64,000 nt of DNA from Prevotella sp. (lineage in GTDB: Bacteria > Bacteroidota > Bacteroidia > Bacteroidales > Bacteroidaceae). Location of the stretch: NCBI GenBank assembly GCA_017449495.1, contig JAFTFO010000010.1, positions 30,354 to 94,353 on the forward strand. Direction: 5' to 3'. The notes beneath the pieces are model-generated. The model did not search any database, had not been told where the DNA came from, and saw only the letters and a program-made list of their open reading frames with translations. Both the position numbers and the translations under genes were made by a program. The first letter of the stretch is position 1. Each line of letters begins with the position of its first letter. Shown here piece by piece: positions 1-64,000 of the stretch.

Positions 1-690
1 AATCTCCACATGATCACGCTGTTCCTTGGAGAGCTGGTTCTCCACCTCGAAAGTACGGATAGAGTCGATATCGTCGCCAAAGAAGTCGATGCGATAGGGA
101 TATTCGCAACTGAAGGAGTAGACATCGAGGATGGAGCCACGCAGGGCAAACTGCCCAGGCTCATAGACATAGTCTACCTCATGGAATCCAAACTCACGGA
201 GGGTGTTCTCAATATCTGACACCGCGATGGTCTGATCCTTCGAGAGAACCAGTGTGCGCGACTCGAGGTTCTGCTGGGAGACAACAAGCTCAGCGAGGGC
301 ATCTGGGTAGGTGACAATATAGAGGTGAGGAGTGAGGGCGGAGTGAGAGGTAAGCCTTGCGAGCACCTCCGTTCTCAGGATCTCACTGGCAGGGTCGCGC
401 TGGGCATACTTCACAGCACGACGGTAGCTGGAAGGGAAGAAGAGTACATCATGGGTTCCCATCATCTGTGACAGGTCATGGTAGAAATAGCCGGCCTCCT
501 CCGCATCCTGTAGCACGAAGAGCATACGGCGAGGACACTTTTTGACGAGACTGGCAAAGAGCATCGGCGCCGAAGAGCCCAACAAGCCCTCCAGGAAAAT
601 CGTCTTGACCGAAGATTTCCCCAACTCATTCGCCAGTGCCGATAGCTGCGGCAGACGGGCATATTGTTGCACTAACTCCTGTATGTTCAT
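1..690 (-). CDS. mfd: Transcription-repair coupling factor Mfd, N-terminal part (runs off the window)
   Basis: Mfd is a DNA translocase that removes stalled RNA polymerase and recruits UvrA to the lesion. The minus strand is open from an ATG at 690 to base 1, giving the first 230 residues, starting MNIQELVQQYARLPQ. The stretch includes FLEGLLGSSAPMLFASLV, LQDAEEAGYFYHDL, a FFPSSYRRAVKY segment and an LRGSILDVYSFSCEYPYRIDFFGDDIDSI block, recognised here as the UvrB-like N-terminal module of Mfd; the RNA polymerase-binding and helicase domains lie outside. A simple-sequence stretch near 330-357 encodes SHSALTPH and looks like a local insertion. A -7 box at 704-711 lies just upstream, back to back with the promoter of the next gene. 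The partial length leaves little doubt about the family. Confidence 0.9.
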   Translation of the reverse strand, partial: MNIQELVQQYARLPQLSALANELGKSSVKTIFLEGLLGSSAPMLFASLVKKCPRRMLFVLQDAEEAGYFYHDLSQMMGTHDVLFFPSSYRRAVKYAQRDPASEILRTEVLARLTSHSALTPHLYIVTYPDALAELVVSQQNLESRTLVLSKDQTIAVSDIENTLREFGFHEVDYVYEPGQFALRGSILDVYSFSCEYPYRIDFFGDDIDSIRTFEVENQLSKEQRDHVEI

Positions 691-703
691 CGCGAATTGC
701 GTG

Positions 704-711
704 CAAAATTA
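704..711 (-). promoter_or_regulatory. Bacteroidota -7 box for mfd
   Basis: On the minus strand this reads TAATTTTG, matching TAnnTTTG, 13 bases before the mfd ATG. No convincing -33 element was picked out. Confidence 0.55.
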
Positions 712-753
712 AAAAAAAATCCACAGATTACACAGATTATCTCAGATTTTTAT

Positions 754-761
754 TAATTTTG
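754..761 (+). promoter_or_regulatory. Bacteroidota -7 box for the GT2-plsC operon
   Basis: Reads TAATTTTG and is followed by GC, 17 bases before the ATG at 779. It is divergent from the mfd box at 704-711, so the two genes share a short control region. Confidence 0.6.
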
Positions 762-778
762 CAGCGTAATTCGTGAAT

Positions 779-1531
779 ATGATGCACCAAAGCGACAGTA
801 TTGTCATCATCCCAACGTATAACGAGAAGGAGAATATCGAGAAGATCATCCGCACGGTATTCGCCTTGGAAAAGTGTTTCCACATTCTCGTGATCGACGA
901 CGGCTCGCCCGATGGGACGGCAGCCATCGTCAGGGGACTGATGGCGATGGAGTTCGGCGACCGTCTGTATATCATCGAACGCAGCGGGAAGTTAGGTCTG
1001 GGGACAGCCTATATCACGGGCTTCAAGTGGGCGTTGGAACACGATTACGCATACATCTTCGAGATGGACGCAGACTTCAGCCACGATCCGAAGGACCTGC
1101 CACGCCTGTATGCCGCTTGTCATGACAAGGGCTACGATGTCTCTATCGGCAGTCGATACGTGAGTGGTGTGAATGTTGTGAACTGGCCTGTCGGACGCGT
1201 ACTGATGAGCTATTTCGCCTCGAAGTACGTCAGGATTGTGACAGGCTTTAAGGTACACGACACGACGGCAGGTTTCGTATGCTATAAGCGTCGGGTGTTA
1301 CAGACCATCGAACTCGATAAGATTCGCTTCAAGGGCTATGCCTTCCAGATTGAGATGAAGTACACAGCCCATAAGATCGGCTTTAAGATCAAAGAGGTGA
1401 GCGTGATCTTCGTGAACCGCAAGGAGGGTGTCAGCAAGATGTCTGGCGGCATCTTCGGCGAGGCGTTCTTCGGCGTGATGAAGCTCAGGTGGGATGGCTG
1501 GACAAGGAAGTACCCGAGAATTGAGAGTTGA
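779..1531 (+). CDS. Polyprenyl-phosphate mannosyltransferase-like GT2 glycosyltransferase
   Basis: A 250-residue family 2 glycosyltransferase of the dolichol-phosphate mannose synthase type, expected to move a sugar from a nucleotide donor to a lipid-phosphate carrier at the inner face of the membrane. Visible motifs are IPTYNE at residues 11-16, the DDGSPDGT nucleotide-binding loop near 40-47 and DADFSHDP near 97-104, the acidic metal site. There is no C-terminal membrane anchor, so it is the short soluble form. An in-frame GTG at 773 would add two residues; ATG 779 is preferred because it follows the promoter directly. It is followed five bases later by plsC, which supports a lipid or envelope role. 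The exact sugar and acceptor are not shown by sequence. Confidence 0.85.
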   Translation: MMHQSDSIVIIPTYNEKENIEKIIRTVFALEKCFHILVIDDGSPDGTAAIVRGLMAMEFGDRLYIIERSGKLGLGTAYITGFKWALEHDYAYIFEMDADFSHDPKDLPRLYAACHDKGYDVSIGSRYVSGVNVVNWPVGRVLMSYFASKYVRIVTGFKVHDTTAGFVCYKRRVLQTIELDKIRFKGYAFQIEMKYTAHKIGFKIKEVSVIFVNRKEGVSKMSGGIFGEAFFGVMKLRWDGWTRKYPRIES

Positions 1532-1536
1532 GAATT

Positions 1537-2301
1537 ATGATGACTCTGTTATACAGAATATATCAGATAGTTGTCGGCATCCCCGTGGTGGTAATTACCA
1601 CCATCATCACAGCTATTGAGGTGGGCATCGGCACGGCCATTGGCAATGGTCACTTCTGGGGATATTATCCAGGACGATGGTGGGCAAAGATTATCCTCTG
1701 GGCCCTACTGATTCCTGTAAAGGTTGAGGGGCATGAGCATCTGGAGAAAGGCCGTAGCTACGTGTTCGTGGCAAACCATCAGGGCATCTTCGACATCTTC
1801 GTGATCTACGGCTATCTCGGACGAAACTTCAAATGGATGATGAAACACCAGTTGGGACGCATCCCTTTCATCGGCTACGCCTGCCGCAAGTCGCACCAGA
1901 TATTCGTTGACAAGAGTGGTCCAAAGAAGATCAAGAAGACCTACGATACAGCCCGGGAGATTCTGCAGGAGGGCTACAGTGTGACGGTATTCCCAGAGGG
2001 GGCCCGCTCGTTCACTGGTCACATGGGCGTGTTTCGCAAAGGTGCCTTCGCCTTGGCTGACGAGTTGCAGCTATCCGTCGTACCGCTGACCATCAACGGC
2101 TCCTTCGACATCCTGCCCCGCACAAAAGGATTCATCAACCTCATCAACTGGCATCCGCTCCGCCTGACCATCCATGAGCCCATCCACCCCGTCGGCAAGG
2201 GACCGGAGAATGTGGAGGCATCCCGTCAGCAGGCATACGACACGATCATGGGCGGTCTCGTCGAGGAATACCAAGGATACGTAGAGAACCCAGACCAATG
2301 A
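1537..2301 (+). CDS. plsC: 1-acyl-sn-glycerol-3-phosphate acyltransferase (PlsC family)
   Basis: Adds the second acyl chain to lysophosphatidic acid to make phosphatidic acid, at the cytoplasmic membrane. The 254-residue product has a hydrophobic N-terminus (about residues 10-30) followed by the two hallmark acyltransferase motifs: NHQGIFD, the H-x4-D catalytic pair at His81/Asp86, and FPEGARS at 152-158, which binds the glycerol phosphate. ATG 1537 was chosen over an in-frame TTG at 1528 that overlaps the preceding gene. It lies between a lipid-linked glycosyltransferase and a membrane metallophosphoesterase whose start overlaps its stop by four bases, so the three are probably one envelope-lipid operon. 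It could be a paralogue with another acceptor. Confidence 0.88.
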   Translation: MMTLLYRIYQIVVGIPVVVITTIITAIEVGIGTAIGNGHFWGYYPGRWWAKIILWALLIPVKVEGHEHLEKGRSYVFVANHQGIFDIFVIYGYLGRNFKWMMKHQLGRIPFIGYACRKSHQIFVDKSGPKKIKKTYDTAREILQEGYSVTVFPEGARSFTGHMGVFRKGAFALADELQLSVVPLTINGSFDILPRTKGFINLINWHPLRLTIHEPIHPVGKGPENVEASRQQAYDTIMGGLVEEYQGYVENPDQ

Positions 2302-3470
2302 TAGCCAGAGCGCCATATTTGTTTTTGTTGCTGATACTGATTCCTGACCTGTATCTCGATCTGCATTATTGGCGTCACAAGTTTCAGGGCGGACAGCGGT
2401 TGCTGCGATGGTTTCCTTCCATCATATTGGTGGCATACACCATCAAACTGACCTACGAGAAGGACTTTATCCCAGACAACCCCACCTTATTATATATATA
2501 TCTGTTGCTGCTCGGACTGATTGCCGTGCCTAAGGTCGTTTTCATGCTATGTTCTATCTTAGGATTAGGATTCTGTAAGCTCCAGAAAAGAGAACACCCG
2601 GCAAACTATGGCAACCTGGTGGGACTTCTCTGCGTACCCGTCATCTGGTATATAGTGCTCTACGGCTCGTTTATCGGCTTCAACAAGTTAGAGGTGAACC
2701 ACAAGACTTACACCTCGGCTGACCTACCCAAAGCCTTCGACGGTTATAAGATCGTACTCTTCTCTGATGCCCATGTAGGGTCCTATACAAACCGTAATCA
2801 GTATGTCTTGCAACGGGCAGTCGACAGCATCAATGCCCAACGGCCAGACATGATTGTCTTCATTGGTGACATACAGAACACTGAGCCTCAGGAGATCTAT
2901 CCCCACATGGATATACTAAGTACGTTGAAAGCCAAGGATGGAGTATTCTCCGTGCTCGGCAATCACGACTATGGTGACTACATCCGCGGCAACACTGCCA
3001 GGAAGGTGGCGAACTGCCGTGAGACCATGAGCTTAGAGCGACAGATGGGGTGGACGCTACTATTGAACGAGCATCGTTACATTGATCGTGGAAAGTCCAG
3101 CATCGTCATTGCAGGTATGGAGAACGATGGCGACGGCATCAGGTTCCCTCAGAAAGGCAATATCAAGAAAGCTCTCCCCTTTGTTTCCACTCCTAAGTTT
3201 ATCATTATGCTTGAGCACGACCCATCCTCCTGGCGTCGTAAGATCATCCCCGATGGCCGCGCCCAGCTCACCCTCAGCGGACACACCCACAAGATGCAGT
3301 TCTCCATCTTCGGCTGGTGTCCGATGTCGCTCTTAGGCAGGGAATTCAACGACTGGTATACCGAAGGAAACCAGTCTCTCTTCGTTACTGCCGGCCTCGG
3401 TGGACTCATCCCCTTCCGTTTCGGTTCCACAGGCGAGATCGTCGTCCTTACCCTCCGCAGTGGGAATTAG
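2298..3470 (+). CDS. Membrane-anchored metallophosphoesterase (YkuE-like)
   Basis: A 390-residue protein. Residues 1-130 hold about four hydrophobic segments, and residues 150-390 form a calcineurin-type phosphoesterase domain. The metal-binding signature motifs are present in order: FSDAHVG (Asp near 157), a GDIQN segment, LGNHDYG, LEHDPSSW and SGHTHKMQ. Relatives such as Bacillus YkuE hydrolyse phosphate esters, possibly of undecaprenyl or lipid substrates; the substrate here is not shown. Its ATG overlaps the plsC stop (ATGA), so it is translationally coupled. The catalytic domain should lie after the last membrane segment; topology was not calculated. Confidence 0.85.
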   Translation: MIARAPYLFLLLILIPDLYLDLHYWRHKFQGGQRLLRWFPSIILVAYTIKLTYEKDFIPDNPTLLYIYLLLLGLIAVPKVVFMLCSILGLGFCKLQKREHPANYGNLVGLLCVPVIWYIVLYGSFIGFNKLEVNHKTYTSADLPKAFDGYKIVLFSDAHVGSYTNRNQYVLQRAVDSINAQRPDMIVFIGDIQNTEPQEIYPHMDILSTLKAKDGVFSVLGNHDYGDYIRGNTARKVANCRETMSLERQMGWTLLLNEHRYIDRGKSSIVIAGMENDGDGIRFPQKGNIKKALPFVSTPKFIIMLEHDPSSWRRKIIPDGRAQLTLSGHTHKMQFSIFGWCPMSLLGREFNDWYTEGNQSLFVTAGLGGLIPFRFGSTGEIVVLTLRSGN

Positions 3471-3489
3471 AAGCCGCTTATCCCATCGA

Positions 3490-3963
3490 TTACCAATCGT
3501 AGTTCTCTTCTTCTCCGTCGTAGACGATGGCACCGTTCCAGCCGTACTCCTGGCAAATGTCGGCGATCTGGGCCTGATCGTCGGGAGTGATGAGGCGCTC
3601 ACCCTTGCGCATCTCGAAATACTGCTTTCGCCCGAACTGACAGATCAGGGCATTGCGGATGGCCGTCTCCATGCGGTGGGTCATATCCTCATAGAGATGC
3701 TTCAAGCCTGTCTTCATCGTGACGAGCCCGCTGGCACGGAACTTCGGACAGCGGTCGTTGCCCATCTGCGGATTGCGAGGATTGATGGCTACGATGGACG
3801 GTAGGTCCGGGTTGGCATGCTGCCCCACCAGCCAGCGAAGGCACTCGGCGTGGAGCGGACAACTGTCGAAGAAACAGACCAGATAGTGGATGGACGCCTT
3901 CTTCCGGAAGGCCTCTTCAGGTGTCAGTTCCGACACAGGGAATGATGAGCTGTTTGGATTCAT
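3490..3963 (-). CDS. Conserved Bacteroidota protein, DUF6078-like
   Basis: Encodes 157 residues with no signal peptide or membrane segment. The N-terminal half holds a Cys cluster: VCFFDSCPLHAECLRW and, further on, NDRCPKF. The C-terminal part reads FGRKQYFEMRKGERLITPD followed by an acidic tail. I associate this pattern with DUF6078, a family of unknown function seen in Prevotella and Bacteroides. The spaced cysteines could bind a metal, which is inference. The gene is convergent with the metallophosphoesterase (19-base gap) and stands alone; no -7 box was found upstream. Confidence 0.6.
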   Translation of the reverse strand: MNPNSSSFPVSELTPEEAFRKKASIHYLVCFFDSCPLHAECLRWLVGQHANPDLPSIVAINPRNPQMGNDRCPKFRASGLVTMKTGLKHLYEDMTHRMETAIRNALICQFGRKQYFEMRKGERLITPDDQAQIADICQEYGWNGAIVYDGEEENYDW

Positions 3964-4190
3964 AAGTGCAAAGGTAATGCTTTTCCATCAAAGATGAATA
4001 GTTGAGCCATTTTTGAAGAAAAAATAAAAATGATGTACGCATGCCGATGGAAACTTTTGAAAACTTCTGAATAATTGCAATATCACTTGGAAAGGCCTGG
4101 AAAGAACCAATTATTCGGTTGCTATAAGACTCTCAACGTGAAGAAACAGGACTGGATGTTTTTCGTTCTTTGTGGCAGTCAAAAAAGCCG
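3964..4190. other. Non-coding gap before the palindrome and truncated ATPase
   Basis: About 230 bases between the start of the DUF6078-like gene and the 28-bp palindrome. It is AT-rich with an A-run near 4017-4028. The reading frame that crosses it lacks a plausible start and only becomes protein-like after 4288, so I see no gene here. Confidence 0.5.
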
Positions 4191-4257
4191 AAAAATGTGC
4201 GTAAACCAGCGGAATCTGTTAATTTTTGGCAGATTCCGCTGGTTTACGCACATTTTT
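4191..4257. repeat. Perfect 28-bp inverted repeat overlapping an ATPase promoter
   Basis: Two arms, 4191-4218 and 4230-4257, are exact reverse complements and are separated by an 11-base AT-rich loop. The inner core of the right arm is CCGCTGGTTTACGCACA. The right arm ends three bases before the -7 box at 4261, so the palindrome covers the expected -33 position of the ATPase promoter. It could be an operator, a hairpin or the footprint of a mobile repeat. Confidence 0.8.
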
Positions 4258-4260
4258 TAT

Positions 4261-4268
4261 TATCTTTG
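4261..4268 (+). promoter_or_regulatory. -7 box of the truncated ATPase gene
   Basis: Reads TATCTTTG followed by CA, 19 bases before the ATG at 4288, immediately downstream of the 28-bp palindrome. Confidence 0.6.
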
Positions 4269-4287
4269 CACCAAAATTCAGAAACGT

Positions 4288-4730
4288 ATGCTGATAGGAA
4301 GAGACAACGAAAGGAAAATTCTGCAGGATGCTCTCGCTGACGAGTATTCCCAGTTTATTGCAGTCTATGGACGTCGCCGCGTAGGCAAGACATTCCTGAT
4401 AAGGGAGTCCTACGACTATCATTTCACATTCCAGTTCACCGGCTCTGCACAGACTTCCGCCAGAAAGCAGCTGGCCCGGTTCCGCATGGCACTCAAGGAG
4501 CAGGGCTTGGCGGACGTGCCTCCCGTTTTTTCCAGTTGGATCGTGGCTTTCTCTGAACTGAAGCGGTTTATCAGTCTTCAGCCTGAAGGGAAGAAGATTA
4601 TCTTCCTCGACGAGCTGCCCTGGATGGATGCGCCCCGCTCGGGTTTCCTTGCCGAACTCGAGTCTTTCTGGAACGGATGGGCATCGGCCAGAAAGGATAT
4701 CGTGTTCGTGGTTTGCGGCAGTGCCAAGTA
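4288..4730 (+). pseudogene. AAA ATPase (DUF234/archaeal-ATPase type), truncated at its 3' end
   Basis: The frame from ATG 4288 reads MLIGRDNERKILQDAL, then the Walker A loop YGRRRVGKT, IIFLDELPWMD as Walker B, and FVVCGSA as the sensor-like strand. This is the N-terminal half of the STAND-like ATPase family common in Bacteroidota, which normally continues for another 250-350 residues with a C-terminal DUF234-type domain. After GSA the frame enters unrelated sequence that is the antisense of the RloB-like gene on the other strand. The 3' half has therefore been lost by deletion, with the break at about 4728-4740. The protein is probably non-functional. Confidence 0.75.
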
Positions 4731-4903
4731 TCGACCTCCAACATTTCCTTCAGGGCATCATGAGATTTCAATTTCGTATAGAGGGAATAGATATTACTAT
4801 TATATGTACATAGGAAGGTTTCCGACTTCGCGGGAAAGAAAAGTCGTTTAATAGCCTCGAAATAGGTTTTGTCGGCTTTGCCTTCAAATACGAATAGAAT
4901 CAT
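4728..4903 (-). pseudogene. RloB-like partner of the AAA ATPase, truncated
   Basis: The minus-strand frame starting at ATG 4903 overlaps the stop of the upstream AAA ATPase by four bases, as expected for a coupled pair. Its N-terminus, MILFVFEGKADKTYFEAIKR, resembles the start of RloB or TOPRIM-like partners of OLD/AAA ATPases (F-E-G-x-x-x-x-x-Y-F). After about 58 residues, near LKEMLEV, the reading frame crosses into the antisense of the truncated ATPase and loses family character. The rest of the gene is missing because of the deletion that also removed the end of the convergent ATPase. The RloB assignment rests on the short N-terminal pattern and gene order. Confidence 0.5.
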
Positions 4904-6000
4904 ACTTCAAATGCACCTCCACGGAATAGCTTTTCTATATTGTGACCAAATCTCAATTCTTTGTCAGTACAACTTTGTAAGGGCTTTATCTTATTGTTCT
5001 GTAAGATGAAGTTGCAATCTGGTCGCAAGAGTTCGTTTGTCATGAGGTAGGTGTTATGTGACGATGTGAACACCTGACAATTAAGATTGAACAACTGCTT
5101 GCATACCTCAAATGCCAACTTGAAGTGATAGAACGCGTCGAATTCGTCAATGAATACAAAGGATGCAGCAGACATTCTCTTAATCCACACATAGAGGAGT
5201 TCTAATGCCGTGGTTCCTGTAGATGCAATTGTCTGGAAAGGAATAGTATTGCCCCCAATTTCACAGAACAGATTCTTGTCACCTTCTTTCGGAGGAACAA
5301 AGTTGAATTGCTGCTCACTCACCTTTACCAAGAATTCCGAGAAATCCTCAACGTACTTATTTTGAATGATAAAATCCTCCAAACTGAACGTGGCTGTTTC
5401 AAGTCCAATAAACTCACGACTATCCAAATTCTTAAACCACAACATGGAGTTTACAAACAACATCAGTTTGACGATGTAATGATCCTGAGGAAATGGATAG
5501 GATGCCATCAAAAAGTTAACAACGGAAACGCTATTCACGTTTTGCTTGAAATTTTCCTTTACGGTGGCATCAACCTTAAACTGCTTATCGTCAATCTCAA
5601 AAACAGATTGATTCCTTCTGAATACTTGTTTGCCATTGACTGTTAAGGACTCAGCTACAAGCAAGCCCGCAGAATTTTTTGAATAATGATATTCCAAGAT
5701 GTCATTATCAAACTTGAACACATATTCAAAATCTACTGGCGAGTTTGGATCGCCTGTATATACGAAGTTGGAATAGTAGTCTGTCTTTTTCCATTTGGCA
5801 GAAAGATGGTTCTCTATGTCAAAGATGGCTAATGCAAAATTTGATTTTCCTGCACCGTTAGGGCCATATATAATGCCGTTTTTAATAATGCCATCTTTGA
5901 TCGCATATTTATTAAACTCATAATTACTCGGATGGGACAAATCCCATTCAATCCTTTCTGCAAAGCCTCGGAAGTTTTTTACGGCAAATTTGATAAGCAT
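4900..6000 (-). CDS. AAA family ATPase (AAA_15/OLD-like, RloA-type)
   Basis: Encodes 366 residues of an ABC/OLD-class ATPase. The N-terminal strand MLIKFAVKNFRGF is typical of SMC/RecF-like folds; Walker A is YGPNGAGKSN at about residues 45-54; the Walker B segment FVFIDEFDAFYH is near 285; FTSSHNTYLMTN follows as the switch histidine region. Related ATPases pair with a nuclease-like partner in anti-phage or abortive-infection systems. Here the partner follows with a four-base overlap but is truncated, so the system may be inactive. The gene is AT-richer than the housekeeping genes around it, which fits horizontal acquisition. Specific function is inferred from family and gene order. Confidence 0.75.
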   Translation of the reverse strand: MLIKFAVKNFRGFAERIEWDLSHPSNYEFNKYAIKDGIIKNGIIYGPNGAGKSNFALAIFDIENHLSAKWKKTDYYSNFVYTGDPNSPVDFEYVFKFDNDILEYHYSKNSAGLLVAESLTVNGKQVFRRNQSVFEIDDKQFKVDATVKENFKQNVNSVSVVNFLMASYPFPQDHYIVKLMLFVNSMLWFKNLDSREFIGLETATFSLEDFIIQNKYVEDFSEFLVKVSEQQFNFVPPKEGDKNLFCEIGGNTIPFQTIASTGTTALELLYVWIKRMSAASFVFIDEFDAFYHFKLAFEVCKQLFNLNCQVFTSSHNTYLMTNELLRPDCNFILQNNKIKPLQSCTDKELRFGHNIEKLFRGGAFEV

Positions 6001-6026
6001 ACCTATTTCCTTTGTTAATTCTGCTG

Positions 6027-6034
6027 CAAATATA
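6027..6034 (-). promoter_or_regulatory. -7 box of the AAA ATPase gene
   Basis: On the minus strand reads TATATTTG followed by CAG, 26 bases before the ATG at 6000. Confidence 0.6.
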
Positions 6035-6114
6035 CACAGATTATTCTATATTCCGCAATTATTTTACGGAAAAATAACATTTATCTTATCACCACGATTG
6101 TGGTACGGTGACAC

Positions 6115-8358
6115 TTACACTTTCCGCTTCACCCAGTAGAGGACGCCGACGTTGGTGTGTTTGCTCTGGAACTTGTACTCCGGACGGCTGAGGTAGGCAC
6201 CGATCTTCCGGAAGGTGCCCTCGTCCTCCCGATATCCCTTGAAGTGCTGCTTCAGCAAAGCGGAGAGATCTTTAAGTAACATCCACTCCCCCTCATCGCT
6301 TCCCTGTAAACCGCTGACAGGAGCCATTGTCCGTGGCTTCTGGATGACGGCCATGAGCATCTCGCCCAGACCGTTCAGGCGCTGGTACTGCAGGTTGTGC
6401 TCCATTAGCCGCCGCTCCTCCTCTTTCGTCAGCCAGTAACGCTCGCCCTGGCGGATCTCCTGCAGCAGCTGGGCGAAGACCTGGTCGTGCTGCACGGGCG
6501 TCTCGAAGTCGATGTCGCCGTCCACCAGACAGCAGACGAACCTTCGCGAGCCCGAGGGGTCGGTGAGCGGCGCCTGGTCGTTGGTGGTGCCGATGAACGA
6601 GGCGTAGCGGCGGTTCGACGTGTAGGCCTTGCCGTAGGGCGGACGGTACTTCAGGTCGGCCGTCGACACGAGATACTTCAGCACGATCTGCTGGCGCTGG
6701 GTGACGCGGTCGAACTCGTCGAGGTTGATCAACCCGAACGACGACAGGCCGAGGTTCAGATCCTGCTCGTTCTTGAAGTTGATGCGGTCGTTGTAGTAGT
6801 CCTGCAGGTCGCGGGGCAGCAGGATCCGGCAGAACGACGACTTGCCGCAGCCCTGCCTTCCTATTAATAAAGGTACGAGGGCGTTGCCCGTCAGCTGACC
6901 CTTGCCCAGCCACATCGCCACCATCGAGCGCATCCAGATATGGAACAGGTGCGTCCACTCCTCCCACTCCGTCGGCACCCTTTCTGCGAGGGCCGTCACG
7001 CGGTCCCGGCCGTCCCACCTCGGCAGATGCTCCAGATAGTCGTTCAGCGGGTCGTAGCGCTCGATGTCGTCCGAGTTCACGTAGCGCCGGATGTCCTTGT
7101 CCCAGCAGCGGATGCCCTGCTCGAGGGCCCGCATCGTGATGGAGTTGCGGGCCTCCTCGGTGAGGTCCTGGAACGAGAAGCCCACGCCCGTCTTCATGCG
7201 GTACTCGGCGACGCCCCGCATCACGTTCTTCCGCAGTTCATAGTTCTCGCTGAGGAAGATGCCGACCTTCATCGTCAGCAGCGTCTCGGGCGGTATGGTC
7301 TTCGTGCGCCGGATGCCCTTCCGCTGCATGTAACGCTCCACGTGGCTCTCACGGTAGGCGTTCTCGAACACCTTCTTCACCGTCTCCCGGTCGTCCCAGA
7401 AGTCGTGCTTCATCATCGCCTGGCGCTGGGCGACGGCCATGGGCAGCCCCGTCTGCATGCAGTAGACGGCCAGCCTCGACAGCGTGGCGTGGCGGCGCTC
7501 CTCGCGGTCGGCGATGCCCTCCGTGTCGTCGTAGGCCTTCGTCAGGTTGAACTCGAAGATCTGGTAGTTGCGGCGGTAGCTCTCGTAACTCACCTCGCTG
7601 GCCGCGAGCGTCGTCGAGGGCTGCCGGCGCAGCGACTCGGCGGGTTTCTCGGCCTTGGCATAGACAGGCGTCGCCAGCGGGTTGAAGACCATCTGCGGGT
7701 CGTGGCTCACGTAGCAGATACGGCTGGTCAGCGGCTCGAGCTTCTCGACGGTGACGCCCAACTGGCCGTTGTAGATGAGCCGTGCCCGCTCATAGAGGTT
7801 CTCGTGGAAGAGGGGGATGGATTCGTGGAGGGTGGAGGGTGGAGTGTGGAGGGAGATGTGTCTTGCGGCGGCATCTGCACTTGGAGTATTCTCATTCCAC
7901 ACTCCACCCTCCACACTCCACGAAGACTTTCCCCCCAACAGCTCCCCACGGCAGACGATCTTCACCGACTGCCCGTCGGCCCCGACGAAGGCCATCAGCG
8001 TCTGTGGCATCTCGCCGGCTCCGCGGCGCACGGCCTCGGCCTCCTCCAGGCTCGCCAGGTTGTTCACCTCGAGCAGCACCAAGCCCGTATAGCCTTTAGT
8101 GACGAGTTCGTGGTTGCGGTTCTCCTGTTCCAGGGCGAAGCAGAGGCGCGGCAGGTCCTTCGGCCAGTTCTCGTAGCCCTCGAGGGTGCCGTTGTTGCCG
8201 ACGGTGACGTACTGCATCGTGGGCAGTTCCCTGCGGAAGGTGTCCACGGCCTGCCCGTACTCCTCCGAGCGGATGAGGTCTGCCACTTCCTGCAGCGACA
8301 GCAGCCGCAGGGTCTCCTTGTTGCGATAGCTCTTAATGAGCGTGATTCTTGGTGCCAT
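6115..8358 (-). CDS. VirE_N/VapE-type primase-helicase-like protein
   Basis: Encodes 747 residues. The N-terminal third matches the BT4734/VirE_N type, a primase-like fold. The middle holds a VapE ATPase core with Walker A IGRQGCGKSS near residue 500 and LINLDEFDR as Walker B near 547, followed by FIGTTNDQAPLTDPSGSRRF. The C-terminus, after GEWMLLKDLSALLKQHF, looks like the DUF3874 tail. Such proteins are associated with phage-like or integrated elements and probably act in replication. ATG 8358 was chosen because the upstream in-frame TTG at 8406 overlaps the -7 box. A palindromic element at 7822-7924 is inserted in frame, adding a peptide containing SVEGGVWNEN and LHTPPSTLHE. The upstream DNA carries an iteron-like array. 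Confidence 0.85.
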   Translation of the reverse strand: MAPRITLIKSYRNKETLRLLSLQEVADLIRSEEYGQAVDTFRRELPTMQYVTVGNNGTLEGYENWPKDLPRLCFALEQENRNHELVTKGYTGLVLLEVNNLASLEEAEAVRRGAGEMPQTLMAFVGADGQSVKIVCRGELLGGKSSWSVEGGVWNENTPSADAAARHISLHTPPSTLHESIPLFHENLYERARLIYNGQLGVTVEKLEPLTSRICYVSHDPQMVFNPLATPVYAKAEKPAESLRRQPSTTLAASEVSYESYRRNYQIFEFNLTKAYDDTEGIADREERRHATLSRLAVYCMQTGLPMAVAQRQAMMKHDFWDDRETVKKVFENAYRESHVERYMQRKGIRRTKTIPPETLLTMKVGIFLSENYELRKNVMRGVAEYRMKTGVGFSFQDLTEEARNSITMRALEQGIRCWDKDIRRYVNSDDIERYDPLNDYLEHLPRWDGRDRVTALAERVPTEWEEWTHLFHIWMRSMVAMWLGKGQLTGNALVPLLIGRQGCGKSSFCRILLPRDLQDYYNDRINFKNEQDLNLGLSSFGLINLDEFDRVTQRQQIVLKYLVSTADLKYRPPYGKAYTSNRRYASFIGTTNDQAPLTDPSGSRRFVCCLVDGDIDFETPVQHDQVFAQLLQEIRQGERYWLTKEEERRLMEHNLQYQRLNGLGEMLMAVIQKPRTMAPVSGLQGSDEGEWMLLKDLSALLKQHFKGYREDEGTFRKIGAYLSRPEYKFQSKHTNVGVLYWVKRKV
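7822..7924. repeat. In-frame palindromic element, family A (GTGGAGTGTGG type)
   Basis: Arms 7822-7849 and 7897-7924 are reverse complements with one mismatch over 28 bases and are built of GTGGAG/TGTGGA units. The whole 103-base stretch lies inside the virE-type gene without breaking its frame. A related copy is in menF (49872-49976) and a half copy is in the MetH-activation gene (about 9368-9388). Confidence 0.8.
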
Positions 8359-8403
8359 AGTCGTTATTCTACTATCAATAAATGGGTTCTGTTTATATGC
8401 CTG

Positions 8404-8411
8404 CAAAGGTA
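8404..8411 (-). promoter_or_regulatory. -7 box of the VirE-type gene
   Basis: On the minus strand reads TACCTTTG followed by CAGG, 45 bases before the ATG at 8358. Its position rules out the upstream TTG start. Confidence 0.65.
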
Positions 8412-8472
8412 CGAAAATTCTCCGAAATGTGCAAGCAAAAATCTAAAGAAAAATGTTATAAAAAGTAGTCAA

Positions 8473-8839
8473 TAACGTCACTTTCAGCATTAACAAACTG
8501 ATAATCAAGACGATAATAGGTGATGTTAAGTCTTAAATAATATCACCTTAACATCACTTTCATACCGATTTCGGTATATTTCAACGTCAATGGCTCTTGC
8601 TTAGGATAGTAGTTTGTACTTGTTTAGATAGGGTAAACTGACAGTTTACCCTGTCTAAACTGTCAGTTTGAGGCATCATTACGGTTTACAACTGCCTTGT
8701 TTTCAATTGGTTAATAGCAATCTAAGCATATTTTAGTGCCATTTTCAGATAAAAGTGACGTTATGGTGACGTTTGAAAACACATAACATCACCGACTAAA
8801 TACGTGTTTTACAGACACTTAGACAGCAAAGTGACGTTA
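8473..8839. repeat. Iteron-like array of GTGAYGTTW 9-mers
   Basis: Seven copies of GTGAYGTTA/T lie in 370 non-coding bases: plus strand at 8520, 8755, 8766 and 8831; minus strand at 8473-8481, 8549-8557 and 8784-8792. Three are embedded in a longer 13-mer, AAAGTGACGTTAT (8472-8484 inverted, 8752-8764, 8828-8840). The 8407-8869 gap between the VirE-type gene and the next gene holds no ORF. The array could be replication-initiator binding sites or operators. Confidence 0.7.
8622..8660. repeat. 39-bp palindrome inside the iteron-like region
   Basis: Arms 8622-8640 and 8642-8660 are reverse complements with one mismatch around a single central base; the core is GGGTAAACTGACAGTTTACC. It sits in the middle of the GTGAYGTTW array and could form a cruciform or bind a dimeric protein. 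Confidence 0.75.
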
Positions 8840-8869
8840 TATTAAAAAAATGAAAGAAAAAAAAAGAAT

Positions 8870-9703
8870 TCAAATGTTACCAGCGAGGAACTTGCGGCAG
8901 AGTTCGATGGGGAGGCCGCGGCGACGGGCATAGTCGCGGAGTTGGTCTTCGCCGATCTTGCCGATGGAGAAGTACCTGGCCTGAGGATGGGCGAACATCA
9001 TACCGGAGACACTGGCGTGGGGCTTCATGGCGCCACTCTCCGTGAGGCGAATACCAATCTGTTTCATGTCCAGGAGATCGTCGATGATGAAGTTAAGACT
9101 GGTGTCGGGCAGTGAGGGATACCCCACAGCCGGACGGATGCCCTGAAACTTCTCGACGAGCATGTCGGGAATAGAGAGATGTTCGTCTTTCGCATAGCCC
9201 CAGTATTCCTTCCTGACCTGTTCGTGCATCCGCTCTGCGGCAGCCTCAGCAAGACGGTCTGCGAGGAGCTGCACCATCATCTTCTGATAGGGATCGGCAT
9301 CGAAGTCGGTCTCAAGGCCGATATCAACGGAGGTAGCGAATACTCCAAGTTTCGCCGAGAAGAGAGGGGTGTGGAGGGTGGAGGGAGATATGTCAACAGG
9401 CAAATCCTGCTTGGGACTGATGTAATCGGAGAGACAGAGGTAGGGGGGGGTGCCCTTTTGCTGCCGCAGACAAGGGATTCGGATTGCAGAGGAAGGGAGT
9501 ACAATATCATCGCCGTCGCCATAGGCATCGAAGAGTTCAAAGAGACCATAGGCATGATAATGGCCTGCCAACTGTTGCAGGAGGGCATTGGCCTCTCGCT
9601 GCAGACGGTCTTTCTCTGCCTGCTCCTTCACCTGCCAGGCGAAGAAGAAGTAAGGCCAGTTGATGTAGGGCATCAACTCTGTGATATCGTAGGATAGCTT
9701 CAT
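8870..9703 (-). CDS. Stand-alone MetH activation-domain protein (B12-dependent methionine synthase C-terminal module)
   Basis: Encodes 277 residues related to the AdoMet-binding reactivation domain of cobalamin-dependent methionine synthase, with the signatures GIRPAVGYPSLPDTS near residue 210, MKPHASVSGM, and RYFSIGKIGEDQL. The family normally uses AdoMet to re-methylate oxidised cobalamin. There is no homocysteine, folate or cobalamin domain, so it is only the activation module and probably helps a MetH encoded elsewhere. Its start overlaps the dihydroorotase stop by four bases. An insertion near residues 104-113 encodes ISPSTLHTPL from half of a family A element. A G8 run at 9443-9450 lies in frame within the coding sequence and would break the frame if it changed length. 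Confidence 0.8.
   Translation of the reverse strand: MKLSYDITELMPYINWPYFFFAWQVKEQAEKDRLQREANALLQQLAGHYHAYGLFELFDAYGDGDDIVLPSSAIRIPCLRQQKGTPPYLCLSDYISPKQDLPVDISPSTLHTPLFSAKLGVFATSVDIGLETDFDADPYQKMMVQLLADRLAEAAAERMHEQVRKEYWGYAKDEHLSIPDMLVEKFQGIRPAVGYPSLPDTSLNFIIDDLLDMKQIGIRLTESGAMKPHASVSGMMFAHPQARYFSIGKIGEDQLRDYARRRGLPIELCRKFLAGNI
9368..9388. repeat. Half copy of family A element
   Basis: This run of GTGTGGAGGGTGGAGGGAGA type in the MetH-activation gene matches one arm of the virE-type element and encodes the same STLHTP-like peptide on the minus strand. No second arm was found nearby. Confidence 0.5.
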
Positions 9704-11070
9704 CTGAACATTACGGGCTGGCCGATATAGGAGGTGTCTACCCTACCCTTTTCGTAGACGGTATGACCATTACATAGGGTGCGCTCGACATGCCAGAGGT
9801 ACATGTGTCCTTCCATCGGGCTCCAGCCGCAGCGACTCTGGATGAGATCCTTCGTGACCGTCCACCCTGAGTTGGGGCGAACAAGCACGATGTCTGCCTG
9901 ATAGCCCTCACGGAGGAAGCCACGCCGACGCACCTCGAAGAGACGGGCGGGATTGTGACACATCAGCTCAACAAGTCGCTCGAGGGGCAGCACGCCCTGG
10001 TCTGCAAGTTCGAGCATCGTGACCAGTGAGAACTGTATCATCGGCATGCCACTGGCAGCACGCACACAGCCGCCTTCCTTCTGTGAGAGCAGATGGGGGG
10101 CGTGGTCCGTGCCGATGACAGTGATTCGCCCATCGGTGAGGGCCTCACGGAGGGCCTCACGGTCACGCTCCGTCTTGATGGCCGGGTTGCACTTGATGCG
10201 GGTGCCCAGCATCTGGTAGTCACGATCACAGAAGAAGAGATGGCTCACCGTCGCTTCGGCAGTGACAGTCCCCTTTGGGGAGGCTGGGAGGGGTATCAAG
10301 TCCAATTCCTTAGCCGTGGTGAGATGGGCGATATGGAGGCGGGTGTGGTGCTTGGTGGCGAGTTCGACGGCGAGTCGTGTACTCTCATAACAAGCCTCTT
10401 CGCTTCGAATCTCTGGGTGGTGCGTCACCTTCGGGTCATCGCCATACTTTGCTTTGGCCTCGGCCATGTTGCGGTTGATGATGCCAGTATCCTCACAATG
10501 CGTCATAATGGGCAACGGCGCTGTGGCAAAGATACGCTCCAATGCCTCGCGACGGTCAACGAGCATGTTTCCTGTCGAGGAGCCCATGAAGAGTTTGATA
10601 CCGGGGATGCGATGCGGGTCGAGCTGTGGGAAGAGTGCCACGTTATCATTTGTAGCCCCAAAGAAGAAGCTGTAGTTCACATGACTCTTCCGTGCTGCGA
10701 GGGCGAACTTCTCTTCGAGTGCCTCGAGTGTCGTGGTCTGGGGAATGGTGTTGGGCATGTCGAAATAGGTGGTCACGCCCCCAGCTGCAGCTGCACGGCT
10801 CTCACTGTCGATGTCGGCTTTCTCCGTCAGGCCAGGCTCACGGAAATGCACATGGTCGTCGATGATACCCGGCAGCACAAAACAGCCCGAAGCATCGATG
10901 ACCTCATCAAACGAATCAAGGGAACAGGTCGTTCGATTCTGACATGCAGAATCATGGACTTGTTCCCTTGATTCTATAATCTGAGTGATTTTATCATCTT
11001 CAATGACCAGCGAGCCATTGAATGTCCTGCCTTCGTTGACAAGCGTGCCCCCTTGTATCAGCGTCGTCAT
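9700..11070 (-). CDS. pyrC: Dihydroorotase (class I)
   Basis: Converts carbamoyl-aspartate to dihydroorotate in pyrimidine synthesis. The 456-residue amidohydrolase carries the metal motif DDHVHFREPG, MTHCEDTG, LHIAHLTTA and GTDHAPH, all hallmark metal or substrate loops. Compared with family members the N-terminal region has an extra segment (REQVHDSACQNRTTCSLDSF, about residues 36-55) encoded by a palindrome at 10913-10974. A second short insertion, PLPASPKG, coincides with a CCCC-TTT-GGGGAGG repeat at about 10270-10297. The catalytic motifs are intact, so the enzyme should be active. It overlaps the MetH-activation gene downstream and the DUF4369 lipoprotein upstream by four bases each, forming one operon. 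Confidence 0.92.
   Translation of the reverse strand: MTTLIQGGTLVNEGRTFNGSLVIEDDKITQIIESREQVHDSACQNRTTCSLDSFDEVIDASGCFVLPGIIDDHVHFREPGLTEKADIDSESRAAAAGGVTTYFDMPNTIPQTTTLEALEEKFALAARKSHVNYSFFFGATNDNVALFPQLDPHRIPGIKLFMGSSTGNMLVDRREALERIFATAPLPIMTHCEDTGIINRNMAEAKAKYGDDPKVTHHPEIRSEEACYESTRLAVELATKHHTRLHIAHLTTAKELDLIPLPASPKGTVTAEATVSHLFFCDRDYQMLGTRIKCNPAIKTERDREALREALTDGRITVIGTDHAPHLLSQKEGGCVRAASGMPMIQFSLVTMLELADQGVLPLERLVELMCHNPARLFEVRRRGFLREGYQADIVLVRPNSGWTVTKDLIQSRCGWSPMEGHMYLWHVERTLCNGHTVYEKGRVDTSYIGQPVMFR
10913..10974. repeat. In-frame palindromic element in pyrC, family C
   Basis: Arms 10913-10930 and 10957-10974 are reverse complements with one mismatch (core AATCAAGGGAACA), and a smaller nested stem (GATTCTG/CAGAATC) lies between them. 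It falls inside pyrC without shifting the frame and is unlike families A and B in sequence. Confidence 0.75.
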
Positions 11071-11870
11071 TTCTGCGGAAGGCTGAGTGACGGCAGCTGT
11101 GTGGAGTCTGGTATGGCCTCAGGCTGCGTGGCGGTAGGCTGCTGAGCGGTCTGGGCGGGTGTATTGTCTTCGACAAGACCGTTCTGACGAGCCTGAATCT
11201 CATTGGCCGTCTGATAATACTCCTTCACGTAGGGATCGTTCTTGAACTTCTTCGTGGCCTTGCTCATGATATCCTCGATCTGCGGGGTGAGCACAGGATA
11301 GGGGTAGTTGCCTGTCATCATCATGAAGACACCCGGCCCCAACACATTATCGAAGTTCTCAACAATGAAGTTCGTCACCAGCGAGTCCTCCTGCTGCGCC
11401 AGACGAGCCGCCTCTATGGAGAGTTGGCGGTTGATGACATCCTCGTCGATACCCTCAAGCAACATCTGACTCTGACGGTGGGAGAGCTCATTCAGTTCGT
11501 TGCCTATCTGGTCGTGACGGTTGATGAACTGGTAGAGCTTGTCGTTCAGTGGTGAGCCCGTGACACTTCGGCCTGTGTTGTCGATGTGGATCTCAATCTC
11601 ACCACTCTCCACCACGACGGGCATAGAAAGCGACTGCTCATCCATGTACAACGTAGCCAGCCTGACGGTATCAAGCAGACCCGTGAAGCGGAATTTGCCA
11701 TGCACTACGTCGCAAGAGTCCATGTTCTTCAGTTCCTGATCCTTCACCGTCTTGAGGTAGAGTTTGCTACCGTCGAGTGAAGAGACAGACGAAGAACCCT
11801 GTATCGTGTATGACTCGGCACAGGAGGTCAACGCAGCTATAATGACAAATACGTATATTATTTTGTTCAT
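11067..11870 (-). CDS. DUF4369-type lipoprotein
   Basis: Encodes 267 residues starting MNKIIYVFVIIAALTSCAES, a lipoprotein signal with lipobox LTSC. The body resembles the DUF4369 domain, which in Bacteroidota often precedes thioredoxin-like domains: a beta-rich stretch with GSKLYLKTVKD, GKFRFTG and a VESGEIEIHIDNTG segment. No CXXC thioredoxin motif follows, and the C-terminus is a Gln/Pro/Thr-rich tail. The longer frame starting at 11954 is rejected because the -7 box at 11892-11899 lies between it and ATG 11870. The ATG of pyrC overlaps this gene's end by four bases. Confidence 0.7.
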   Translation of the reverse strand: MNKIIYVFVIIAALTSCAESYTIQGSSSVSSLDGSKLYLKTVKDQELKNMDSCDVVHGKFRFTGLLDTVRLATLYMDEQSLSMPVVVESGEIEIHIDNTGRSVTGSPLNDKLYQFINRHDQIGNELNELSHRQSQMLLEGIDEDVINRQLSIEAARLAQQEDSLVTNFIVENFDNVLGPGVFMMMTGNYPYPVLTPQIEDIMSKATKKFKNDPYVKEYYQTANEIQARQNGLVEDNTPAQTAQQPTATQPEAIPDSTQLPSLSLPQK

Positions 11871-11891
11871 AAGTTCAATTGTTTCGTGGCG

Positions 11892-11899
11892 CAAAAGTA
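11892..11899 (-). promoter_or_regulatory. -7 box for the lipoprotein-pyrC operon
   Basis: Minus strand reads TACTTTTG followed by CG, 21 bases before ATG 11870. It places the transcription start inside the longer upstream reading frame and supports the shorter lipoprotein. Confidence 0.6.
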
Positions 11900-11958
11900 C
11901 AAAGATATATGGAGGTAGAAAAATAAATTTGCGCATTTTAAAACAAATGCGCAAACTT

Positions 11959-12372
11959 TTATAGTTTTTTTGAAGAAGAATTTGCTTCTTTGGCCAGCTC
12001 GTTGTCTATTCGGTGTGTAGAATAGAGTTGGAGGATGGCCGCAATGAGCAACGTCAGCACCCACTTATTATATATATAGGTAATATAGTCGATGTAGCTC
12101 AGTCCGAACACATTCCCCATGCTCGCGAACATCAGCAGGGCGGAGAGCAGGAAGAGGAAATCGCTGAGCAGCATCATACGGCGCAGACGGCGGATGACGA
12201 AGTTCGTACCCTCATAGCGCTGGAGGAACTGCATCGAGGTGAAGGCGAGGGCTCCGACGGCGAACACGTAAGGGGCCAGTTTCCATGCCAGCACGCTGGC
12301 ACCCGCACCTGCAACCATCAGCAGGGCGCCTACCAGGAAGATGAGGTTCTGGGTCTTATTCAGCTGCCGCAT
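11959..12372 (-). CDS. Small four-helix membrane protein of unknown function
   Basis: Encodes 137 residues starting MRQLNKTQNLIFLVG with about four hydrophobic helices (residues about 8-28, 35-50, 70-88 and 105-120) separated by basic loops such as RRLRRMM, and a charged Ser/Lys-rich tail. I do not recognise a named family. An ATG at 12402 would overlap the FtsB-like gene more; ATG 12372, which overlaps its end by 17 bases, is a reasonable alternative. It is cotranscribed with the FtsB-like gene. Confidence 0.6.
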   Translation of the reverse strand: MRQLNKTQNLIFLVGALLMVAGAGASVLAWKLAPYVFAVGALAFTSMQFLQRYEGTNFVIRRLRRMMLLSDFLFLLSALLMFASMGNVFGLSYIDYITYIYNKWVLTLLIAAILQLYSTHRIDNELAKEANSSSKKL

Positions 12373-12715
12373 CGTCAGTAACGGATTTGGGATGACGCTC
12401 ATCGTCGCTCAACACGAAGATGTCCTCGTCGTCGGCCTTCATGAAATACCGTTCACGGGCAATCTTCTCCATGGCCTTCGGATCACGCTCGAGTTCACGG
12501 ATCTTAGCTCTGTCTCTCTCGAAGACAGCATTGTAACGAGCCTTCTCCTCTGTCAGCTCTTCGATGCGCTGACGGTTCTTCAGATGACTCCAGAGGCTGT
12601 TCTCGTCGAGGAATCCCACGATGAGCACACCAGCCACACAGACCACAGCATACTTCAGTGCCTGTGACTTCCAGATAAGAAGCGTGTACTTCTTGATATT
12701 ATCAATGACCTTCAT
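12356..12715 (-). CDS. Septum formation initiator family protein (FtsB/DivIC-like)
   Basis: Encodes 119 residues: a short cytoplasmic start, one membrane helix (YAVVCVAGVLIVGFLDENS, about residues 22-40), then a coiled coil rich in Glu/Arg (HLKNRQRIEELTEEKARYN) and the conserved ERDPKAMEKIARERYFMK segment of the family. Such proteins bridge FtsQ and FtsL in the divisome, with the coiled coil in the periplasm. The start at 12715 is chosen because a -7 box is at 12734-12741; the frame's earlier start lies beyond it. It is divergent from dnaX. Confidence 0.85.
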   Translation of the reverse strand: MKVIDNIKKYTLLIWKSQALKYAVVCVAGVLIVGFLDENSLWSHLKNRQRIEELTEEKARYNAVFERDRAKIRELERDPKAMEKIARERYFMKADDEDIFVLSDDERHPKSVTDDAAAE

Positions 12716-12733
12716 ATTTTTGCTATTTGGCTG

Positions 12734-12741
12734 CAAAGTTA
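12734..12741 (-). promoter_or_regulatory. -7 box of the FtsB/DivIC gene
   Basis: Minus strand reads TAACTTTG followed by CAG, 18 bases before ATG 12715. Confidence 0.6.
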
Positions 12742-12785
12742 CAAAATAAATGTGAATTGTGCATGGTGAATTGTGATTTATTTTG

Positions 12786-12793
12786 TATCTTTG
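12786..12793 (+). promoter_or_regulatory. -7 box of dnaX
   Basis: Reads TATCTTTG followed by CACC, 24 bases before ATG 12818. It is divergent from the box at 12734-12741. Confidence 0.65.
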
Positions 12794-12817
12794 CACCACA
12801 TTTTAATTATCTTTCAA

Positions 12818-14590
12818 ATGGAATACATCGTTTCAGCTAGGAAATACCGTCCGATGACCTTCGATAGTGTCGTGGGACAAGAAGCCCTGACCACGACCCT
12901 GAAGAATGCCGTGAAGAGCGGGAAGCTCGCTCACGCCTACCTCTTCTGTGGTCCGCGTGGTGTCGGCAAGACCACCTGTGCCCGTATCTTTGCCAAGGCC
13001 ATCAACTGTCAGCATCCGACGGCAGAGGGTGAGGCCTGCAACGAGTGCGAGTCTTGTCAGTCGTTTAATGAGCAGCGCTCACTGAACATCTTCGAACTCG
13101 ATGCCGCCTCGAACAACTCCGTGGAGCATATCAAGACGCTGATGGAGCAGACGCGCATCCCACCGCAGTTAGGACGCTATAAGGTGTTCATCATCGACGA
13201 GGTACACATGCTCTCCACTGCAGCCTTCAACGCCTTCCTCAAGACACTTGAGGAGCCGCCTGCACACGTCATCTTCATCCTCGCTACGACGGAGAAGCAC
13301 AAGATACTTCCTACCATTCTCAGCCGGTGCCAGATCTACGACTTCGAGCGGATGACCATCCGCAACACCGTCAACCACCTGAAGCACGTGGCCGAGCAGG
13401 AGAGTATCACCTACGAGGAACAGGCTTTGGCCGTCATTGCCGAGAAAGCCGATGGCGGCATGCGTGACGCCCTGAGTATCTTCGACCAGGCGGCGTCGTT
13501 CTGTCAGGGGAACATCACCTACGAGAAAGTCATCGAAGACCTGAATGTGCTCGACTCCGAGAACTACTTCCAGATCATCGACCTCTCTATTAATAATAAG
13601 GTGAGCGACATCATGGTGTTGTTAAACCATATTATCAACAAGGGTTTCGACGGTGGGCTGCTCATCCAAGGGCTGGCCAAGCATGTGCGTAATGTATTGA
13701 TGGCGAAAGACCTACAGACGTTGCCCCTGCTCGAGGTGAGTGACCAACAGCGCGAGCGCTATGCCGAGCAAGCCAAGAAATGCGAGACACGATTCCTCTA
13801 TCAGGCCCTGAAGCTGATGAATCAGTGCGACATCAACTACCGGCAGTCCTCCAACAAACGATTGTTGGTGGAATTGACGCTGATAGAAATCGCTCAGATC
13901 ACTCAGCCCGACGATGATGCCAGCGCGGGGCGCCGCCCCAGAAGATTAAAATCCCTGTTTAAGCAACTGATACAGCAGTCTCAGCCCAAGAAAACGGCCC
14001 CGCAGGTAGCCCAGGCTAAGACCGCTGCATCACCCGTGACTGCCAAAGTCACCGAAACTGGTGTGCCCACTCCATCCCAGCAACCGAATACGGCCCCGAA
14101 GCCCACTCAGACGATGAAACTCGATAACATCGGCTTCTCTTGGGGTTCACTCCGCCAGAATACCAAGAACTCGAAGATGAACATCCTCCCTGGTACGGAC
14201 GCCACTACGAGGGTAGAGCAGACCGACGCCACCTTCACCCAAGAAGAACTCGAGCTGCAATGGATGTCGATGTGTAACCGCATGCCTCAGGAGTTTAGTG
14301 GCATCGCCACACGTATGAAAAACATGAACCCTGTCATCACGACATTCCCCCAATTACAGGTGACGGTCGACAACACCCTCATCCAACAACAGATGGAGGA
14401 GTTCAAAGGGCGTATCGTGAAGACGCTCATCAATAGTCTGCACAACACTGGCATCACCCTCGAGATCACTGTTGTCGAACAAACGGGCCGCGTCAGACTG
14501 CTCACCCGCCGCGAACAGTTCGAGGCTCTCAGAAAAGAAAATCCCGCCGTAGAGAAGCTACGGCAGGACTTTGACCTGGAGTTGGCTTAA
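12818..14590 (+). CDS. dnaX: DNA polymerase III subunits gamma/tau
   Basis: Clamp-loader ATPase of the replicase, 590 residues. MEYIVSARKYRP opens the AAA+ domain; Walker A is GPRGVGKT at about 45-52; a zinc-binding four-Cys cluster spans CQHPTAEGEACNECESC; FIIDEVHML is Walker B; LEEPPAHVIFILATTE and LSRC mark the sensor and arginine-finger region. A Pro/Gln/Thr-rich linker (about 380-435) leads to a C-terminal tau-like region ending in a basic, Glu-rich segment. ATG 12818 is chosen over an in-frame start at 12773 that lies upstream of the promoter. Confidence 0.95.
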   Translation: MEYIVSARKYRPMTFDSVVGQEALTTTLKNAVKSGKLAHAYLFCGPRGVGKTTCARIFAKAINCQHPTAEGEACNECESCQSFNEQRSLNIFELDAASNNSVEHIKTLMEQTRIPPQLGRYKVFIIDEVHMLSTAAFNAFLKTLEEPPAHVIFILATTEKHKILPTILSRCQIYDFERMTIRNTVNHLKHVAEQESITYEEQALAVIAEKADGGMRDALSIFDQAASFCQGNITYEKVIEDLNVLDSENYFQIIDLSINNKVSDIMVLLNHIINKGFDGGLLIQGLAKHVRNVLMAKDLQTLPLLEVSDQQRERYAEQAKKCETRFLYQALKLMNQCDINYRQSSNKRLLVELTLIEIAQITQPDDDASAGRRPRRLKSLFKQLIQQSQPKKTAPQVAQAKTAASPVTAKVTETGVPTPSQQPNTAPKPTQTMKLDNIGFSWGSLRQNTKNSKMNILPGTDATTRVEQTDATFTQEELELQWMSMCNRMPQEFSGIATRMKNMNPVITTFPQLQVTVDNTLIQQQMEEFKGRIVKTLINSLHNTGITLEITVVEQTGRVRLLTRREQFEALRKENPAVEKLRQDFDLELA

Positions 14591-14593
14591 ACG

Positions 14594-14950
14594 TTACTCC
14601 CCGATAAATTTCTTGATGGTATTCAAGCAGAGTTCGCTGCTCACCGGCTTGGAGAGGAAGTCGTTGCATCCTGCTTCCATCGCCAGCTGACGATCGCTGT
14701 CGAAAGCGTTTGCCGTCAGCGCTACGACAGGCAACTCCTGATGGGTAGCCTTGATAGCCTTCGTGGCCTCCAGTCCGTCCATGATCGGCATCTTAATGTC
14801 CATCAGTACGATGTCATACTCATTCTTCTCAACCATCTCGACAGCCTCCTTGCCATTCTTGGCACGCTCAAACTGGTAGTACTTCTTCAGGATGTACGTC
14901 ATCAGGATGTAGTTGCTGTCATTGTCTTCTGCAATCAAAATCTTTTTCAT
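14594..14950 (-). CDS. Single-domain response regulator (receiver only)
   Basis: Encodes 118 residues that make up one CheY-like receiver: acidic pair Glu8/Asp9, phospho-acceptor Asp51 in LMDIKMPIMDG, Thr79 in ALTAN and Lys101 in LSKPVS. There is no DNA-binding or enzymatic output domain. It sits 46 bases after the xylose transporter gene and in the same operon as a histidine kinase that itself lacks a receiver, so the kinase probably phosphorylates this protein. What it signals to is unknown. Confidence 0.9.
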   Translation of the reverse strand: MKKILIAEDNDSNYILMTYILKKYYQFERAKNGKEAVEMVEKNEYDIVLMDIKMPIMDGLEATKAIKATHQELPVVALTANAFDSDRQLAMEAGCNDFLSKPVSSELCLNTIKKFIGE

Positions 14951-14996
14951 TGTTCTGTCATATTAATAGATAGTAATTCTTCCTTTTAATTCCTTT

Positions 14997-16478
14997 TTAC
15001 TTTGTCAATCGGTCTTTCCACATCTTACTCATATCCTCCAGAGTCTTACCCTTTGTCTCGGGCACCAGACGCCAGACGAACAGGGCAGCCACCACGCAGA
15101 TGATACCATAGAGGCCGTAGGTGAACCAGTGGCCGAAGTCATCACCCTCAGTCAAGTGCATGTTAAACATAGGCACGAACGACGAGCTGACGATGAAGTT
15201 TGATATCCACTGGAAGGCAACAGCGATGGCCACGGCAGCACCACGGATGGTGTTGGGGAAAACCTCTGCGATAAGTACCCAGGTGATGGGTCCCCACGAG
15301 AACATAAACGAAGCCGAGTAGATGAGCAGGCTGGCTGCGGTAACCAATGCCAGATCGGGATTACCGAAGGTCACTGCCACACCGAAGGCACCGAGGGCCA
15401 TACCCAGTGAACCACTGATGAGCAGCGGTTTGCGACCCCACTTCTCGACGGTGAATACAGCCACCAGCGTGAACGAGATATTGATGATACCCATGAAGAC
15501 CGTCAGCATCATCGGATCGTCCATACCCATATCACCAAAAATACGCGGAGCGTAGTAGAGTACGGCGTTGATACCCACAGCCTGCTGGAATACGCTGAGC
15601 ATGATGCCGATGAAGATACACATCGCACCGTAAGTCATCAGTTTCTCGGTCTTCACCACCATCGTATCCTTGATATCCTGCAGAATCTGCTGAGCCTTCA
15701 GCGAGCCATTGATCTTTGCAAGGATGCCCTCAGCCTTCTTATCCTCTCCGATAGAGACGAGGTAACGCGGTGTCTCAGGCACGAAGCAGATAAGCAGGGC
15801 GAAGAGTCCTGCGGGCACGGCCTCCGAACCAAACATGTAGCGCCAGCCTGTGGTCACCGTCCACTGTGCAGCGGGGTTGATGGCAGCCAGGCCCTTACCC
15901 ATCTCCTCCACGAGCGGCTGGATATGGTCGCCCAGGATGAAGAAGTTCACGAAGTAAACCACGAGCTGACCGAAGATGATGGCGAACTGGTTCCAGCTGA
16001 CGAGCATGCCACGGATGTTAGAGGGAGCGACCTCACCGATATACATCGGGCAGATAGCCGAAGCCAGACCCACACCGATACCACCGATCACACGGTAGAA
16101 GTTGAACATGATCAGCAACGAATAGGTCGGAGTGCCGTGCTCAAAAAACATGAACTCGGGCTCCATCGATCCAAGGGCGGAGATGAAGAACAGCAAGCCG
16201 GCGATAATCAATGACTTCTTACGTCCGAGGTTCGTGGCGAGCAGTCCGGAGATAGCCGAACCGATGATACAGCCGATGAGTGCCGAGGCCGAGGTGAACC
16301 CGTGCCACCCGTCAGTATAGGTAAAATCCTTCGCCTCCATGAAGAAGGCCTGTAGTCCTTTCTCTGCTCCTGAGATGACGGCTGTGTCATATCCAAAGAG
16401 CAAGCCACCCAATACGGCGACCATTACGATACTAATCAGGTAGGCTTTGCTACCCTGTTCTGCTTGTTGATTCATCAT
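14997..16478 (-). CDS. xylE: Sugar:H+ symporter, MFS sugar porter (XylE-like)
   Basis: A 493-residue major facilitator with 12 predicted helices. Family marks are GLLFGYDTAVISG in helix 1, NLGRKKSL after helix 2, PETPRYLVSIGE in the central loop, QQAVGINAVLYYAPRI in helix 7, KWGRKPLL, and PETKGKTLEDM at the C-terminus. The QQ..GIN..YY sugar site and sequence flavour fit D-xylose or a related pentose or hexose; the substrate is inferred. Its start overlaps the upstream kinase stop by four bases. The neighbouring GH51 arabinofuranosidase would release pentose for it. Confidence 0.88.
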   Translation of the reverse strand: MMNQQAEQGSKAYLISIVMVAVLGGLLFGYDTAVISGAEKGLQAFFMEAKDFTYTDGWHGFTSASALIGCIIGSAISGLLATNLGRKKSLIIAGLLFFISALGSMEPEFMFFEHGTPTYSLLIMFNFYRVIGGIGVGLASAICPMYIGEVAPSNIRGMLVSWNQFAIIFGQLVVYFVNFFILGDHIQPLVEEMGKGLAAINPAAQWTVTTGWRYMFGSEAVPAGLFALLICFVPETPRYLVSIGEDKKAEGILAKINGSLKAQQILQDIKDTMVVKTEKLMTYGAMCIFIGIMLSVFQQAVGINAVLYYAPRIFGDMGMDDPMMLTVFMGIINISFTLVAVFTVEKWGRKPLLISGSLGMALGAFGVAVTFGNPDLALVTAASLLIYSASFMFSWGPITWVLIAEVFPNTIRGAAVAIAVAFQWISNFIVSSSFVPMFNMHLTEGDDFGHWFTYGLYGIICVVAALFVWRLVPETKGKTLEDMSKMWKDRLTK

Positions 16479-18316
16479 GATTTATTTGTTTTGAGTTTAA
16501 TTGGCAAACTAAGTGTGAAGGCCGTCCCCGCCTCCGAGGTATGGTCGAGTGCCAGGGTACCCCCTAACTTCTGAGCCGACTCGTAGCAGTAGGCCAGCCC
16601 GAGGCCCAGCCCCTCCTTGAAGTCGTCGCCCTTCATAAAGCGCTCGAAGATATGGTCTTTCTTATCCTCCGAGATGCCACAGCCCGTATCCTCCACCGTG
16701 AAATAGAAATCACTATCATCGTGGCGCAGTATCAGACGTATAAAGCCTTTTTCCGTGAATTTCGCTGAGTTCTCCAGCATATAGTTCAGCATCAGCAACA
16801 GGCTGTCGCCATTGGTATAGAGGCATAAGCCGTCACCCTGTGTCAGGTCTTCAAACTCCACCTTCACCTCCGCCGGGTTGATGGCAGGCATACCCTGTAT
16901 GGCCCGTCGGCAGATGTCTCTGGCATCGATCTCCTCAATCTTCCCTAACAGGTCCTTGGAGTTCTCATTGGCCAGTTTCAACATTTTATTTACTAACGAG
17001 GTGATGTGTTTCGTATTCTCACTGATGGTCGATGCGATATTCTTTCTTTCCTCGGGATCGAAGGCCATCGTATCGTCTGTCAGCACTTGCGTAAAGCCAT
17101 TGATGATATTCAGCGGGGTACGGATTTCATGGCTGATGCCTCGCATGAACTCTGTCTTCATCATATCAGCAGCCGTCACCCTGCGGTTAGCCTCTACCAG
17201 TTCGTGGTTTTTGGCCAGTAAGAGCCTTTGGTATTTGCGTCGGTAGTAATAGCTTCGGATCAAGAGACCGATGATGACCAGTGCCAGCACGACAGCAATA
17301 GTCAACACGATATTAGCGCGACGCGTCGTCGACTGTTCTGCCTTCACCAGTCGTAGTTCCTCATCCAGTTTCTCGATATTCTCCGCAATGGTCAGTCCGG
17401 TGATCGAGTCTCGGATGTGCATCAGCTTCCGCTGGGTCTTGAAAGCCTCCTCCCCTCGTCCCAGATAGCGGAGCACATCGCACTTCACGATGTATCGGTC
17501 TTTCTGGTTGGGCAGCTTACCTGCCGCCTCAAGGGCCTCGTCGCCATGTCCCTCAAGAGTCATCTGGTAGATGTCGAGATAAGGCAAGAACGAACCCGTA
17601 CTACCCGTTGTGTTCTTCTCTTGGAAGTCTCTGGCCTTCCGCTGGCATGCCCAGAACTGATCATAGTCGTGCAGTTTGAAATAGATCATGGCCTTGAAGG
17701 CATGTGCATTCGCCATGTTACGATAGTAACGGTCTGAATCATGATGACGCTCCACCTCCTGTATGTCCATGTCTATCCAGTGCATGGCCTGTTCGAGCTT
17801 GGAGTTAATATAGATATGAGCCATACCCAGATAGAGGGTACTCAGACCCGTCGCCTCATATTTGGTACCTTTGATCAGTTCTACGGCCTTCTTGAACTCC
17901 GTGATAGCACCGCTCACATTGCCGCAAGCATTATACACCTGTCCCAGCATGTTCGGCGCCAAGAACTGCTCGTCTTTTCCTCCCCTACCCGTCAGCAGGT
18001 CTGTCTTCATGGTCTGGGTGATGTGGTAGGCGTCGCTGATGTTCATGTGGTCAAGGGAATAGACGATACCACAGACCCATGCATTATAATAGGAGTCAAG
18101 GTCATCTTCTTTATTGGCATGCGCCTGATAAGCCTTAGCTGCCTCATACACATCTCGGGTACTCTCCCCGCCACAGGCATTCCACATAGCTTGCCGCAGA
18201 CGGATATGCTCTGCTGTGTCCTTGCACGACTCTGTCTGTGCAGGAACAGTGAGCGGCATCAGTAATGCCAGCACCATGATGACGGCTGAAAGCCAAAGGT
18301 TATGACGCATAGACAT
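16475..18316 (-). CDS. TPR-containing sensor histidine kinase
   Basis: A 613-residue kinase with a signal-like N-terminus, a periplasmic region of TPR-like helices (residues about 25-325, for example LGMAHIYINSKLEQAMHWID), one transmembrane helix (about 331-352), the H-box GISHEIRTPLN with the phospho-histidine near residue 395, an N-box (NYMLENSAKF), and G-boxes VEDTGCGISEDKK and GLGLGLAYCYESAQKLGG. It has no receiver or DNA-binding domain of its own. It heads an operon with a sugar symporter and a receiver protein, and is divergent from a GH51 gene, so sensing of pentose availability is likely. Start MSMRH or MRH both follow the -7 box at 18340-18347. Confidence 0.85.
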   Translation of the reverse strand: MSMRHNLWLSAVIMVLALLMPLTVPAQTESCKDTAEHIRLRQAMWNACGGESTRDVYEAAKAYQAHANKEDDLDSYYNAWVCGIVYSLDHMNISDAYHITQTMKTDLLTGRGGKDEQFLAPNMLGQVYNACGNVSGAITEFKKAVELIKGTKYEATGLSTLYLGMAHIYINSKLEQAMHWIDMDIQEVERHHDSDRYYRNMANAHAFKAMIYFKLHDYDQFWACQRKARDFQEKNTTGSTGSFLPYLDIYQMTLEGHGDEALEAAGKLPNQKDRYIVKCDVLRYLGRGEEAFKTQRKLMHIRDSITGLTIAENIEKLDEELRLVKAEQSTTRRANIVLTIAVVLALVIIGLLIRSYYYRRKYQRLLLAKNHELVEANRRVTAADMMKTEFMRGISHEIRTPLNIINGFTQVLTDDTMAFDPEERKNIASTISENTKHITSLVNKMLKLANENSKDLLGKIEEIDARDICRRAIQGMPAINPAEVKVEFEDLTQGDGLCLYTNGDSLLLMLNYMLENSAKFTEKGFIRLILRHDDSDFYFTVEDTGCGISEDKKDHIFERFMKGDDFKEGLGLGLAYCYESAQKLGGTLALDHTSEAGTAFTLSLPIKLKTNKS

Positions 18317-18339
18317 CCTCTTTAAAGGAAATTTTTGTG

Positions 18340-18347
18340 CAAAAATA
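18340..18347 (-). promoter_or_regulatory. -7 box of the kinase-xylE-receiver operon
   Basis: Minus strand reads TATTTTTG followed by CAC, 23 bases before the kinase ATG. Confidence 0.55.
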
Positions 18348-18441
18348 CAAAAAAAGTCATATAAAGACGAATAATTTACAGTTTTTCACAGCTTTAAATC
18401 TTAATCTGTGTTAATCCTGTCCGTAGCTCAGCTTTTTTACG

Positions 18442-18449
18442 TACTTTTG
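18442..18449 (+). promoter_or_regulatory. -7 box of the GH51 gene
   Basis: Reads TACTTTTG followed by CAG, 31 bases before ATG 18481, divergent from the kinase operon. Confidence 0.6.
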
Positions 18450-18480
18450 CAGTCACTAACAACTAAGCGATAATAGCTAT

Positions 18481-20490
18481 ATGAAAAAACTCTTAGCACT
18501 GTCATTGCTGGCTGCCTGTCTCACTGCGACGGCCCAGACACACGTCATGGACGTGAACACCAAGAAGCTTGGGGCACCCGTACAGCCCACGATGTACGGC
18601 ATCTTCTTCGAGGATATCAACTACGCCGCCGACGGTGGCCTCTACGCCGAGATGGTGAAGAACCGCTCGTTCGAGTTCCCCCAGCGGCTTATGGGTTGGC
18701 GCGCCTTCGGCCAGTACGACGTGAAGGACGATGGCCCCTTCGAGCGCAATCCCCATTATGTACGCCTCAAGTACTCAGGCCACAGCGATAAGTTCACGGG
18801 CCTCGAGAACGAGGGATTCTTCGGCATCGCCGTCATGAAGGACTGCAGTTACCGTTTTTCCCTCTGGGCCCGCTGTCCTGAGGGCGGCAAGTCTACACTC
18901 GAGGTGAGCTTCGTCGACAACAGCACAATGGGCGAGGACCAGCGCTTCGCTACCGTGAACGTTGAGATTAGCGGCAAGGAGTGGAAGAAGTACACCGCCA
19001 CACTGAAGTCTCCCCTCACCCAGCCGAAGGGTGCTCTCCGCATCTTCCTCGCTGGCGACAAGGCCACGACCGACGTAGAGCATATCTCCCTCTTCCCCAC
19101 CGACACGTGGAAGGGCCGTGAGAACGGCATGCGCAAAGACCTGGCACAGGCGCTCTTCGACATGCACCCCGGTGTATTCCGCTTCCCTGGCGGTTGCATC
19201 GTAGAGGGTACCGACCTTGAAAGCCGCTACCAGTGGAAGAACAGTGTAGGCCCTGTCGAGAACCGTCCACTGAACGAGAACCGCTGGCACTACACCTTTG
19301 GCCACCGTTTCTATCCCGACTACTTCCAGAGCTACGGTCTCGGCTTCTTCGAGTTCTTCCAGCTCTGCGAGGACTTCGGCTCAGAGCCTCTGCCCGTCAT
19401 TAGCTGTGGTCTCGCCTGTCAGTTCCAGAACCCCGATCCCACGAAGCCCGGTGTCCATGTGCCTGTCGATGCACTCGACAACTATATTCAGGATGCCCTC
19501 GACCTCGTGGAGTTTGCCAACGGCCCCGTCGATTCGAAGTGGGGTAAGGTGCGTGCCGACATGGGCCATCCTGAGCCCTTCAACCTGAAGTTCCTCGGCG
19601 TGGGCAACGAGCAGTGGGACTATGATGAGCAGCACGGCGGCTTCGGTCCTGTGTTTACCGAGCGTCTGAAGAAGTTCAGCGACGCCATCCGCGCCAAATA
19701 CCCGCAGTTGAAGCTCATCGGCACCACAGGCCCCAACTCTGAGGGCTGGGACTTCGACCTCCTGCAGCCCCGCATGAAGCAGCTGAAGGTAGACCTCTAC
19801 GACGAGCACTACTACCGCAACGAGCAGTGGTTCCTCTCCCACGGCCTGCGCTATGACTCTTACGACCGCAAAGGTCCCCGTGTGTTTGCCGGAGAATATG
19901 CCTGCCACGGCAAGGGCAAGAAGTGGAATCACTTCTACACCTCACTGCTGGAGGCCGCCCACATGACGGGCATCGAGCGCAATGCCGACATTGTCCACAT
20001 GGCCACTTATGCCCCACTCTTCGCCCATGTCGAGGGTTGGCAGTGGCGCCCCGACGCTATCTGGTTCGACAACCTGCGCTCGTTCAAGTCCGTCAGCTAC
20101 TATGTGCAGCAGCTCTTCGCCATGAACAAGGGTTCTAACGTGCTCTCGCTGCTCATGGACAAGCAGCCCGTAGCCGGACAGGAAGGCCAGGACGGTCTCT
20201 TCGCCTCTTCGGTCTACGACAGTCAGACGGGAGAAGTCATCGTCAAGGTAGTCAACACCAGCGACCAGCCACAGCCCCTGACCATCAACCTCCAGGGTAT
20301 GAAGGGTGAGCGCACGGCCACGACCCTGACCCTGCACAGCGACGGCATGGACGACGAGAACACACTCGACCGTCCTGAGAAGATTACCCCGAAGGCCGGC
20401 ACCCTGGCGTGCAAGGCCGACAAGAAACAGACGGTTATAGAAGACAATCTGCCTGCCATGACCTTCAGAATATATAAGGTGAAGAAATAA
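18481..20490 (+). CDS. Alpha-L-arabinofuranosidase, GH51
   Basis: A 669-residue secreted glycoside hydrolase that removes arabinofuranosyl groups from arabinoxylan and arabinan. A signal peptide (MKKLLALSLLAACLTATAQ) is followed by a family 51 start (MYGIFFEDINYAADGGLYAE), a carbohydrate-binding-like beta-sandwich insert (about 95-215), then the barrel with PGVFRFPGGCIVEG. The acid/base is Glu377 in GVGNEQWDY and the nucleophile Glu472 in FAGEYACHG. The C-terminal beta domain ends with TFRIYKVKK. It is divergent from the kinase-xylE operon, which suggests coordinated pentose use. A terminator follows immediately. Confidence 0.93.
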   Translation: MKKLLALSLLAACLTATAQTHVMDVNTKKLGAPVQPTMYGIFFEDINYAADGGLYAEMVKNRSFEFPQRLMGWRAFGQYDVKDDGPFERNPHYVRLKYSGHSDKFTGLENEGFFGIAVMKDCSYRFSLWARCPEGGKSTLEVSFVDNSTMGEDQRFATVNVEISGKEWKKYTATLKSPLTQPKGALRIFLAGDKATTDVEHISLFPTDTWKGRENGMRKDLAQALFDMHPGVFRFPGGCIVEGTDLESRYQWKNSVGPVENRPLNENRWHYTFGHRFYPDYFQSYGLGFFEFFQLCEDFGSEPLPVISCGLACQFQNPDPTKPGVHVPVDALDNYIQDALDLVEFANGPVDSKWGKVRADMGHPEPFNLKFLGVGNEQWDYDEQHGGFGPVFTERLKKFSDAIRAKYPQLKLIGTTGPNSEGWDFDLLQPRMKQLKVDLYDEHYYRNEQWFLSHGLRYDSYDRKGPRVFAGEYACHGKGKKWNHFYTSLLEAAHMTGIERNADIVHMATYAPLFAHVEGWQWRPDAIWFDNLRSFKSVSYYVQQLFAMNKGSNVLSLLMDKQPVAGQEGQDGLFASSVYDSQTGEVIVKVVNTSDQPQPLTINLQGMKGERTATTLTLHSDGMDDENTLDRPEKITPKAGTLACKADKKQTVIEDNLPAMTFRIYKVKK

Positions 20491-20522
20491 AAAAATCCCC
20501 TCCAAGTCCGGAGGGGATTTTT
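20491..20522. terminator. Intrinsic terminator after GH51
   Basis: Perfect arms 20491-20503 and 20510-20522 (AATCCCCTCC / GGAGGGGATT) with a six-base loop and A/T runs on both sides. It can end transcription of GH51 and of the convergent secreted protein gene. Confidence 0.85.
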
Positions 20523-20539
20523 TATATACTTTATTTGTC

Positions 20540-21049
20540 TTATTCGTAGTACTCGATGGTACGGGTCTGCTCCATGGTCTGGCCCATCATCTCTGTGGTA
20601 CGACTAATCCAATTGCCTTTCTCGTCGAACTTATAGTTCGTAAACGGCGTCTCCATCTGGTTTCCACCCATGTCCATGATATTAGCCTTCGTTGTGCCGT
20701 CATCATTAAACGTGCGCTTTGCCTCTATGGCGCCCATGCCCGTAATCATTTTCTGACCAACCACACGGCCGTTCTCCCACTTGTAAGAGATCTCAATCTC
20801 GTTACCCATCATCTCCATCTTGGCTGACTGCAGATAGCCGTCGGCATCGTACTTGGCGTCCTTCATGCCCTGCTGCGACATCTTGCCGTCCTGAGAGAAG
20901 TTGATCACGATGTCCTGCCCCATCTGATTGCTCTTGATACACTTCACGGCACCCTTGGCTTCATTCAGCTCAACGTCGTGGAACTTTGTCTGTGCCTGCA
21001 TACCGAAAGACACGGCCAGCATGGCAACCATCATCATTAATTTTTTCAT
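20540..21049 (-). CDS. Secreted protein with YD-like repeats, unknown function
   Basis: Encodes 169 residues: a signal peptide (MKKLMMMVAMLAVSFGMQAQ), then short repeated beta strands such as DAKYDADGYLQSAKMEM, ISYKWENGRVVGQKMI, TFNDDGTTKANIMDMG and NYKFDEKGNWISRTTEM. The pattern of F/Y-D-x-x-G-x-W and the spacing resemble YD/RHS-like or DUF-type beta repeats, unrelated to any enzyme I know. Met-rich. It is convergent with GH51 and shares its terminator. Function unknown. Confidence 0.6.
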   Translation of the reverse strand: MKKLMMMVAMLAVSFGMQAQTKFHDVELNEAKGAVKCIKSNQMGQDIVINFSQDGKMSQQGMKDAKYDADGYLQSAKMEMMGNEIEISYKWENGRVVGQKMITGMGAIEAKRTFNDDGTTKANIMDMGGNQMETPFTNYKFDEKGNWISRTTEMMGQTMEQTRTIEYYE

Positions 21050-21168
21050 TGTCTGTTGTAATTTTAAGTGATTAATTAAGTTAGAAAACTGTTTCTTAGA
21101 CGTTTCAACCCCCGAAAGGTTTAATCCCGCCTTTCATTATTTCATTTTCTCAATTTCTCATTCTTTCA

Positions 21169-22134
21169 TTATTTCATTCCTCTCTGCTTCCTCCTGTACT
21201 CCCACAACTCCACCGAGTTCACGATGTTCTGCCAGAGCACATAGCAGCCCGCACCCACCGAGGCCACGGGGTTCAGATAGGTGTAGGCCACCCATATCGA
21301 GAGGGCCGTATTCTTCTGGAAGAGTGCCTGTCCGCCGTCGATCTCGTCGCCCAGATGCCGGCCGATGAAACGCCCAGTGAGGAAGAGTACGAAACAGAGT
21401 ATCAGACTCAGCACGGCAATCATCAGCAGCAGTCCAAGGCCCGCGTCGCTGTGAACGATGTTGCGGACGGTGACGCCCGAAGTGACACTCAGTTGCACGG
21501 CCCAGAGGTAGAACGACAGGTCGGGGATTGACACGATCCAACGACAGATGCGCTTGGCAAAGTGCTGCATATACCACCCCAAGAGCAGTGGCAGGATGAG
21601 CACGTAGGCCAGTTTCTCGAGGATGATGAGGAAGGCACTCCAGAAGTCGAGCTGCGAGCCGCGCTCCAATAGAGGGAACACGGCGGGGATCATCAGGGCC
21701 GAGGCAAACGACGAGATCACCACAAAGGCCGTCATCGTGTTGATATTACCGCCGATCTTCGCCGTCACCACAGGCGCTGCCGTCGCAGCAGGACCGATGA
21801 TGCAGGTGAGTACGCTCTCCCACAGGATCTTCTGCCACAGATTGCCCTCCACACAGAAGATAATCCACACGTTCAGCGCCACGAGCAACAACTGTGCCGC
21901 CATCACGCCCACATGCCAGCGGTGAGGCCGCATCTGGTGGAAGTCTATGCGGCAGAACGTGGAGAACAGCGTACAGAACACCATCATCGGGAACACCGTG
22001 TCGACCACCTCTCCCAGCGCATCACCCGCAGTATCCAGCTGCGGCACAGCCCAGAAGATGAGATACACCACCGTACCCGTGACAATCGCCACTGGCAGCG
22101 TCCAGTCCTTCAGGAATTGCTTCACATTAATCAT
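21169..22134 (-). CDS. Bile acid:sodium symporter-like (BASS family) transporter
   Basis: Encodes 321 residues, almost entirely hydrophobic, with about nine to ten membrane helices. Motifs fitting the BASS fold include CIIGPAATAAPVVTAKIGG, the crossed-helix Pro region, and GQALFQKNTALSIWVAYTYLNP near the C-terminus (second half of the inverted repeat). The substrate could be a bile acid, pantothenate or another organic anion; sequence alone does not show it. ATG 22134 (MINVKQFL) is chosen over a start at 22173 because the -7 box is at 22143-22150, leaving an unusually short leader. Gene boundary DNA near 21120-21180 carries simple TTTCATT repeats. Confidence 0.75.
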   Translation of the reverse strand: MINVKQFLKDWTLPVAIVTGTVVYLIFWAVPQLDTAGDALGEVVDTVFPMMVFCTLFSTFCRIDFHQMRPHRWHVGVMAAQLLLVALNVWIIFCVEGNLWQKILWESVLTCIIGPAATAAPVVTAKIGGNINTMTAFVVISSFASALMIPAVFPLLERGSQLDFWSAFLIILEKLAYVLILPLLLGWYMQHFAKRICRWIVSIPDLSFYLWAVQLSVTSGVTVRNIVHSDAGLGLLLMIAVLSLILCFVLFLTGRFIGRHLGDEIDGGQALFQKNTALSIWVAYTYLNPVASVGAGCYVLWQNIVNSVELWEYRRKQRGMK

Positions 22135-22142
22135 TTCGGCGT

Positions 22143-22150
22143 CAAAGTTA
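22143..22150 (-). promoter_or_regulatory. -7 box of the BASS transporter
   Basis: Minus strand reads TAACTTTG only eight bases before ATG 22134, so the transcript would have almost no leader. Confidence 0.5.
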
Positions 22151-22212
22151 CAAATAAGTAAGCAAAATACCAAAAAAACTTCTGTTAATTTGGAACTTTC
22201 GGAAAATCTCCG

Positions 22213-22220
22213 TATATTTG
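22213..22220 (+). promoter_or_regulatory. -7 box of the toxin-antitoxin operon
   Basis: Reads TATATTTG followed by CAG, 32 bases before ATG 22253. Confidence 0.6.
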
Positions 22221-22252
22221 CAGCGAATTCACATATCTAAATTGCACAAAAC

Positions 22253-22495
22253 ATGAGTACAGTAGCATTAACAGGATTACTTGAATACCTCTACAACACA
22301 CTCTCACCAAGCAATATGCGCTGGGTGGGTGAACATCTTATAGAGTACTCCAAGAAAAATGAAAGTGAACAGCTGCGTCCATATACTATGCAGGAAATAG
22401 ACGACATGCTCGATGAGGCTGAGGCTGCATTTGAGGCAGGCGACTACCTGACTAACGATGAAGTATTTCATCACAAAGAAGCCGTCACCCTATGA
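22253..22495 (+). CDS. Type II antitoxin of a RelE/ParE pair
   Basis: An 80-residue acidic protein with a helical N-terminus (SPSNMRWVGEHLIEYS) and an acidic middle (EIDDMLDEAEAAFEAG), ending in a segment that would wrap the toxin. It is placed directly before and overlapping (ATGA) a RelE/ParE-like toxin gene. The N-terminal part probably binds DNA as well as dimerising, and thus autoregulates from the -7 box at 22213. The antitoxin type is inferred from size, charge and gene order. Confidence 0.8.
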   Translation: MSTVALTGLLEYLYNTLSPSNMRWVGEHLIEYSKKNESEQLRPYTMQEIDDMLDEAEAAFEAGDYLTNDEVFHHKEAVTL

Positions 22496-22803
22496 CGACA
22501 TATTGGCACAAGCGAGCAGCCGCCCAACTGCATGAGGTAGAGGACTATGTTCTGCGCGATTTCGGAGAACGCGTCCGACAAGAATTTATGGACGAAGTGG
22601 AGCAGGCTGTCCTTTCTCTATCCGACATGCCAACAAGGGGAAAGCTGGATCCCCTCTTCTCTCACCGTAAAGAGGCCTATCGAAGTATCATTGTCCGCAG
22701 ACTCAATAAGATTGTCTACTACGTCAAAGGCAATACGCTTCACATTGCAGCTTTTTGGGACACTCGACGTGAACCAAAGAACCAAGCAAACCTGACGAAG
22801 TAA
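22492..22803 (+). CDS. RelE/ParE family toxin
   Basis: Encodes 103 residues: basic, with the toxin fold features YWHKRAAAQLHEVEDYVLRD, a long helix, SDMPTRGKLDPL and the beta strands YRSIIVRRLNKIVYYVKGNTL and HIAAFWDTRREP near the C-terminus. RelE members cut mRNA on the ribosome while ParE members poison gyrase; this sequence is ambiguous, and the final FWDTRR motif is common to both. Translationally coupled to the antitoxin. Confidence 0.85.
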   Translation: MTTYWHKRAAAQLHEVEDYVLRDFGERVRQEFMDEVEQAVLSLSDMPTRGKLDPLFSHRKEAYRSIIVRRLNKIVYYVKGNTLHIAAFWDTRREPKNQANLTK

Positions 22804-23101
22804 ACTCAATCGCACAAAATAATGTATAACCCTCAAAACAAACCGCTTATGGTAACATAGCAAAGATAAGAAAATAGAAATACGTTGAAGCGTCCGCTGA
22901 ATCTTGTTTCGGACAATTGGGGAATTGGAAGAAATGCACAAGAGTAAAGTAGATGGTTCACGCCATCGGGCGTGAGCTTTTACTCGTTGAAGTGCATTAG
23001 GTTATCCCCAATACCTCCGAAACGTAAGCGAAGTAAATTGCTCACGTTTTCTTTATGTGTCTATCCAAATTTGAAATAATAAACTAAAACGCAAAACGAA
23101 T
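22804..23101 (+). other. Non-coding leader with possible RNA structure (22958-23046)
   Basis: No gene lies between the toxin and the outer-membrane pseudogene. TCACGCC (22958-22964) can pair with GGCGTGA (22969-22975), a small hairpin. CGTGAGC (22971-22977) can instead pair with GCTCACG (23040-23046), enclosing an inner region with AGGT..ACCT complementarity. The two pairings exclude each other, as in a riboswitch or attenuator, but no known family was recognised. Confidence 0.4.
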
Positions 23102-23800
23102 ATGAAAACAAAGTTATTATTAATCCTGGTCGTGCTCCTGATGTGCAGCATGAGTAATTTTGCACAAGTTGATAAGGTGAGGAACTCTTGCTATGTCCAG
23201 TGGAACCCATCGTCGTACGTTCCAAAAGATGGGAAATCTCAATCATTCACAGGACTAACTATTGGATATAATCGTTGAATCAATATTGTATCAAAAGTAC
23301 CATTATATGTCGTAATCGGCGGGGCTTTACAGTACTCTTTCAGTTCTGAAGAAAAAAATTTTACGGCTGAATTTCTTCCAAATACAAAAAAAGGAGATGA
23401 GAAAATTTCACTATTATCTGTAAAAATACCACTAAGCATCTCATATAAACATCCGATTCCAAACTCAAATACTTACATAGCCCCTTATGCGGGCTTCGTC
23501 TTGAGGGGGAATCTGGTGGGAAAGCAAAGGTTTGAATACACAGATGAGGCGAAAAGATATTTAAATGAGTATTCTCATTCTCTGTGGCAGCCAGAAGATT
23601 ATAATACGAATTTATTTAGCAAAGACGAAATGGGGAATGACGAAGTATGGAAAAGAATTCAGTTTGGCTGGGAAGTCGGTTTGAGTGTGTATTTTGCTAA
23701 TTCACTGTATTGTGGTGCATCATACGGAACAGACTTTTCTGAAATTACCCAAGATGTCAAAATTCACACAGTATCTGTTACACTAGGCTATACTTTTTGA
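23102..23800 (+). pseudogene. Porin-like outer membrane beta-barrel protein, interrupted by TGA
   Basis: The frame from ATG 23102 gives MKTKLLLILVVLLMCSMSNFA, a signal peptide, then beta-strand-like sequence reaching GLTIGYNR, where a TGA at 23276-23278 stops it. The same frame continues INIVSKVPLYVVIGGALQYSF, ISYKHPIPNSNTYIAPYAGF and ends SVTLGYTF, a typical C-terminal strand of Bacteroidota outer membrane beta-barrels. A single change of TGG to TGA (Trp to stop) explains the break. It could also be a sequencing error. If whole it would be a roughly 232-residue barrel. Confidence 0.7.
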
Positions 23801-24641
23801 TTCGTGCGAGATATGATCTCTGGCGGATTCCTCTGGCGCGGGTCGAACAGGAATGAAATCGTCTCGTCAAATTCTGCTATGGACTGAGGGAGATTTGGAT
23901 TGTCTCTTCTGGAGATAATATCCGGGAAATTCATAATTCCCGTCCATTTTTCCCTCGGCTGACTTCCCAAAAAGTAATCACGGCGCTCGTAGATGTTTTT
24001 TCGCCAGCTCTATTCCTTGGCATATCGTGATGACGGTCCTTGTTTATTAATATCTTTCTTTCAGCCGAGGCGTAATTGGCTGAGAGTCAGAGGATACTGC
24101 TGAAGGAAAACTCGAAGTCAGAATGGCAGAGGCAACCTACGACTAACCCAGACGCAGAATAGCTGATGTGCGACTAAGCGGTGGATAAAGCAAGACGAAA
24201 CATCAAGTAACGGATTGTTTGACCTTGGTCAAACAATTGACTGACGGCCGTCAAACGATCGTTTGACCAAGGTCAAACAATGACAACCTTGGCGGTAAAG
24301 GCCTTTCAGAAGGCTTTAAAATCAGGGAAAACGAATCGTTGAGGGCAAGACGGAATTCTGCATGAGTCGGGAGAAGCCTTGAGACCTTGAGGCTTCGGCT
24401 ATTGCTGCAGAGATGCGCTGACGAGTTTTTCCTTTCAGCTGAAAACGCTCAGTATAAGCAAGTTGCGCCTCGACTGAAAGGACAAGTCAACTATTGATGA
24501 TAGCATCTTGGCTCGAAAAAATCCAAATATATTTGGTATTTTGCTCACTTATTAGTAACTTTGACCTTCGGTCGAAGATAGGATGCATCTCGGAAATGAA
24601 AGAAAAATTGTCTTTTTCTTTGCATTTCGCTCGATTTTCAC
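23801..24641. other. Non-coding region with palindromes
   Basis: About 840 bases between the outer-membrane pseudogene and the metF promoter. The short minus-strand frame at 23788-23970 (60 residues) looks non-coding. The only structured part is the GTTTGACC-type palindrome cluster at 24214-24278, with CTTTCAGC/GCTGAAAG-like complementary bits at about 24055-24475. Nothing else was recognised. Confidence 0.5.
24214..24278. repeat. Cluster of three palindromes with GTTTGACC/GGTCAAAC arms
   Basis: 24214-24237 is a near-perfect palindrome (ATTGTTTGACC-TT-GGTCAAACAAT), 24242-24253 is the perfect TGACGGCCGTCA, and 24261-24278 is GTTTGACC-AA-GGTCAAAC. They share the TTTGAC/GTCAAA half-site and lie about 400 bases before metF. 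Confidence 0.75.
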
Positions 24642-24649
24642 TACCTTTG
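24642..24649 (+). promoter_or_regulatory. -7 box of metF
   Basis: Reads TACCTTTG followed by CACCC, only nine bases before ATG 24659, so the transcript may be nearly leaderless. Confidence 0.6.
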
Positions 24650-24658
24650 CACCCAATT

Positions 24659-25615
24659 ATGAGCGTAACGGAACTAATCCATCAAGATAAGACGGCGAGG
24701 CGGTTCTCGTTTGAGGTGCTGCCGCCGCTGAAAGGGACGGGCACGGACAGGCTGTTTGCCGACATCGACAAACTGCGGGAGTTCGACCCTGCCTACATCA
24801 ACATCACCACCCACCACTCGGAGTTCGTGTACCGCGAACTGGCGAACGGACAGTTTGAGCGGCAGCGCATCCGCCGCCGCCCAGGCACGGTGGCCATCGC
24901 CGCTGCCATCCAGCAGCGCTACAACATCCCTGTGCAGCCCCACGTGATCTGCAGCGGCGCCACCATCGAGGACATCGAGTACGAACTGCTCGACCTGCAG
25001 TTCCTCGGCATCAGCGACCTGTTACTGCTGCGCGGCGACAAGGCGAAGGAGGACAGCCGCTTCGTGCCGACGCCTGGCGGTCACAGTCACACGACAGACC
25101 TGATCCGACAGGTGAAGCGCTTCAACGAGGGCTTCTTTGCCGACGGCACCCCCATCAAGAACCCCGGCAGGGCGTTCGACTACGGGGTGGCCTGCTATCC
25201 CGAGAAGCACGAGGAGGCGCCAAATTTGGAGATGGATATGGAGTACCTGAAGGAGAAACAGGAACTGGGGGCGCAGTACGCCGTGACCCAACTGTTCTTC
25301 GACAACCAGAAATACTTCGAGTTCGTCGAGAAGGCGCGAGGCATGGGCATCACCATCCCCCTCATCCCCGGCATCAAGCCCTTTGCGAAACTCTCGCAAC
25401 TGACTGTGGTGCCGAAGACCTTCCATTGCGACATTCCCGAGGCGCTGGCCAAGGAGATCGTGAAGTGCAAGAGCGACGAGGATGCCCGTCAGCTGGGCAT
25501 CGAGTGGACTACGGAGCAGTGCCGCGAGCTCTACCAGCACGGGGTGCAGAACATTCATTTCTACACGGTCTCGGCCGTCGACAGCGTCGCAGCCGTCGCA
25601 AAGAAATTATTATGA
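24659..25615 (+). CDS. metF: 5,10-methylenetetrahydrofolate reductase
   Basis: Reduces methylene-THF to methyl-THF, the methyl donor for methionine synthase; a FAD-dependent TIM barrel. The 318-residue product has RRFSFEVLPPLKG (FEV(F/L)PP-type start), NITTHHS, PVQPHVICSGA, LLLLRGDKA, FDYGVACYPEKHEEAP, and AVTQLFFDNQKYFEF as family loops. ATG 24659 is chosen because the longer frame from 24494 lies upstream of the promoter. Its stop overlaps the start of holB by four bases (ATGA). This places a one-carbon gene at the head of a replication/RicT/GldH operon. Confidence 0.92.
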   Translation: MSVTELIHQDKTARRFSFEVLPPLKGTGTDRLFADIDKLREFDPAYINITTHHSEFVYRELANGQFERQRIRRRPGTVAIAAAIQQRYNIPVQPHVICSGATIEDIEYELLDLQFLGISDLLLLRGDKAKEDSRFVPTPGGHSHTTDLIRQVKRFNEGFFADGTPIKNPGRAFDYGVACYPEKHEEAPNLEMDMEYLKEKQELGAQYAVTQLFFDNQKYFEFVEKARGMGITIPLIPGIKPFAKLSQLTVVPKTFHCDIPEALAKEIVKCKSDEDARQLGIEWTTEQCRELYQHGVQNIHFYTVSAVDSVAAVAKKLL

Positions 25616-26724
25616 ATTGGAGTGAGGTGATAGGACAACAAGAGGCCAAGGAGCGGCTGATGCAGATGGTGAGAGAAGACCGTCTGCCCCACGCCATGAT
25701 GCTCTGCGGACCCTTGGGCACTGGCAAGATGGCGCTGGCAATCGCCTTCGCCTGCCAACTGCTCGATGACGGCAAGCAGTCGTCGAGGGCCATGCTCGAC
25801 AAGTTGGAGCACCCCGACCTGCACTTCACCTACCCCACCATCAAGCTGCCGTCGATGAAGAGCGACTATAAGCCCGTGAGCGACGACTTCGCCAAGGAGT
25901 GGCACGAGCTGGTGATGCAAGGGCCCTACTTCACCATGGAGCAATGGATGGAGGCTATGGGCGGCGAGAATCAGCAGGCCATCATCACCGCCGGCGAAAG
26001 CGACGACCTTGTCAGGAAGCTGTCACTCAAGTCAAGCCAAGGCGGCTATAAGGTGAGCATCGTCTGGCTACCAGAGCGCATGAACATCGAGTGCGCCAAC
26101 AAACTGCTGAAGCTCATCGAGGAACCGCCCCAGCAGACCGTGTTCATCATGGTCTCGGAGGAGCCCGAGAAACTGTTGGAGACCATTCGCAGCCGTGTGC
26201 AGCGCATCGATATCAAGAAGACCGATACCGAGGACATCCGACAGGCGCTCATCGAGCGCAGGGGAATCGACGAGGAGAACGCACGTCGCATCAGCCGTCT
26301 GGCCAATGGCAACTGGCTGGCTGCCGTCGAGGAGCTACAGGCCGACTCGGAGCGGGGACTCTTCCTCGACATGTACAAGTCGCTGATGCGACTGGCCTAC
26401 CAGCGGAAGATTAAGGACCTGCGCAAGTGGAGCGAGCAGATGGCGGCCATGGGACGAGAGAAGCAGAAGCGCTGGCTCACCTACTTCCTCCGCATGACGC
26501 GGGAGAACTTCATGTATAACTTCCAGGAGGAAGACCTGAACTACATGACTTCGGAGGAGGAGGCTTTCGCCAGCAACTTCGCCCGCTTCGTGAACGAGGG
26601 CAATGTCATGCCTATCAGCGACCTGGCCAACCTGGCCATCCGCGACATCGGACAGAACGCCAACGCGAAGATCGTGTTCTTCGACCTCGCCCTACAAATG
26701 ATTGTGTTGCTGTTGCAGAAATGA
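25612..26724 (+). CDS. holB: DNA polymerase III delta' subunit-like clamp loader protein
   Basis: Encodes 370 residues with an AAA+ start MNWSEVIGQQEAKERL, a Walker A-like GPLGTGKMA (Lys-Met in place of Lys-Thr/Ser), NIECANKLLKLIEEPPQQTVF and RSRVQRI as the SRC-like sensor. delta' lacks a normal ATP site in many bacteria, which fits the altered P-loop. The C-terminal half is the helical collar domain. The start overlaps metF by four bases; an upstream start would lie inside metF. Followed 28 bases later by ricT, as in other Bacteroidota. Confidence 0.85.
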   Translation: MNWSEVIGQQEAKERLMQMVREDRLPHAMMLCGPLGTGKMALAIAFACQLLDDGKQSSRAMLDKLEHPDLHFTYPTIKLPSMKSDYKPVSDDFAKEWHELVMQGPYFTMEQWMEAMGGENQQAIITAGESDDLVRKLSLKSSQGGYKVSIVWLPERMNIECANKLLKLIEEPPQQTVFIMVSEEPEKLLETIRSRVQRIDIKKTDTEDIRQALIERRGIDEENARRISRLANGNWLAAVEELQADSERGLFLDMYKSLMRLAYQRKIKDLRKWSEQMAAMGREKQKRWLTYFLRMTRENFMYNFQEEDLNYMTSEEEAFASNFARFVNEGNVMPISDLANLAIRDIGQNANAKIVFFDLALQMIVLLLQK

Positions 26725-26752
26725 GAAGTGAGATATTAGAAATACAATATAA

Positions 26753-27916
26753 ATGGAGAAGACTAAAGAACTACCAGTGAAAGTGGGCTGCGACAGAGGT
26801 CTGTGCCATCAGGCCGTAGGCCGACAGGACAGGCAACTGAACACCTATGACTGGCTGGCCGACGTGCCGGGCAACGTAGATACGACCGACCTCGTGGAGG
26901 TGCAGTTCAAACATACCCGTAAGGGATACTACCACAACGTGAACAAACTCGACCTGAAGAAGGGCGACGTGGTGGCCGTCGAGGCCAGCCCAGGCCACGA
27001 TATCGGTGTCGTCACCCTCACAGGCCGCCTCGTAAAGCTACAGCTGAAGAAGGCCAACCTGAAGTCGACCGACGATATCAAACGCATCTATCGCATCGCC
27101 CGTCCGACAGACATGGACAAGTTCCGTGAGGCCAAGGCCCGCGAACATGCTACGATGATCGAGAGCCGAAAGATTGCCAAGGGTCTCGGACTGGACATGA
27201 AGATTGGCGACGTGGAGTATCAGGGTGATGGCAACAAAGCCATCTTCTACTATATCGCCGACGGCCGAGTGGACTTCCGCCAGCTGATCAAAGACCTGGC
27301 CGCCGCCTTCCACGTGAGGATCGAGATGAAACAGATCGGCGCCCGTCAGGAAGCAGGCCGTATCGGAGGAACGGGTCCCTGTGGCCGTGAGCTCTGCTGT
27401 GCCACGTGGATGAAGAACTTCGTCTCGGTGAGCACCAGTGCCGCCCGCTTCCAGGACATCTCGCTCAATCCCCAGAAGCTGGCTGGCATGTGCGCCAAGC
27501 TGAAGTGCTGCCTGAACTACGAGGTCGACGACTATATCGAAGCCGGCAAGCGGATGCCTGGCCGCGAGACGGTGTTACAGACACAAGACGGCGACTACCA
27601 TCTCTTCAAGTCAGACATCTTAGCAGGACTTGTGACCTACTCTACAGACAAGAATATCGCCGCCAACCTCCAGACTATCACGGCAGCCCATGCCCGTGAG
27701 GTGATCGAGATGAACCGCCGGGGCGAGAAGCCGCTGACACTCTCAGAGGAGGAAGAGGGCAACAAGTCCGTAGAGAAGCCCCACAACGTAGACTTGGCTG
27801 GCGGTGACATCAGTCGCTTCGACAAGGCCAAGAAGAAAAAGAAGAAAAAGAAGTCGGGCAATCGCCAAAACGATACTCGTAACACAGAAAGTCACGACGA
27901 GAGCCATGCAGAATAA
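26753..27916 (+). CDS. ricT: RicT-like PSP1-domain iron-sulfur regulatory protein
   Basis: Encodes 387 residues. The PSP1 core has VEVQFKHTRKGYYHN, FYYIADGRVDFRQLIKDLA and RIEMKQIGARQEAG, and the cysteine clusters GTGPCGRELCCATWM and MCAKLKCCLNYE are the proposed Fe-S ligands. In Bacillus, RicT with RicA and RicF affects RNA processing; in Bacteroidota its partner set is unclear. A Lys-rich run (KAKKKKKKKKSGN) near the C-terminus is typical of the group. The gene lies between holB and gldH in one operon and overlaps gldH by 11 bases. Confidence 0.85.
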   Translation: MEKTKELPVKVGCDRGLCHQAVGRQDRQLNTYDWLADVPGNVDTTDLVEVQFKHTRKGYYHNVNKLDLKKGDVVAVEASPGHDIGVVTLTGRLVKLQLKKANLKSTDDIKRIYRIARPTDMDKFREAKAREHATMIESRKIAKGLGLDMKIGDVEYQGDGNKAIFYYIADGRVDFRQLIKDLAAAFHVRIEMKQIGARQEAGRIGGTGPCGRELCCATWMKNFVSVSTSAARFQDISLNPQKLAGMCAKLKCCLNYEVDDYIEAGKRMPGRETVLQTQDGDYHLFKSDILAGLVTYSTDKNIAANLQTITAAHAREVIEMNRRGEKPLTLSEEEEGNKSVEKPHNVDLAGGDISRFDKAKKKKKKKKSGNRQNDTRNTESHDESHAE

Positions 27917-28373
27917 GCCGTTTGTCATTGTCGGCCTGCTCGCTTTGCTCACCCTCTGTGGCTGCCAACAGCAGGTCGCCTACCATCAGTTCAGACATAT
28001 CTATGAACCGGGATGGGACAAGACCGACACATTGCATTTCGACATCAAGCCTCTGTCTGAAGACGGTGCCTACCGTCTCGATGCCGAGTTGCGCACCGAC
28101 AAAGACTATCCCTTCCAGCAACTGACCATCCAGATCGAGCAGACGGTCTATCCCTCAAAGGAGAGGCATCACGATGTGATCGCCTGCAATCTTGTGAGTG
28201 AGGAGGGTGTCATCGGTGGCGACGGCATCAGCTATTTCCAATATCAGTTCCATGTACGTGACTTCGACCTGCACCAAGGAGACTCCATACACATCAGCCT
28301 GACACACAACATGAAGCGTGAGATCATGCCTGGAGTGACTGACGTGGGGGTACGCTTGTCACGTCCGCACTAA
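27906..28373 (+). CDS. gldH: Gliding motility lipoprotein GldH
   Basis: Encodes 155 residues starting MQNKPFVIVGLLALLTLCGC with a lipobox at LCGC. The body has beta-rich motifs HQFRHIYEPGWDKTDTLHF, QLTIQIEQTVYPSKE and a final SISLTHNMKREIMPGVTDVGVRL-type region characteristic of GldH. In gliding Bacteroidota it belongs to the Gld envelope complex; non-gliding relatives keep it, often beside ricT. The start is the ATG inside the ricT end; a longer frame at 27804 overlaps ricT more and has no lipobox at its start. Confidence 0.85.
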   Translation: MQNKPFVIVGLLALLTLCGCQQQVAYHQFRHIYEPGWDKTDTLHFDIKPLSEDGAYRLDAELRTDKDYPFQQLTIQIEQTVYPSKERHHDVIACNLVSEEGVIGGDGISYFQYQFHVRDFDLHQGDSIHISLTHNMKREIMPGVTDVGVRLSRPH

Positions 28374-29831
28374 ATTCCTGCCAGCGTCGATACGGAGGAA
28401 GATAAACAAGAGTAAGGTAAAGCCCCATAACGACGAGCCGCCATAACTGAAGAACGGCAGCGGTATACCGATCACCGGCGTCAGGCCCAGCACCATGCCG
28501 ACATTGATGAACACGTGGAACAGGAAGATGCTCAACACACAATAGCCATAGATGCGCCCAAAGGCATGAGGTTGTCGCTCCGCCAGTTGGATCAACCGCA
28601 GGATGAGTGCCAGGAACAGCCCCAGCACGCCAGCAGAACCTAAGAATCCTTCCTCCTCGCCAACAGTACAGAAGATGAAGTCCGTATCCTGCTCAGGTAC
28701 AAACTTCAGCTTTGTCTGGGTACCATTCAGGAAGCCCTTGCCTCTCAGGCCACCAGAGCCGATGGCTATCTCACTCTGATGCACGTTATAGCCAGCACCC
28801 TTCAGGTCTTCCTCCAGTCCCAACAACACGTTGATACGTACCCGCTGATGGGGCTGCATCATGTTGTTGAGTACATAGTCGGCACCACTATAGAACACCA
28901 GCGATCCCAGGGCGAAGGCCGCTATCCACAGGTAGTTACGAATGCGCGTAGACAACCACAACCAGACAAGATAGCCGATCAACACCCCGCAGGCGACCAC
29001 CATGACCGTTGTGATGTCGAAGGGGATGACATAGAGCGAGACCAACAACAGCAACAATGAGGATCCGACGCTGCCCGCCAGGAACTGGAATGCCCGCTGC
29101 CGGTCCTTACAATAAACCCACACCATGATAGAAGAGAACAACATGATCATCAGCAGGACAGAGAAGCGTCCTACTGAGGTCGGCGTGTACCATATCATCA
29201 CGTCGGCATAACGGATGCCAACGACAAAATACACCACCATCGCCACGCCCGTCAGCAGCACGCTGCCTGGCATACCCTCCCGATAAAGCATCAGGAAGAA
29301 AGAAAGATAAACCAGAGCCGAGCCCGTCTCATGCTGGAGGACGATAAATATCATCGGCACAAAGATAATGACGAGTGCAGCTGCAAAGTGCTTCCACTTG
29401 TGGATATCGTAGCCGTAGATACTCATAAGCTTCGCCAAGGCGAGGGCCGTAGCGAACTTCGCGAACTCAGCCGGCTGTAGGCGTAACGGCCCTAACACAA
29501 GCCATGATCGGGAGCCTTTGATAGAGTGCGGATTGAAGATCGTACCGAAGAGCAACACGAGCAGCACGCCGAAGATGATAAATGCAAACATCTCATAGTA
29601 ACGGTCGTCGGTCATCAGCAACACAAAGCCCAGCACGATGGAAGTGCCTATCCAGATAATCTGCATGCCCGAGCGAGTGTCGAGACTGAAGATGTCCGTT
29701 TCGGCGTATGAGTAGCTGGCCCCACAGACACTCATCCACCCTAAAGTGAGTAATCCTAAGTAGATCAGGATTGTCCACCAGTCCAGTGAGCGCAGCACGC
29801 CTTTATGTTGTCTATCTGTCGGATGTGCCAT
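28359..29831 (-). CDS. rodA: Rod shape-determining protein RodA (SEDS glycosyltransferase)
   Basis: A 490-residue SEDS protein with about ten to twelve membrane helices. SEDS marks include GSRSWLVLGPLRLQPAEFAK, VQGGLR-like GSGGLRGKGFLNGTQTKLKFVPEQDTDF (shown in parts), AGNN-type C-terminal segments and GIPLPFFSYGGSS. It polymerises lipid II with PBP2 (mrdA) for side-wall growth. Its start overlaps the mrdA end by 20 bases, and its end converges on gldH by 15 bases. Last gene of the purH-mre operon. Confidence 0.92.
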   Translation of the reverse strand: MAHPTDRQHKGVLRSLDWWTILIYLGLLTLGWMSVCGASYSYAETDIFSLDTRSGMQIIWIGTSIVLGFVLLMTDDRYYEMFAFIIFGVLLVLLFGTIFNPHSIKGSRSWLVLGPLRLQPAEFAKFATALALAKLMSIYGYDIHKWKHFAAALVIIFVPMIFIVLQHETGSALVYLSFFLMLYREGMPGSVLLTGVAMVVYFVVGIRYADVMIWYTPTSVGRFSVLLMIMLFSSIMVWVYCKDRQRAFQFLAGSVGSSLLLLLVSLYVIPFDITTVMVVACGVLIGYLVWLWLSTRIRNYLWIAAFALGSLVFYSGADYVLNNMMQPHQRVRINVLLGLEEDLKGAGYNVHQSEIAIGSGGLRGKGFLNGTQTKLKFVPEQDTDFIFCTVGEEEGFLGSAGVLGLFLALILRLIQLAERQPHAFGRIYGYCVLSIFLFHVFINVGMVLGLTPVIGIPLPFFSYGGSSLWGFTLLLFIFLRIDAGRNLVRT

Positions 29832-31665
29832 AATTGATTCTCTTTTCCTGTATTGACTGAGCCCTTGCCTCCGAAGCCTCCGAGAGCTTGCCCTTGAGAT
29901 ACTGCTCCATAATCAGACCGCCGATGGGCACACCATAAGTAGCACCCCATCCACCATTCTCGACATACACCGCCACGGCAATCTTCGGCTCATCCATCGG
30001 AGCAAAGCCCATAAACACCGAGTGGTCGTGACCTTTGTTCTGGGCCGTACCCGTCTTGCCACAGGCCATGAAATCATACTTCGCCAGCTCATGACAAGTG
30101 CCGCCAAGAGCTGAGGACCGCATGCCCTGCACCACATAGTCGTAGGCCTCGCGGGTAGCCTTAGTATAATGTTTGCGTGTATAAGTGGTGTCAAGCGGCT
30201 CGCCCTCCACCTTCTTCACCACATGGGGTACGTAGTAGTAGCCACGGTTGGCGATGGTTGCCCCGAGGTTCGCAATCTGCAAGGGCGTAGCATTCACCTC
30301 GCCCTGTCCGATGGCGATGGAGATGACCGTCAACCCATTCCATGAGCCCTTATACGCCTTGTCATAGAACTGTGCATTAGGGATCATGCCACGCTTCTCA
30401 CCCGGTAAGTCGATACCCAGCGGATAACCGAAACCCATGCTGACCATATAGTCACGCCAGGTGTTCATCGCATTCTGGACGGTACCATACTTCGAGATAT
30501 TCGTGTTGATCATGTGGTAGAGTCCCCAACAGAAATAGCCGTTACACGACGTGCTGAGTGCCGGCACCAGTGGCAGTGGTGCCCCATGACCGTGACAGCC
30601 CACACGCAAGCCCCGGAACACGAAGCCATGACTGCAAGGATACATCGTCGAAGGCGTGATGACACCCTCGGTCATGAACGTCAGACCTTGGGTTGTCTTA
30701 AAGGTCGATCCTGGTGGATACTGACCCATGATACTACGGTTCAGTAAGGGCTTCCACACATCCTGTGCCAACATACGGTGGTTCTTCGAGCGTTGGCGCC
30801 CTACCATCATACGGGGATCATACGACGGTGACGACACCATACAAAGCACCTCGCCCGTCGATGGCTCGATGGCAACAATGCTGCCGATCTTGCCCTCCAT
30901 GAGCCGTTCACCCAGCATCTGCAGTTCTGCATCGATGCCGAGTGTCAGGTTCTTGCCCGGCTTGGCACGATGATCGAGTTCACCGTTCCTATACCGTCCC
31001 TGTACCCGGCCGTGAGCATCACGCAGCAGAATCTGAATACCTTTCTCGCCGCGTAACTGGGTCTCGTACTTCCGTTCCACGCCCAACTTGCCGATATAGT
31101 CGCCGGGCTGATAGTAGTCGTCCGCCTCTATGTCGGCTGGCGACACCTCTGCCACGTCGCCCAGCAGGTGGGCAGCCATGTTATACGTATACTGACGGAC
31201 GGTGCGCTTCTGCACATAGAAGCCGGGGAAACGGAACATTTTCTCCTGGAACACGCTGAAATCCTTGTCGCTGAGCTGACTCATGAACAGCTGCTGTGTA
31301 TAGGGAGAATAGCCGGGATTGCGGTTGCGGTCCTTCATCGTGGACATGCGACGGTCGAACTCGTCACGGGTGATGCCAAGGGTCTGACAGAACTCCAGCG
31401 TGTCGAGACGGTCACGCATCTCGTTCATCACCACCATGATGTCGTACGACGGTTGGTTGAACACCAGCAACTTGCCTTTGCGGTCGAGCATGTTGCCACG
31501 CGAAGGATACTCGATTTTCTTCAGGAAGGCGTTCGAGTCGGCGCTTTTCTTATAGTCGTCGCTCGTAATCTGGAGCATGAACAGACGAATGATATAGATG
31601 ATCACGATGGCCGTAGCCACCCCTCCAATCACAAAACGCCTATATGTCAGATCGTACTTCTTCAC
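29812..31665 (-). CDS. mrdA: Penicillin-binding protein 2, transpeptidase
   Basis: A 617-residue class B PBP with a single N-terminal anchor (about 10-32), the pedestal domain, and the transpeptidase core with PGSTFKTTQ (STFK, Ser near residue 320), SCN in STSCNGY, and KTGT in ACGKTGTAQN. Cross-links side-wall peptidoglycan with RodA. Positioned between mreD and rodA in the elongasome operon. No defect seen. Confidence 0.93.
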   Translation of the reverse strand: MKKYDLTYRRFVIGGVATAIVIIYIIRLFMLQITSDDYKKSADSNAFLKKIEYPSRGNMLDRKGKLLVFNQPSYDIMVVMNEMRDRLDTLEFCQTLGITRDEFDRRMSTMKDRNRNPGYSPYTQQLFMSQLSDKDFSVFQEKMFRFPGFYVQKRTVRQYTYNMAAHLLGDVAEVSPADIEADDYYQPGDYIGKLGVERKYETQLRGEKGIQILLRDAHGRVQGRYRNGELDHRAKPGKNLTLGIDAELQMLGERLMEGKIGSIVAIEPSTGEVLCMVSSPSYDPRMMVGRQRSKNHRMLAQDVWKPLLNRSIMGQYPPGSTFKTTQGLTFMTEGVITPSTMYPCSHGFVFRGLRVGCHGHGAPLPLVPALSTSCNGYFCWGLYHMINTNISKYGTVQNAMNTWRDYMVSMGFGYPLGIDLPGEKRGMIPNAQFYDKAYKGSWNGLTVISIAIGQGEVNATPLQIANLGATIANRGYYYVPHVVKKVEGEPLDTTYTRKHYTKATREAYDYVVQGMRSSALGGTCHELAKYDFMACGKTGTAQNKGHDHSVFMGFAPMDEPKIAVAVYVENGGWGATYGVPIGGLIMEQYLKGKLSEASEARAQSIQEKRINYGTSDR

Positions 31666-31685
31666 CCCATCCCCCTTTCAGCGCT

Positions 31686-32183
31686 TCATTTAGAGCGCAC
31701 ACTCTCTATAGCCAGCATCAGCACCAGCGTCAGGGCCGTGCTACAGATGGTACGCAGGAGCCACAGTTGCCAGTCGAAGAAATTGAAAGCTTCCAATATA
31801 AAGAACACCAGACAGTAGAACAGCGTCAGTATACCACTCAGCATACTGAACTTCCCCCACCCTAACGTGGCAGCAGACACCTCGAGGTTCTCTGCTGAAT
31901 CACGGGGAATGAAGAGCTCCACCAGATATGTCTGCAGCATGCCGATAAGCGTCAGGGAGCCTGCTGCCAGTCCGGGGGTGTTCGAGAAAATGTCGATGAG
32001 CAGTCCGAGAAAGAAACACCAGACAAGCACTTCGCCCTTCTCTGTGTTACGTTGGAAGGTGATGGCGAAGTAGACATACAATAGTGGCGTGGCCACATTC
32101 AGCAGCCACACGTGGTTCAGCACCAGCACCTGTACTAAGAGCAGCACCACAAACATCACCAATCTGTTCACTAACCGCGTCAT
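31686..32183 (-). CDS. mreD: Rod shape-determining protein MreD
   Basis: A 165-residue membrane protein with about five helices, starting MTRLVNRLVMFVVLLLVQVL. It matches MreD by size, hydrophobicity and its position between mreC and mrdA, with the short polar patch GLLIDIFSNTPGLAAGSLT. ATG 32183 follows the mreC stop directly; the earlier GTG start would overlap mreC. MreD helps MreBC positioning of the wall-synthesis complex. Confidence 0.85.
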   Translation of the reverse strand: MTRLVNRLVMFVVLLLVQVLVLNHVWLLNVATPLLYVYFAITFQRNTEKGEVLVWCFFLGLLIDIFSNTPGLAAGSLTLIGMLQTYLVELFIPRDSAENLEVSAATLGWGKFSMLSGILTLFYCLVFFILEAFNFFDWQLWLLRTICSTALTLVLMLAIESVRSK

Positions 32184-32184
32184 A

Positions 32185-33057
32185 TCACCTCTCACCACTA
32201 ATCTTGTTTATTGAATCCCTGGCAGCCTGTAACAGCGAGGCCCGCTCGGCAATGCTCTTGTCGCTAATCACCACGACGTCGCGCAGACTCATGAAATCCG
32301 TGCTCAGACGGATCTTCAGCTTGTACGACAGGCCATCACGCGAGTTATAAACCTGTTCTATCTTTCCCACTGACACCCCCGAGGGGAATATCGACGAGAA
32401 GCCACTGGTGACCACCCACTCGCCCAACTTGAACTTCGCATGGCGAGGCACATCCTCCACATACGCTACCGCAGGGTCGCCGCCATACCAGTGCAGATAG
32501 CCGAAATAACCCCTGTTACGGATGGCACAGCTGATGCGCGACGACGAGGCGTTTAGCACGGGAATCACCACCGAATAATGGTCGGACACAAGATAGACCA
32601 CACCCACGACGCCATTGCCACAGGCCACACCCATATCCACCTCCACGCCGTCGGCACGGCCTTTGTCGATGGTGATCAGATTCTCCTTGCTATCAAGCGA
32701 GTTGTCTACCACCTTCGCAGGAATCAGGTCATACTGACTCAGGAACTTCATCTCATTACGCTCCAACACGGTTGAGTCGTGTGTCAACTCCGTATAACGG
32801 CGCTTCAGCATGTCCACATGCTGTTCCAGCAGAAGATTACGCCTTGTCAGCTGCTCGTTGGCCTGCGACAGGGTGAAGAACTTCGTCGCCTCGCTCGTCC
32901 ACTCATACACCTTACCCGTCACGACGTTGGCAGATGTGAACCATACGCTTCCCTGATAGTTGTTGTACTGAAACAACAGAAAACCACTGACCACTTCCAA
33001 AAACACGAAAAGTAGCCAGTGATAGTAATCTTTCAGGAAATCCAGCAGGTTCCTCAT
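32185..33057 (-). CDS. mreC: Rod shape-determining protein MreC
   Basis: A 290-residue protein: an N-terminal membrane helix (LLFVFLEVVSGFLLF), a coiled coil (NEQLTRRNLLLEQHVDMLKRR), and a periplasmic beta-sandwich with DKGRADGVEVDMGVACGNGVVGVV and VVTSGFSSIFPSGVSVGKIE, the MreC signatures. It links MreB to PBP2/RodA. It begins at the base before the mreB stop. Confidence 0.92.
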   Translation of the reverse strand: MRNLLDFLKDYYHWLLFVFLEVVSGFLLFQYNNYQGSVWFTSANVVTGKVYEWTSEATKFFTLSQANEQLTRRNLLLEQHVDMLKRRYTELTHDSTVLERNEMKFLSQYDLIPAKVVDNSLDSKENLITIDKGRADGVEVDMGVACGNGVVGVVYLVSDHYSVVIPVLNASSSRISCAIRNRGYFGYLHWYGGDPAVAYVEDVPRHAKFKLGEWVVTSGFSSIFPSGVSVGKIEQVYNSRDGLSYKLKIRLSTDFMSLRDVVVISDKSIAERASLLQAARDSINKISGER

Positions 33058-34080
33058 TTAGCGCATCAGGAAGTTGAATCGGTCGAGATTCTTAAGGGCG
33101 ACGCCTGCACCCTTTGCCACACTGTGGAGGGGATCCTCAGGCACGTGGAAGGGGATGTGCATCTTATCCGTCAAACGCTTGTCAAGGCCGCGCAGCAGGG
33201 CACCGCCACCTGCCAGATAGATACCATTCTGCACAATGTCAGCATAGAGCTCTGGAGGCGTGTTCTCCAAGGCGGAGAGGACGGCGTTCTCAATCTTCGA
33301 CACGGTCTTATCCAGACAGTGGGCAATCTCCTGATAACATACAGGCACCTCCATCGGCAGGGCTGTGATACGGTTCGGGCCATGCACCACGAAGTCCTCG
33401 GGAGCCTCGTCGCCTAAGTCTGTCAGCGCCGAGCCCACATTGATCTTAATACGCTCGGCCATACGCTCACTCACCTTCACGTTGTGCTGACGGTACATAT
33501 ACTCCTGAATGTCAGCCGTCAGGTCGTCACCGGCCGTACGGATGGAGTTATTCGACACGATACCACCGAGTGAGATCACGGCAATCTCAGTAGAACCACC
33601 ACCGATATCCACGATCATGTTACCCTCCGGCGCCTCCACGTCGATACCAATACCAATGGCAGCAGCCATAGGCTCGAAAATCAGATACACGTCACGGCCG
33701 TCAGCATGCTCTGCTGAGTCACGCACGGCACGCAGCTCTACCTCCGTAGAACCAGAAGGCACGCCAATCACCATCCGCAGGGAGGGCGAGAACAGGCGGC
33801 TGCCCGAGTGTACCATCTTGATCAGTCCGCGCATCATCTGCTCACAGGCAGAGAAGTCGGCAATCACACCGTCTCTCAGCGGACGGATGGTACGGATGTT
33901 ATCGTGCGTCTTCTCATACATCATCTTCGCCTCGTTACCTACGGCGATCATCTTGTCGGTGCGACGATCCAGCGCCACTACCGAAGGCTCATCCACCACA
34001 ATCTTGTCATCGCTGATAATGATGGTGTTGGCTGTTCCCAGGTCCATTGCTATCTCCTGGACAAAACTAAAAAATCCCAT
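33058..34080 (-). CDS. mreB: Rod shape-determining actin-like protein MreB
   Basis: A 340-residue actin-like filament protein directing cell-wall insertion. Nucleotide-binding motifs are MDLGTANTIIISDD (phosphate 1), IVDIGGGSTEIAVISLGG (phosphate 2) and ILAGGGALLRGLD-type YLAGGGALLRG (adenosine). Length and motif set match MreB. It follows purH by 130 bases with no clear own promoter. Confidence 0.95.
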   Translation of the reverse strand: MGFFSFVQEIAMDLGTANTIIISDDKIVVDEPSVVALDRRTDKMIAVGNEAKMMYEKTHDNIRTIRPLRDGVIADFSACEQMMRGLIKMVHSGSRLFSPSLRMVIGVPSGSTEVELRAVRDSAEHADGRDVYLIFEPMAAAIGIGIDVEAPEGNMIVDIGGGSTEIAVISLGGIVSNNSIRTAGDDLTADIQEYMYRQHNVKVSERMAERIKINVGSALTDLGDEAPEDFVVHGPNRITALPMEVPVCYQEIAHCLDKTVSKIENAVLSALENTPPELYADIVQNGIYLAGGGALLRGLDKRLTDKMHIPFHVPEDPLHSVAKGAGVALKNLDRFNFLMR

Positions 34081-34210
34081 ACTATAACTTTGAACTAAAT
34101 AATATTCCTTCTTAAAACTAATTCCCGTAATAACTCGTAATTATGGTCAATTATGGCAATTCGTTTCCTTTATATTCATTGATGGTCAACGATGGCCATT
34201 CGTCTCCTTT
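34081..34210. repeat. Degenerate duplicated linker between purH and mreB
   Basis: Two similar blocks of the form ATGGTCAA-ATGGC-ATTCGT-TCCTTT repeat at about 34143-34173 and 34181-34211. No gene or promoter box was recognised. Confidence 0.45.
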
Positions 34211-34804
34211 TTACTTCTCAAACCACGAGTGGATGGCGGTATCATAGTGTGAACTCACGCCGAAGGCACGGGTAGCAAACATGCGGCGCTGCTCCTTCGT
34301 AGTCTCTGCGCCCTGCTTCTGCAGGATGTCCAACAAGACACCATACTCAGCCTTCGAAGGCACGATCACCACATCGTTGAAGTTTTTCGCGCCGGCACGA
34401 ATCAGCGAGATGCCGCCGATATCAATTTTCTCAATGATATCCTCCTCAGAGGCACCGCTGGCAACAGTCTGCTCGAAAGGATACAGGTCGACGATTACGA
34501 GGTCGATCTCCGGGATCTCATACTGAGCCATCTGCTCACGGTCACCCTCATTCTCACGACGACCCAGGATACCTCCGAACACCTTCGGATGCAGCGTCTT
34601 CACACGACCACCGAGGATAGAGGGATAGGTCGTCACATCCTCCACTTTCTGGCACTCGTAGCCTAACGACTCAATAAACTTCTGAGTTCCTCCTGTAGAG
34701 AGGAACTTCACACCCTCCTCGTTCAACTTCTTGAGGAGCTCGTCAAGTCCGTCCTTGTGGAATACCGACACCAAGGCGGTCTTAATCTTCTTTGTTTCAG
34801 CCAT
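34211..34804 (-). CDS. purH: IMP cyclohydrolase domain protein (PurH N-terminal half only)
   Basis: Encodes 197 residues matching only the MGS-like IMP cyclohydrolase domain: KTALVSVFHKDGL, FLSTGGTQKFIES, GGRVKTLHPKVFGGIL, VVDLYPFEQTVASGA, DIGGISLIRAGAKNF. The family closes the purine ring to make IMP. In the usual ~510-residue PurH an AICAR transformylase domain follows; here translation stops cleanly at WFEK with no transformylase remnant. The transformylase is presumably a separate gene. First gene of the mre operon. Confidence 0.85.
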   Translation of the reverse strand: MAETKKIKTALVSVFHKDGLDELLKKLNEEGVKFLSTGGTQKFIESLGYECQKVEDVTTYPSILGGRVKTLHPKVFGGILGRRENEGDREQMAQYEIPEIDLVIVDLYPFEQTVASGASEEDIIEKIDIGGISLIRAGAKNFNDVVIVPSKAEYGVLLDILQKQGAETTKEQRRMFATRAFGVSSHYDTAIHSWFEK

Positions 34805-34812
34805 TTCTTTTC

Positions 34813-34826
34813 TTATAACGTTATAA
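34813..34826. promoter_or_regulatory. 14-bp perfect palindrome in the purH leader
   Basis: TTATAACGTTATAA lies between the -7 box (34845-34852) and the purH ATG, where an operator or a small hairpin would act on the transcript. Confidence 0.4.
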
Positions 34827-34844
34827 TAATGTGCAAATAGGCTG

Positions 34845-34852
34845 CAAAGTTA
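34845..34852 (-). promoter_or_regulatory. -7 box of the purH-mre operon
   Basis: Minus strand reads TAACTTTG followed by CAG, 40 bases before the purH ATG. Confidence 0.6.
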
Positions 34853-34956
34853 CAAAAAGAAAACGGATTAACCTCTATTTTCTTTCCGAAAATTCAGGTT
34901 AATCCTTGTTAAAATATCATAGGTCAATTTTCAATCCCACGCTAAGTGTGAGATTT

Positions 34957-35994
34957 TCAGATGAGCGTCATGCCGAGGGCCTTGCACTCACGGCGCATGT
35001 CGTCGGGCCAGATGGAAGCCTGGATCTCGCCGATGTGGCCCTTGTGGAGCAGCACCATGCAGAGACGGCTCTGGCCAATACCGCCACCGATGGAGAGGGG
35101 CAGACGGTCGTTAAGTAACTGCTGGTGGAAGTAGAGCTGTTCACGCTCCTCCTTACCCTCGATCTTCAGCTGGCGCAGCAGGCTCTCCTTGTCAACACGG
35201 ATACCCATCGACGAGAGTTCGAAGCTGCGGCCCAGGGTGGGATACCAGATGAGGATATCGCCATTAAGTCCCTGACGACCGTTCTCGGCTGTGGTCGACC
35301 AGTCATCATAGTCTGGCGCACGCCCGTCGTGCTTCTCGCCATTGGACAATTTTCCACCTATACCTATTATAAATACGGCTCCATAGGCCTCGCAGATGGC
35401 ATCCTCGCGCTCCTTTGGTGTCTTGTCGGGATACATCTTCAACAGCTCCTCGGCATGGATGAAGTGGATCTTCTCTGGCAGGAAGGGCTTCAGCTGGGGA
35501 TAGGTCTCACAGGTGAGATACTCCGTACGGCGGATGGCGGCATAGATGCGCTCCACGATGTTCTTCAGGAATGCCACCGTACGGTCTTCACGACGGATGA
35601 CGGCCTCCCAGTCCCACTGGTCGACATAAAGCGAATGGAGATTGTCAAGTTCCTCGTCGGCGCGGATGGCGTTCATATCGGTGTAGATGCCGTAGCCCGG
35701 TTCTATCTGATACTCTGCCAACGACAGGCGCTTCCACTTGGCCAGCGAATGTACCACCTCGGCCTGTGCGTCGCCCAAGTCCTTGATGGGGAAGGTGACA
35801 GCACGTTCCACACCGTTCAGGTCGTCGTTGATACCCAGTCCCTTGAGAACGAACAACGGAGCCGTGACGCGACGCAGACGGAGCTCGGTAGAGAGGTTCT
35901 GCTGAAAGAAATCCTTAATCAGTTTAATACCCTGCTCGGTCTGCTTTGTATCGAGCAGGGCCTCATAGTTCAGGGGTTTGATGACTTGTCCCAT
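34957..35994 (-). CDS. asnA: Aspartate-ammonia ligase (asparagine synthetase A)
   Basis: A 345-residue class II synthetase-like enzyme making asparagine from aspartate, ammonia and ATP. Motifs include LRLRRVTAPLFV, PIKDLGDAQAEVVHSLAKWKR, GIYTDMNAIRADE-LDNLHS, YVDQWDWEAVI and GGIGQSRLCMVLLHKGHIGEIQ. The longer frame from 36096 is rejected because the -7 box at 36042 lies inside it and ATG 35994 (MGQVIKPLN) gives the usual length. Confidence 0.92.
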   Translation of the reverse strand: MGQVIKPLNYEALLDTKQTEQGIKLIKDFFQQNLSTELRLRRVTAPLFVLKGLGINDDLNGVERAVTFPIKDLGDAQAEVVHSLAKWKRLSLAEYQIEPGYGIYTDMNAIRADEELDNLHSLYVDQWDWEAVIRREDRTVAFLKNIVERIYAAIRRTEYLTCETYPQLKPFLPEKIHFIHAEELLKMYPDKTPKEREDAICEAYGAVFIIGIGGKLSNGEKHDGRAPDYDDWSTTAENGRQGLNGDILIWYPTLGRSFELSSMGIRVDKESLLRQLKIEGKEEREQLYFHQQLLNDRLPLSIGGGIGQSRLCMVLLHKGHIGEIQASIWPDDMRRECKALGMTLI

Positions 35995-36041
35995 GTTGAT
36001 ATATACTATATTTGACGATATACTATTAAAAGTTTTGCCTG

Positions 36042-36049
36042 CAAAGGTA
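36042..36049 (-). promoter_or_regulatory. -7 box of asnA
   Basis: Minus strand reads TACCTTTG followed by CAGG, 47 bases before ATG 35994. Confidence 0.55.
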
Positions 36050-36132
36050 TGACAATTATCACACATTTGCAAGCAAAACGAGAAATATTTTTGCAAAATG
36101 AAAGAAATTCTTGATTTCTGCTAACATTTTGA

Positions 36133-39078
36133 TCAGAACCGGCGTCCGCCACCGAAACCGCCACCGCCGAAGCCACCGCCTCCGCCACGGGGACCGCCTC
36201 CGAAACCGCCACGCTGCCCTCCACGGCCGCCACGCTGACCACCGGGACCGCCAGGGCCACCAGGACCACCAAAGGCGCCACGGCCTCCGAAGAGGTTCAG
36301 ACGATAGATTACGTGGACCATACCATAACTCGCGATGGCGTTATATTCCGTATCGGTACGCGAGAGAGCGGTGATGGCACGACTAAAGGTAGACTGCTCG
36401 TGAAGGATGTCGTAGAGTTGGAGTGAGATGGTCAGGGCATTACCTTTGAGGAAACTCTGCGACACCTGGGCATTCCAGATCAGTTCATTGGTGTTCATTG
36501 AATTATCAGCATAACCACGACGGCTCTGCATGTTCAGGTTGGTGGTGAGCGCCGTACCCCAGGGAGCGGTGACACCTACCATACCACCATAAGAGAACTG
36601 CCAAGTGTCGAGGTTGTTGTTGGGCTGCAACTCGCTGCGCGAGTGGTTATAGTTCAGCGAACCGTTGAGCTCTACCTCGAGCCAGTCGTTACGATAGCTG
36701 GCTGCCAGACGCTCGCCGATGCCGAGACTGTTGGTGACACTCTTCTGGGAGTCACTGATATTATCGATGCTGACGAAGCCGACATTATGGTTGTAGCTCA
36801 AGTTGGTAAATGTGTTGACGTTGAAGAAAGCGGCGGAGTCAACGGCAGTATTGAACATAAAGCCAAGGTTACCGTTCCAGTTGCCGTTGATGTTCTCTGG
36901 TCGAGTGATTGTTCCACCTGTATCGGAGTTGTAGGTAGTCTTGTTCGACACAGAGTTGCTTGTTGTCGAGAAGTTCACGAAGGTCATCACGGCACGCTGA
37001 TGTTTCTGGAAGTAGTCGTTGTAGAAGAGCTGGAAGTTCTGCGTGAACGACGGCTTCAGACCCGGATTACCACGGGTGATACGTAACGGGTTACTATCAT
37101 CAACGATGTCGAGCAGATCGCTCATCGAGGGCTGCTGAGTACGACCGCGATAGGTAAAGCGCAACTGTCCGGTGGCCGACTTCTTCCAACGGAAGTCAAG
37201 CGTCGGGGTGATGTTCGTCACCGTACGCGTCGTGTCGGCATGGACACCCTGATAGTCCTGAATGAAATGTGACTTCTGTGGTAGCACTTGGACACCGACG
37301 TTGAAGTTGTAGGACTTGCGGACGATACGCAGCATTACCTCGGCAGTATGGTTGTAGTTCTTGTACTCCGACATACGACTCAGGTTCCTGTCCTCATAGC
37401 TCTCCAGGGGGTTGGAGAGTCGTCCTAAATAGGCATCCCAATTACGATACATGGGGATGATGTCGCTGTAGTCGACGTCCAAAAGACTATAGGTAGCACG
37501 GTCGCTCTTGGTATAGCTGTAGTTATAGCGATAGCTGAACTGCAAGTACACCTGCCGCATAATAGGTTCGCTGTAGGTGATGCGGGCACTGTAGCTCCAG
37601 TTGTCCTGTGGCGTCAGATTATAGCGATTGGTGACCGTTGTATCTAATGGTGTAAAATAATAAATGTAACTGTTCGACATCGACTTGCTGGTGCCCTCGC
37701 TCCAGTTACCATTCAACTGTACCGTGATATTACGGCCTGAGTTGTTCAGACGACGGTTATACTGCAACATACCACCCACACTTTTCGAGTCGCTATAGCT
37801 GATGCCGTCCTGAATACTGTAGTTCTTCAGAATAGACTGAAGCTGATTGTAGTTTGTGAAGGGATCGGTGGTATGGTCGAAGGGATTCTCTGTAAAGGTG
37901 GCATCCCAACTATTGTTCTCTCCGTCGCTGGAGTTATAGCGGGCATTAGGACGGAACATGATGTTCGTCATCGAGTCAGGCTGCCACTCCAAGCGCATCT
38001 GGGCATTCCACTGGTTCGAGCGGGAGAAGTTCTGGCTGAGACGATTGCCAAACGATGAGGTCTCACCGCTGAAGAAATTCTCCGAGGAGCTCTTCGAATA
38101 GGTATCGCCATCGCTGTGGTTCCAGCGCACACTACCATCGATCTTCAGTTTGTCTTTCTTCTCGTAGTTCAGGTTCAGACCTGCCATCTTATTGGCTGTC
38201 AGGCCCTGACGCCCTCCACCGAAGCGGCCACCGCCACCACCGCCGGGGAAGCCCATGTCGTTGGTATTGTTGGCATTGGTCATGAGGAACACCTTCATGT
38301 CGTCTTTCATCACGCCACCGAAGATGCGACCTGCATAGCGGTTCTTGGTACCTGCGGCGAGGTCGGCATTGGCCATGACACCCTTATTCATGCCAGCCTT
38401 GATACCGAAGTCGAGCACCGTTTCCTCCTCACCGTCCTCGATTCCTGACACACGAGCCAGATCGCTCTGTTGGTCGTAGGCCTTGATGCGGTCGATGATG
38501 TTCGTAGGCAGGTTCTTCATGGCTGTCTTCGTGTCACCCGTCATGAACTCCTTTCCGTCGACGAGGATCTTCTTCACCTGCTTGCCATTGATTTTGATAG
38601 TTCCGTCGTCGCTGACCTCTGCACCGGGCAGACGGCGAACCAGTTCCTCGGCCACCGATCCCTCCGGGGTACGGAAGGCATTGGCATTATATACAAAGGT
38701 ATCGGCCTTGAGGGTCACCTTCTGGGCACGGGCCGTGACGGTGGCACCTTTCAGCATGATGGCGTCGGGCTCGAGCTTGATGGTGCCTGCACTATAGTCC
38801 TTGCCATCCTTCAGGGTAATCTTCTTGGTGTAGGTCTTGAAGCCCACATAGGTAATCTGGAGGGTGTACGACCCTTCCTCTGGAGCCTTGATAGTAAAGC
38901 CGCCGTTGGTGTTGGTAACGGCATTGGCAACAACCTTTTCACCTTTTAGCAGGGCTGCGGTAGCCTGAATAACGGCTTCCTGCGTATCCTGCTCTACTAC
39001 TGTACCTCTCACTGTTCGCTGTGCGAATGAAGCGACTGTCACCATCAGGGCAACAATCAATAATCCAATTTTTTGCAT
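36133..39078 (-). CDS. Large TonB-receptor-like outer membrane beta-barrel with glycine-rich tail
   Basis: Encodes 981 residues: signal peptide (MQKIGLLIVALMVTVASFA), a carboxypeptidase regulatory-like domain (about 22-105), a plug-like domain with KKILVDGKEFMTGDTKTAMK, and a long barrel rich in alternating aromatic strands (OMP_b-brl_3 type). A Gly-rich loop (GFPGGGGGGRFGGGRQG) lies near residue 275, and the last about 45 residues are nearly all Gly/Arg/Pro/Phe, ending GGGFGGGGFGGGRRF. No TonB box was assigned and no SusD neighbour is present, so it is probably not a SusC. Function unknown. The tail extends past the expected final barrel strand. Confidence 0.8.
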   Translation of the reverse strand: MQKIGLLIVALMVTVASFAQRTVRGTVVEQDTQEAVIQATAALLKGEKVVANAVTNTNGGFTIKAPEEGSYTLQITYVGFKTYTKKITLKDGKDYSAGTIKLEPDAIMLKGATVTARAQKVTLKADTFVYNANAFRTPEGSVAEELVRRLPGAEVSDDGTIKINGKQVKKILVDGKEFMTGDTKTAMKNLPTNIIDRIKAYDQQSDLARVSGIEDGEEETVLDFGIKAGMNKGVMANADLAAGTKNRYAGRIFGGVMKDDMKVFLMTNANNTNDMGFPGGGGGGRFGGGRQGLTANKMAGLNLNYEKKDKLKIDGSVRWNHSDGDTYSKSSSENFFSGETSSFGNRLSQNFSRSNQWNAQMRLEWQPDSMTNIMFRPNARYNSSDGENNSWDATFTENPFDHTTDPFTNYNQLQSILKNYSIQDGISYSDSKSVGGMLQYNRRLNNSGRNITVQLNGNWSEGTSKSMSNSYIYYFTPLDTTVTNRYNLTPQDNWSYSARITYSEPIMRQVYLQFSYRYNYSYTKSDRATYSLLDVDYSDIIPMYRNWDAYLGRLSNPLESYEDRNLSRMSEYKNYNHTAEVMLRIVRKSYNFNVGVQVLPQKSHFIQDYQGVHADTTRTVTNITPTLDFRWKKSATGQLRFTYRGRTQQPSMSDLLDIVDDSNPLRITRGNPGLKPSFTQNFQLFYNDYFQKHQRAVMTFVNFSTTSNSVSNKTTYNSDTGGTITRPENINGNWNGNLGFMFNTAVDSAAFFNVNTFTNLSYNHNVGFVSIDNISDSQKSVTNSLGIGERLAASYRNDWLEVELNGSLNYNHSRSELQPNNNLDTWQFSYGGMVGVTAPWGTALTTNLNMQSRRGYADNSMNTNELIWNAQVSQSFLKGNALTISLQLYDILHEQSTFSRAITALSRTDTEYNAIASYGMVHVIYRLNLFGGRGAFGGPGGPGGPGGQRGGRGGQRGGFGGGPRGGGGGFGGGGFGGGRRF

Positions 39079-39180
39079 TGATAGTTGTGAATTTATGACT
39101 CTTTGACGCATTAAACGGGGAAAAGTTTAATAGAAAGTAAAAATTTTCGCATTTCTCCTTGCCATTAGGAAAATTTTTCG

Positions 39181-39188
39181 TACCTTTG
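39181..39188 (+). promoter_or_regulatory. -7 box of aroB
   Basis: Reads TACCTTTG followed by CACC, 40 bases before ATG 39229. Confidence 0.6.
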
Positions 39189-39228
39189 CACCATCAACAA
39201 CAAACTGAGCAACCATAAGAAATACAAA

Positions 39229-40278
39229 ATGAACCCGCAAAAGGTAGTTATTTCCCAAAATCTGGCAGAGGAACTTACTGCTGCCATAGCTGAGTGTGAG
39301 CACGACCGTACCTTTATCCTCGTCGATGAGACGACAGAGCGTTGCTGTCTGCCCGTAGTCGGCGGATTCGACAGTCTCCGGGGTGCTCAGACAATCGTTA
39401 TCGGCGCCACCGACACCCACAAGACGCTGGAGTCGTTGGCTCATGTATGGGAGGCCTTAGGTGAGGGAGGTGCCACCCGCCACTCCTTATTAATAAATAT
39501 AGGTGGTGGCATGGTGACCGACTTAGGAGGCTTCGCCGCCTCCACCTTCAAGCGGGGCATCAACTACATCAACATCCCCACCACCCTGCTCTCGATGGTC
39601 GATGCCAGCGTGGGCGGCAAGACGGGTATCAACTTCCGGGGACTGAAAAACGAGGTGGGTGTATTCAGCAACGCCAGCACCGTGATCCTCGACACCGTGT
39701 TTCTGAAGACCCTTGACGCAGAGAACATCTGTTCCGGCTACGCCGAGATGTTGAAGCACGGACTCATCTCCGACGAGACCACCTGGGCAGAACTTCTGAA
39801 CTTTGATATCGAACAGCCAGACTTCTTACATTTACAGTCAATGCTGGAGAAGAGTGTGGCCGTGAAACAGCGCATCGTCACCGAAGACCCGCTGGAGCAA
39901 GGCATCCGCAAGGCGCTGAACCTCGGGCATACCATCGGCCATGCCTTCGAATCCTTTGCCCTCAACAGAAAACCCGTCCTACACGGCTATGCCGTAGCCT
40001 GGGGACTAATCAGCGAACTGTATCTCAGCACCATCAAGACAGGCTTCCCCTCAGACAAGATGCACCAGACGGTGAGCTTCATTAAGGAACACTATGGGAA
40101 GATGACCATCACCTGCGACGACTACCCCACCCTGTTGGAGCTCATGACCCACGACAAGAAAAACGTGGCTGGCACGATCAACTTCACCCTTTTAGGCGGC
40201 ATCGGAGATATCCGCATCAACCAGACCGCCACGAAGGAAGACATATCCGAAGCACTCGACTTCTACCGTGAGTGCTGA
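39229..40278 (+). CDS. aroB: 3-dehydroquinate synthase
   Basis: Second step of the shikimate pathway, a 349-residue NAD- and zinc-dependent lyase. Motifs: INIGGGMVTDLGGFAAST (NAD loop), YINIPTTLLSMVDASVGGKTGINF, CSGYAEMLKHGLI, and NLGHTIGHAFE with the zinc histidines, plus LHGYAVAWGL. Chorismate made downstream also feeds menF, encoded 10 kb away. Confidence 0.93.
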   Translation: MNPQKVVISQNLAEELTAAIAECEHDRTFILVDETTERCCLPVVGGFDSLRGAQTIVIGATDTHKTLESLAHVWEALGEGGATRHSLLINIGGGMVTDLGGFAASTFKRGINYINIPTTLLSMVDASVGGKTGINFRGLKNEVGVFSNASTVILDTVFLKTLDAENICSGYAEMLKHGLISDETTWAELLNFDIEQPDFLHLQSMLEKSVAVKQRIVTEDPLEQGIRKALNLGHTIGHAFESFALNRKPVLHGYAVAWGLISELYLSTIKTGFPSDKMHQTVSFIKEHYGKMTITCDDYPTLLELMTHDKKNVAGTINFTLLGGIGDIRINQTATKEDISEALDFYREC

Positions 40279-40331
40279 CGAATGAATGACCAATCAACTT
40301 AATAGACCTAATCATATTACTAACTAATCGC

Positions 40332-40363
40332 AGATAGGACGGCTCGCGAGGGTAGTCCTATCT
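40332..40363. terminator. Terminator-like hairpin after aroB
   Basis: Arms AGATAGGAC (40332-40340) and GTCCTATCT (40355-40363) are perfect; the loop is GC-rich and CTTTTAAAAAG follows. It lies 54 bases after the aroB stop and 40 bases before the CE15 gene, so it may end aroB or act as a leader hairpin of the esterase gene. Confidence 0.6.
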
Positions 40364-40402
40364 CTTTTAAAAAGAGTTACTAACAATTAAACATAGAAGA
40401 AT

Positions 40403-41665
40403 ATGAAGAAACTATTCATGCTGACGGCAGTCCTGCTGACAAGCGTCTGCACCCAGGCACAGCAACTGCCACTCGTCTACGAGACAGAGAACACAGGTAT
40501 CAACGCCAACCCCGTGCTTCCCACAAAGGAGCAGGGAACGAAAGTCGATCCCCTGCCCGACCCCTTGGCATGGTCCGACGGTAGCGGTCGTGTCACAGAT
40601 TTCAAGGACTGGAGCCTGCGACGTGGTGAGATTGCCAAGGAGATCCAGCATTACGAGATTGGCACGAAGCCCGCCGTTGACCCATCGGCCGTGAAGGCAC
40701 GCATGGACGGCGACACACTGAAGGTGACCGTCACCGTCGGCGGACAGTCGCTCGAGCTCAGCTCCCTTATCAGCTACCCTTCCACTGGCGAAGCCCCCTA
40801 TCCGCTGATGATCGGCACCAGTGGCATCGCCCTGCCAAAGAGCATCTTCGACCAGCGCCCCATCGCCACGATGATCTACCGCGAAGCACAGGTGAACAAC
40901 TACAGTCAGTTTGGTGCACGCTTCGGCAAGAAGCCCGCAGGCAGGGGTAACTACGACTTCGACCGTCTCTATCCAGACTTAAAGGACAATGGCGCCTACA
41001 GCGAGTGGGCCTGGGGACTGAGCCGCCTGATCGACGGACTGCAGCAGTTAGGGCCTGAGGTGACGAAGATCGACACAAAGCATATCGGTGTGACGGGTTG
41101 CAGCTATGCCGGTAAGATGGCACTCTTCTGCGGTGCCTTCGACGAGCGGGTGGCCCTGACCATTGCCCAGGAGCCCGGTGGCGGCGGGGCTGCTGCCTGG
41201 CGCTACTCCCGTTATCTGAACATCCAGCCCGAGGCCGAGCAAGTGGAAAACCTCGACAAGACTGATTACAACTGGTTTATGGAGAGTCTGCGTGAGAACT
41301 ACGGCGAGGAGAACGTGGCGTATCTGCCCCACGACCATCACGAACTGGCAGCAATGGTCTGCCCGCGTGCCTTGCTCATGTTGGGCAATCCCGACTTCGT
41401 GTGGCTGGCCGATCCCTCTGCCTACGTATCCATGAACGGTGCCATGAAGGTATGGGAGCAGTTCGGCATCGCCGATCGTGTAGGCTATTCCATCGTCGCT
41501 AACCACGGCCATTGCCAACTGCCCGAAGTGCAATACCCCGAGGTAGAAGCTTATATCGACCGTTTCCTGTTGGGAAAGACAGATGTGAACACCACGGTTC
41601 GCATCGCGCCAGAGAGTTACAAGGATATCGATCTCAACTGGTGGATCGGCTGGTGGGGGAAATGA
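40403..41665 (+). CDS. Glucuronoyl esterase, CE15
   Basis: A 420-residue secreted enzyme that cleaves the ester between lignin alcohols and glucuronic acid on xylan. The signal peptide is MKKLFMLTAVLLTSVCTQAQ. The nucleophile Ser234 is in GVTGCSYAGKMAL; EPGGGGAAAWRYSRY carries the acidic residue and substrate-binding loop; the catalytic His is probably in ANHGHCQLPE. This GCSYAGK variant replaces the GCSRxGK of fungal enzymes. No -7 box was found directly upstream, so the hairpin at 40332 may matter. Confidence 0.85.
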   Translation: MKKLFMLTAVLLTSVCTQAQQLPLVYETENTGINANPVLPTKEQGTKVDPLPDPLAWSDGSGRVTDFKDWSLRRGEIAKEIQHYEIGTKPAVDPSAVKARMDGDTLKVTVTVGGQSLELSSLISYPSTGEAPYPLMIGTSGIALPKSIFDQRPIATMIYREAQVNNYSQFGARFGKKPAGRGNYDFDRLYPDLKDNGAYSEWAWGLSRLIDGLQQLGPEVTKIDTKHIGVTGCSYAGKMALFCGAFDERVALTIAQEPGGGGAAAWRYSRYLNIQPEAEQVENLDKTDYNWFMESLRENYGEENVAYLPHDHHELAAMVCPRALLMLGNPDFVWLADPSAYVSMNGAMKVWEQFGIADRVGYSIVANHGHCQLPEVQYPEVEAYIDRFLLGKTDVNTTVRIAPESYKDIDLNWWIGWWGK

Positions 41666-41682
41666 ATTGTACAATTCCTCCC

Positions 41683-42756
41683 TTAAACTAACAACTCAGC
41701 CTGCCTTCGGGCAGGCTTTCCTGTCTCTGTCAGGGGAATCTTGCTGACGTGGATGTAGGCTCTCGGACGCAGGTATTTCTGCAATACCGCCTCACAGACG
41801 GCCTTCGCTGATGCAGTGTCACCTTCCGTCAGCAGCACCACCGCCTCGCCAAACTTCTCGTCAGGCCGTTTTGTAATTAAATAAGGTTCGCGCAAGTGCG
41901 TGCGAAGCTGCCGTTCCACCTCTTCCGCCTGAATCTTCAAGCCACCAGAGCAGATGACATTGTCCTTCCTTCCCAGAATTTTGAAGGGGACATTGGCGAC
42001 ACAGGGGGACTGTCCCTCGTGTGCGGAACTTGCGGAGCACATCAGGGACTGTCCCCTCTGTGTCGCCAACTCCGCTATATCATTGGTGACGAGCGTTTCT
42101 GCACACACCTCTGGGGCATCAATGACGAGACAACCTTCATCATTCAGACTGACGCTGACAGAAGGGAACGGCGTGTACCAGTCGGTGGCCTCTGGCCCTG
42201 ACAGTCGTCTGAGAGCGATGTGTGAAAGGGTTTCCGTCATGCCGTAGGTACTCCACACATGGTTGGGAAACGTCTTCAACGTCTCTGCCAAGGCCTCGTC
42301 GATCGCGCCTCCACCAATAATCAAATGCTTAATCTGTTTCAGTCGTTCGCACTCCTCTGGCACCTGCAATGAATTATACACCTGCATCAGCACCATCGCC
42401 GCAAAGGTGACACAGGGGGACGGTTCTTTTGTTACATCGCTGGCTGATGTAACAAAAGAACCGTCCCCCTGTGTCACCGCCAACGGGTGTCCGCTGGGCT
42501 CTACGGAGATCAATCTTAACCCTCGCTCTATCGCCCTGACCACCATCATCTTGCCAGCGATATAGTCGAGCGACATACATAGCAGGGCCGTATCGTCTTT
42601 CTGAAGACCCAGGAAGTCATTCGTCCTACGGGCCGAGGCCAGCATCCGCCGTTTCTCCACGAGCATCGGCTTAGGCTCACCCGTAGAACCGCTCGTCTGC
42701 ACCCTCACAAAAGGACTTTCATCCTCCCACTCGGCCAAGAACTCCTCAAGATTCAC
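41683..42756 (-). CDS. menE: O-succinylbenzoate-CoA ligase with two in-frame palindromic inserts
   Basis: Activates o-succinylbenzoate with CoA, in menaquinone synthesis. The 357-residue AMP-binding enzyme has RVQTSGSTGEPKPM (P-loop), MVRAIERGLRLISVEPS, WSTYGMTETLSHIAL, GRKDNVICSGGLKIQAEEVE and KIPLTETGKPARR (catalytic Lys region). It is short for the family. Two palindromic elements lie inside it: 42406-42478 encodes VTQGDGSFVTSASDVTKEPS after PLA, and 41995-42067 encodes TQRGQSLMCSASSAHEGQS. Both keep the frame, so the protein is probably still made. It follows menC in the operon. Confidence 0.88.
   Translation of the reverse strand: MNLEEFLAEWEDESPFVRVQTSGSTGEPKPMLVEKRRMLASARRTNDFLGLQKDDTALLCMSLDYIAGKMMVVRAIERGLRLISVEPSGHPLAVTQGDGSFVTSASDVTKEPSPCVTFAAMVLMQVYNSLQVPEECERLKQIKHLIIGGGAIDEALAETLKTFPNHVWSTYGMTETLSHIALRRLSGPEATDWYTPFPSVSVSLNDEGCLVIDAPEVCAETLVTNDIAELATQRGQSLMCSASSAHEGQSPCVANVPFKILGRKDNVICSGGLKIQAEEVERQLRTHLREPYLITKRPDEKFGEAVVLLTEGDTASAKAVCEAVLQKYLRPRAYIHVSKIPLTETGKPARRQAELLV
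41995..42067. repeat. In-frame palindromic element in menE, family B copy 1
   Basis: Outer arms 41995-42010 and 42051-42067 are complementary with one bulged base (GGCGACACAG...). The inside carries GGGGGACTGTCCCT and its partner AGGGACTGTCCCC. About 58 bases match the menC copy closely. Confidence 0.85.
42406..42478. repeat. In-frame palindromic element in menE, family B copy 2 (perfect 33-bp arms)
   Basis: Arms 42406-42438 and 42446-42478 are exact reverse complements around a seven-base loop. The core GGGGGACGGTTCTTTTGT is a REP-like motif. The element encodes VTQGDGSFVTSASDVTKEPS in menE. Confidence 0.9.
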
Positions 42757-42774
42757 TTTTTCCTTTTTACTTTT

Positions 42775-43857
42775 TTACCTTTTTACCCACAGTTGATCTC
42801 CCCTTATCTCCAGCGGCATCGGGATATTATCTGTAAACAACTGTCCCGTGCCCAATCCCTGAGGCATACGGATATTGTCGCCATAGACATCCGACGCAAA
42901 TTGGGCAATGGCATTCAGGCCGATGTTACTCTCTAAAGCAGAGGTAATCCACGAGCCGATGCCCAAGTCGCGGGCTGTCTCTATCCATTCCCTACAGCCC
43001 TGCATGCCCCCATGCAACGAGGGTTTCAGGATGATATATCGTGGTTTGATCATCTGTAGCATGTGGCGCTTCATCTCCGGATCGTTCACACCTATCAACT
43101 CTTCGTCGAGGGCGATGGGCAGGGGTGACTCTCTGCAGAGCTCCGCCATATAGGCCCACTGCCCCTGACGGATAGGTTGCTCTATCGAATGGATGGCATA
43201 TTGGGAAAGCAGCTCCAGCTTATACAGCGCCTCGTCAAAAGGGAAGGCTCCGTTGGCATCGAGCCGCAACTCCACTTCATGATGGGAGAACCGTTCACGG
43301 ATGCGCTTGATGAGGTCGAGTTCCTGGTCGAAGTCGATGGCGCCGATCTTCAGCTTCACACAGCGGAAGCCCTTTTCAAGCTTTTCCTCCATGCGCTGCA
43401 ACATCTCCTCATAGCTGCCCATCCACACCAACCCGTTGATGGGGATGCCCACCTCGCCACGACTGAACATCGTATCGAACAGTCTGTTGCCATTCTGAAG
43501 ATTCAGCCACGCCGTCTCCAGTCCGAAGAGCATCGATGGATATGGCCGCAGAGCTTCAAACGAATCACTGGGGGACTGTCCCTCGTGTGCGAAGCCTGCG
43601 GAGCACATCAGGGACTGTCCCCTCTGTGATTCCTGCCTCCGGCAGAACTCCTCGCAAGCCTTTTCCAGCCGCTCACGATAGACATCATCTGGCAAAGCAT
43701 CACAACTCAAGTCGGGCAACGGGGCACACTCCCCGATGCCTTCCCGTCCGTCTTCCGTCAGATGCACCAGCCAGATCTTCCGCTCCGTATAAACACCACG
43801 AGAGGTTCCTGCCGGCTGTTTGAAATGGAGCACCCGCTCTTCTATCCGTCCCTCCAT
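42775..43857 (-). CDS. menC: O-succinylbenzoate synthase with in-frame palindromic insert
   Basis: Dehydrates SHCHC to o-succinylbenzoate. The 360-residue enolase-superfamily enzyme shows the two catalytic lysine regions (FRCVKLKIGAIDF) and metal ligands LRLDANGAF (Asp), IEQPIRQGQ (Glu) and IALDEELIG (Asp/Glu). A palindromic element (43562-43632) adds SQRGQSLMCSAGFAHEGQS near residue 80, between the capping and barrel domains. The catalytic segments look intact. ATG 43857 (MEGRIEER) is chosen because the frame from 43902 would overlap the upstream lipoprotein gene. Confidence 0.88.
   Translation of the reverse strand: MEGRIEERVLHFKQPAGTSRGVYTERKIWLVHLTEDGREGIGECAPLPDLSCDALPDDVYRERLEKACEEFCRRQESQRGQSLMCSAGFAHEGQSPSDSFEALRPYPSMLFGLETAWLNLQNGNRLFDTMFSRGEVGIPINGLVWMGSYEEMLQRMEEKLEKGFRCVKLKIGAIDFDQELDLIKRIRERFSHHEVELRLDANGAFPFDEALYKLELLSQYAIHSIEQPIRQGQWAYMAELCRESPLPIALDEELIGVNDPEMKRHMLQMIKPRYIILKPSLHGGMQGCREWIETARDLGIGSWITSALESNIGLNAIAQFASDVYGDNIRMPQGLGTGQLFTDNIPMPLEIRGDQLWVKR
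43562..43632. repeat. In-frame palindromic element in menC, family B copy 3
   Basis: Outer arms 43562-43576 and 43617-43632 (GAATCAC..GGGGGAC / GTCCCC..GTGATTC) are nearly complementary. The interior matches menE copy 1 over about 58 bases, but the outermost arm sequences differ between the two copies. Confidence 0.85.
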
Positions 43858-43864
43858 CCGCCTT

Positions 43865-44473
43865 CTACAACTTGGTATCCGAAATGAAGATGAGGGGCAC
43901 ATCGGTCGTCATGTAGGTTGACTGCTTCTCGTCAATATACAGGGCGCCAATAATAAGCTGCATGCCCAGTTCACGGGAACTGGCATTGTAGGTACCGTAC
44001 GAATAGGTATTGTTCACATAGAAGAGCACCTGCACCTTGTGGTCGCTGCCTGAATAGTTCAGGTTATAGGTGAGTGTCTGGGGATTGATCAGAAACTCTA
44101 TGGGCGACATGTTAATGAAGCCGATACGACAGTTGAGCGGCTGGTCTGGAGCAGCCTCGAGCGCTTCTTTCAATGCCGAATTGGAGATACACCCCGCCAG
44201 CGCCTTGCTGGGGAACTTGGGCACCGTCATCACAGAGTCGCTCGGGATGTACCAGTCGATGTCGACAGAGTCTCTTTCACGGGAAGCGTCGTAGAAGTAG
44301 AGTTTACCCGTATAGTCGCCCCCGACGGCGGCAAAGCACAGGGCCTTCTCCGAGGCAGAGAGTCCCTTCGACTGGTTATTGTTGTTGTCATCATCGTCGC
44401 TCAGACATGAGACAACGGTCAGGGCCCCTGCGAGGCAGCAAGCCCATGAAAGGAATTTAAGTGATTTCATCAT
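43865..44473 (-). CDS. Lipoprotein inside the men operon, DUF4840-like
   Basis: Encodes 202 residues with a lipoprotein signal (LKFLSWACCLAGALTVVSC, lipobox VVSC), then an Asp/Asn-rich linker (DDDDNNNN) and beta-rich sequence with LCFAAVGGDYTGKLYFYD, GFINMSPIEFLINPQTLTYN and a final segment VPLIFISDTKL. I associate the layout with DUF4840, whose function is unknown. It sits between menB and menC with gaps of 24 and seven bases, so it is cotranscribed although menaquinone synthesis is cytoplasmic. The role is unclear. Confidence 0.65.
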   Translation of the reverse strand: MMKSLKFLSWACCLAGALTVVSCLSDDDDNNNNQSKGLSASEKALCFAAVGGDYTGKLYFYDASRERDSVDIDWYIPSDSVMTVPKFPSKALAGCISNSALKEALEAAPDQPLNCRIGFINMSPIEFLINPQTLTYNLNYSGSDHKVQVLFYVNNTYSYGTYNASSRELGMQLIIGALYIDEKQSTYMTTDVPLIFISDTKL

Positions 44474-44497
44474 CTTCTATTTTTATTTGTTATTATT

Positions 44498-45355
44498 CTA
44501 TGGTAACTTGGGATACTTCTTAAAGTCGGGCTTGCGCTTCTCGAGGAAGGCCTTGCCACCCTCCTGCGCCTCGTCAAGGAAGTAGTACAGCATGGTGGCG
44601 TCGCCAGCCAGTTCCTGGATACCAGCCTGACCGTCGAGCTCCGCATTGAGTCCCGCCTTAATCATCCGTAGGGCCAGCGGTGAGCGTTCCATCATCTCCT
44701 CGGCCCAGGCCACGCACTCGTCCTCCAACTGTTCGATGGGCACCACCTTGTTCACCATACCCATCTTCTCAGCCTCCTTGGCCGAGTACTGACGGCAGAG
44801 GAACCATATCTCACGAGCCTTCTTCTGGCCCACGATACGAGCCAGGTAGCTGGAGCCGAAGCCTGCATCGAACGATCCCACCTTCGGTCCTGTCTGTCCG
44901 AAGATAGCATTCTCCGAGGCGATGGTCAGATCGCAGACCAGATGCAGCACGTGTCCACCACCGATCGCATAGCCGTTCACCATCGCGATCACAGGCTTGG
45001 GCAGCCGTCTGATCTGCATCTGCACGTCGAGCACACTCAGACGGGGCACGCCCTCTTCGTCGACATAGCCGCCACGCCCTTTCACATGCATGTCGCCACC
45101 AGAGCAGAACGCATGCTTCACGTCCCTCAGGGTCTTGCCCTCAGGCACCTCACTCATCGCTCCCGTCAGCAGCACCACGCTGATATCCTGCATCTCGCGG
45201 CACATCGAGAAAGCCACACTCAACTCGTAGGTCGTCTTCGGCGTAAAGGCATTACGATACTGCGGACGGTTAATCGTGATCTTCGCAATCCCGTTATACT
45301 CCTCGAAGCATATCTCTTCGAACTCGCGGATGGTCTTCCATTGTCTCTGTTCCAT
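44498..45355 (-). CDS. menB: 1,4-dihydroxy-2-naphthoyl-CoA synthase
   Basis: A 285-residue crotonase that closes the naphthoquinone ring. Motifs: [82 protein letters not shown] and [19 protein letters not shown], all typical of MenB. ATG 45355 (MEQRQWK) follows the promoter; the frame from 45487 lies upstream of it. First gene of the menB-lipoprotein-menC-menE group. Confidence 0.93.
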
Positions 45356-45380
45356 GTTGAATCTATTCCATTTGTGCGTG

Positions 45381-45388
45381 CAAAGGTA
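45381..45388 (-). promoter_or_regulatory. -7 box of menB
   Basis: Minus strand reads TACCTTTG followed by CACG, 25 bases before ATG 45355. Confidence 0.65.
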
Positions 45389-45853
45389 CAAAAAATCTCC
45401 TACACTGCAATGATATGCGACAACTTTTTCATTCCAACGACTCACTTCGCGCCCAAATACCCATGATGTTACACTTACAGAGGTCATCTCAAAATAGGCA
45501 CATCCTCATTTTTTTAATTAGTGAGATTATCCTGTCTTATTTCTGATTCCTTGAATCTTCCCAGTAAATGCAATTGTGTAGTTCCCTGAAATTATGTAAA
45601 TGTTCTGCCAAAGTTTTATTTAATTGATGATTCTAACTTAAGAATCCTCAGTGTTCTCAATGCTGGACAAGTACACAGCGTTCCAGCCCCCGTGAGTATG
45701 TGAAATGTGTAAGCAAAATTTCTTATGCACAAATCTGCGCGAACAGCCATCTCACAAAAGGGACAGTCCCTTCTGTGTTACAAAAGGGGCAGCAACCTCT
45801 GTGCCAATATAAACATTTTCCAATATTTATTTCTGCATCATAAAAATTATTTG
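45389..45853. other. Intergenic region with a REP-like repeat (about 45751-45805)
   Basis: About 465 bases between divergent menB and the nucleoside kinase. AAAGGGACAGTCCCTT is a family B-type palindrome core, followed by ACAAAAGGGGCAGCAACC. The short frame at 45725-45931 contains the kinase promoter and is not a gene. Nothing else was recognised. Confidence 0.5.
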
Positions 45854-45861
45854 TATCTTTG
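45854..45861 (+). promoter_or_regulatory. -7 box of the nucleoside kinase
   Basis: Reads TATCTTTG followed by CACCG, 20 bases before ATG 45882. Confidence 0.65.
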
Positions 45862-45881
45862 CACCGACCAAATTATTAAAT

Positions 45882-47561
45882 ATGCTACAGATCCGCTGCA
45901 AGAACAACAATGTGACGAAGAGTTTCCCTGAAGGAACCTCGCTGCTCGACGTGTACCAGGAGTTTGCCGACGAGATACGCCTGCCCTACCCTGTGGTGTC
46001 GGCCAAAGTGAACAACACTTCTCAGGGGCTGAAGTTCAGGCTCTACCAGAACCGCGACGTGGAGTTTCTCGATGCCCGAGAGGGGTCGGGCCACAGAGTG
46101 TATGTGCGCTCGCTGAGCTTCCTGCTTTACAAGGCCACGCAGGACGTCTTCCCCGGCTCGAAACTCTTCATCGAGCACTCGCTGTCGAGGGGGTATTACT
46201 GTAACTTTAAAAAGGGAGACAGGAACCAGTTGACAGACGAGGATGTGGCGAAGATCAAGGCCAGGATGCAGGAGATCGTGAGCCTCGACATGCCCTTCCG
46301 TCGCACCGAGGCGACGACGGAGGAGGCCATCCGAGTGTTTACGGAACGAGGATTCCAAGACAAGGTGAAGCTCTTGGAGACCAGCGGCCAGATCTATAGC
46401 GACTACTACACACTGGGTGACACCGTGGACTACTATTACGGACCGTTGGTGCCGAGTGCGGGTTATCTGCAGGTATGGGACCTGGAGCGCTACGAGGAGG
46501 GACTGCTGCTGCGGGTGCCCGACTGGAACAACCCCTCGAAGGTGGCGGAGAAGGTGGCACAGCCCAAGACCTTCGGCATGTTTGCCGAGAAGACGCGCTG
46601 GGACATCATCATGCGCCTCTCAAACGCCGGCGACGTGAACAAGGCCATCATGCGAGGTCACGCCTCGGAACTGATACAGGTCAGCGAGGCCCTGCAGGAG
46701 AAGAAGATCGTGCAGATCGCTGAGGAGATAGACCGTCGTTTCCACCAAGAGAAGGATCCTGTGCGCATCGTGCTCATCACAGGCCCCTCCAGCTCGGGTA
46801 AGACCACCTTCTGCAAGCGTCTCAGCGTGCAGCTGCTGGCCTGCGGACTGAGGCCCATATCGTTCTCGACAGACGACTACTTCGTGAACCGTGTGGACAC
46901 ACCGAAGCTGCCCAACGGCGACTATGACTTCGACAACATCGAGACGGTGGACTATCGTCTGATGGAGGATCATCTGATGCGGTTGATGGACGGAGAACGC
47001 GTGGAGATTCCCGAGTATAACTTCGTGACTGGCAAGCGCGAGATGAACGGCAAGAAACTGAAGCTCGGCAGCGACACGGTGCTCATCATCGAGGGCATCC
47101 ATGCCCTGAACCCGCTGCTGACGAAGAAGCTGCCCGACTCGCTGAAGTACAAAATCTATATCTCCGCCCTTACCAGTATCTCCATCGACGACCACAACTG
47201 GATACCTGTTCGCGACAACCGTCTGCTGCGCCGTATCATCCGAGACTACAACAAGGGGGCCTATACCGCCCAGCAGACCATTGCCCAATGGAAGAACGTG
47301 TGTGAGGCCGAAGACCAATGGATATTCCCTTATCAGGAGACAGCCGACGTAATGTTCAACTCAGCGCTGAACATCGAGTTCGCCGTGCTGAGGACGCATG
47401 CAGAGATCATCTTAGCCTCTGTACCCAAGAACTGTCCGGAATACTCAGAGGCCCACCGCCTGCTGAAGTTCATCCACTTCTTCCTGCCCGTCAGCGACAA
47501 GGAGATTCCACCCACCAGCATCATGCGTGAGTTCGTCGGCGGCAGCAGCTTTAAGTATTGA
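45882..47561 (+). CDS. Nucleoside (uridine-type) kinase with TGS and tRNA-synthetase SAD-like N-terminus
   Basis: A 559-residue protein. The N-terminal TGS domain (MLQIRCKNNNVTKSFPEGTS), a threonyl/alanyl-tRNA-synthetase second-additional-domain-like part (about 100-240, with IEHSLSRGYYCNF), then a PRK/uridine kinase domain: Walker A VLITGPSSSGKTTFCKRL near 300, FSTDDYFVNRVDTP, DFDNIETVD, VLIIEGIHALNP and RLLRRIIRDYN. The known Bacteroidota family of this architecture is annotated as nucleoside kinase; its substrate is not certain. It runs convergently into menD, overlapping it by 11 bases at the stops. Confidence 0.85.
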   Translation: MLQIRCKNNNVTKSFPEGTSLLDVYQEFADEIRLPYPVVSAKVNNTSQGLKFRLYQNRDVEFLDAREGSGHRVYVRSLSFLLYKATQDVFPGSKLFIEHSLSRGYYCNFKKGDRNQLTDEDVAKIKARMQEIVSLDMPFRRTEATTEEAIRVFTERGFQDKVKLLETSGQIYSDYYTLGDTVDYYYGPLVPSAGYLQVWDLERYEEGLLLRVPDWNNPSKVAEKVAQPKTFGMFAEKTRWDIIMRLSNAGDVNKAIMRGHASELIQVSEALQEKKIVQIAEEIDRRFHQEKDPVRIVLITGPSSSGKTTFCKRLSVQLLACGLRPISFSTDDYFVNRVDTPKLPNGDYDFDNIETVDYRLMEDHLMRLMDGERVEIPEYNFVTGKREMNGKKLKLGSDTVLIIEGIHALNPLLTKKLPDSLKYKIYISALTSISIDDHNWIPVRDNRLLRRIIRDYNKGAYTAQQTIAQWKNVCEAEDQWIFPYQETADVMFNSALNIEFAVLRTHAEIILASVPKNCPEYSEAHRLLKFIHFFLPVSDKEIPPTSIMREFVGGSSFKY

Positions 47562-49101
47562 GCGATTGAAAATACTCTCTCATCACCCGCTCGTCCTCGT
47601 CGGCATTGGTAAAGACCTCCAGCAGGACAGGGCGGTCGTTCTCTATATATAATAAGGTGTCGACACCCTTCTGCATTTCTTCCATGCTCTCGGCACGGAG
47701 ATAGACCACATGGTTCTGCTGGCAGATGCCCTCAGCAGAGGTATGATGCTCGGCAGCCACGAACGGATCGCGGGCAGGACTCTGCTCTAAGCCGCGTAAC
47801 ATATTAAAGATGCCTCCCTTGCCATTGTTTAGCAGCAAGATGCGGAAGTTTCCCTTCAAGTTCTGATTCCAAAGCGCATTCTGGTCGTAGAAGAAACTCA
47901 AGTCGCCGATGACACAGAAGACCTTGTCCTCATAAACAAGGGAAAAGCCTGCGGCAGTAGATAGGGAGCCGTCGATGCCATTGACGCCACGGTTGCAATA
48001 GACGTGGTGACGGGCATAGATGTTCGCCAAGCGGATGGCGGAGCTGTTGGCGTAGTGAAGAGCCTCCCCCGCCGTCCACTCCATAAGGAGCCGCTGCTCA
48101 AAGTATTTGACGGTAGCCATCTCAGAATAGGCAGGTTCGAAGGTCTCGGCATGATGGCGCACACGTTCCAGCAACTCATCCCACAATTGCACGAAAGGAT
48201 GGGGCTGTTGCTCCAACAGAAAACGGATCTGGTCGGCCACCATCTCACCATCGCCCACGACAACATGCGTCAGATTCATAAAGGTATCGGTGACCTCGCC
48301 TGTAGCATTGACGACCCAGGTTTCCTTGGCCTTCCGCAAAAAGCGTTTTAAGCGTTTGCTGACAATGGAGCCTCCCGTATAGAGGACGAAGTCAGGAACA
48401 TAGGTTTCGTCATCCTGTACCAGACAGACGGCCTCGTCGAGTCCGGGGTTCATCGGCTGCCTAGCAATCAGCATGGGTCGTTTGGCCTGCATGAACATGT
48501 GGCAGAGATGAGTCAGCGTCACATTCGAGATGTCGGAGGGCAGGAGTTCTATCTTCCGTTCCTGCGGCAGCGACGGAATCGTAAAGTCGAAGAGCGGTTC
48601 ACTGATGGGGACATTGATGTGGACGGGGGCATGGCGGACCATAAGGGCCTCGTTGACGAGACGGTTACAGTACCAATGGAGTTCGTCTGTAAAAGGTTCT
48701 GGCAGGGTGACGGCCTTTGCGACAAAGCGGCCGAGGGCGTCGGGCTGCGGGAGTGTCTGGCCGTCGAGTTGGTCAATCCACTGTGGTGGTCTATCCGCCG
48801 AGATGACGACCAAAGGACGATGCTGATAGTAAGCCTCTGCCACCGCCGGGGCAAGGTTGAGCAGGGCCGTACCACTGGTGACACAGACGGCGACAGGCGC
48901 TTCGAGGGCCTGCGACATGCCTAAAGCATAGAAGCCCGCAGAGCGCTCATCCGTCACAGGGTAGCACGTGATATCAGGACACTCATTCAGATTATGCACG
49001 ATGGGTGCATTCCTGCTACCCGGACAGACCACTGCATGACGGACATCATGCGCCACGAGCAGCGCTGTCAGTATGTTTACATTTTCCTTATTGCTATACA
49101 T
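47551..49101 (-). CDS. menD: SEPHCHC synthase
   Basis: A 516-residue ThDP enzyme that adds succinic semialdehyde to isochorismate. Marks include HAVVCPGSRNAPIVHN, VTDERSAGFYALGMSQ, SADRPPQWIDQLDGQTLPQP, GVNGIDGSLSTAAG and the ThDP-site GDLSFFYDQNALWNQ. Overlaps menF by 25 bases at its start. Slightly short for the family, but catalytic segments look complete. Confidence 0.93.
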   Translation of the reverse strand: MYSNKENVNILTALLVAHDVRHAVVCPGSRNAPIVHNLNECPDITCYPVTDERSAGFYALGMSQALEAPVAVCVTSGTALLNLAPAVAEAYYQHRPLVVISADRPPQWIDQLDGQTLPQPDALGRFVAKAVTLPEPFTDELHWYCNRLVNEALMVRHAPVHINVPISEPLFDFTIPSLPQERKIELLPSDISNVTLTHLCHMFMQAKRPMLIARQPMNPGLDEAVCLVQDDETYVPDFVLYTGGSIVSKRLKRFLRKAKETWVVNATGEVTDTFMNLTHVVVGDGEMVADQIRFLLEQQPHPFVQLWDELLERVRHHAETFEPAYSEMATVKYFEQRLLMEWTAGEALHYANSSAIRLANIYARHHVYCNRGVNGIDGSLSTAAGFSLVYEDKVFCVIGDLSFFYDQNALWNQNLKGNFRILLLNNGKGGIFNMLRGLEQSPARDPFVAAEHHTSAEGICQQNHVVYLRAESMEEMQKGVDTLLYIENDRPVLLEVFTNADEDERVMREYFQSLNT

Positions 49102-50162
49102 CTTCTCATCGTTTCAAGTTTGGCCTCTGTCTCCTGCCATTCCTGCTCTAAGGTGCTGTCCTTGAGCAAACCGCCTCCAGCATAGAGATAACAGCAGCGA
49201 TCCTCTACCTTCATGCAACGCAGCGACACGTACAGATGGGTCTCGTCTCCACCCAGCCAGCCCTGGAAACCGCTATAATACAGACGGGGTGTATGTTCGT
49301 TATGCGTGATGAAATGGAAGGCCTCACGCTTGGGCAGTCCACACACGGCCGGTGTGGGATACAAGGCCTGCAACAGGTCTCCCAAATGGTCGTTAGAAGG
49401 CAGGGTGAACGTAAAGTCGCTGCGCAGATGCACTAAGTTGGCGGCTCGGACTGAGGAAGGCCCTTCCTCGGAGAAGTTGGACGTGAACTGCTCCAAGCAC
49501 TCTGCGATATAAGTGGCCACATAGCGCTGCTCCTGAATATTCTTGGTGGACCAGTTGACAGTCTCGCCCTCCCCCGACAGTTGTTCTCCCTCTAAGCGAA
49601 CGGTTCCAGCCAGCGCTATCGTGCGCCAGTCGGTGCCCTTGCCCTCCAGCAGAATCTCTGGGGTGGCCGTCAGCCAACACCCTCCTTTCTCCGTCGACAC
49701 TAACGAGATGAACATACGGGGATAAAGGTCGCAAGCACGGTAAAAGAGCTCCATGGGTGAAACGGGCTCATCCAGTTCTTCCTCGGCACAGCGCGAAAGG
49801 ACGATCTTGCGGAATGTGCCCAACTCAAGCTGGGCATGGAAATTGGCGAAGTCGATGGAGTATTCTCGAGGAGCGTGGAGTGTGGAGTGTGGAAGGAGAT
49901 TACTTTGGAGGGAACTATCTGCCACTAAATTATTCTCATTCCTCATTCCACATTCCACATTCCACAAATCAATCCGTTCTACCTCATCAGGCCGCAAGAG
50001 TAAGATGGGATGACTGTCTGTGACCTCGAAGGGAGCCATCACAAAGCCGTGCTTCCCATTGAGCTCGGCACACGATGACAGTTCAGCAGGCTCACCATCC
50101 GTCTGCTGAACCATTGTCGCAAACGTCCCATACGGCAGACGATAGACAGCAAAGGCTGACAT
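49077..50162 (-). CDS. menF: Isochorismate synthase with in-frame palindromic insert
   Basis: Converts chorismate to isochorismate. The 361-residue enzyme has FRKIVLSRCAEEEL, FISLVSTEKGGCWLTATPE, ALAGTVRLEGEQ, LHLRSDFTF, PTPAVCGLPKREAFHFI and GYYSGF-type YYSGFQGWLGG motifs of the MenF family. A family A palindromic element at 49872-49976 adds WNVECGMRNENN...LPHSTLHAPRE near residue 75. The start at 50162 overlaps the stop of the upstream thioesterase gene (ATGA). Confidence 0.9.
   Translation of the reverse strand: MSAFAVYRLPYGTFATMVQQTDGEPAELSSCAELNGKHGFVMAPFEVTDSHPILLLRPDEVERIDLWNVECGMRNENNLVADSSLQSNLLPHSTLHAPREYSIDFANFHAQLELGTFRKIVLSRCAEEELDEPVSPMELFYRACDLYPRMFISLVSTEKGGCWLTATPEILLEGKGTDWRTIALAGTVRLEGEQLSGEGETVNWSTKNIQEQRYVATYIAECLEQFTSNFSEEGPSSVRAANLVHLRSDFTFTLPSNDHLGDLLQALYPTPAVCGLPKREAFHFITHNEHTPRLYYSGFQGWLGGDETHLYVSLRCMKVEDRCCYLYAGGGLLKDSTLEQEWQETEAKLETMRRCIAIRKM
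49872..49976. repeat. In-frame palindromic element in menF, family A copy
   Basis: Left GTGGAGTGTGGAGTGTGG (about 49873-49892) faces right CATTCCACATTCCACATTCC (about 49951-49975). Both the spacing and the inner TTCTCATTCC junction match the virE element, and the encoded peptides align (WSVEGG/WNVECG; STLHE/STLHAPRE). Arms differ from each other more than in the virE copy. Confidence 0.7.
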
Positions 50163-50575
50163 CACTTTTTCTGTTTTATGACGTAGTTGGTGACTCGCAC
50201 GTTCGAGATCAGGTCGCCCGTAGAGTCCTTGATATCGACATTCCATACATGGAGCGTGGTACCCTGATGCAACAGACGGGCAAAGGCCGTCACCGTGTCA
50301 CCCTCGGCCACCGCCTTCACATGGCTGCCACTGACCTCGATGCCCACACAGGCACAGCCCGGACAGAGGGCCGACGATCCGACGCCCGCCACATTCTCGG
50401 CTAACGCCAAGGAGGCCCCACCACTGAGGAAGCCGAAGGGCTGACGGTTGCGCTCGTCGACCTTCATACGTGCCAGACAAGTATCGTCCTCAGGTGTGGA
50501 GAGGAACTCCATCCCGAGGGCAGTACTCAAGTTTGGCTTAGCATTGATGATCTCGTTGATCTTATCTACGTTCAC
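50162..50575 (-). CDS. Hotdog thioesterase, probably DHNA-CoA hydrolase
   Basis: A 137-residue PaaI-type hotdog protein: LGMEFLSTPEDDTCLARMKV, RQPFGFLSGGASLALAENV (catalytic loop around Gly-Phe-Leu-Ser-Gly-Gly-Ala), and GIEVSGSHVKAVAEGDTV. Located first in the group with menF and menD and coupled to menF, it most likely hydrolyses dihydroxynaphthoyl-CoA (MenI step). The assignment rests on family and context; other acyl-CoA substrates are possible. Confidence 0.8.
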   Translation of the reverse strand: MNVDKINEIINAKPNLSTALGMEFLSTPEDDTCLARMKVDERNRQPFGFLSGGASLALAENVAGVGSSALCPGCACVGIEVSGSHVKAVAEGDTVTAFARLLHQGTTLHVWNVDIKDSTGDLISNVRVTNYVIKQKK

Positions 50576-50611
50576 TCTTAATTATCAATTATCTATTGTC
50601 AATTATCAATC
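50576..50611. repeat. AATTATC-type linker between menI-like gene and ROK gene
   Basis: Short simple repeats of ATTATCAATT and TGTCAATTATCAAT fill the gap. Similar simple linkers occur near 1505-1540, 12750-12780 and 21120-21180. Confidence 0.4.
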
Positions 50612-51592
50612 TCACTTAAAAAGTGAGTATTCTGGTACGCTCCAAGCCAAGGCGCTGGCACCTAAGACATCACGCTCACGGTCGTTGAGCTTCGACACGA
50701 AGATCTTGATCTTGCCCTTCATATTTCCAAACACATGACTCTCGAACGAATCGGACAACGGCTCTAAGAGCCACTTACCGGCATGCGAGATGCCACCCGT
50801 CAGGATAATAGCCTCTGGATCGATGATGGAAGCATAGTTAGCCAGGCCGAGACCCAATATCTCACCAGTGCGGCGGAACACCTCGATGGCCATCTCGTCG
50901 CCCTGCTCACAGCACTCATAGATCGTTCGCGGCGAGAGTTTCGACAGGTCGCGCATCAGCGACGGGGCGTCAGACTCTGCCATCATCTCCTGAGCGGTAC
51001 GGATGATGCCGGCGGCACCGGCATAAGCCTCTAAGCAGCCCTGATGGCCACAGCCGCACACACGACCGTTTTCCACCACACAGGTATGGCCGAACTCTCC
51101 GGCATAGCCAAGATGGCCGACATGGTCTGCACCCTCCGTAAAGAAACAGCTGCCCAAGCCGACTCCAAGACTAATGATGATAAAGTTCTTCATACCGTGG
51201 GCACTGCCGAAAGTATATTCACCCAATGCCGACACATGGGCATCGTTCGACAGGGCGACGGCGAGCCCCAGACGGTCGCGAAGCATGGCTGCCATGGGGA
51301 CGATGCCTTTCCACGGCAGGTTGGCAGCGTTCTCGATACATCCAGAGACAGAGCTGGCACTGGGCGAGCTCATGCCGATGGAACGAATCTTCTCGTAGCC
51401 GCCGTTGGCCTCAACGAGCGTAACAATCTTCTCACTGAGAGCCGACACAAAACTGTTCACATCCTGATAGTCGGTCGTGGGAAAGGAATCTTCTGCCAGA
51501 ATATTGCCTCGAACGTCGACGATGGCGTAGGTAGTTGACTCAATACTGATATCAACGCCAACCACTTCTGACTTAATGTTCTGTTCTATCAT
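50612..51592 (-). CDS. ROK family sugar kinase, third copy of a tandem triplet
   Basis: A 326-residue ROK protein, probably a glucokinase or N-acetyl-sugar kinase. Motifs: VGVDISIESTTYAIVDVRGN (ATP-binding start), VALSNDAHVSALGE with the catalytic Asp, LGSCFFTEGADHVG, GHTCVVENGRVCGCGHQGC with the zinc CxCxxxxC site, and EAYAGAAG. Catalytic Asp is present, so it should be active. It is the last of three tandem homologues on the minus strand; gap to the middle copy 44 bases. ATG 51592 is preferred over an upstream TTG-type start. Confidence 0.8.
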   Translation of the reverse strand: MIEQNIKSEVVGVDISIESTTYAIVDVRGNILAEDSFPTTDYQDVNSFVSALSEKIVTLVEANGGYEKIRSIGMSSPSASSVSGCIENAANLPWKGIVPMAAMLRDRLGLAVALSNDAHVSALGEYTFGSAHGMKNFIIISLGVGLGSCFFTEGADHVGHLGYAGEFGHTCVVENGRVCGCGHQGCLEAYAGAAGIIRTAQEMMAESDAPSLMRDLSKLSPRTIYECCEQGDEMAIEVFRRTGEILGLGLANYASIIDPEAIILTGGISHAGKWLLEPLSDSFESHVFGNMKGKIKIFVSKLNDRERDVLGASALAWSVPEYSLFK

Positions 51593-51636
51593 ACGTCTAG
51601 TTAAATAAATTGTTCGCAATCATAATCTCGTCCCAA

Positions 51637-52620
51637 TCACTTAAACAGCGAGTACTCCTTGACGTCCCAGGCGAGAGCACTGGCTCCCAGCACGTCACGC
51701 TCACCCTCCTTCAGGATCGAAACGAGTACACGGGTCACACCCTGGATATTATGGAACACATGTTCTTCGAAAGACTTACGCATCGGCTTCAGCAGCCACT
51801 TCCCGGCCTGCATCATGTCGCCTGTGAGGATGATGGCCTCAGGATTCAGGACTGAGGCATAGTTGGCCAGACCCAGTCCGAGCATAAAGCCTAAACGGCG
51901 GAAGGTCTCAATAGCCACAGAGTCACCCTGATCACAATAGTAGGTCACCGTCTGGACGCTGAGATTCTTGAGTCCTCTCAAAGCCGAAGGTGTACCTTCT
52001 GCGAGTAACTCCTCTACGGTCTTCACAAGACCCTTGTCAGAGCAATAGGTCTCCAGACAGCCCCTGCGACCACAGCCACACTCACGGCCATTGACTTCAA
52101 CGCAGGAGTGTCCGACCTCTCCGGCAAAGCCACTGACACCAAGGTGAGGCTTGCCGTCCATGAAGATACAGCTACCCAGTCCGCCGTGGCTGATGGACAC
52201 CACCACGAAGTCCTTCATACCGTGTGCACTGCCGAAGGCTTTCTCGCCAAGTGCCGTGACATGGGCATCGTTGGCCAATGCGACAGCCAGTCCGAGACGG
52301 TCACGCAGCATGGCAGCCAGAGGCACCACACCCTTCCACGGCATGTTGGCAGCATTTTCAATACAGCCGGTCAGGAAGTTGGCACTCGGTGCACTGATAC
52401 CCACAGAACGTACCTTGTCATAGCCGCCGTTCTCCTCCACCAGCATGATGATTTTCTCACTTAGGGCACTGACATAGTCAGAGATGTCAGGATAGTCCAT
52501 TGTATTGAAATAGTCCGTCGCAAGAATCTCACCACGGATATCCACCAATGCAAAAGTGGTCTTGACCTCACGGATGTCTACACCAACGACTCGGGTCTTA
52601 ATCTGATCTACCGATTCCAT
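51637..52620 (-). CDS. ROK family sugar kinase, middle copy
   Basis: A 327-residue paralogue of its neighbours with VGVDIREVKTTFALVDIRGE, VALANDAHVTALGE (catalytic Asp present), GHSCVEVNGRECGCGRRGC zinc site and LETYCSDKGL. The ATP loop DIREVKTTFA differs from the other copies. Catalytically plausible. Thirteen bases separate it from the first copy. Substrate unknown. Confidence 0.8.
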   Translation of the reverse strand: MESVDQIKTRVVGVDIREVKTTFALVDIRGEILATDYFNTMDYPDISDYVSALSEKIIMLVEENGGYDKVRSVGISAPSANFLTGCIENAANMPWKGVVPLAAMLRDRLGLAVALANDAHVTALGEKAFGSAHGMKDFVVVSISHGGLGSCIFMDGKPHLGVSGFAGEVGHSCVEVNGRECGCGRRGCLETYCSDKGLVKTVEELLAEGTPSALRGLKNLSVQTVTYYCDQGDSVAIETFRRLGFMLGLGLANYASVLNPEAIILTGDMMQAGKWLLKPMRKSFEEHVFHNIQGVTRVLVSILKEGERDVLGASALAWDVKEYSLFK

Positions 52621-52633
52621 ATTGTATTTCCTT

Positions 52634-53620
52634 TTATGATTCTATAAACAAAGAATACTCCTTCACCTCCCAGGCCAGCACACTCGCACCCAGGATATTA
52701 CGTTCTCCCTCATCCAGATCAGAGGTCAGGAACTTCACCTTACCCTGAATGTTATGGAACACATGTTCCTCGAAGGCTTTCTGTGCGGGATCCAGCAACC
52801 ACTTGCCGGCCCTGGTGATGCCACCAGTGAAGATGATGGCTTCAGGATCAATCACGGAGGCATAGTTGGCGAGGCCGAGACCCAGGTGCTCACCAGTACG
52901 ACGGAACACCTCGATAGCCATGGCGTCACCCTCCTCGCACAACTGTGCAATCACTTTAGGCGTCAGTTTCGGCACACGGCGCATCTGAGTAGTCTCACCC
53001 GACTCGGCCATGACCTCACGGGCCGTGCGGATGATGCCCTTCGTGGCCGTATAGGCTTCCAAACAGCCCTTATTACCACAGCCACACAGACGACCATCAT
53101 GCTCCACGCAGGTATGCCCGATCTCTCCGGCATAGCCCTCTGAGCCCAGTTTCACGCCGCCCTCAGTGAAGATGCAGCTACCCAGTCCTGAGCCTAAGGT
53201 GATGACGATGAAGTCGCGCATGCCATGAGCACAGCCAAAGGCATGCTCGGCCAGAGCCACAACATGGGAATTGTTGGCGACGGCTACCGCCAGTCCCAAC
53301 CTGTCGCGCAGCAAGGCCGACAGAGGGATAACCCCTTTCCAAGGGAAATTAGGAGAGTTCACGATACTACCCAACCTGAAGTTCGAACTTGGCGCACTGA
53401 TACCCACCGAGCGGATGAGTTCCATACCACCATTCGCCTCAATCAGGTTTGTAATGCCATCACTCAGTGCCGTGATAAAAGCACCTATCTCAGGATAATC
53501 TTCCGTGGGGAAACTGTCTTTCGCTAAGATATTACCTCTGACATCCACTATGGCATAAGATGTTGCGTCAAGACTGATATCTACGCCTACAACTCTTTTC
53601 TTAACCGTTCCTTTATCCAT
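52634..53620 (-). CDS. ROK family protein lacking the catalytic Asp, first copy
   Basis: A 328-residue protein with VGVDISLDATSYAIVDVRGN, GHTCVEHDGRLCGCGNKGC and LEAYTATKGI as in its neighbours. In the catalytic loop the usual N-D-A-N/H is replaced by VANNSHVVALAE: the codon for the catalytic base is AAT (Asn), and the following Ala is Ser. The zinc ligands and ATP segments are kept, so it may bind sugar without phosphorylating it, perhaps as a regulator or partner. It is first in the operon, behind the -7 box at 53647. Confidence 0.75.
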   Translation of the reverse strand: MDKGTVKKRVVGVDISLDATSYAIVDVRGNILAKDSFPTEDYPEIGAFITALSDGITNLIEANGGMELIRSVGISAPSSNFRLGSIVNSPNFPWKGVIPLSALLRDRLGLAVAVANNSHVVALAEHAFGCAHGMRDFIVITLGSGLGSCIFTEGGVKLGSEGYAGEIGHTCVEHDGRLCGCGNKGCLEAYTATKGIIRTAREVMAESGETTQMRRVPKLTPKVIAQLCEEGDAMAIEVFRRTGEHLGLGLANYASVIDPEAIIFTGGITRAGKWLLDPAQKAFEEHVFHNIQGKVKFLTSDLDEGERNILGASVLAWEVKEYSLFIES

Positions 53621-53646
53621 AAAATATTTCTTTAGCTATTCTGCTA

Positions 53647-53654
53647 CAAATATA
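53647..53654 (-). promoter_or_regulatory. -7 box of the ROK operon
   Basis: Minus strand reads TATATTTG followed by TAGC, 26 bases before ATG 53620. Confidence 0.55.
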
Positions 53655-53737
53655 GAAACATTTTTATAAACGACAAAACATTTCGCTTTTTTTTTGCAAA
53701 TATTTAATCTATCCTTGCGTTTTTCGAGATATTTTCG

Positions 53738-53745
53738 TAACTTTG
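53738..53745 (+). promoter_or_regulatory. -7 box of lysS
   Basis: Reads TAACTTTG followed by CACCC, 33 bases before ATG 53779, divergent from the ROK operon. Confidence 0.6.
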
Positions 53746-53778
53746 CACCCATAAAAGTAAAATATTCGAATATTTGAG

Positions 53779-55512
53779 ATGAACATTTTAGAATTAAGCG
53801 AACAAGAAATAGGCAGACGGGAGAGTCTGCAAGAGTTACGCAACATGGGTATCAACCCCTACCCTGCCGCCGAATATCCCACCAATGCCTTCAGCACTGA
53901 GATACGTGACAACTTCCGCGATGACGACGAGCCCCGCGAGGTGTGCATTGCCGGTCGAATGATGAGCCGTCGCGTGATGGGTAAGGCCAGTTTCGTAGAA
54001 CTGCAGGACTCCAAGGGGCGCATCCAGGTATATGTCACCCGCGACGACATCTGTCCCGACGACAATAAGGATCAGTACAACGTGGTATTCAAGAAACTGC
54101 TCGACATCGGCGACATCATCGGTGTCAAAGGCTTTGTGTTCCGCACCCAGACAGGCGAGATCAGCGTCCATGCCAAGGAGCTGACACTTCTGTCGAAGGC
54201 CCTGAAGCCCCTGCCCATCGTGAAATATAAGGACGGCGTGGCCTACGACAAGTTCGACGATCCAGAGTTGAGATACCGTCAGAGATATGTCGACCTTGTG
54301 GTGAATGACGGCGTGAAGGACACCTTCCTCAAGCGTGCCACCATCGTCCGCACCATGCGTCACATCCTCGACGAGGCTGGCTACACGGAGGTAGAGACCC
54401 CCACCCTGCAGGCCATCGCAGGCGGTGCTTCCGCCCGTCCTTTCATCACGCACTTCAATGCCCTTGATATAGATATGTACATGCGCATTGCGACGGAGCT
54501 CTATCTGAAGCGCCTCATCGTTGGTGGCTTCGAGGGTGTCTACGAGATTGGCAAGAACTTCCGCAACGAGGGCATGGACAAGACCCACAACCCCGAGTTC
54601 ACCTGTATGGAGCTCTACGTCTCGTATAAGGACTACAACTGGATGATGTCGTTCACGGAGCGGATGCTCGAAGAGATATGTGTGGCTGTCAATGGCAAGC
54701 CTGAGGTTGAGATCGACGGCAACGTCATCTCCTTCAAGGCTCCCTACCGTCGCCTGCCCATCCTCGACGCCATCCAGGAGAAGACTGGCTTCGACTGTAA
54801 CGGCAAGACGGAGGATGAGATCCGTGCCTTCTGTCTCTCGAAGGGAATGGACGTCGACGAAACCATGGGCAAGGGCAAGCTGATCGACGAACTCTTCGGC
54901 GAGTTCTGCGAGGGGTCGTTCATCCAGCCCACCTTCATCACCGACTATCCTGTGGAGATGTCACCGCTCACCAAGATGCACCGTTCGAAGCCCGGACTCA
55001 CAGAGCGCTTCGAGTTGATGGTCAATGGCAAGGAGCTGGCCAACGCCTACTCCGAGCTCAATGACCCGATAGACCAGGAAGAGCGTTTCATCGACCAGAT
55101 GAAATTAGCCGACAAGGGTGACGACGAGGCCATGATCATCGACCATGACTTCCTGCGCGCCCTGCAATACGGCATGCCTCCCACCTCAGGTATCGGCATC
55201 GGCATCGACCGTCTGGCCATGCTGATGACGGGTAAGTTCGCCATTGGCGAGATCATGCTCTTCCCCCAGATGAAGCCCGAGAAGAAGATTCCTCAGAGCA
55301 CGCCTGCCGAATGGACAGAGATTGGCGTCAGCGAGGAGTGGGTGCCCGTACTGCGCAAGGCAGGATTCAACCTCATTCAGAACATTGCTTCAGAGAAGGC
55401 ACAAGGCCTCCAACAGAAGATCGGCGACATCGTCAAGAAATACAAGCTCGACCTCCTGAAGCCTTCAGTGGACGAAGTACAGCAATGGATTGACAAAGCT
55501 AATTTAAAATAA
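53779..55512 (+). CDS. lysS: Lysyl-tRNA synthetase, class II
   Basis: A 577-residue class II synthetase. The OB-fold anticodon-binding domain holds VCIAGRMMSRRVMGKASFVELQD; motif 2 is KNFRNEGMDKTHNPEFTCMELY; motif 3 is PPTSGIGIGIDRLAMLMTG. The C-terminus has an extra helical extension (about 500-577, ending EVQQWIDKANLK) beyond the E. coli length, as in some Bacteroidota. Downstream follow a repeat and gpsA. Confidence 0.95.
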   Translation: MNILELSEQEIGRRESLQELRNMGINPYPAAEYPTNAFSTEIRDNFRDDDEPREVCIAGRMMSRRVMGKASFVELQDSKGRIQVYVTRDDICPDDNKDQYNVVFKKLLDIGDIIGVKGFVFRTQTGEISVHAKELTLLSKALKPLPIVKYKDGVAYDKFDDPELRYRQRYVDLVVNDGVKDTFLKRATIVRTMRHILDEAGYTEVETPTLQAIAGGASARPFITHFNALDIDMYMRIATELYLKRLIVGGFEGVYEIGKNFRNEGMDKTHNPEFTCMELYVSYKDYNWMMSFTERMLEEICVAVNGKPEVEIDGNVISFKAPYRRLPILDAIQEKTGFDCNGKTEDEIRAFCLSKGMDVDETMGKGKLIDELFGEFCEGSFIQPTFITDYPVEMSPLTKMHRSKPGLTERFELMVNGKELANAYSELNDPIDQEERFIDQMKLADKGDDEAMIIDHDFLRALQYGMPPTSGIGIGIDRLAMLMTGKFAIGEIMLFPQMKPEKKIPQSTPAEWTEIGVSEEWVPVLRKAGFNLIQNIASEKAQGLQQKIGDIVKKYKLDLLKPSVDEVQQWIDKANLK

Positions 55513-55576
55513 ACACAAAGACACAGAGATACAGAGGAAAAAAATAAAAGTCTCTGTGTCTCTGTACCTCTGTGTT
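55512..55576. repeat. Imperfect hairpin of ACACAGAG type after lysS
   Basis: Arms 55512-55537 and 55551-55576 (ACACAAAGACACAGAG... / CTCTGTGTCTCTGT...) are largely complementary with a few mismatches and an AAAAAATAAAA loop. It could act as a transcription or processing signal between lysS and gpsA. Confidence 0.6.
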
Positions 55577-55593
55577 GAATATATAATAATAAT

Positions 55594-56589
55594 ATGTACG
55601 ACTGTGGTAAGATAGCGATCATCGGCGGCGGCAGCTGGGCAACAGCGATAGCCAAGATTGTGGTAGGACACACCCACCACATCGGCTGGTATATGCGCCG
55701 CGACGACCGTATTGAGGACTTCCGCCGTATGGGTCATAACCCGGCCTATCTCACCAGTGTCCACTTCAACATCGACGAGATCCATTTCGACAGCGACCTC
55801 AACCGGATTGCCCAGCAGTACAACACGCTCGTCTTCGTCACACCGTCACCCTACCTGAAGAGCCATCTTAAGAAACTCAAGACACGGCTCCACGACAAGT
55901 TCATCCTCACCGCCATCAAGGGTATCGTGCCCGACGAGAACCTTGTCTGTTCAGAGTATTTCCATCAGGTCTACGATGTACCCTACGACAACATCGCCTG
56001 CATCGGAGGGCCCTCCCATGCCGAAGAGGTGGCACTCGAACGCCTCTCCTACCTCACCGTAGGCTGTGCCGACCGCGAGAAGGCACAGGCCTTCTGCGAC
56101 GTGCTCTCCTCCGACTTTATCAAGACCAAGACCTCCACCGATGTTATCGGTATCGAATACTCATCCGTGCTGAAGAATGTCTATGCCATCGCCGCCGGCA
56201 TCTGCTCCGGTTTGAAATACGGCGACAATTTCCAGGCCGTACTCATGGCCAATGCCGTACAGGAGATGAACCGATTCCTCACCGCCGTCCATCCGCTGGA
56301 CCGCAACGCCTACGACTCCGTCTATCTCGGCGACCTGCTCGTGACGGGCTACAGTAACTTCTCCCGCAACCGCACCTTCGGCACGATGATCGGCAAAGGC
56401 TACAGCGTGAAGTCCGCCCAGATAGAGATGGAGATGATTGCCGAGGGCTATTTCGGCACGAAGTGCATGAAGGAGATCAACCGTCACTGCCATGTGAACA
56501 TGCCCATCCTCGACGCTGTCTACAACATCCTCTACGAGCGCATCTCCCCACAGATCGAGATTAAATTGCTGACAGATTCATTCAGATAA
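55594..56589 (+). CDS. gpsA: NAD(P)-dependent glycerol-3-phosphate dehydrogenase
   Basis: Makes sn-glycerol 3-phosphate for phospholipid synthesis, substrate for the acyltransferases. The 331-residue product starts MYDCGKIAIIGGGSWATAIA (GxGxxA dinucleotide loop), followed by GWYMRRDD, FILTAIKGIVPDE, ACIGGPSHAEEVALERLSY and SSVLKNVYAIAAGICSGLKYGDN with the catalytic Lys region. Slightly different from the E. coli enzyme but complete. Confidence 0.92.
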   Translation: MYDCGKIAIIGGGSWATAIAKIVVGHTHHIGWYMRRDDRIEDFRRMGHNPAYLTSVHFNIDEIHFDSDLNRIAQQYNTLVFVTPSPYLKSHLKKLKTRLHDKFILTAIKGIVPDENLVCSEYFHQVYDVPYDNIACIGGPSHAEEVALERLSYLTVGCADREKAQAFCDVLSSDFIKTKTSTDVIGIEYSSVLKNVYAIAAGICSGLKYGDNFQAVLMANAVQEMNRFLTAVHPLDRNAYDSVYLGDLLVTGYSNFSRNRTFGTMIGKGYSVKSAQIEMEMIAEGYFGTKCMKEINRHCHVNMPILDAVYNILYERISPQIEIKLLTDSFR

Positions 56590-56592
56590 GAG

Positions 56593-56948
56593 ATGAGCAG
56601 GGAGAACGACAAACTACGAGAGGCCATAGAGAAATCAGTTGGCAAAAAGATGCAGACGCCAAAGGATTTCGATCAGCTTCGCGACCATATCTATTCCCGA
56701 CTCAGGATACTAATCAGCCCCACAACACTGAAACGCGTCTGGGGCTATCTGCCGAATTCTGGTGAGCCCAGTCAGAATACGCTCGACATCCTGGCACAGT
56801 TTATTGGCTATCAAGACCTTGATAGCTTTAGACTACATTCCACATCACCAGATGTAGAATCCAGCAATCCCGTAATGAGCCGTCATATCAATGTGGAGAG
56901 CGACTTGACAAAAGATGACACCCTCACCCTGTTCTGGCTTCCTGACCC
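56593..56948 (+). pseudogene. N-terminal remnant of a helix-turn-helix-like protein
   Basis: The frame opens MSRENDKLREAIEKSVGKKM, then DFDQLRDHIYSRLRILISPTT, LKRVWGY and TLDILAQFIGYQDLDSF, a helical pattern found at the start of many Bacteroidota proteins of unknown function. It continues DLTKDDTLTLFWLPD and is then joined to kinase sequence in another frame at about 56945. The end of this gene has been lost. No function can be given. Confidence 0.6.
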
Positions 56949-58134
56949 TCAAAGAAGGAACGTCAGCGCATCGCCACAGAACTCGCCGAGGCCCTGACCT
57001 ATATCCATTCGCAACAAGTAGTCCACCGCGACTTGAAGCCTCAGAACATCATGGTGACCCACAACGGCCACTACCTGAAGATCATCGACTTCGGACTGGC
57101 TGATACCGACAGCCACGCTATCCTCAAGCAACCTGCCAGCACCCTGAAATACATGGCTCCCGAACAGGCCCAGCACGCTGTTCCTGACGTGCGCAACGAT
57201 ATCTACTCATTAGGAGTCATCTTGCAGGAAATGGAACTTGGGGGGTATCTTTTTAAAGGTTTCGGAACGCTGCCTGCGCCCCATCCACCAGCGCTACCAG
57301 AATATGGAAGAGTTGCAGAACGACCTGCACCGTCAGAAGAGAAGCCGATGGAAATGGCTGACAGCAGGCTTCGTTGTCGCATCTGTCATTGTCGCACTCA
57401 TCGCTCAGATTCTCGACATCCGCCAACAAGCATCGGCCTTGGAAAGTCATACCACAGAGCTCAACCTGCAACTAAAAGTACTCAACCACGAGATTATTGG
57501 GTTTGAGGATTCACGGACAAAACGCCTCTGCGTCCAGCACTGGGATACTGATCATGATGGCGAACTGAGTTATAGAGAGGCGGCAGCCATCAAGTCGCTG
57601 GATCAGGTATTCACAAAAGACACCTTGCTACGTTCCTTCTGCGAACTGGAACACTTTGTAGGCCTCAACGACATCAGTCCCAATGCTTTCTGGGGATGCA
57701 TTAATCTCCGCAAGATCAGACTTCCACGAACAGTACGATATATCCGTCAGAATGCCTTTCGAGGCACAGCCCTGGAGATGATCACCATCCCCAGCAGCGT
57801 CTCTGCCATTGGTGACCACATCCTTGATGACTGCCCGAGACTGGACGCGGTCATCTTCGAGTCATTCCTGCCCAACACAAATATCGGTAGTCATCCGTTT
57901 ACCAACTGTCCACGCCTTTCCGTCATCTTCACCCCAGACTTGTTTATGGACACTCCCAAGGAGAAAGTCTCGTGGCAGGAGGTGAGCAACCTCATTACCC
58001 GTTATATCCGTTTCCGTGACCCAGAGGTGAAGGCCATCTGCGTAGCCCATTGGGATCGCGACGGCGACCATGAACTGTCTATCGAGGAAGCATCCAGCGT
58101 TACCAGCCTTGGAGCAGCCTTTAAAGGCCTCTAA
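56949..58134 (+). pseudogene. Receptor-like Ser/Thr kinase-TM-EF-hand-LRR gene, 5' truncated and frameshifted
   Basis: Frame one (56949-57244) carries the kinase C-lobe: ELAEALTYIHSQQ, VVHRDLKPQNIM (catalytic loop), IIDFGLADT (DFG), KYMAPEQ (APE) and NDIYSLGVIL. The N-lobe with the ATP lysine is missing. At a G6 run (57239-57244) the frame must shift by one to continue into SERCLRPIHQRYQNMEELQ, a membrane helix (LTAGFVVASVIVALIAQIL), an EF-hand-like WDTDHDGELSYREA, BspA-type leucine-rich repeats (GCINLRKIRLPRTVRYI, GTALEMITIPSSVSAIG) and a second EF-hand (WDRDGDHELSIEEA), with a stop after FKGL. The gene has decayed, but the architecture is unusual. Confidence 0.65.
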
Positions 58135-58183
58135 AGGCTGGAAGGACTTCAAGAATATCGAAGCATTATAACTCAACGACCAT

Positions 58184-58214
58184 AAAGCCGGACGCAAAAA
58201 GCATCCGGCTTTTT
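58184..58214. terminator. Intrinsic terminator
   Basis: AAAGCCGGACGC (58184-58195) pairs with GCATCCGGCTTT (58201-58212), one mismatch, loop AAAAA and a following T-run. It lies between the kinase pseudogene and the convergent ATPase gene. Confidence 0.8.
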
Positions 58215-58249
58215 CAATGCAATATTTCAGGCGCCATAATTTCATTCTT

Positions 58250-59599
58250 TTATAAAAACGGAACCATATATACTGGCACCATCAAAGTTTCTTCATCTTT
58301 TCGCAAATCCTTGGTATATACCAGATAGCGCCGCAATATTTCAGACGAGAACTTCTTGCAGAACTCATCGAGCGACACATGAGCTTTATAGCCAGACGAC
58401 TTGACCTCTATCGGACACAGTTTGCTGCTACGCGACAGCAGGAAGTCAATCTCATAATTGTGCTTGCCGCTGGGGGTTGGCCAGGTATGATAGAACAGTT
58501 CGTTACCATTGGCCTTCAGCATTTGAGCCACCACATTCTCATATACATATCCCAGATCGGCACTCAGTTTGTCTGAAAGCAGTTTCTGGTAGATGATGTT
58601 CTCCGTCACATCCTTGTCCCAAAACGCCAGCGTGATAAACAGGCCCGTGTCGCCCACAAACATCTTATACTGATTCCTGTCCTTGTGCAGAACCATACCC
58701 ACCGACGGGTTATTGGCATGATAGGCAAAGTTTACGCAGAGGCTGTCCTCCATATCCTCCAGCAGTTCGTCCATGTCCGTGGTCTCTGCACTCCGTCCCA
58801 GCACACTCGTCACCTGATAGCGCGAGGCATTCTTCGACAGTTCAGAAGGTATGGCTCTGAACAGGCGCGAGATTTTTCCTGAAGGGTCTATCTTGCGGAA
58901 GTCATCAGTATATAGGTCGATAATCTCACGCTTCGTCTGGTCAACCTCGCTCAGATTGTTGGTGTCCAGATAAGTATTCACTGCCTGCGGCATGCCGCCC
59001 ACCAGCATATACAATCTGAAGTCGCGCAGCAGTTTCCTTGCCACCTGATCGCCAACAGAGCGTCGCCCGTCGAAAGCCTCCTTCAGCAGCGGCACCGTCA
59101 CCTCGTCGCCTAACGCCCAACGGAACTCCTCGTAGTCCATCGGATACATTGTCAGCCGTGTCTCTTCGCTGGGGATCGTGATGCCCTGAGTGTTCTTTTT
59201 TATCGACAAGAGCGACCCCGTCTCAATGAAGTCATAGCGGTGGTCTTTCACCATATACTTGATAGCCTGTCGCACCAGTGGGGCCTTCTGTATCTCGTCG
59301 AAGATGATTACTGACTTGCGCTCCACCAACTTCACCTGAAAGATAAACTGCAACTGAAAGAAAAAGATGTCCAAGTCGGCCATGTTCTTCACGGCTTCCC
59401 ACACGCCTTCTGGCGCATTGGCAAAGTCCACCACGATGTACGATTCATATTCGCGTTTGGCAAACTCCTCTGCCAGTGTCGATTTGCCCACACGTCGTGC
59501 CCCTTTTATCAGCAGCGCAGTCTTGCCGTCCTTGGTCTGTTTCCAGTTCAGCATCCGCTCATAGAGTTTCCTCTTAAATATACGATAATCTGCATCCAT
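58250..59599 (-). CDS. AAA_14/DUF4143 ATPase
   Basis: A 449-residue protein of the Bacteroidota AAA ATPase family: IKGARRVGKSTLAEEFAKRE (Walker A), SVIIFDEIQKAPLVRQ (Walker B), FIETGSLLSIKKNT, MYPMDYEEFRWAL, LYMLVGGMPQAVNTYL, then the DUF4143 C-terminal region with MFVGDTGLFITLAF and the nuclease-like EIDFLL...CPIEVKS. The E/D-x-E-x-K pattern at the end may be a degraded or active PD-(D/E)XK site. No partner gene is attached. It is preceded by a pair of direct repeats that overlap its promoter. Confidence 0.85.
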   Translation of the reverse strand: MDADYRIFKRKLYERMLNWKQTKDGKTALLIKGARRVGKSTLAEEFAKREYESYIVVDFANAPEGVWEAVKNMADLDIFFFQLQFIFQVKLVERKSVIIFDEIQKAPLVRQAIKYMVKDHRYDFIETGSLLSIKKNTQGITIPSEETRLTMYPMDYEEFRWALGDEVTVPLLKEAFDGRRSVGDQVARKLLRDFRLYMLVGGMPQAVNTYLDTNNLSEVDQTKREIIDLYTDDFRKIDPSGKISRLFRAIPSELSKNASRYQVTSVLGRSAETTDMDELLEDMEDSLCVNFAYHANNPSVGMVLHKDRNQYKMFVGDTGLFITLAFWDKDVTENIIYQKLLSDKLSADLGYVYENVVAQMLKANGNELFYHTWPTPSGKHNYEIDFLLSRSSKLCPIEVKSSGYKAHVSLDEFCKKFSSEILRRYLVYTKDLRKDEETLMVPVYMVPFL

Positions 59600-59637
59600 T
59601 CCTCAAAATGTTTTCTGATTTCGAGGGCAAAATTACT

Positions 59638-59645
59638 AAAAAATG
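59638..59645 (-). promoter_or_regulatory. -7 box of the DUF4143 ATPase
   Basis: Minus strand reads TAATTTTG followed by CCC, 38 bases before ATG 59599. Confidence 0.55.
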
Positions 59646-59691
59646 GGGAAATCTCAAAATGTTTAAAGAGAAAATATGGGGAAATCTCAAA
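59643..59691. repeat. Direct repeat of ATGGGGAAATCTCAAA at the ATPase promoter
   Basis: Exact 16-base copies at 59643-59658 and 59676-59691 start 33 bases apart, about three helical turns, immediately upstream of the -7 box of the ATPase. Likely protein binding sites. Confidence 0.7.
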
Positions 59692-59745
59692 TTTTTCTTT
59701 TCCACCTTTTGTTAAAACTTTGATATTGGAATTACATCTATCTTA

Positions 59746-59774
59746 GGCGCAATGGGGTCAGGAACCTTTGCGCC
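59746..59774. repeat. REP-like palindrome (GGCGCAA...TTGCGCC)
   Basis: Arms 59746-59752 and 59768-59774 enclose a TGGGGTCAGGAACC motif resembling the family B/REP core. Confidence 0.6.
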
Positions 59775-59888
59775 CTTTTATTATTTCAGGCGAGTACTGC
59801 TCCAGCTTAATTCTAATTAGATTACTTTCCTTGACCAAAGCCGAGGAAGAAATTGTTCTACTGGCCATACCTCTATTCCATTCAGCAT

Positions 59889-59915
59889 GTAACAGAAGAA
59901 CCGTCCCTCTGTTAC
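59889..59915. repeat. REP-like palindrome, family B-related
   Basis: GTAACAG (59889-59895) pairs with CTGTTAC (59909-59915) around AAGAACCGTCCCT, which is the same core as the element in menE at 42406-42478. Confidence 0.65.
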
Positions 59916-59925
59916 CTCTGTTATT

Positions 59926-60090
59926 TTTGACAGTTTGACAGTTGACAGTTTATTAGGGGGCGATATCTGGTCGAAGATGAGAAGGGGGAGGAATTATTAA
60001 ATATATATTTAATATTATATATAATATACCCCTTCTCATCTTCATCCAGATATCGGCCCCTAAAAAACTGTCAACTGTCAAACTGTCAAA
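59926..60090. repeat. 165-bp imperfect inverted repeat, 62-bp arms
   Basis: Arms 59926-59987 and 60029-60090 match as reverse complements at 58 of 62 positions. Each arm carries GACAGTT repeats and a GATATCTGG block. The 41-base centre is extremely AT-rich. It lies between the DUF4143 ATPase and the C10-tract gene, about 60 bases before that gene's -7 box. May be an incomplete mobile element or a large hairpin. Confidence 0.85.
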
Positions 60091-60148
60091 CGTTCCACCA
60101 TTCTCCAACTTTTTATGCTATTTATTTGTTCGTTTGCCTTTTTATTTG

Positions 60149-60156
60149 TATCTTTG
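60149..60156 (+). promoter_or_regulatory. -7 box with TTTG -33 element for the C10-tract gene
   Basis: TATCTTTG at 60149-60156 is preceded by TTTG at 60125-60128, a spacing of 20 bases, and is 23 bases before ATG 60180. Confidence 0.65.
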
Positions 60157-60179
60157 CAGCAATAATATTGACGGACGAA

Positions 60180-60961
60180 ATGCCTAAAAATAGCGACGCT
60201 AAACGTAACTATCTGAATATCAACGAATTACCCCCCCCCCTGTAGGCGGAGGTAAGGAAACCGATTTTTCATCTGTCAATCCCCACATCATCCGTCTCGT
60301 CAGCCATCTGCTCGATATGGCCGACGCAGACTATACCCTCCTGACACCCATCGATAAGGAAACGCTTCGCGACGTGCTCCATTATGGCAGCGTGGAGCGC
60401 GTGGCCCGCCTGCAGAAGGTGTCAAGAGAGACCATCCGCAGCCGCACGGTGAAGGCCATCGATGCCCTCACCCGTCAGATTCGTGTCTGGGAGGCGCCCC
60501 ATCAGAAACTGGTGGAGCAGAGCCAGCGCATACAGGAACTGGAGAACGACTTGGCGACGCAGAAACGACTCGTCACCGCACAAGTCTCTAAGCACCAGAA
60601 ACTCGAAGAGGAGAACAGCCATCTACGGCTCCAGCTCAATCTGCTCCAGCCCCCACAGCCCCAGACTGCCGCGCAGTCCACGAAGGGCATGATCAAGGTC
60701 GCTGAACCCATGAAGCGCCTTCTGAACAGCCCTTTGGAAGAGATTCGCATCCCCAGCCATATCGTCTCAAAGCTCAACGCCCACGACATCCGCCGTGTCT
60801 ACGACCTTGTCCGTTTCCGTGAGAGCCACTTGGCGCGTCTCGAAGGCATCACCTACAGCGACCTCTCGCGCATAAACCGCTGCCTTACCATCGCCCGCCT
60901 CCACCTCGACACCGACATCCGCTGGCTCGACGCCCAACAAGAGTATTACATGAAGAAATAA
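60180..60961 (+). CDS. HTH/coiled-coil/alpha-CTD-like protein, frame broken at a C10 tract (possible phase-variable gene)
   Basis: From ATG 60180 the frame reads MPKNSDAKRNYLNINELPPP and then hits TAG just after a run of ten cytosines (60231-60240). With eight or eleven Cs the frame would join the downstream reading frame (VGGGKETDFSSVNPHI...), giving about 260 residues. That part has a helix-turn-helix-like segment (GSVERVARLQKVSRETIRSR), a coiled coil (about 110-155, QSQRIQELENDLATQKRL) and a C-terminal helix-hairpin-helix like the RNA polymerase alpha-CTD (PLEEIRIPSHIVSKL...LEGITYSDLSRI). An internal start at 60317 would still express the C-terminal part. The intact protein probably binds DNA. 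Either phase variation or a sequence error in the C run explains the break. Confidence 0.65.
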
Positions 60962-60976
60962 GAAAAATCAAAATAT

Positions 60977-61852
60977 ATGGCAGGATTAACTGTTTATACA
61001 AAATTGTTGGATAAGACGCTTGAAGGCGCCAGAATCATTGACATGGGCAGCACCAAGTCGTGCGAATGTTTTGTTTTGCCCAGAGATTTGGTGGCTGAAG
61101 TTGGTAAGAAACATCCTGTTTTGCATCAACACAGCTTTTATATTTTGTTGGGTAAAGACAAGAAGGGACGAAATATGGCCTACATAGGCGAGACGCAAGA
61201 TTTCACGGATCGCGTGATAGACCACAAGCAAAAGAAAGACTTCTGGACTATTGCCCTCGTATTCGTATCCAAAGCCAATGAGATTTTTGCCAGCGAGGTG
61301 CTCTATCTGGAGTATTTGGGTTATCAGGCAGCAGTTGAAGCAGGCAACTATATCATAGAGAATCCTAACAAGGTAAACAAGCAAAAGCTTTCTCCAGACA
61401 AAGAGGATGAAATGGAGTTGTTCTTTGAGGATATTCTGTTCTTGACCCGTTTTTATGGCTGTAAAGTCTTTGACGAACCAGAGAAGCCTATTATTGAGGA
61501 AACGGGCAAGACATTTACAATGACGATGCCTAAAATAGGTCTTCGGGCAATTCTCAAATTCTATCGAGAGTCAAATCGCTATGTGATTGCTGCTGGTAGC
61601 AATGTCAGCGAAAAGACATGGGACAGCTGCCCCAAGGGATTGAAGCCTTTCCGTGAGCATGTCTTCGCCAATCCCAAATTGGTGAAGAAAGTGGCGGAAA
61701 AGATGTATGTCACTCTGGAAGATATTGATATCCCAGAAGCAAATCTCTCCCCTTCCGGCGCAGCCTCCTTCTGCGCGGGCACATCCTATCAAGGCCCTGA
61801 AGCTTGGGTAGATGAGGAAGGTAAGAAATATCCAAAAGAGTGGTGGAAATAA
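60977..61852 (+). CDS. GIY-YIG nuclease family protein with DUF4357
   Basis: Encodes 291 residues: an N-terminal GIY-YIG-like domain with HSFYILLGKDKKGRNMAYIG, GETQDFTDRVIDH and a conserved ASEVLYLEYL segment, and a C-terminal DUF4357 (GLRAILKFYRESNRYVIAAG, SEKTWDSCPKGL). Such proteins are often near restriction-modification or mobile regions. It lies directly before the N6-adenine methylase gene and 15 bases after the C10-tract gene. Catalytic activity was not tested by sequence; the key Tyr and Glu are plausible but not confirmed. Confidence 0.8.
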   Translation: MAGLTVYTKLLDKTLEGARIIDMGSTKSCECFVLPRDLVAEVGKKHPVLHQHSFYILLGKDKKGRNMAYIGETQDFTDRVIDHKQKKDFWTIALVFVSKANEIFASEVLYLEYLGYQAAVEAGNYIIENPNKVNKQKLSPDKEDEMELFFEDILFLTRFYGCKVFDEPEKPIIEETGKTFTMTMPKIGLRAILKFYRESNRYVIAAGSNVSEKTWDSCPKGLKPFREHVFANPKLVKKVAEKMYVTLEDIDIPEANLSPSGAASFCAGTSYQGPEAWVDEEGKKYPKEWWK

Positions 61853-61928
61853 ACTTCTTTTAAATTATTATAAGTGTTTAATGAAGATTATTCTTAATGA
61901 TTTGAATAAATAATAATTTGCTATTAAA

Positions 61929-63887
61929 ATGATTACAAAGAAAAATATAGGAAATGTGCTTTTATCTCATTATTTCAGATTCAAAGAGAATTCTGGAGTA
62001 TATACAAAAGAATATAAAGATGGTGATAGCTCTTTTTCTTTAAAATACAATATCAACACAGGTGATTTTACTTATCCAAATGGGGTAAAAACAGACAGAA
62101 ACACAACGACAGACTCTCACCAAAATGAAAGTTTTGTAGTGTTTTTATGTATTGCACAGATGTTTGAGTTAGGTTACAAACCACATCATTTTAAACTTGA
62201 AGGAGTAAATTATTCTGGTACAGACAAAGGTTATTGCGATATTTTAGTTAAAGATAATGATGATGTAGAGTACTTAATTATCGAATGTAAGACAGCAGAA
62301 TTAACTGATAAAGACGATCAATTCAGGAAGCACTGGGCTAAGACTATGAATAATGGAAGTCAGCTATTTCAATATTTTAATACTTTTAGAAGGGCTCGCT
62401 ATCTTTGTATGTATGCTGCGGATTATATTAAATACGAAAAAGAAACAGGGGAAACGGATTACAAATTTGAAAACATTTACAACATTATATCACTTGAAGA
62501 CAATGAAGCACAACTCAAAATCGATCCATCTTTTCAAAGTTTCAAGCAACTTAGAGCAGAGCAAGGAACAAGTGAAGATTTCTTTAAAGTATGGAAAACG
62601 ACATATATACGAGATTTTTCCAATAGAGGCCTACTTGAAACTGGAATAGAGCCTTTCAAAATCGGCATCAAGAAATATAATATTGACGATCTTCACAAAA
62701 TTGATACATATTCACTAAATAAAAAATATAATGACTTTGCCAATATATTGAGAAAACATACGGTATCAAGTCATGAAAATGCTTTCGACAAACTTATTAA
62801 TCTGTTTATTGCCAAAATCATAGACGAAATTGACAATAGAGAAGAGTTAAAATTACAATGGAAAGGAGCGTCTTACGATGATTATTATTCTCTTCAGGAT
62901 AGGTTAAATGTCTTGTATAGAGAGGGGATGAGCCGTTTTTTTAATGACACAGTCACATTTGTCGAAACAAGTCAAATAGATGACGCATTCGATTTTTTGA
63001 AATATAAAGCAGATGAAGGCAAAAGAACAATTCATAAACTATTTAGGTCATTAAAATACTATAGCAATAATCCTTTCGCTTTTTTGGACGTTCATAATGA
63101 ATCACTATTTTATCAGAACTCTTCAATCTTGAAAGATGTAATATTGATGCTTCAAGACATTTATATAACTGCAAATGAAGACAATCAATTTTTAGGAGAT
63201 CTTTTTGAAGGATTCTTAAACAAAGGAGTTCACCAAAGTGAGGGCCAATTTTTCACTCCTTTACCCATTGTTCGTTTTTTGATCTCTTCACTTCCATTAA
63301 ATCAAGTTTATTCAGATGAAAATTTAATGCCGAAAGCAATTGATTATGCATGTGGAGCGGGCCATTTCCTAACTGAATATGCTCGACAAATAAGGCCTAT
63401 ACTTTTAGAGCCTCATAATCAGGATTTATCTAAAATTAAAGATATAGATGAAAGAAACGAAAAGATAGCTAATATAATGCATCGTTATTATGAAAAAATA
63501 ATAGGAATTGAAAAAGACTATAGGCTATCAAAAGTAAGTCAAGTTGCTGCTTATATGTATAACATGGGAGGAATAAGAATCGTATATGGTGATGCATTAA
63601 AAGATAATCCTTATATTGCTCATAATAGTTTTGATGTTCTTGTTGCCAATCCACCATATAGTGTACGGGGCTTTCTCGATGTTTTATCAGAAGAAGAAAG
63701 AAAAAAATATAGTCTATCAAAATACGTAACAAACACTGAAAAAAACGGAGCGATTGAAGTGTTTTTCTTAGAAAAGGCCTCTCAATTATTAAAAGATGAA
63801 GGAGTAGCAGCAATAATATTACCAGTTAGTATTTTGACAAAAGGCAATCTATTTATGTATTCACTAGTGTCCACGAAAATCTGTTAA
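61929..63887 (+). pseudogene. N6-adenine DNA methylase with N-terminal nuclease-like domain, cut by an insertion sequence
   Basis: The frame covers 652 residues. Near residues 95-120 is CDILVKDNDDVEYLIIECKT, a PD-(D/E)XK-type D..ECK motif as in HSDR_N domains. The methylase core follows: ESEGQFFTPLPIV-type HQSEGQFFTPLPIVRF, motif I ACGAGHFLTEYA, and motif IV VANPPYSVRG. Near 63860, after ILPVSILTKGNLFMY, the sequence changes into non-methylase DNA carrying the end of a transposase gene on the other strand; the last residues (SLVSTKIC) come from that element. The C-terminal target-recognition part is missing or lies past the window. The region is AT-rich, fitting acquired DNA. Confidence 0.8.
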
Positions 63888-64000
63888 CATTTCCAGAAGT
63901 GACACTTTGATAGTTGACCTAATTCTCAAACTCAAGCCACAGCTGTTTATCCTGCTCTTCAGGATTTTCGATTGGCTCGTCTTTCAGAATCTCCTCCAAA
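63866..64000. mobile_element. End of an insertion sequence inside the methylase gene
   Basis: From about AGTGTCCACGAAAATCTG (63866 on) the sequence no longer fits the methylase and reaches a transposase end on the minus strand. The other end is outside the window, so target duplication could not be checked. Left boundary is approximate. Confidence 0.6.
63919..64000 (-). CDS. Transposase, C-terminal 26 residues
   Basis: The minus strand reads LEEILKDEPIENPEEQDKQL and ends LEFEN before a TAG at 63919-63921. The rest is outside the window. Assignment as transposase comes from context: acidic tail, position just inside the element edge, and the disrupted methylase gene. Family not determined. 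Confidence 0.5.
   Translation of the reverse strand, partial: LEEILKDEPIENPEEQDKQLWLEFEN

Follow-up and report, generated by a model that had tools for sequence, protein, structure and literature searches.

Palindromes of the REP and RPE type can enter genes and keep perfect arms, and the question of how they do so is raised here by menE and menC, two adjacent genes in a 64,000-nucleotide stretch of Prevotella DNA (the window), which carry three palindromic inserts between them (Table 1). The window is part of contig C18 of genome G000, a Prevotella-type MAG of 2.24 Mb in 47 contigs that is 68% complete. Here filled alleles can be set against empty ones, one site holds different elements, and there are also remnants, a spacer turned round and one resolved case of flank copying. 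Since this variation sits in ordinary genes of a common gut genus, the steps of insertion and correction can be read and tested. The locus likewise illustrates how new peptide loops may come into conserved enzymes.

Table 1. Positions in the window of menE, menC, their palindromic inserts and one further family A unit.
Feature	Position	Strand	Remarks
menE	41683..42756	-	ORF; two inserts; 2-succinylbenzoate-CoA ligase like, AMP-binding
menC	42775..43902	-	ORF; one insert; Pfam MenC_N + MR_MLE_C (enolase C-terminal-like)
Family B dyad, menE loop 2	41995..42067		two inverted GGGGACTGTCCC units
66-nt insert relative to the empty site of L286 (= L064/G018) and L287	41995..42060		codon comparison
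TGTCGCC (menE sense), inverted copy of native flank	41995..42001	-	missing in both insert-free relatives
GGCGACA (menE sense), native flank, source of the copy	42061..42067	-	GAGTTGGCGACA identical in insert-free L286 and L287
Family A dyad, menE loop 1	42406..42478		perfect 33-bp arms, 7-nt spacer
Family B dyad, menC	43562..43632		same place occupied in L285
Single family A unit	59888..59915		between listed ORFs

The menE product matched the Pfam AMP-binding family (E = 7.5e-16), with 2-succinylbenzoate-CoA ligases among its PDB matches. A first-pass annotation of the window had described three palindromes inserted without breaking the frames, and its coordinates, arms and frames were confirmed, including the perfect palindrome in menE loop 1. 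ORF calling left both genes uninterrupted across all three inserts. When each element was folded as DNA with about 10 nt on either side, z was -9.3, -12.5 and -5.0 against 200 dinucleotide shuffles each, and for each element 0/200 shuffles were as stable, ruling out random inverted repeats. Inactivation of the genes by these copies is likewise ruled out, as the frames are open and the domains recognised. Splicing and ribosome bypass were considered improbable: with either, there would be no need to keep the frame. The interiors of the menE loop 2 and menC elements are nearly identical; their outer arms differ (GGCGACACAG.. vs GAATCACTG..) yet are self-complementary. The annotation's claim that the inner cores match thus held for this pair but not for the loop 1 element, which belongs to another family and has only GGGAC and the general plan in common with them.

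The elements fall into two REP-like families built on a GGGAC core, A (GGGACGGTTCTTTTGTTACATC) and B (GGGACTGTCCC), both recurrent in G000. Family A is laid out as ACAG(A/G)GGGACGGTTCTTTTGTTACATC, a spacer and the reverse complement, and family B as a pair of inverted GGGGACTGTCCC units. A genome-wide search with GGGGACTGTCCC gave 16 matches against 0 for the reversed control. With GGGACRGTYCYYTTGT, which covers both families at up to 2 mismatches, there were 44 matches against 5 for the control, five of the two-mismatch matches (C21, C26, C28:72255, C34:28007 and C35) falling outside the inspected set. Thirty of the 46 fetched G000 element loci were displayed; 15 of the other 16 were second matches on the same elements, and the sixteenth, L031, is a single unit close to the end of a contig and was viewed separately. 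Elements were called genic where an ORF runs through them, a criterion that gene-breaking copies escape, including any among the seven loci without such an ORF, and by this measure 23 of the 30 displayed elements lay in frame in an ORF of more than 150 aa. These comprised 10 B dyads, 9 A dyads and 4 single B units. All 19 displayed dyads were thus in frame inside ORFs, and no dyad was found outside an ORF among the 30 loci. The remaining seven were single units or poor matches without an ORF of more than 150 aa through them; at two (L041 and L043) an ORF ended inside the unit.

The 23 elements occupy 21 ORFs, 19 of them besides menE and menC, and Pfam families were recognised in 19 of the 21 (all but L004 and L009). 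The hosts include Obg, RNase HII, RsmF (with two inserts), PrmC (PrmC_N/methyltransferase), a class-V aminotransferase, a PP-loop protein, an NMN transporter, a pyridine nucleotide-disulphide oxidoreductase, GH97, a pseudouridine synthase and a fucose-pyrophosphorylase/kinase. The names SufS, TilS, ObgE, FKP, BirA, MntP and lipoamide-dehydrogenase-like were read from the Pfam families together with the sequences. This in-frame recurrence bears out the annotation's comparison of the inserts with REP and RPE elements, in frame and in a Bacteroidota genome.

Of 119 genomes, 7 contained family A (22-mer, up to 2 mismatches), all seven in the same genus, and A dyads were also found in G031, G018 and G051. 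In G018 all four A dyads lie in ORFs, one of them (L231) without a Pfam match. For G031 we counted 10, leaving out L227 and the variants L229/L230: seven are in Pfam-recognised ORFs, two provide the stop codon of a gene (L109), and the last lies outside any long ORF. Not all such cores reside in frame: a related single unit was fetched in 11 copies from G055, none of them within an ORF of more than 120 aa. Two of the three single units fetched from G040 are inside ORFs, of 293 and 339 aa. A pattern search for B dyads caught only three and was kept out of the statistics.

A search for RAYT genes found genes of this type in G000 and its relatives. G000 has two Y1_Tnp genes, and each of them adjoins units from further GGGAC families. 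One RAYT-like gene of G031, its 5' side off the contig, ends within a family A dyad which gives its TAA stop. NCBIfam NF047646 (REP-associated tyrosine transposase) matched 7/7 RAYT-like proteins scanned (E = 3.2e-15 to 1.5e-20), all below the curated cut-off of 80 bits; the G031 protein scored 73.5 bits (E = 1.5e-20). Elsewhere in the genus, several RAYT genes are accompanied by GGGGACAGGT-type units of their own. No transposase cognate to family B was found in G000, an incomplete genome. Passages of PMC6006769 distinguish RAYT subclasses by HUH, FQ/WQ and YIHxNP motifs, place most TIRYTs in subclass 2.1 and describe a subclass 2.6 of Bacteroidetes that has atypical structures. The proteins of G031 and G000 carry NHVH/NHLH, FQ and YIHQNP, combining motifs given there for 2.1 with others given for 2.6. 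We infer that a RAYT mobilises the dyads.

Among the closest known systems are TIRtron repeats, RAYT-associated REPs and Rickettsia palindromic elements. REPs inside ORFs, REP-supplied stop codons, RPEs and TIR families with GGGGWSAS all feature in extracts of PMC3733652. As outlined there and in parts of PMC6006769 (HuH 2.1 and 2.6), TIRtrons/TIRYTs and RAYT-associated REPs are dimeric palindromic repeats with a GGGG-type core and associated Y1 transposase genes, Bacteroidetes included. They differ from the present elements in that every examined G000 dyad is inside an ORF and in frame, and in that the outer arm can here hold copied host DNA. The consensus GGGGWSAS, in the form quoted in PMC3733652, is fitted by the RAYT-flanking GGGGACAG, and both A GGGGACGG and B GGGGACTG are one base off. 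As in REPs and REPINs, two inverted units form a hairpin dyad in several copies per genome (19 displayed in G000). By inspection, the listed family A and B copies carry neither a terminal unpaired GTAG/CGTC tag of the REP/REPIN kind nor, at the unpaired end, the CGTC tag that a passage of PMC3733652 states for RPEs. Rickettsia palindromic elements are also inserted in frame into unrelated protein genes, but belong to another phylum, and family A is here linked to a RAYT-like gene.

The sites themselves were also compared across species. Most of the menE relatives found by name are MAGs of Prevotella or Prevotellaceae, and a good number come from ruminants; MAG names of the RUG type we take to mean 'rumen'. 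The best relative (L285, 79%) is a sheep abomasum MAG. Most aligned relatives have short loops and lack the peptides, in line with the insertions claimed by the annotation. Among 81 menE sequences (80 fetched relatives and the window), 19 of the 20 hairpins scoring at least 12 were centred in the two loops (7,431 nt, 9% of the sequence) and one lay elsewhere (74,310 nt). Codon-shuffled loops (20 shuffles) gave a mean of 0.15 hairpins and a maximum of 1. Carriers numbered 12/81 for loop 1 and 7/81 for loop 2. For menC, four of eight hairpins were in the loop (3,087 nt) and four elsewhere (81,537 nt), in counts that exclude one of 80 sequences (<250 aa), omit the window's own element, which scores below 12, and place L307 among the loop hairpins despite an upstream sequence that is not menC and a doubtful contig end. 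Three of the four hairpins outside the menC loop fall between nt 312 and 477.

What fills the menE loops varies. L285 has A dyads in both loops, and loop 1 of L289, L297 and L304 has a B-type filling. Another family is found in L296, a GGGACTGG type in G031/L292, CCCTCCC types in L351 and L357, and tandem repeats in L314, L315 and L323. Other palindromes contain no REP core at all. Loop 2 of L289 and L307 holds inverted copies of the conserved menE ILGRK codons (16 and 15 pairs; the two loops are alike and may be one event), and loop 1 of L332 an inverted copy of the conserved EPSG codons (12 pairs). Loop 1 of L312, with inverted FAA codons, is a weaker case. In loop 2, L294 and L308 have CTA with TAG and TTA with TAA, respectively, on opposite arms. 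The arm reaches conserved codons in 11 of the 19 loop palindromes and not in the other eight. When flanks were swapped between orthologues, own pairs averaged 3.9 against 1.2 for swapped flanks; p in single cases ranged from 0.012 to 1.0 and was 0.21 for the loop 2 element of the window.

An empty site resolves one of the three elements. At menE loop 2 the insert-free L286 and L287 read GAG TTG GCG ACA AAT AAT CAN TCC TTY. In the window gene GAG TTG GCG ACA is followed by 66 nt and then by AAT GTC CCC TTC, and the final 7 of the 66 nt, TGTCGCC, are the reverse complement of the retained native GGCGACA. There are two insert-free species here, not three, because L286 and L064 (G018) were taken as the same record, as were L292 and L050 (G031). 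In this comparison of sequences, 41995-42067 is a before-and-after picture of flanking DNA written into the opposite arm, and it is the only one of the window's three elements for which the alignment demonstrates such copying. The first-pass suggestion that flanking DNA was copied into the opposite arm is therefore borne out for this element only. At the menC site the insert-free L287 natively reads GAATTAGATAATGATTCG (GAAT..GATTC), and further B copies in G000 also end in GAATCA, so that a site resembling the element's ends suffices. At menE loop 1, L305 and L291 resemble the left flank and L051 the right. Relatives left the native flank side unsettled for rsmF, obg, pnuC, the PAD_porph gene, sufS, tilS, prmC and the lpd-type gene, and for the U32, fkp, birA, mntP, DUF3109, GSCFA and THUMP-like genes. 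Flank copying as the source of all outer arms was rejected: family A outer bases are mostly element-like, and the menC ends are those of other B copies. Between the window and L285, identity is 92% for the menC insert and 61% for third codon positions of the gene, a contrast not accounted for by simple neutral decay of an old insert.

Arms also covary across copies. The outer arms of family A matched at 4.41 of 6 positions within the same copy and at 3.27 when cross-paired, a difference reached in 0/20000 permutations; with L115 excluded, 22 of 25 copies were usable, the other three lacking the anchor ACA, and orthologues occur among the 22 (L014/L178), which are hence not all independent. The uninterrupted arm run was 3.64 in the same copy and 1.15 in cross-pairs. 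The bases used are restricted: the fourth position outward is T in 22/22 left and 21/22 right arms, and the third is G in 17/22 and 18/22, respectively. This covariation is thus mostly homogenisation of element ends rather than host DNA.

At one site the spacer is inverted as well. The pseudouridine synthase gene carries an insert at the same place in G000 (L039) and G018 (L191), with spacers ACATCGCCTGGTGT and ACACCAGGCGATGT that are exact reverse complements. The arms, AGAGGGAC/GTCCCTCT in the former and AGGGGGAC/GTCCCCCT in the latter, have changed on both sides. Homogenised arms and an inverted spacer are given as effects of template switching between inverted repeats in the abstract of PMC8604942, and L039/L191 is the one pair with this footprint at the same site. 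Two independent insertions in opposite orientation could also account for the inversion. The rsmF insert has an identical spacer in the same orientation in G000 and G018.

We consider it probable that permissive protein loops tolerate RAYT-type REP dyads, and that template switching at the hairpins lengthens these and makes their arms alike. The dyads are REP-like, each having two inverted hairpin units and a GGGAC core, and are of the type associated with RAYT/TIRYT tyrosine (Y1) transposases in Bacteroidota. They would enter genes in frame and persist where the loop tolerates length, the frame is kept and no stop is introduced. They would be translated as some 20-30 extra residues, presumably retained in the mature enzymes as part of surface loops. 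Once a hairpin exists, DNA synthesis could switch template on the folded strand, sometimes without any element. Such switching would make the two arms alike, invert the spacer, lengthen the palindrome by copying adjacent native DNA into the opposite arm, and build new palindromes from native codons alone. For menE loop 2, one possible path is that a nascent strand switched to the menC element, which is almost the same in sequence, and copied it; the strand would then have folded back on itself, read 7 nt of its own flank and rejoined at AA. A bolder version can be offered tentatively, namely that certain loops of rumen Prevotella are palindrome nurseries for REP elements and native codons alike, with REP dyads spreading mainly by replication and a transposase rarely needed. 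Dyads would then jump between existing copies (from menC to menE, 1.5 kb apart) and grow by inverted flank copies.

The flank copy might instead be the work of the transposase. On this account, which we regard as unlikely, inverted copying of the flank is part of RAYT transposition and each insertion carries a short inverted target duplication: once the element's end has been joined to the target, the hairpin would use its 3' end as a primer to copy that newly joined flank, and the product would finally be ligated to the other side. The copy at 41995-42067 does abut the element exactly, and two further menE elements of G031 have arms that overlap conserved codons (L292: GCTTCGCA/TGCGAAGC and TGGCAC/GTGCCA; swap-test p 0.11 and 0.38). 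However, the core-less palindromes of native codons in L289, L307 and L332 need an element-independent process, and most family A copies have element-like outer bases. Template switching rather than the transposase seems the better candidate for writing the copy. It is also distinctly doubtful that nothing was copied and that elements inserted by microhomology at targets already resembling their ends, leaving outer arms that are partly native on both sides. Such a target would suit menC, where GAAT and GATTC could both be native and the ends are those of other B copies, but at menE loop 2 both insert-free relatives read GAGTTGGCGACAAATAAT, with no TGTCGCC on the far side.

Two further accounts concern why the palindromes are there at all. 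Their retention because the hairpin is useful in transcripts, or the peptides in the enzymes, strikes us as very improbable. The same loops are filled repeatedly in different species, and the window and L285 share a menC insert conserved to an unusual degree; yet the filling varies in kind, length and sequence among species, most aligned relatives do without it, and many unrelated genes bear the same elements. The window and most relatives are MAGs, and the pre-element sequence of L307, at a contig end, is not menC, which might raise suspicion of short-read assembly artefacts. This is scarcely credible for in-frame, stop-free inserts at homologous sites of separately assembled genomes, with the menC insert common to the window and L285 and the rsmF insert common to G000 and G018.

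Template-switch (quasipalindrome) mutation, as presented in the abstracts of PMC8604942 and PMC8794818, likewise includes arm homogenisation, spacer inversion and inverted copies of nearby sequence; the difference is that it would here act on mobile REP-like inserts inside bacterial protein loops. Long perfect inverted repeats in protein genes are also known from Nematomorpha mitochondria. There, according to the abstract of PMC6649704, both arms encode conserved protein regions, whereas the present palindromes are mostly loop inserts of mobile origin. Among the matches listed from open-licence PMC papers, the titles and opening lines of abstracts contain no description of in-frame palindromes in Bacteroidetes or Prevotella, or of template switching at REPs. 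Remnants in the form of single arms and mini-hairpins were seen in L288, L299, L255 and L261.

In three menE relatives of the window gene (L314, L315 and L323), loop 1 was occupied by tandem repeats (STFHLPP..), indicating that this site accepts other in-frame fillers. One prmC loop was occupied by a REP unit in four genomes (loci L407 of G040, L171 of G018, L174 of G031 and L010 of G000, the window's own genome), the unit being B-type in three of these and A-type in the fourth. The menC insert of the window shared 92% identity with that of its relative L285, whilst identity at the third codon positions of menC was only 61%. Conversion between copies, parallel insertion and selection are all candidate causes of this high identity.

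Family A dyads supplied the TAA stop codons of two genes in G031 (L109, contig C38, 740-840 and 1730-1810), one of which is a RAYT gene. By contrast with the dyads of G000, the related B-type units of G055 (L395-L405) were single and every one lay outside ORFs longer than 120 aa.

Further inverted repeats were present elsewhere in the window.

Inverted repeats at other window positions
Position	Type	Features
4191-4257	Strong	Perfect arms, 28 bp
7812-7934	Strong	GTGGAGGG repeats
24214-24281	Strong	TTTGACC palindrome
59926-60090	Long, imperfect	Arms 79 nt, complementarity 85%, GACAGTTTGACAGTT-rich

The imperfect repeat comes shortly after a single family A unit. AACTGTC repeats similar to those it contains may encode loop peptides in relatives, such as NCQLSTVNSQ.
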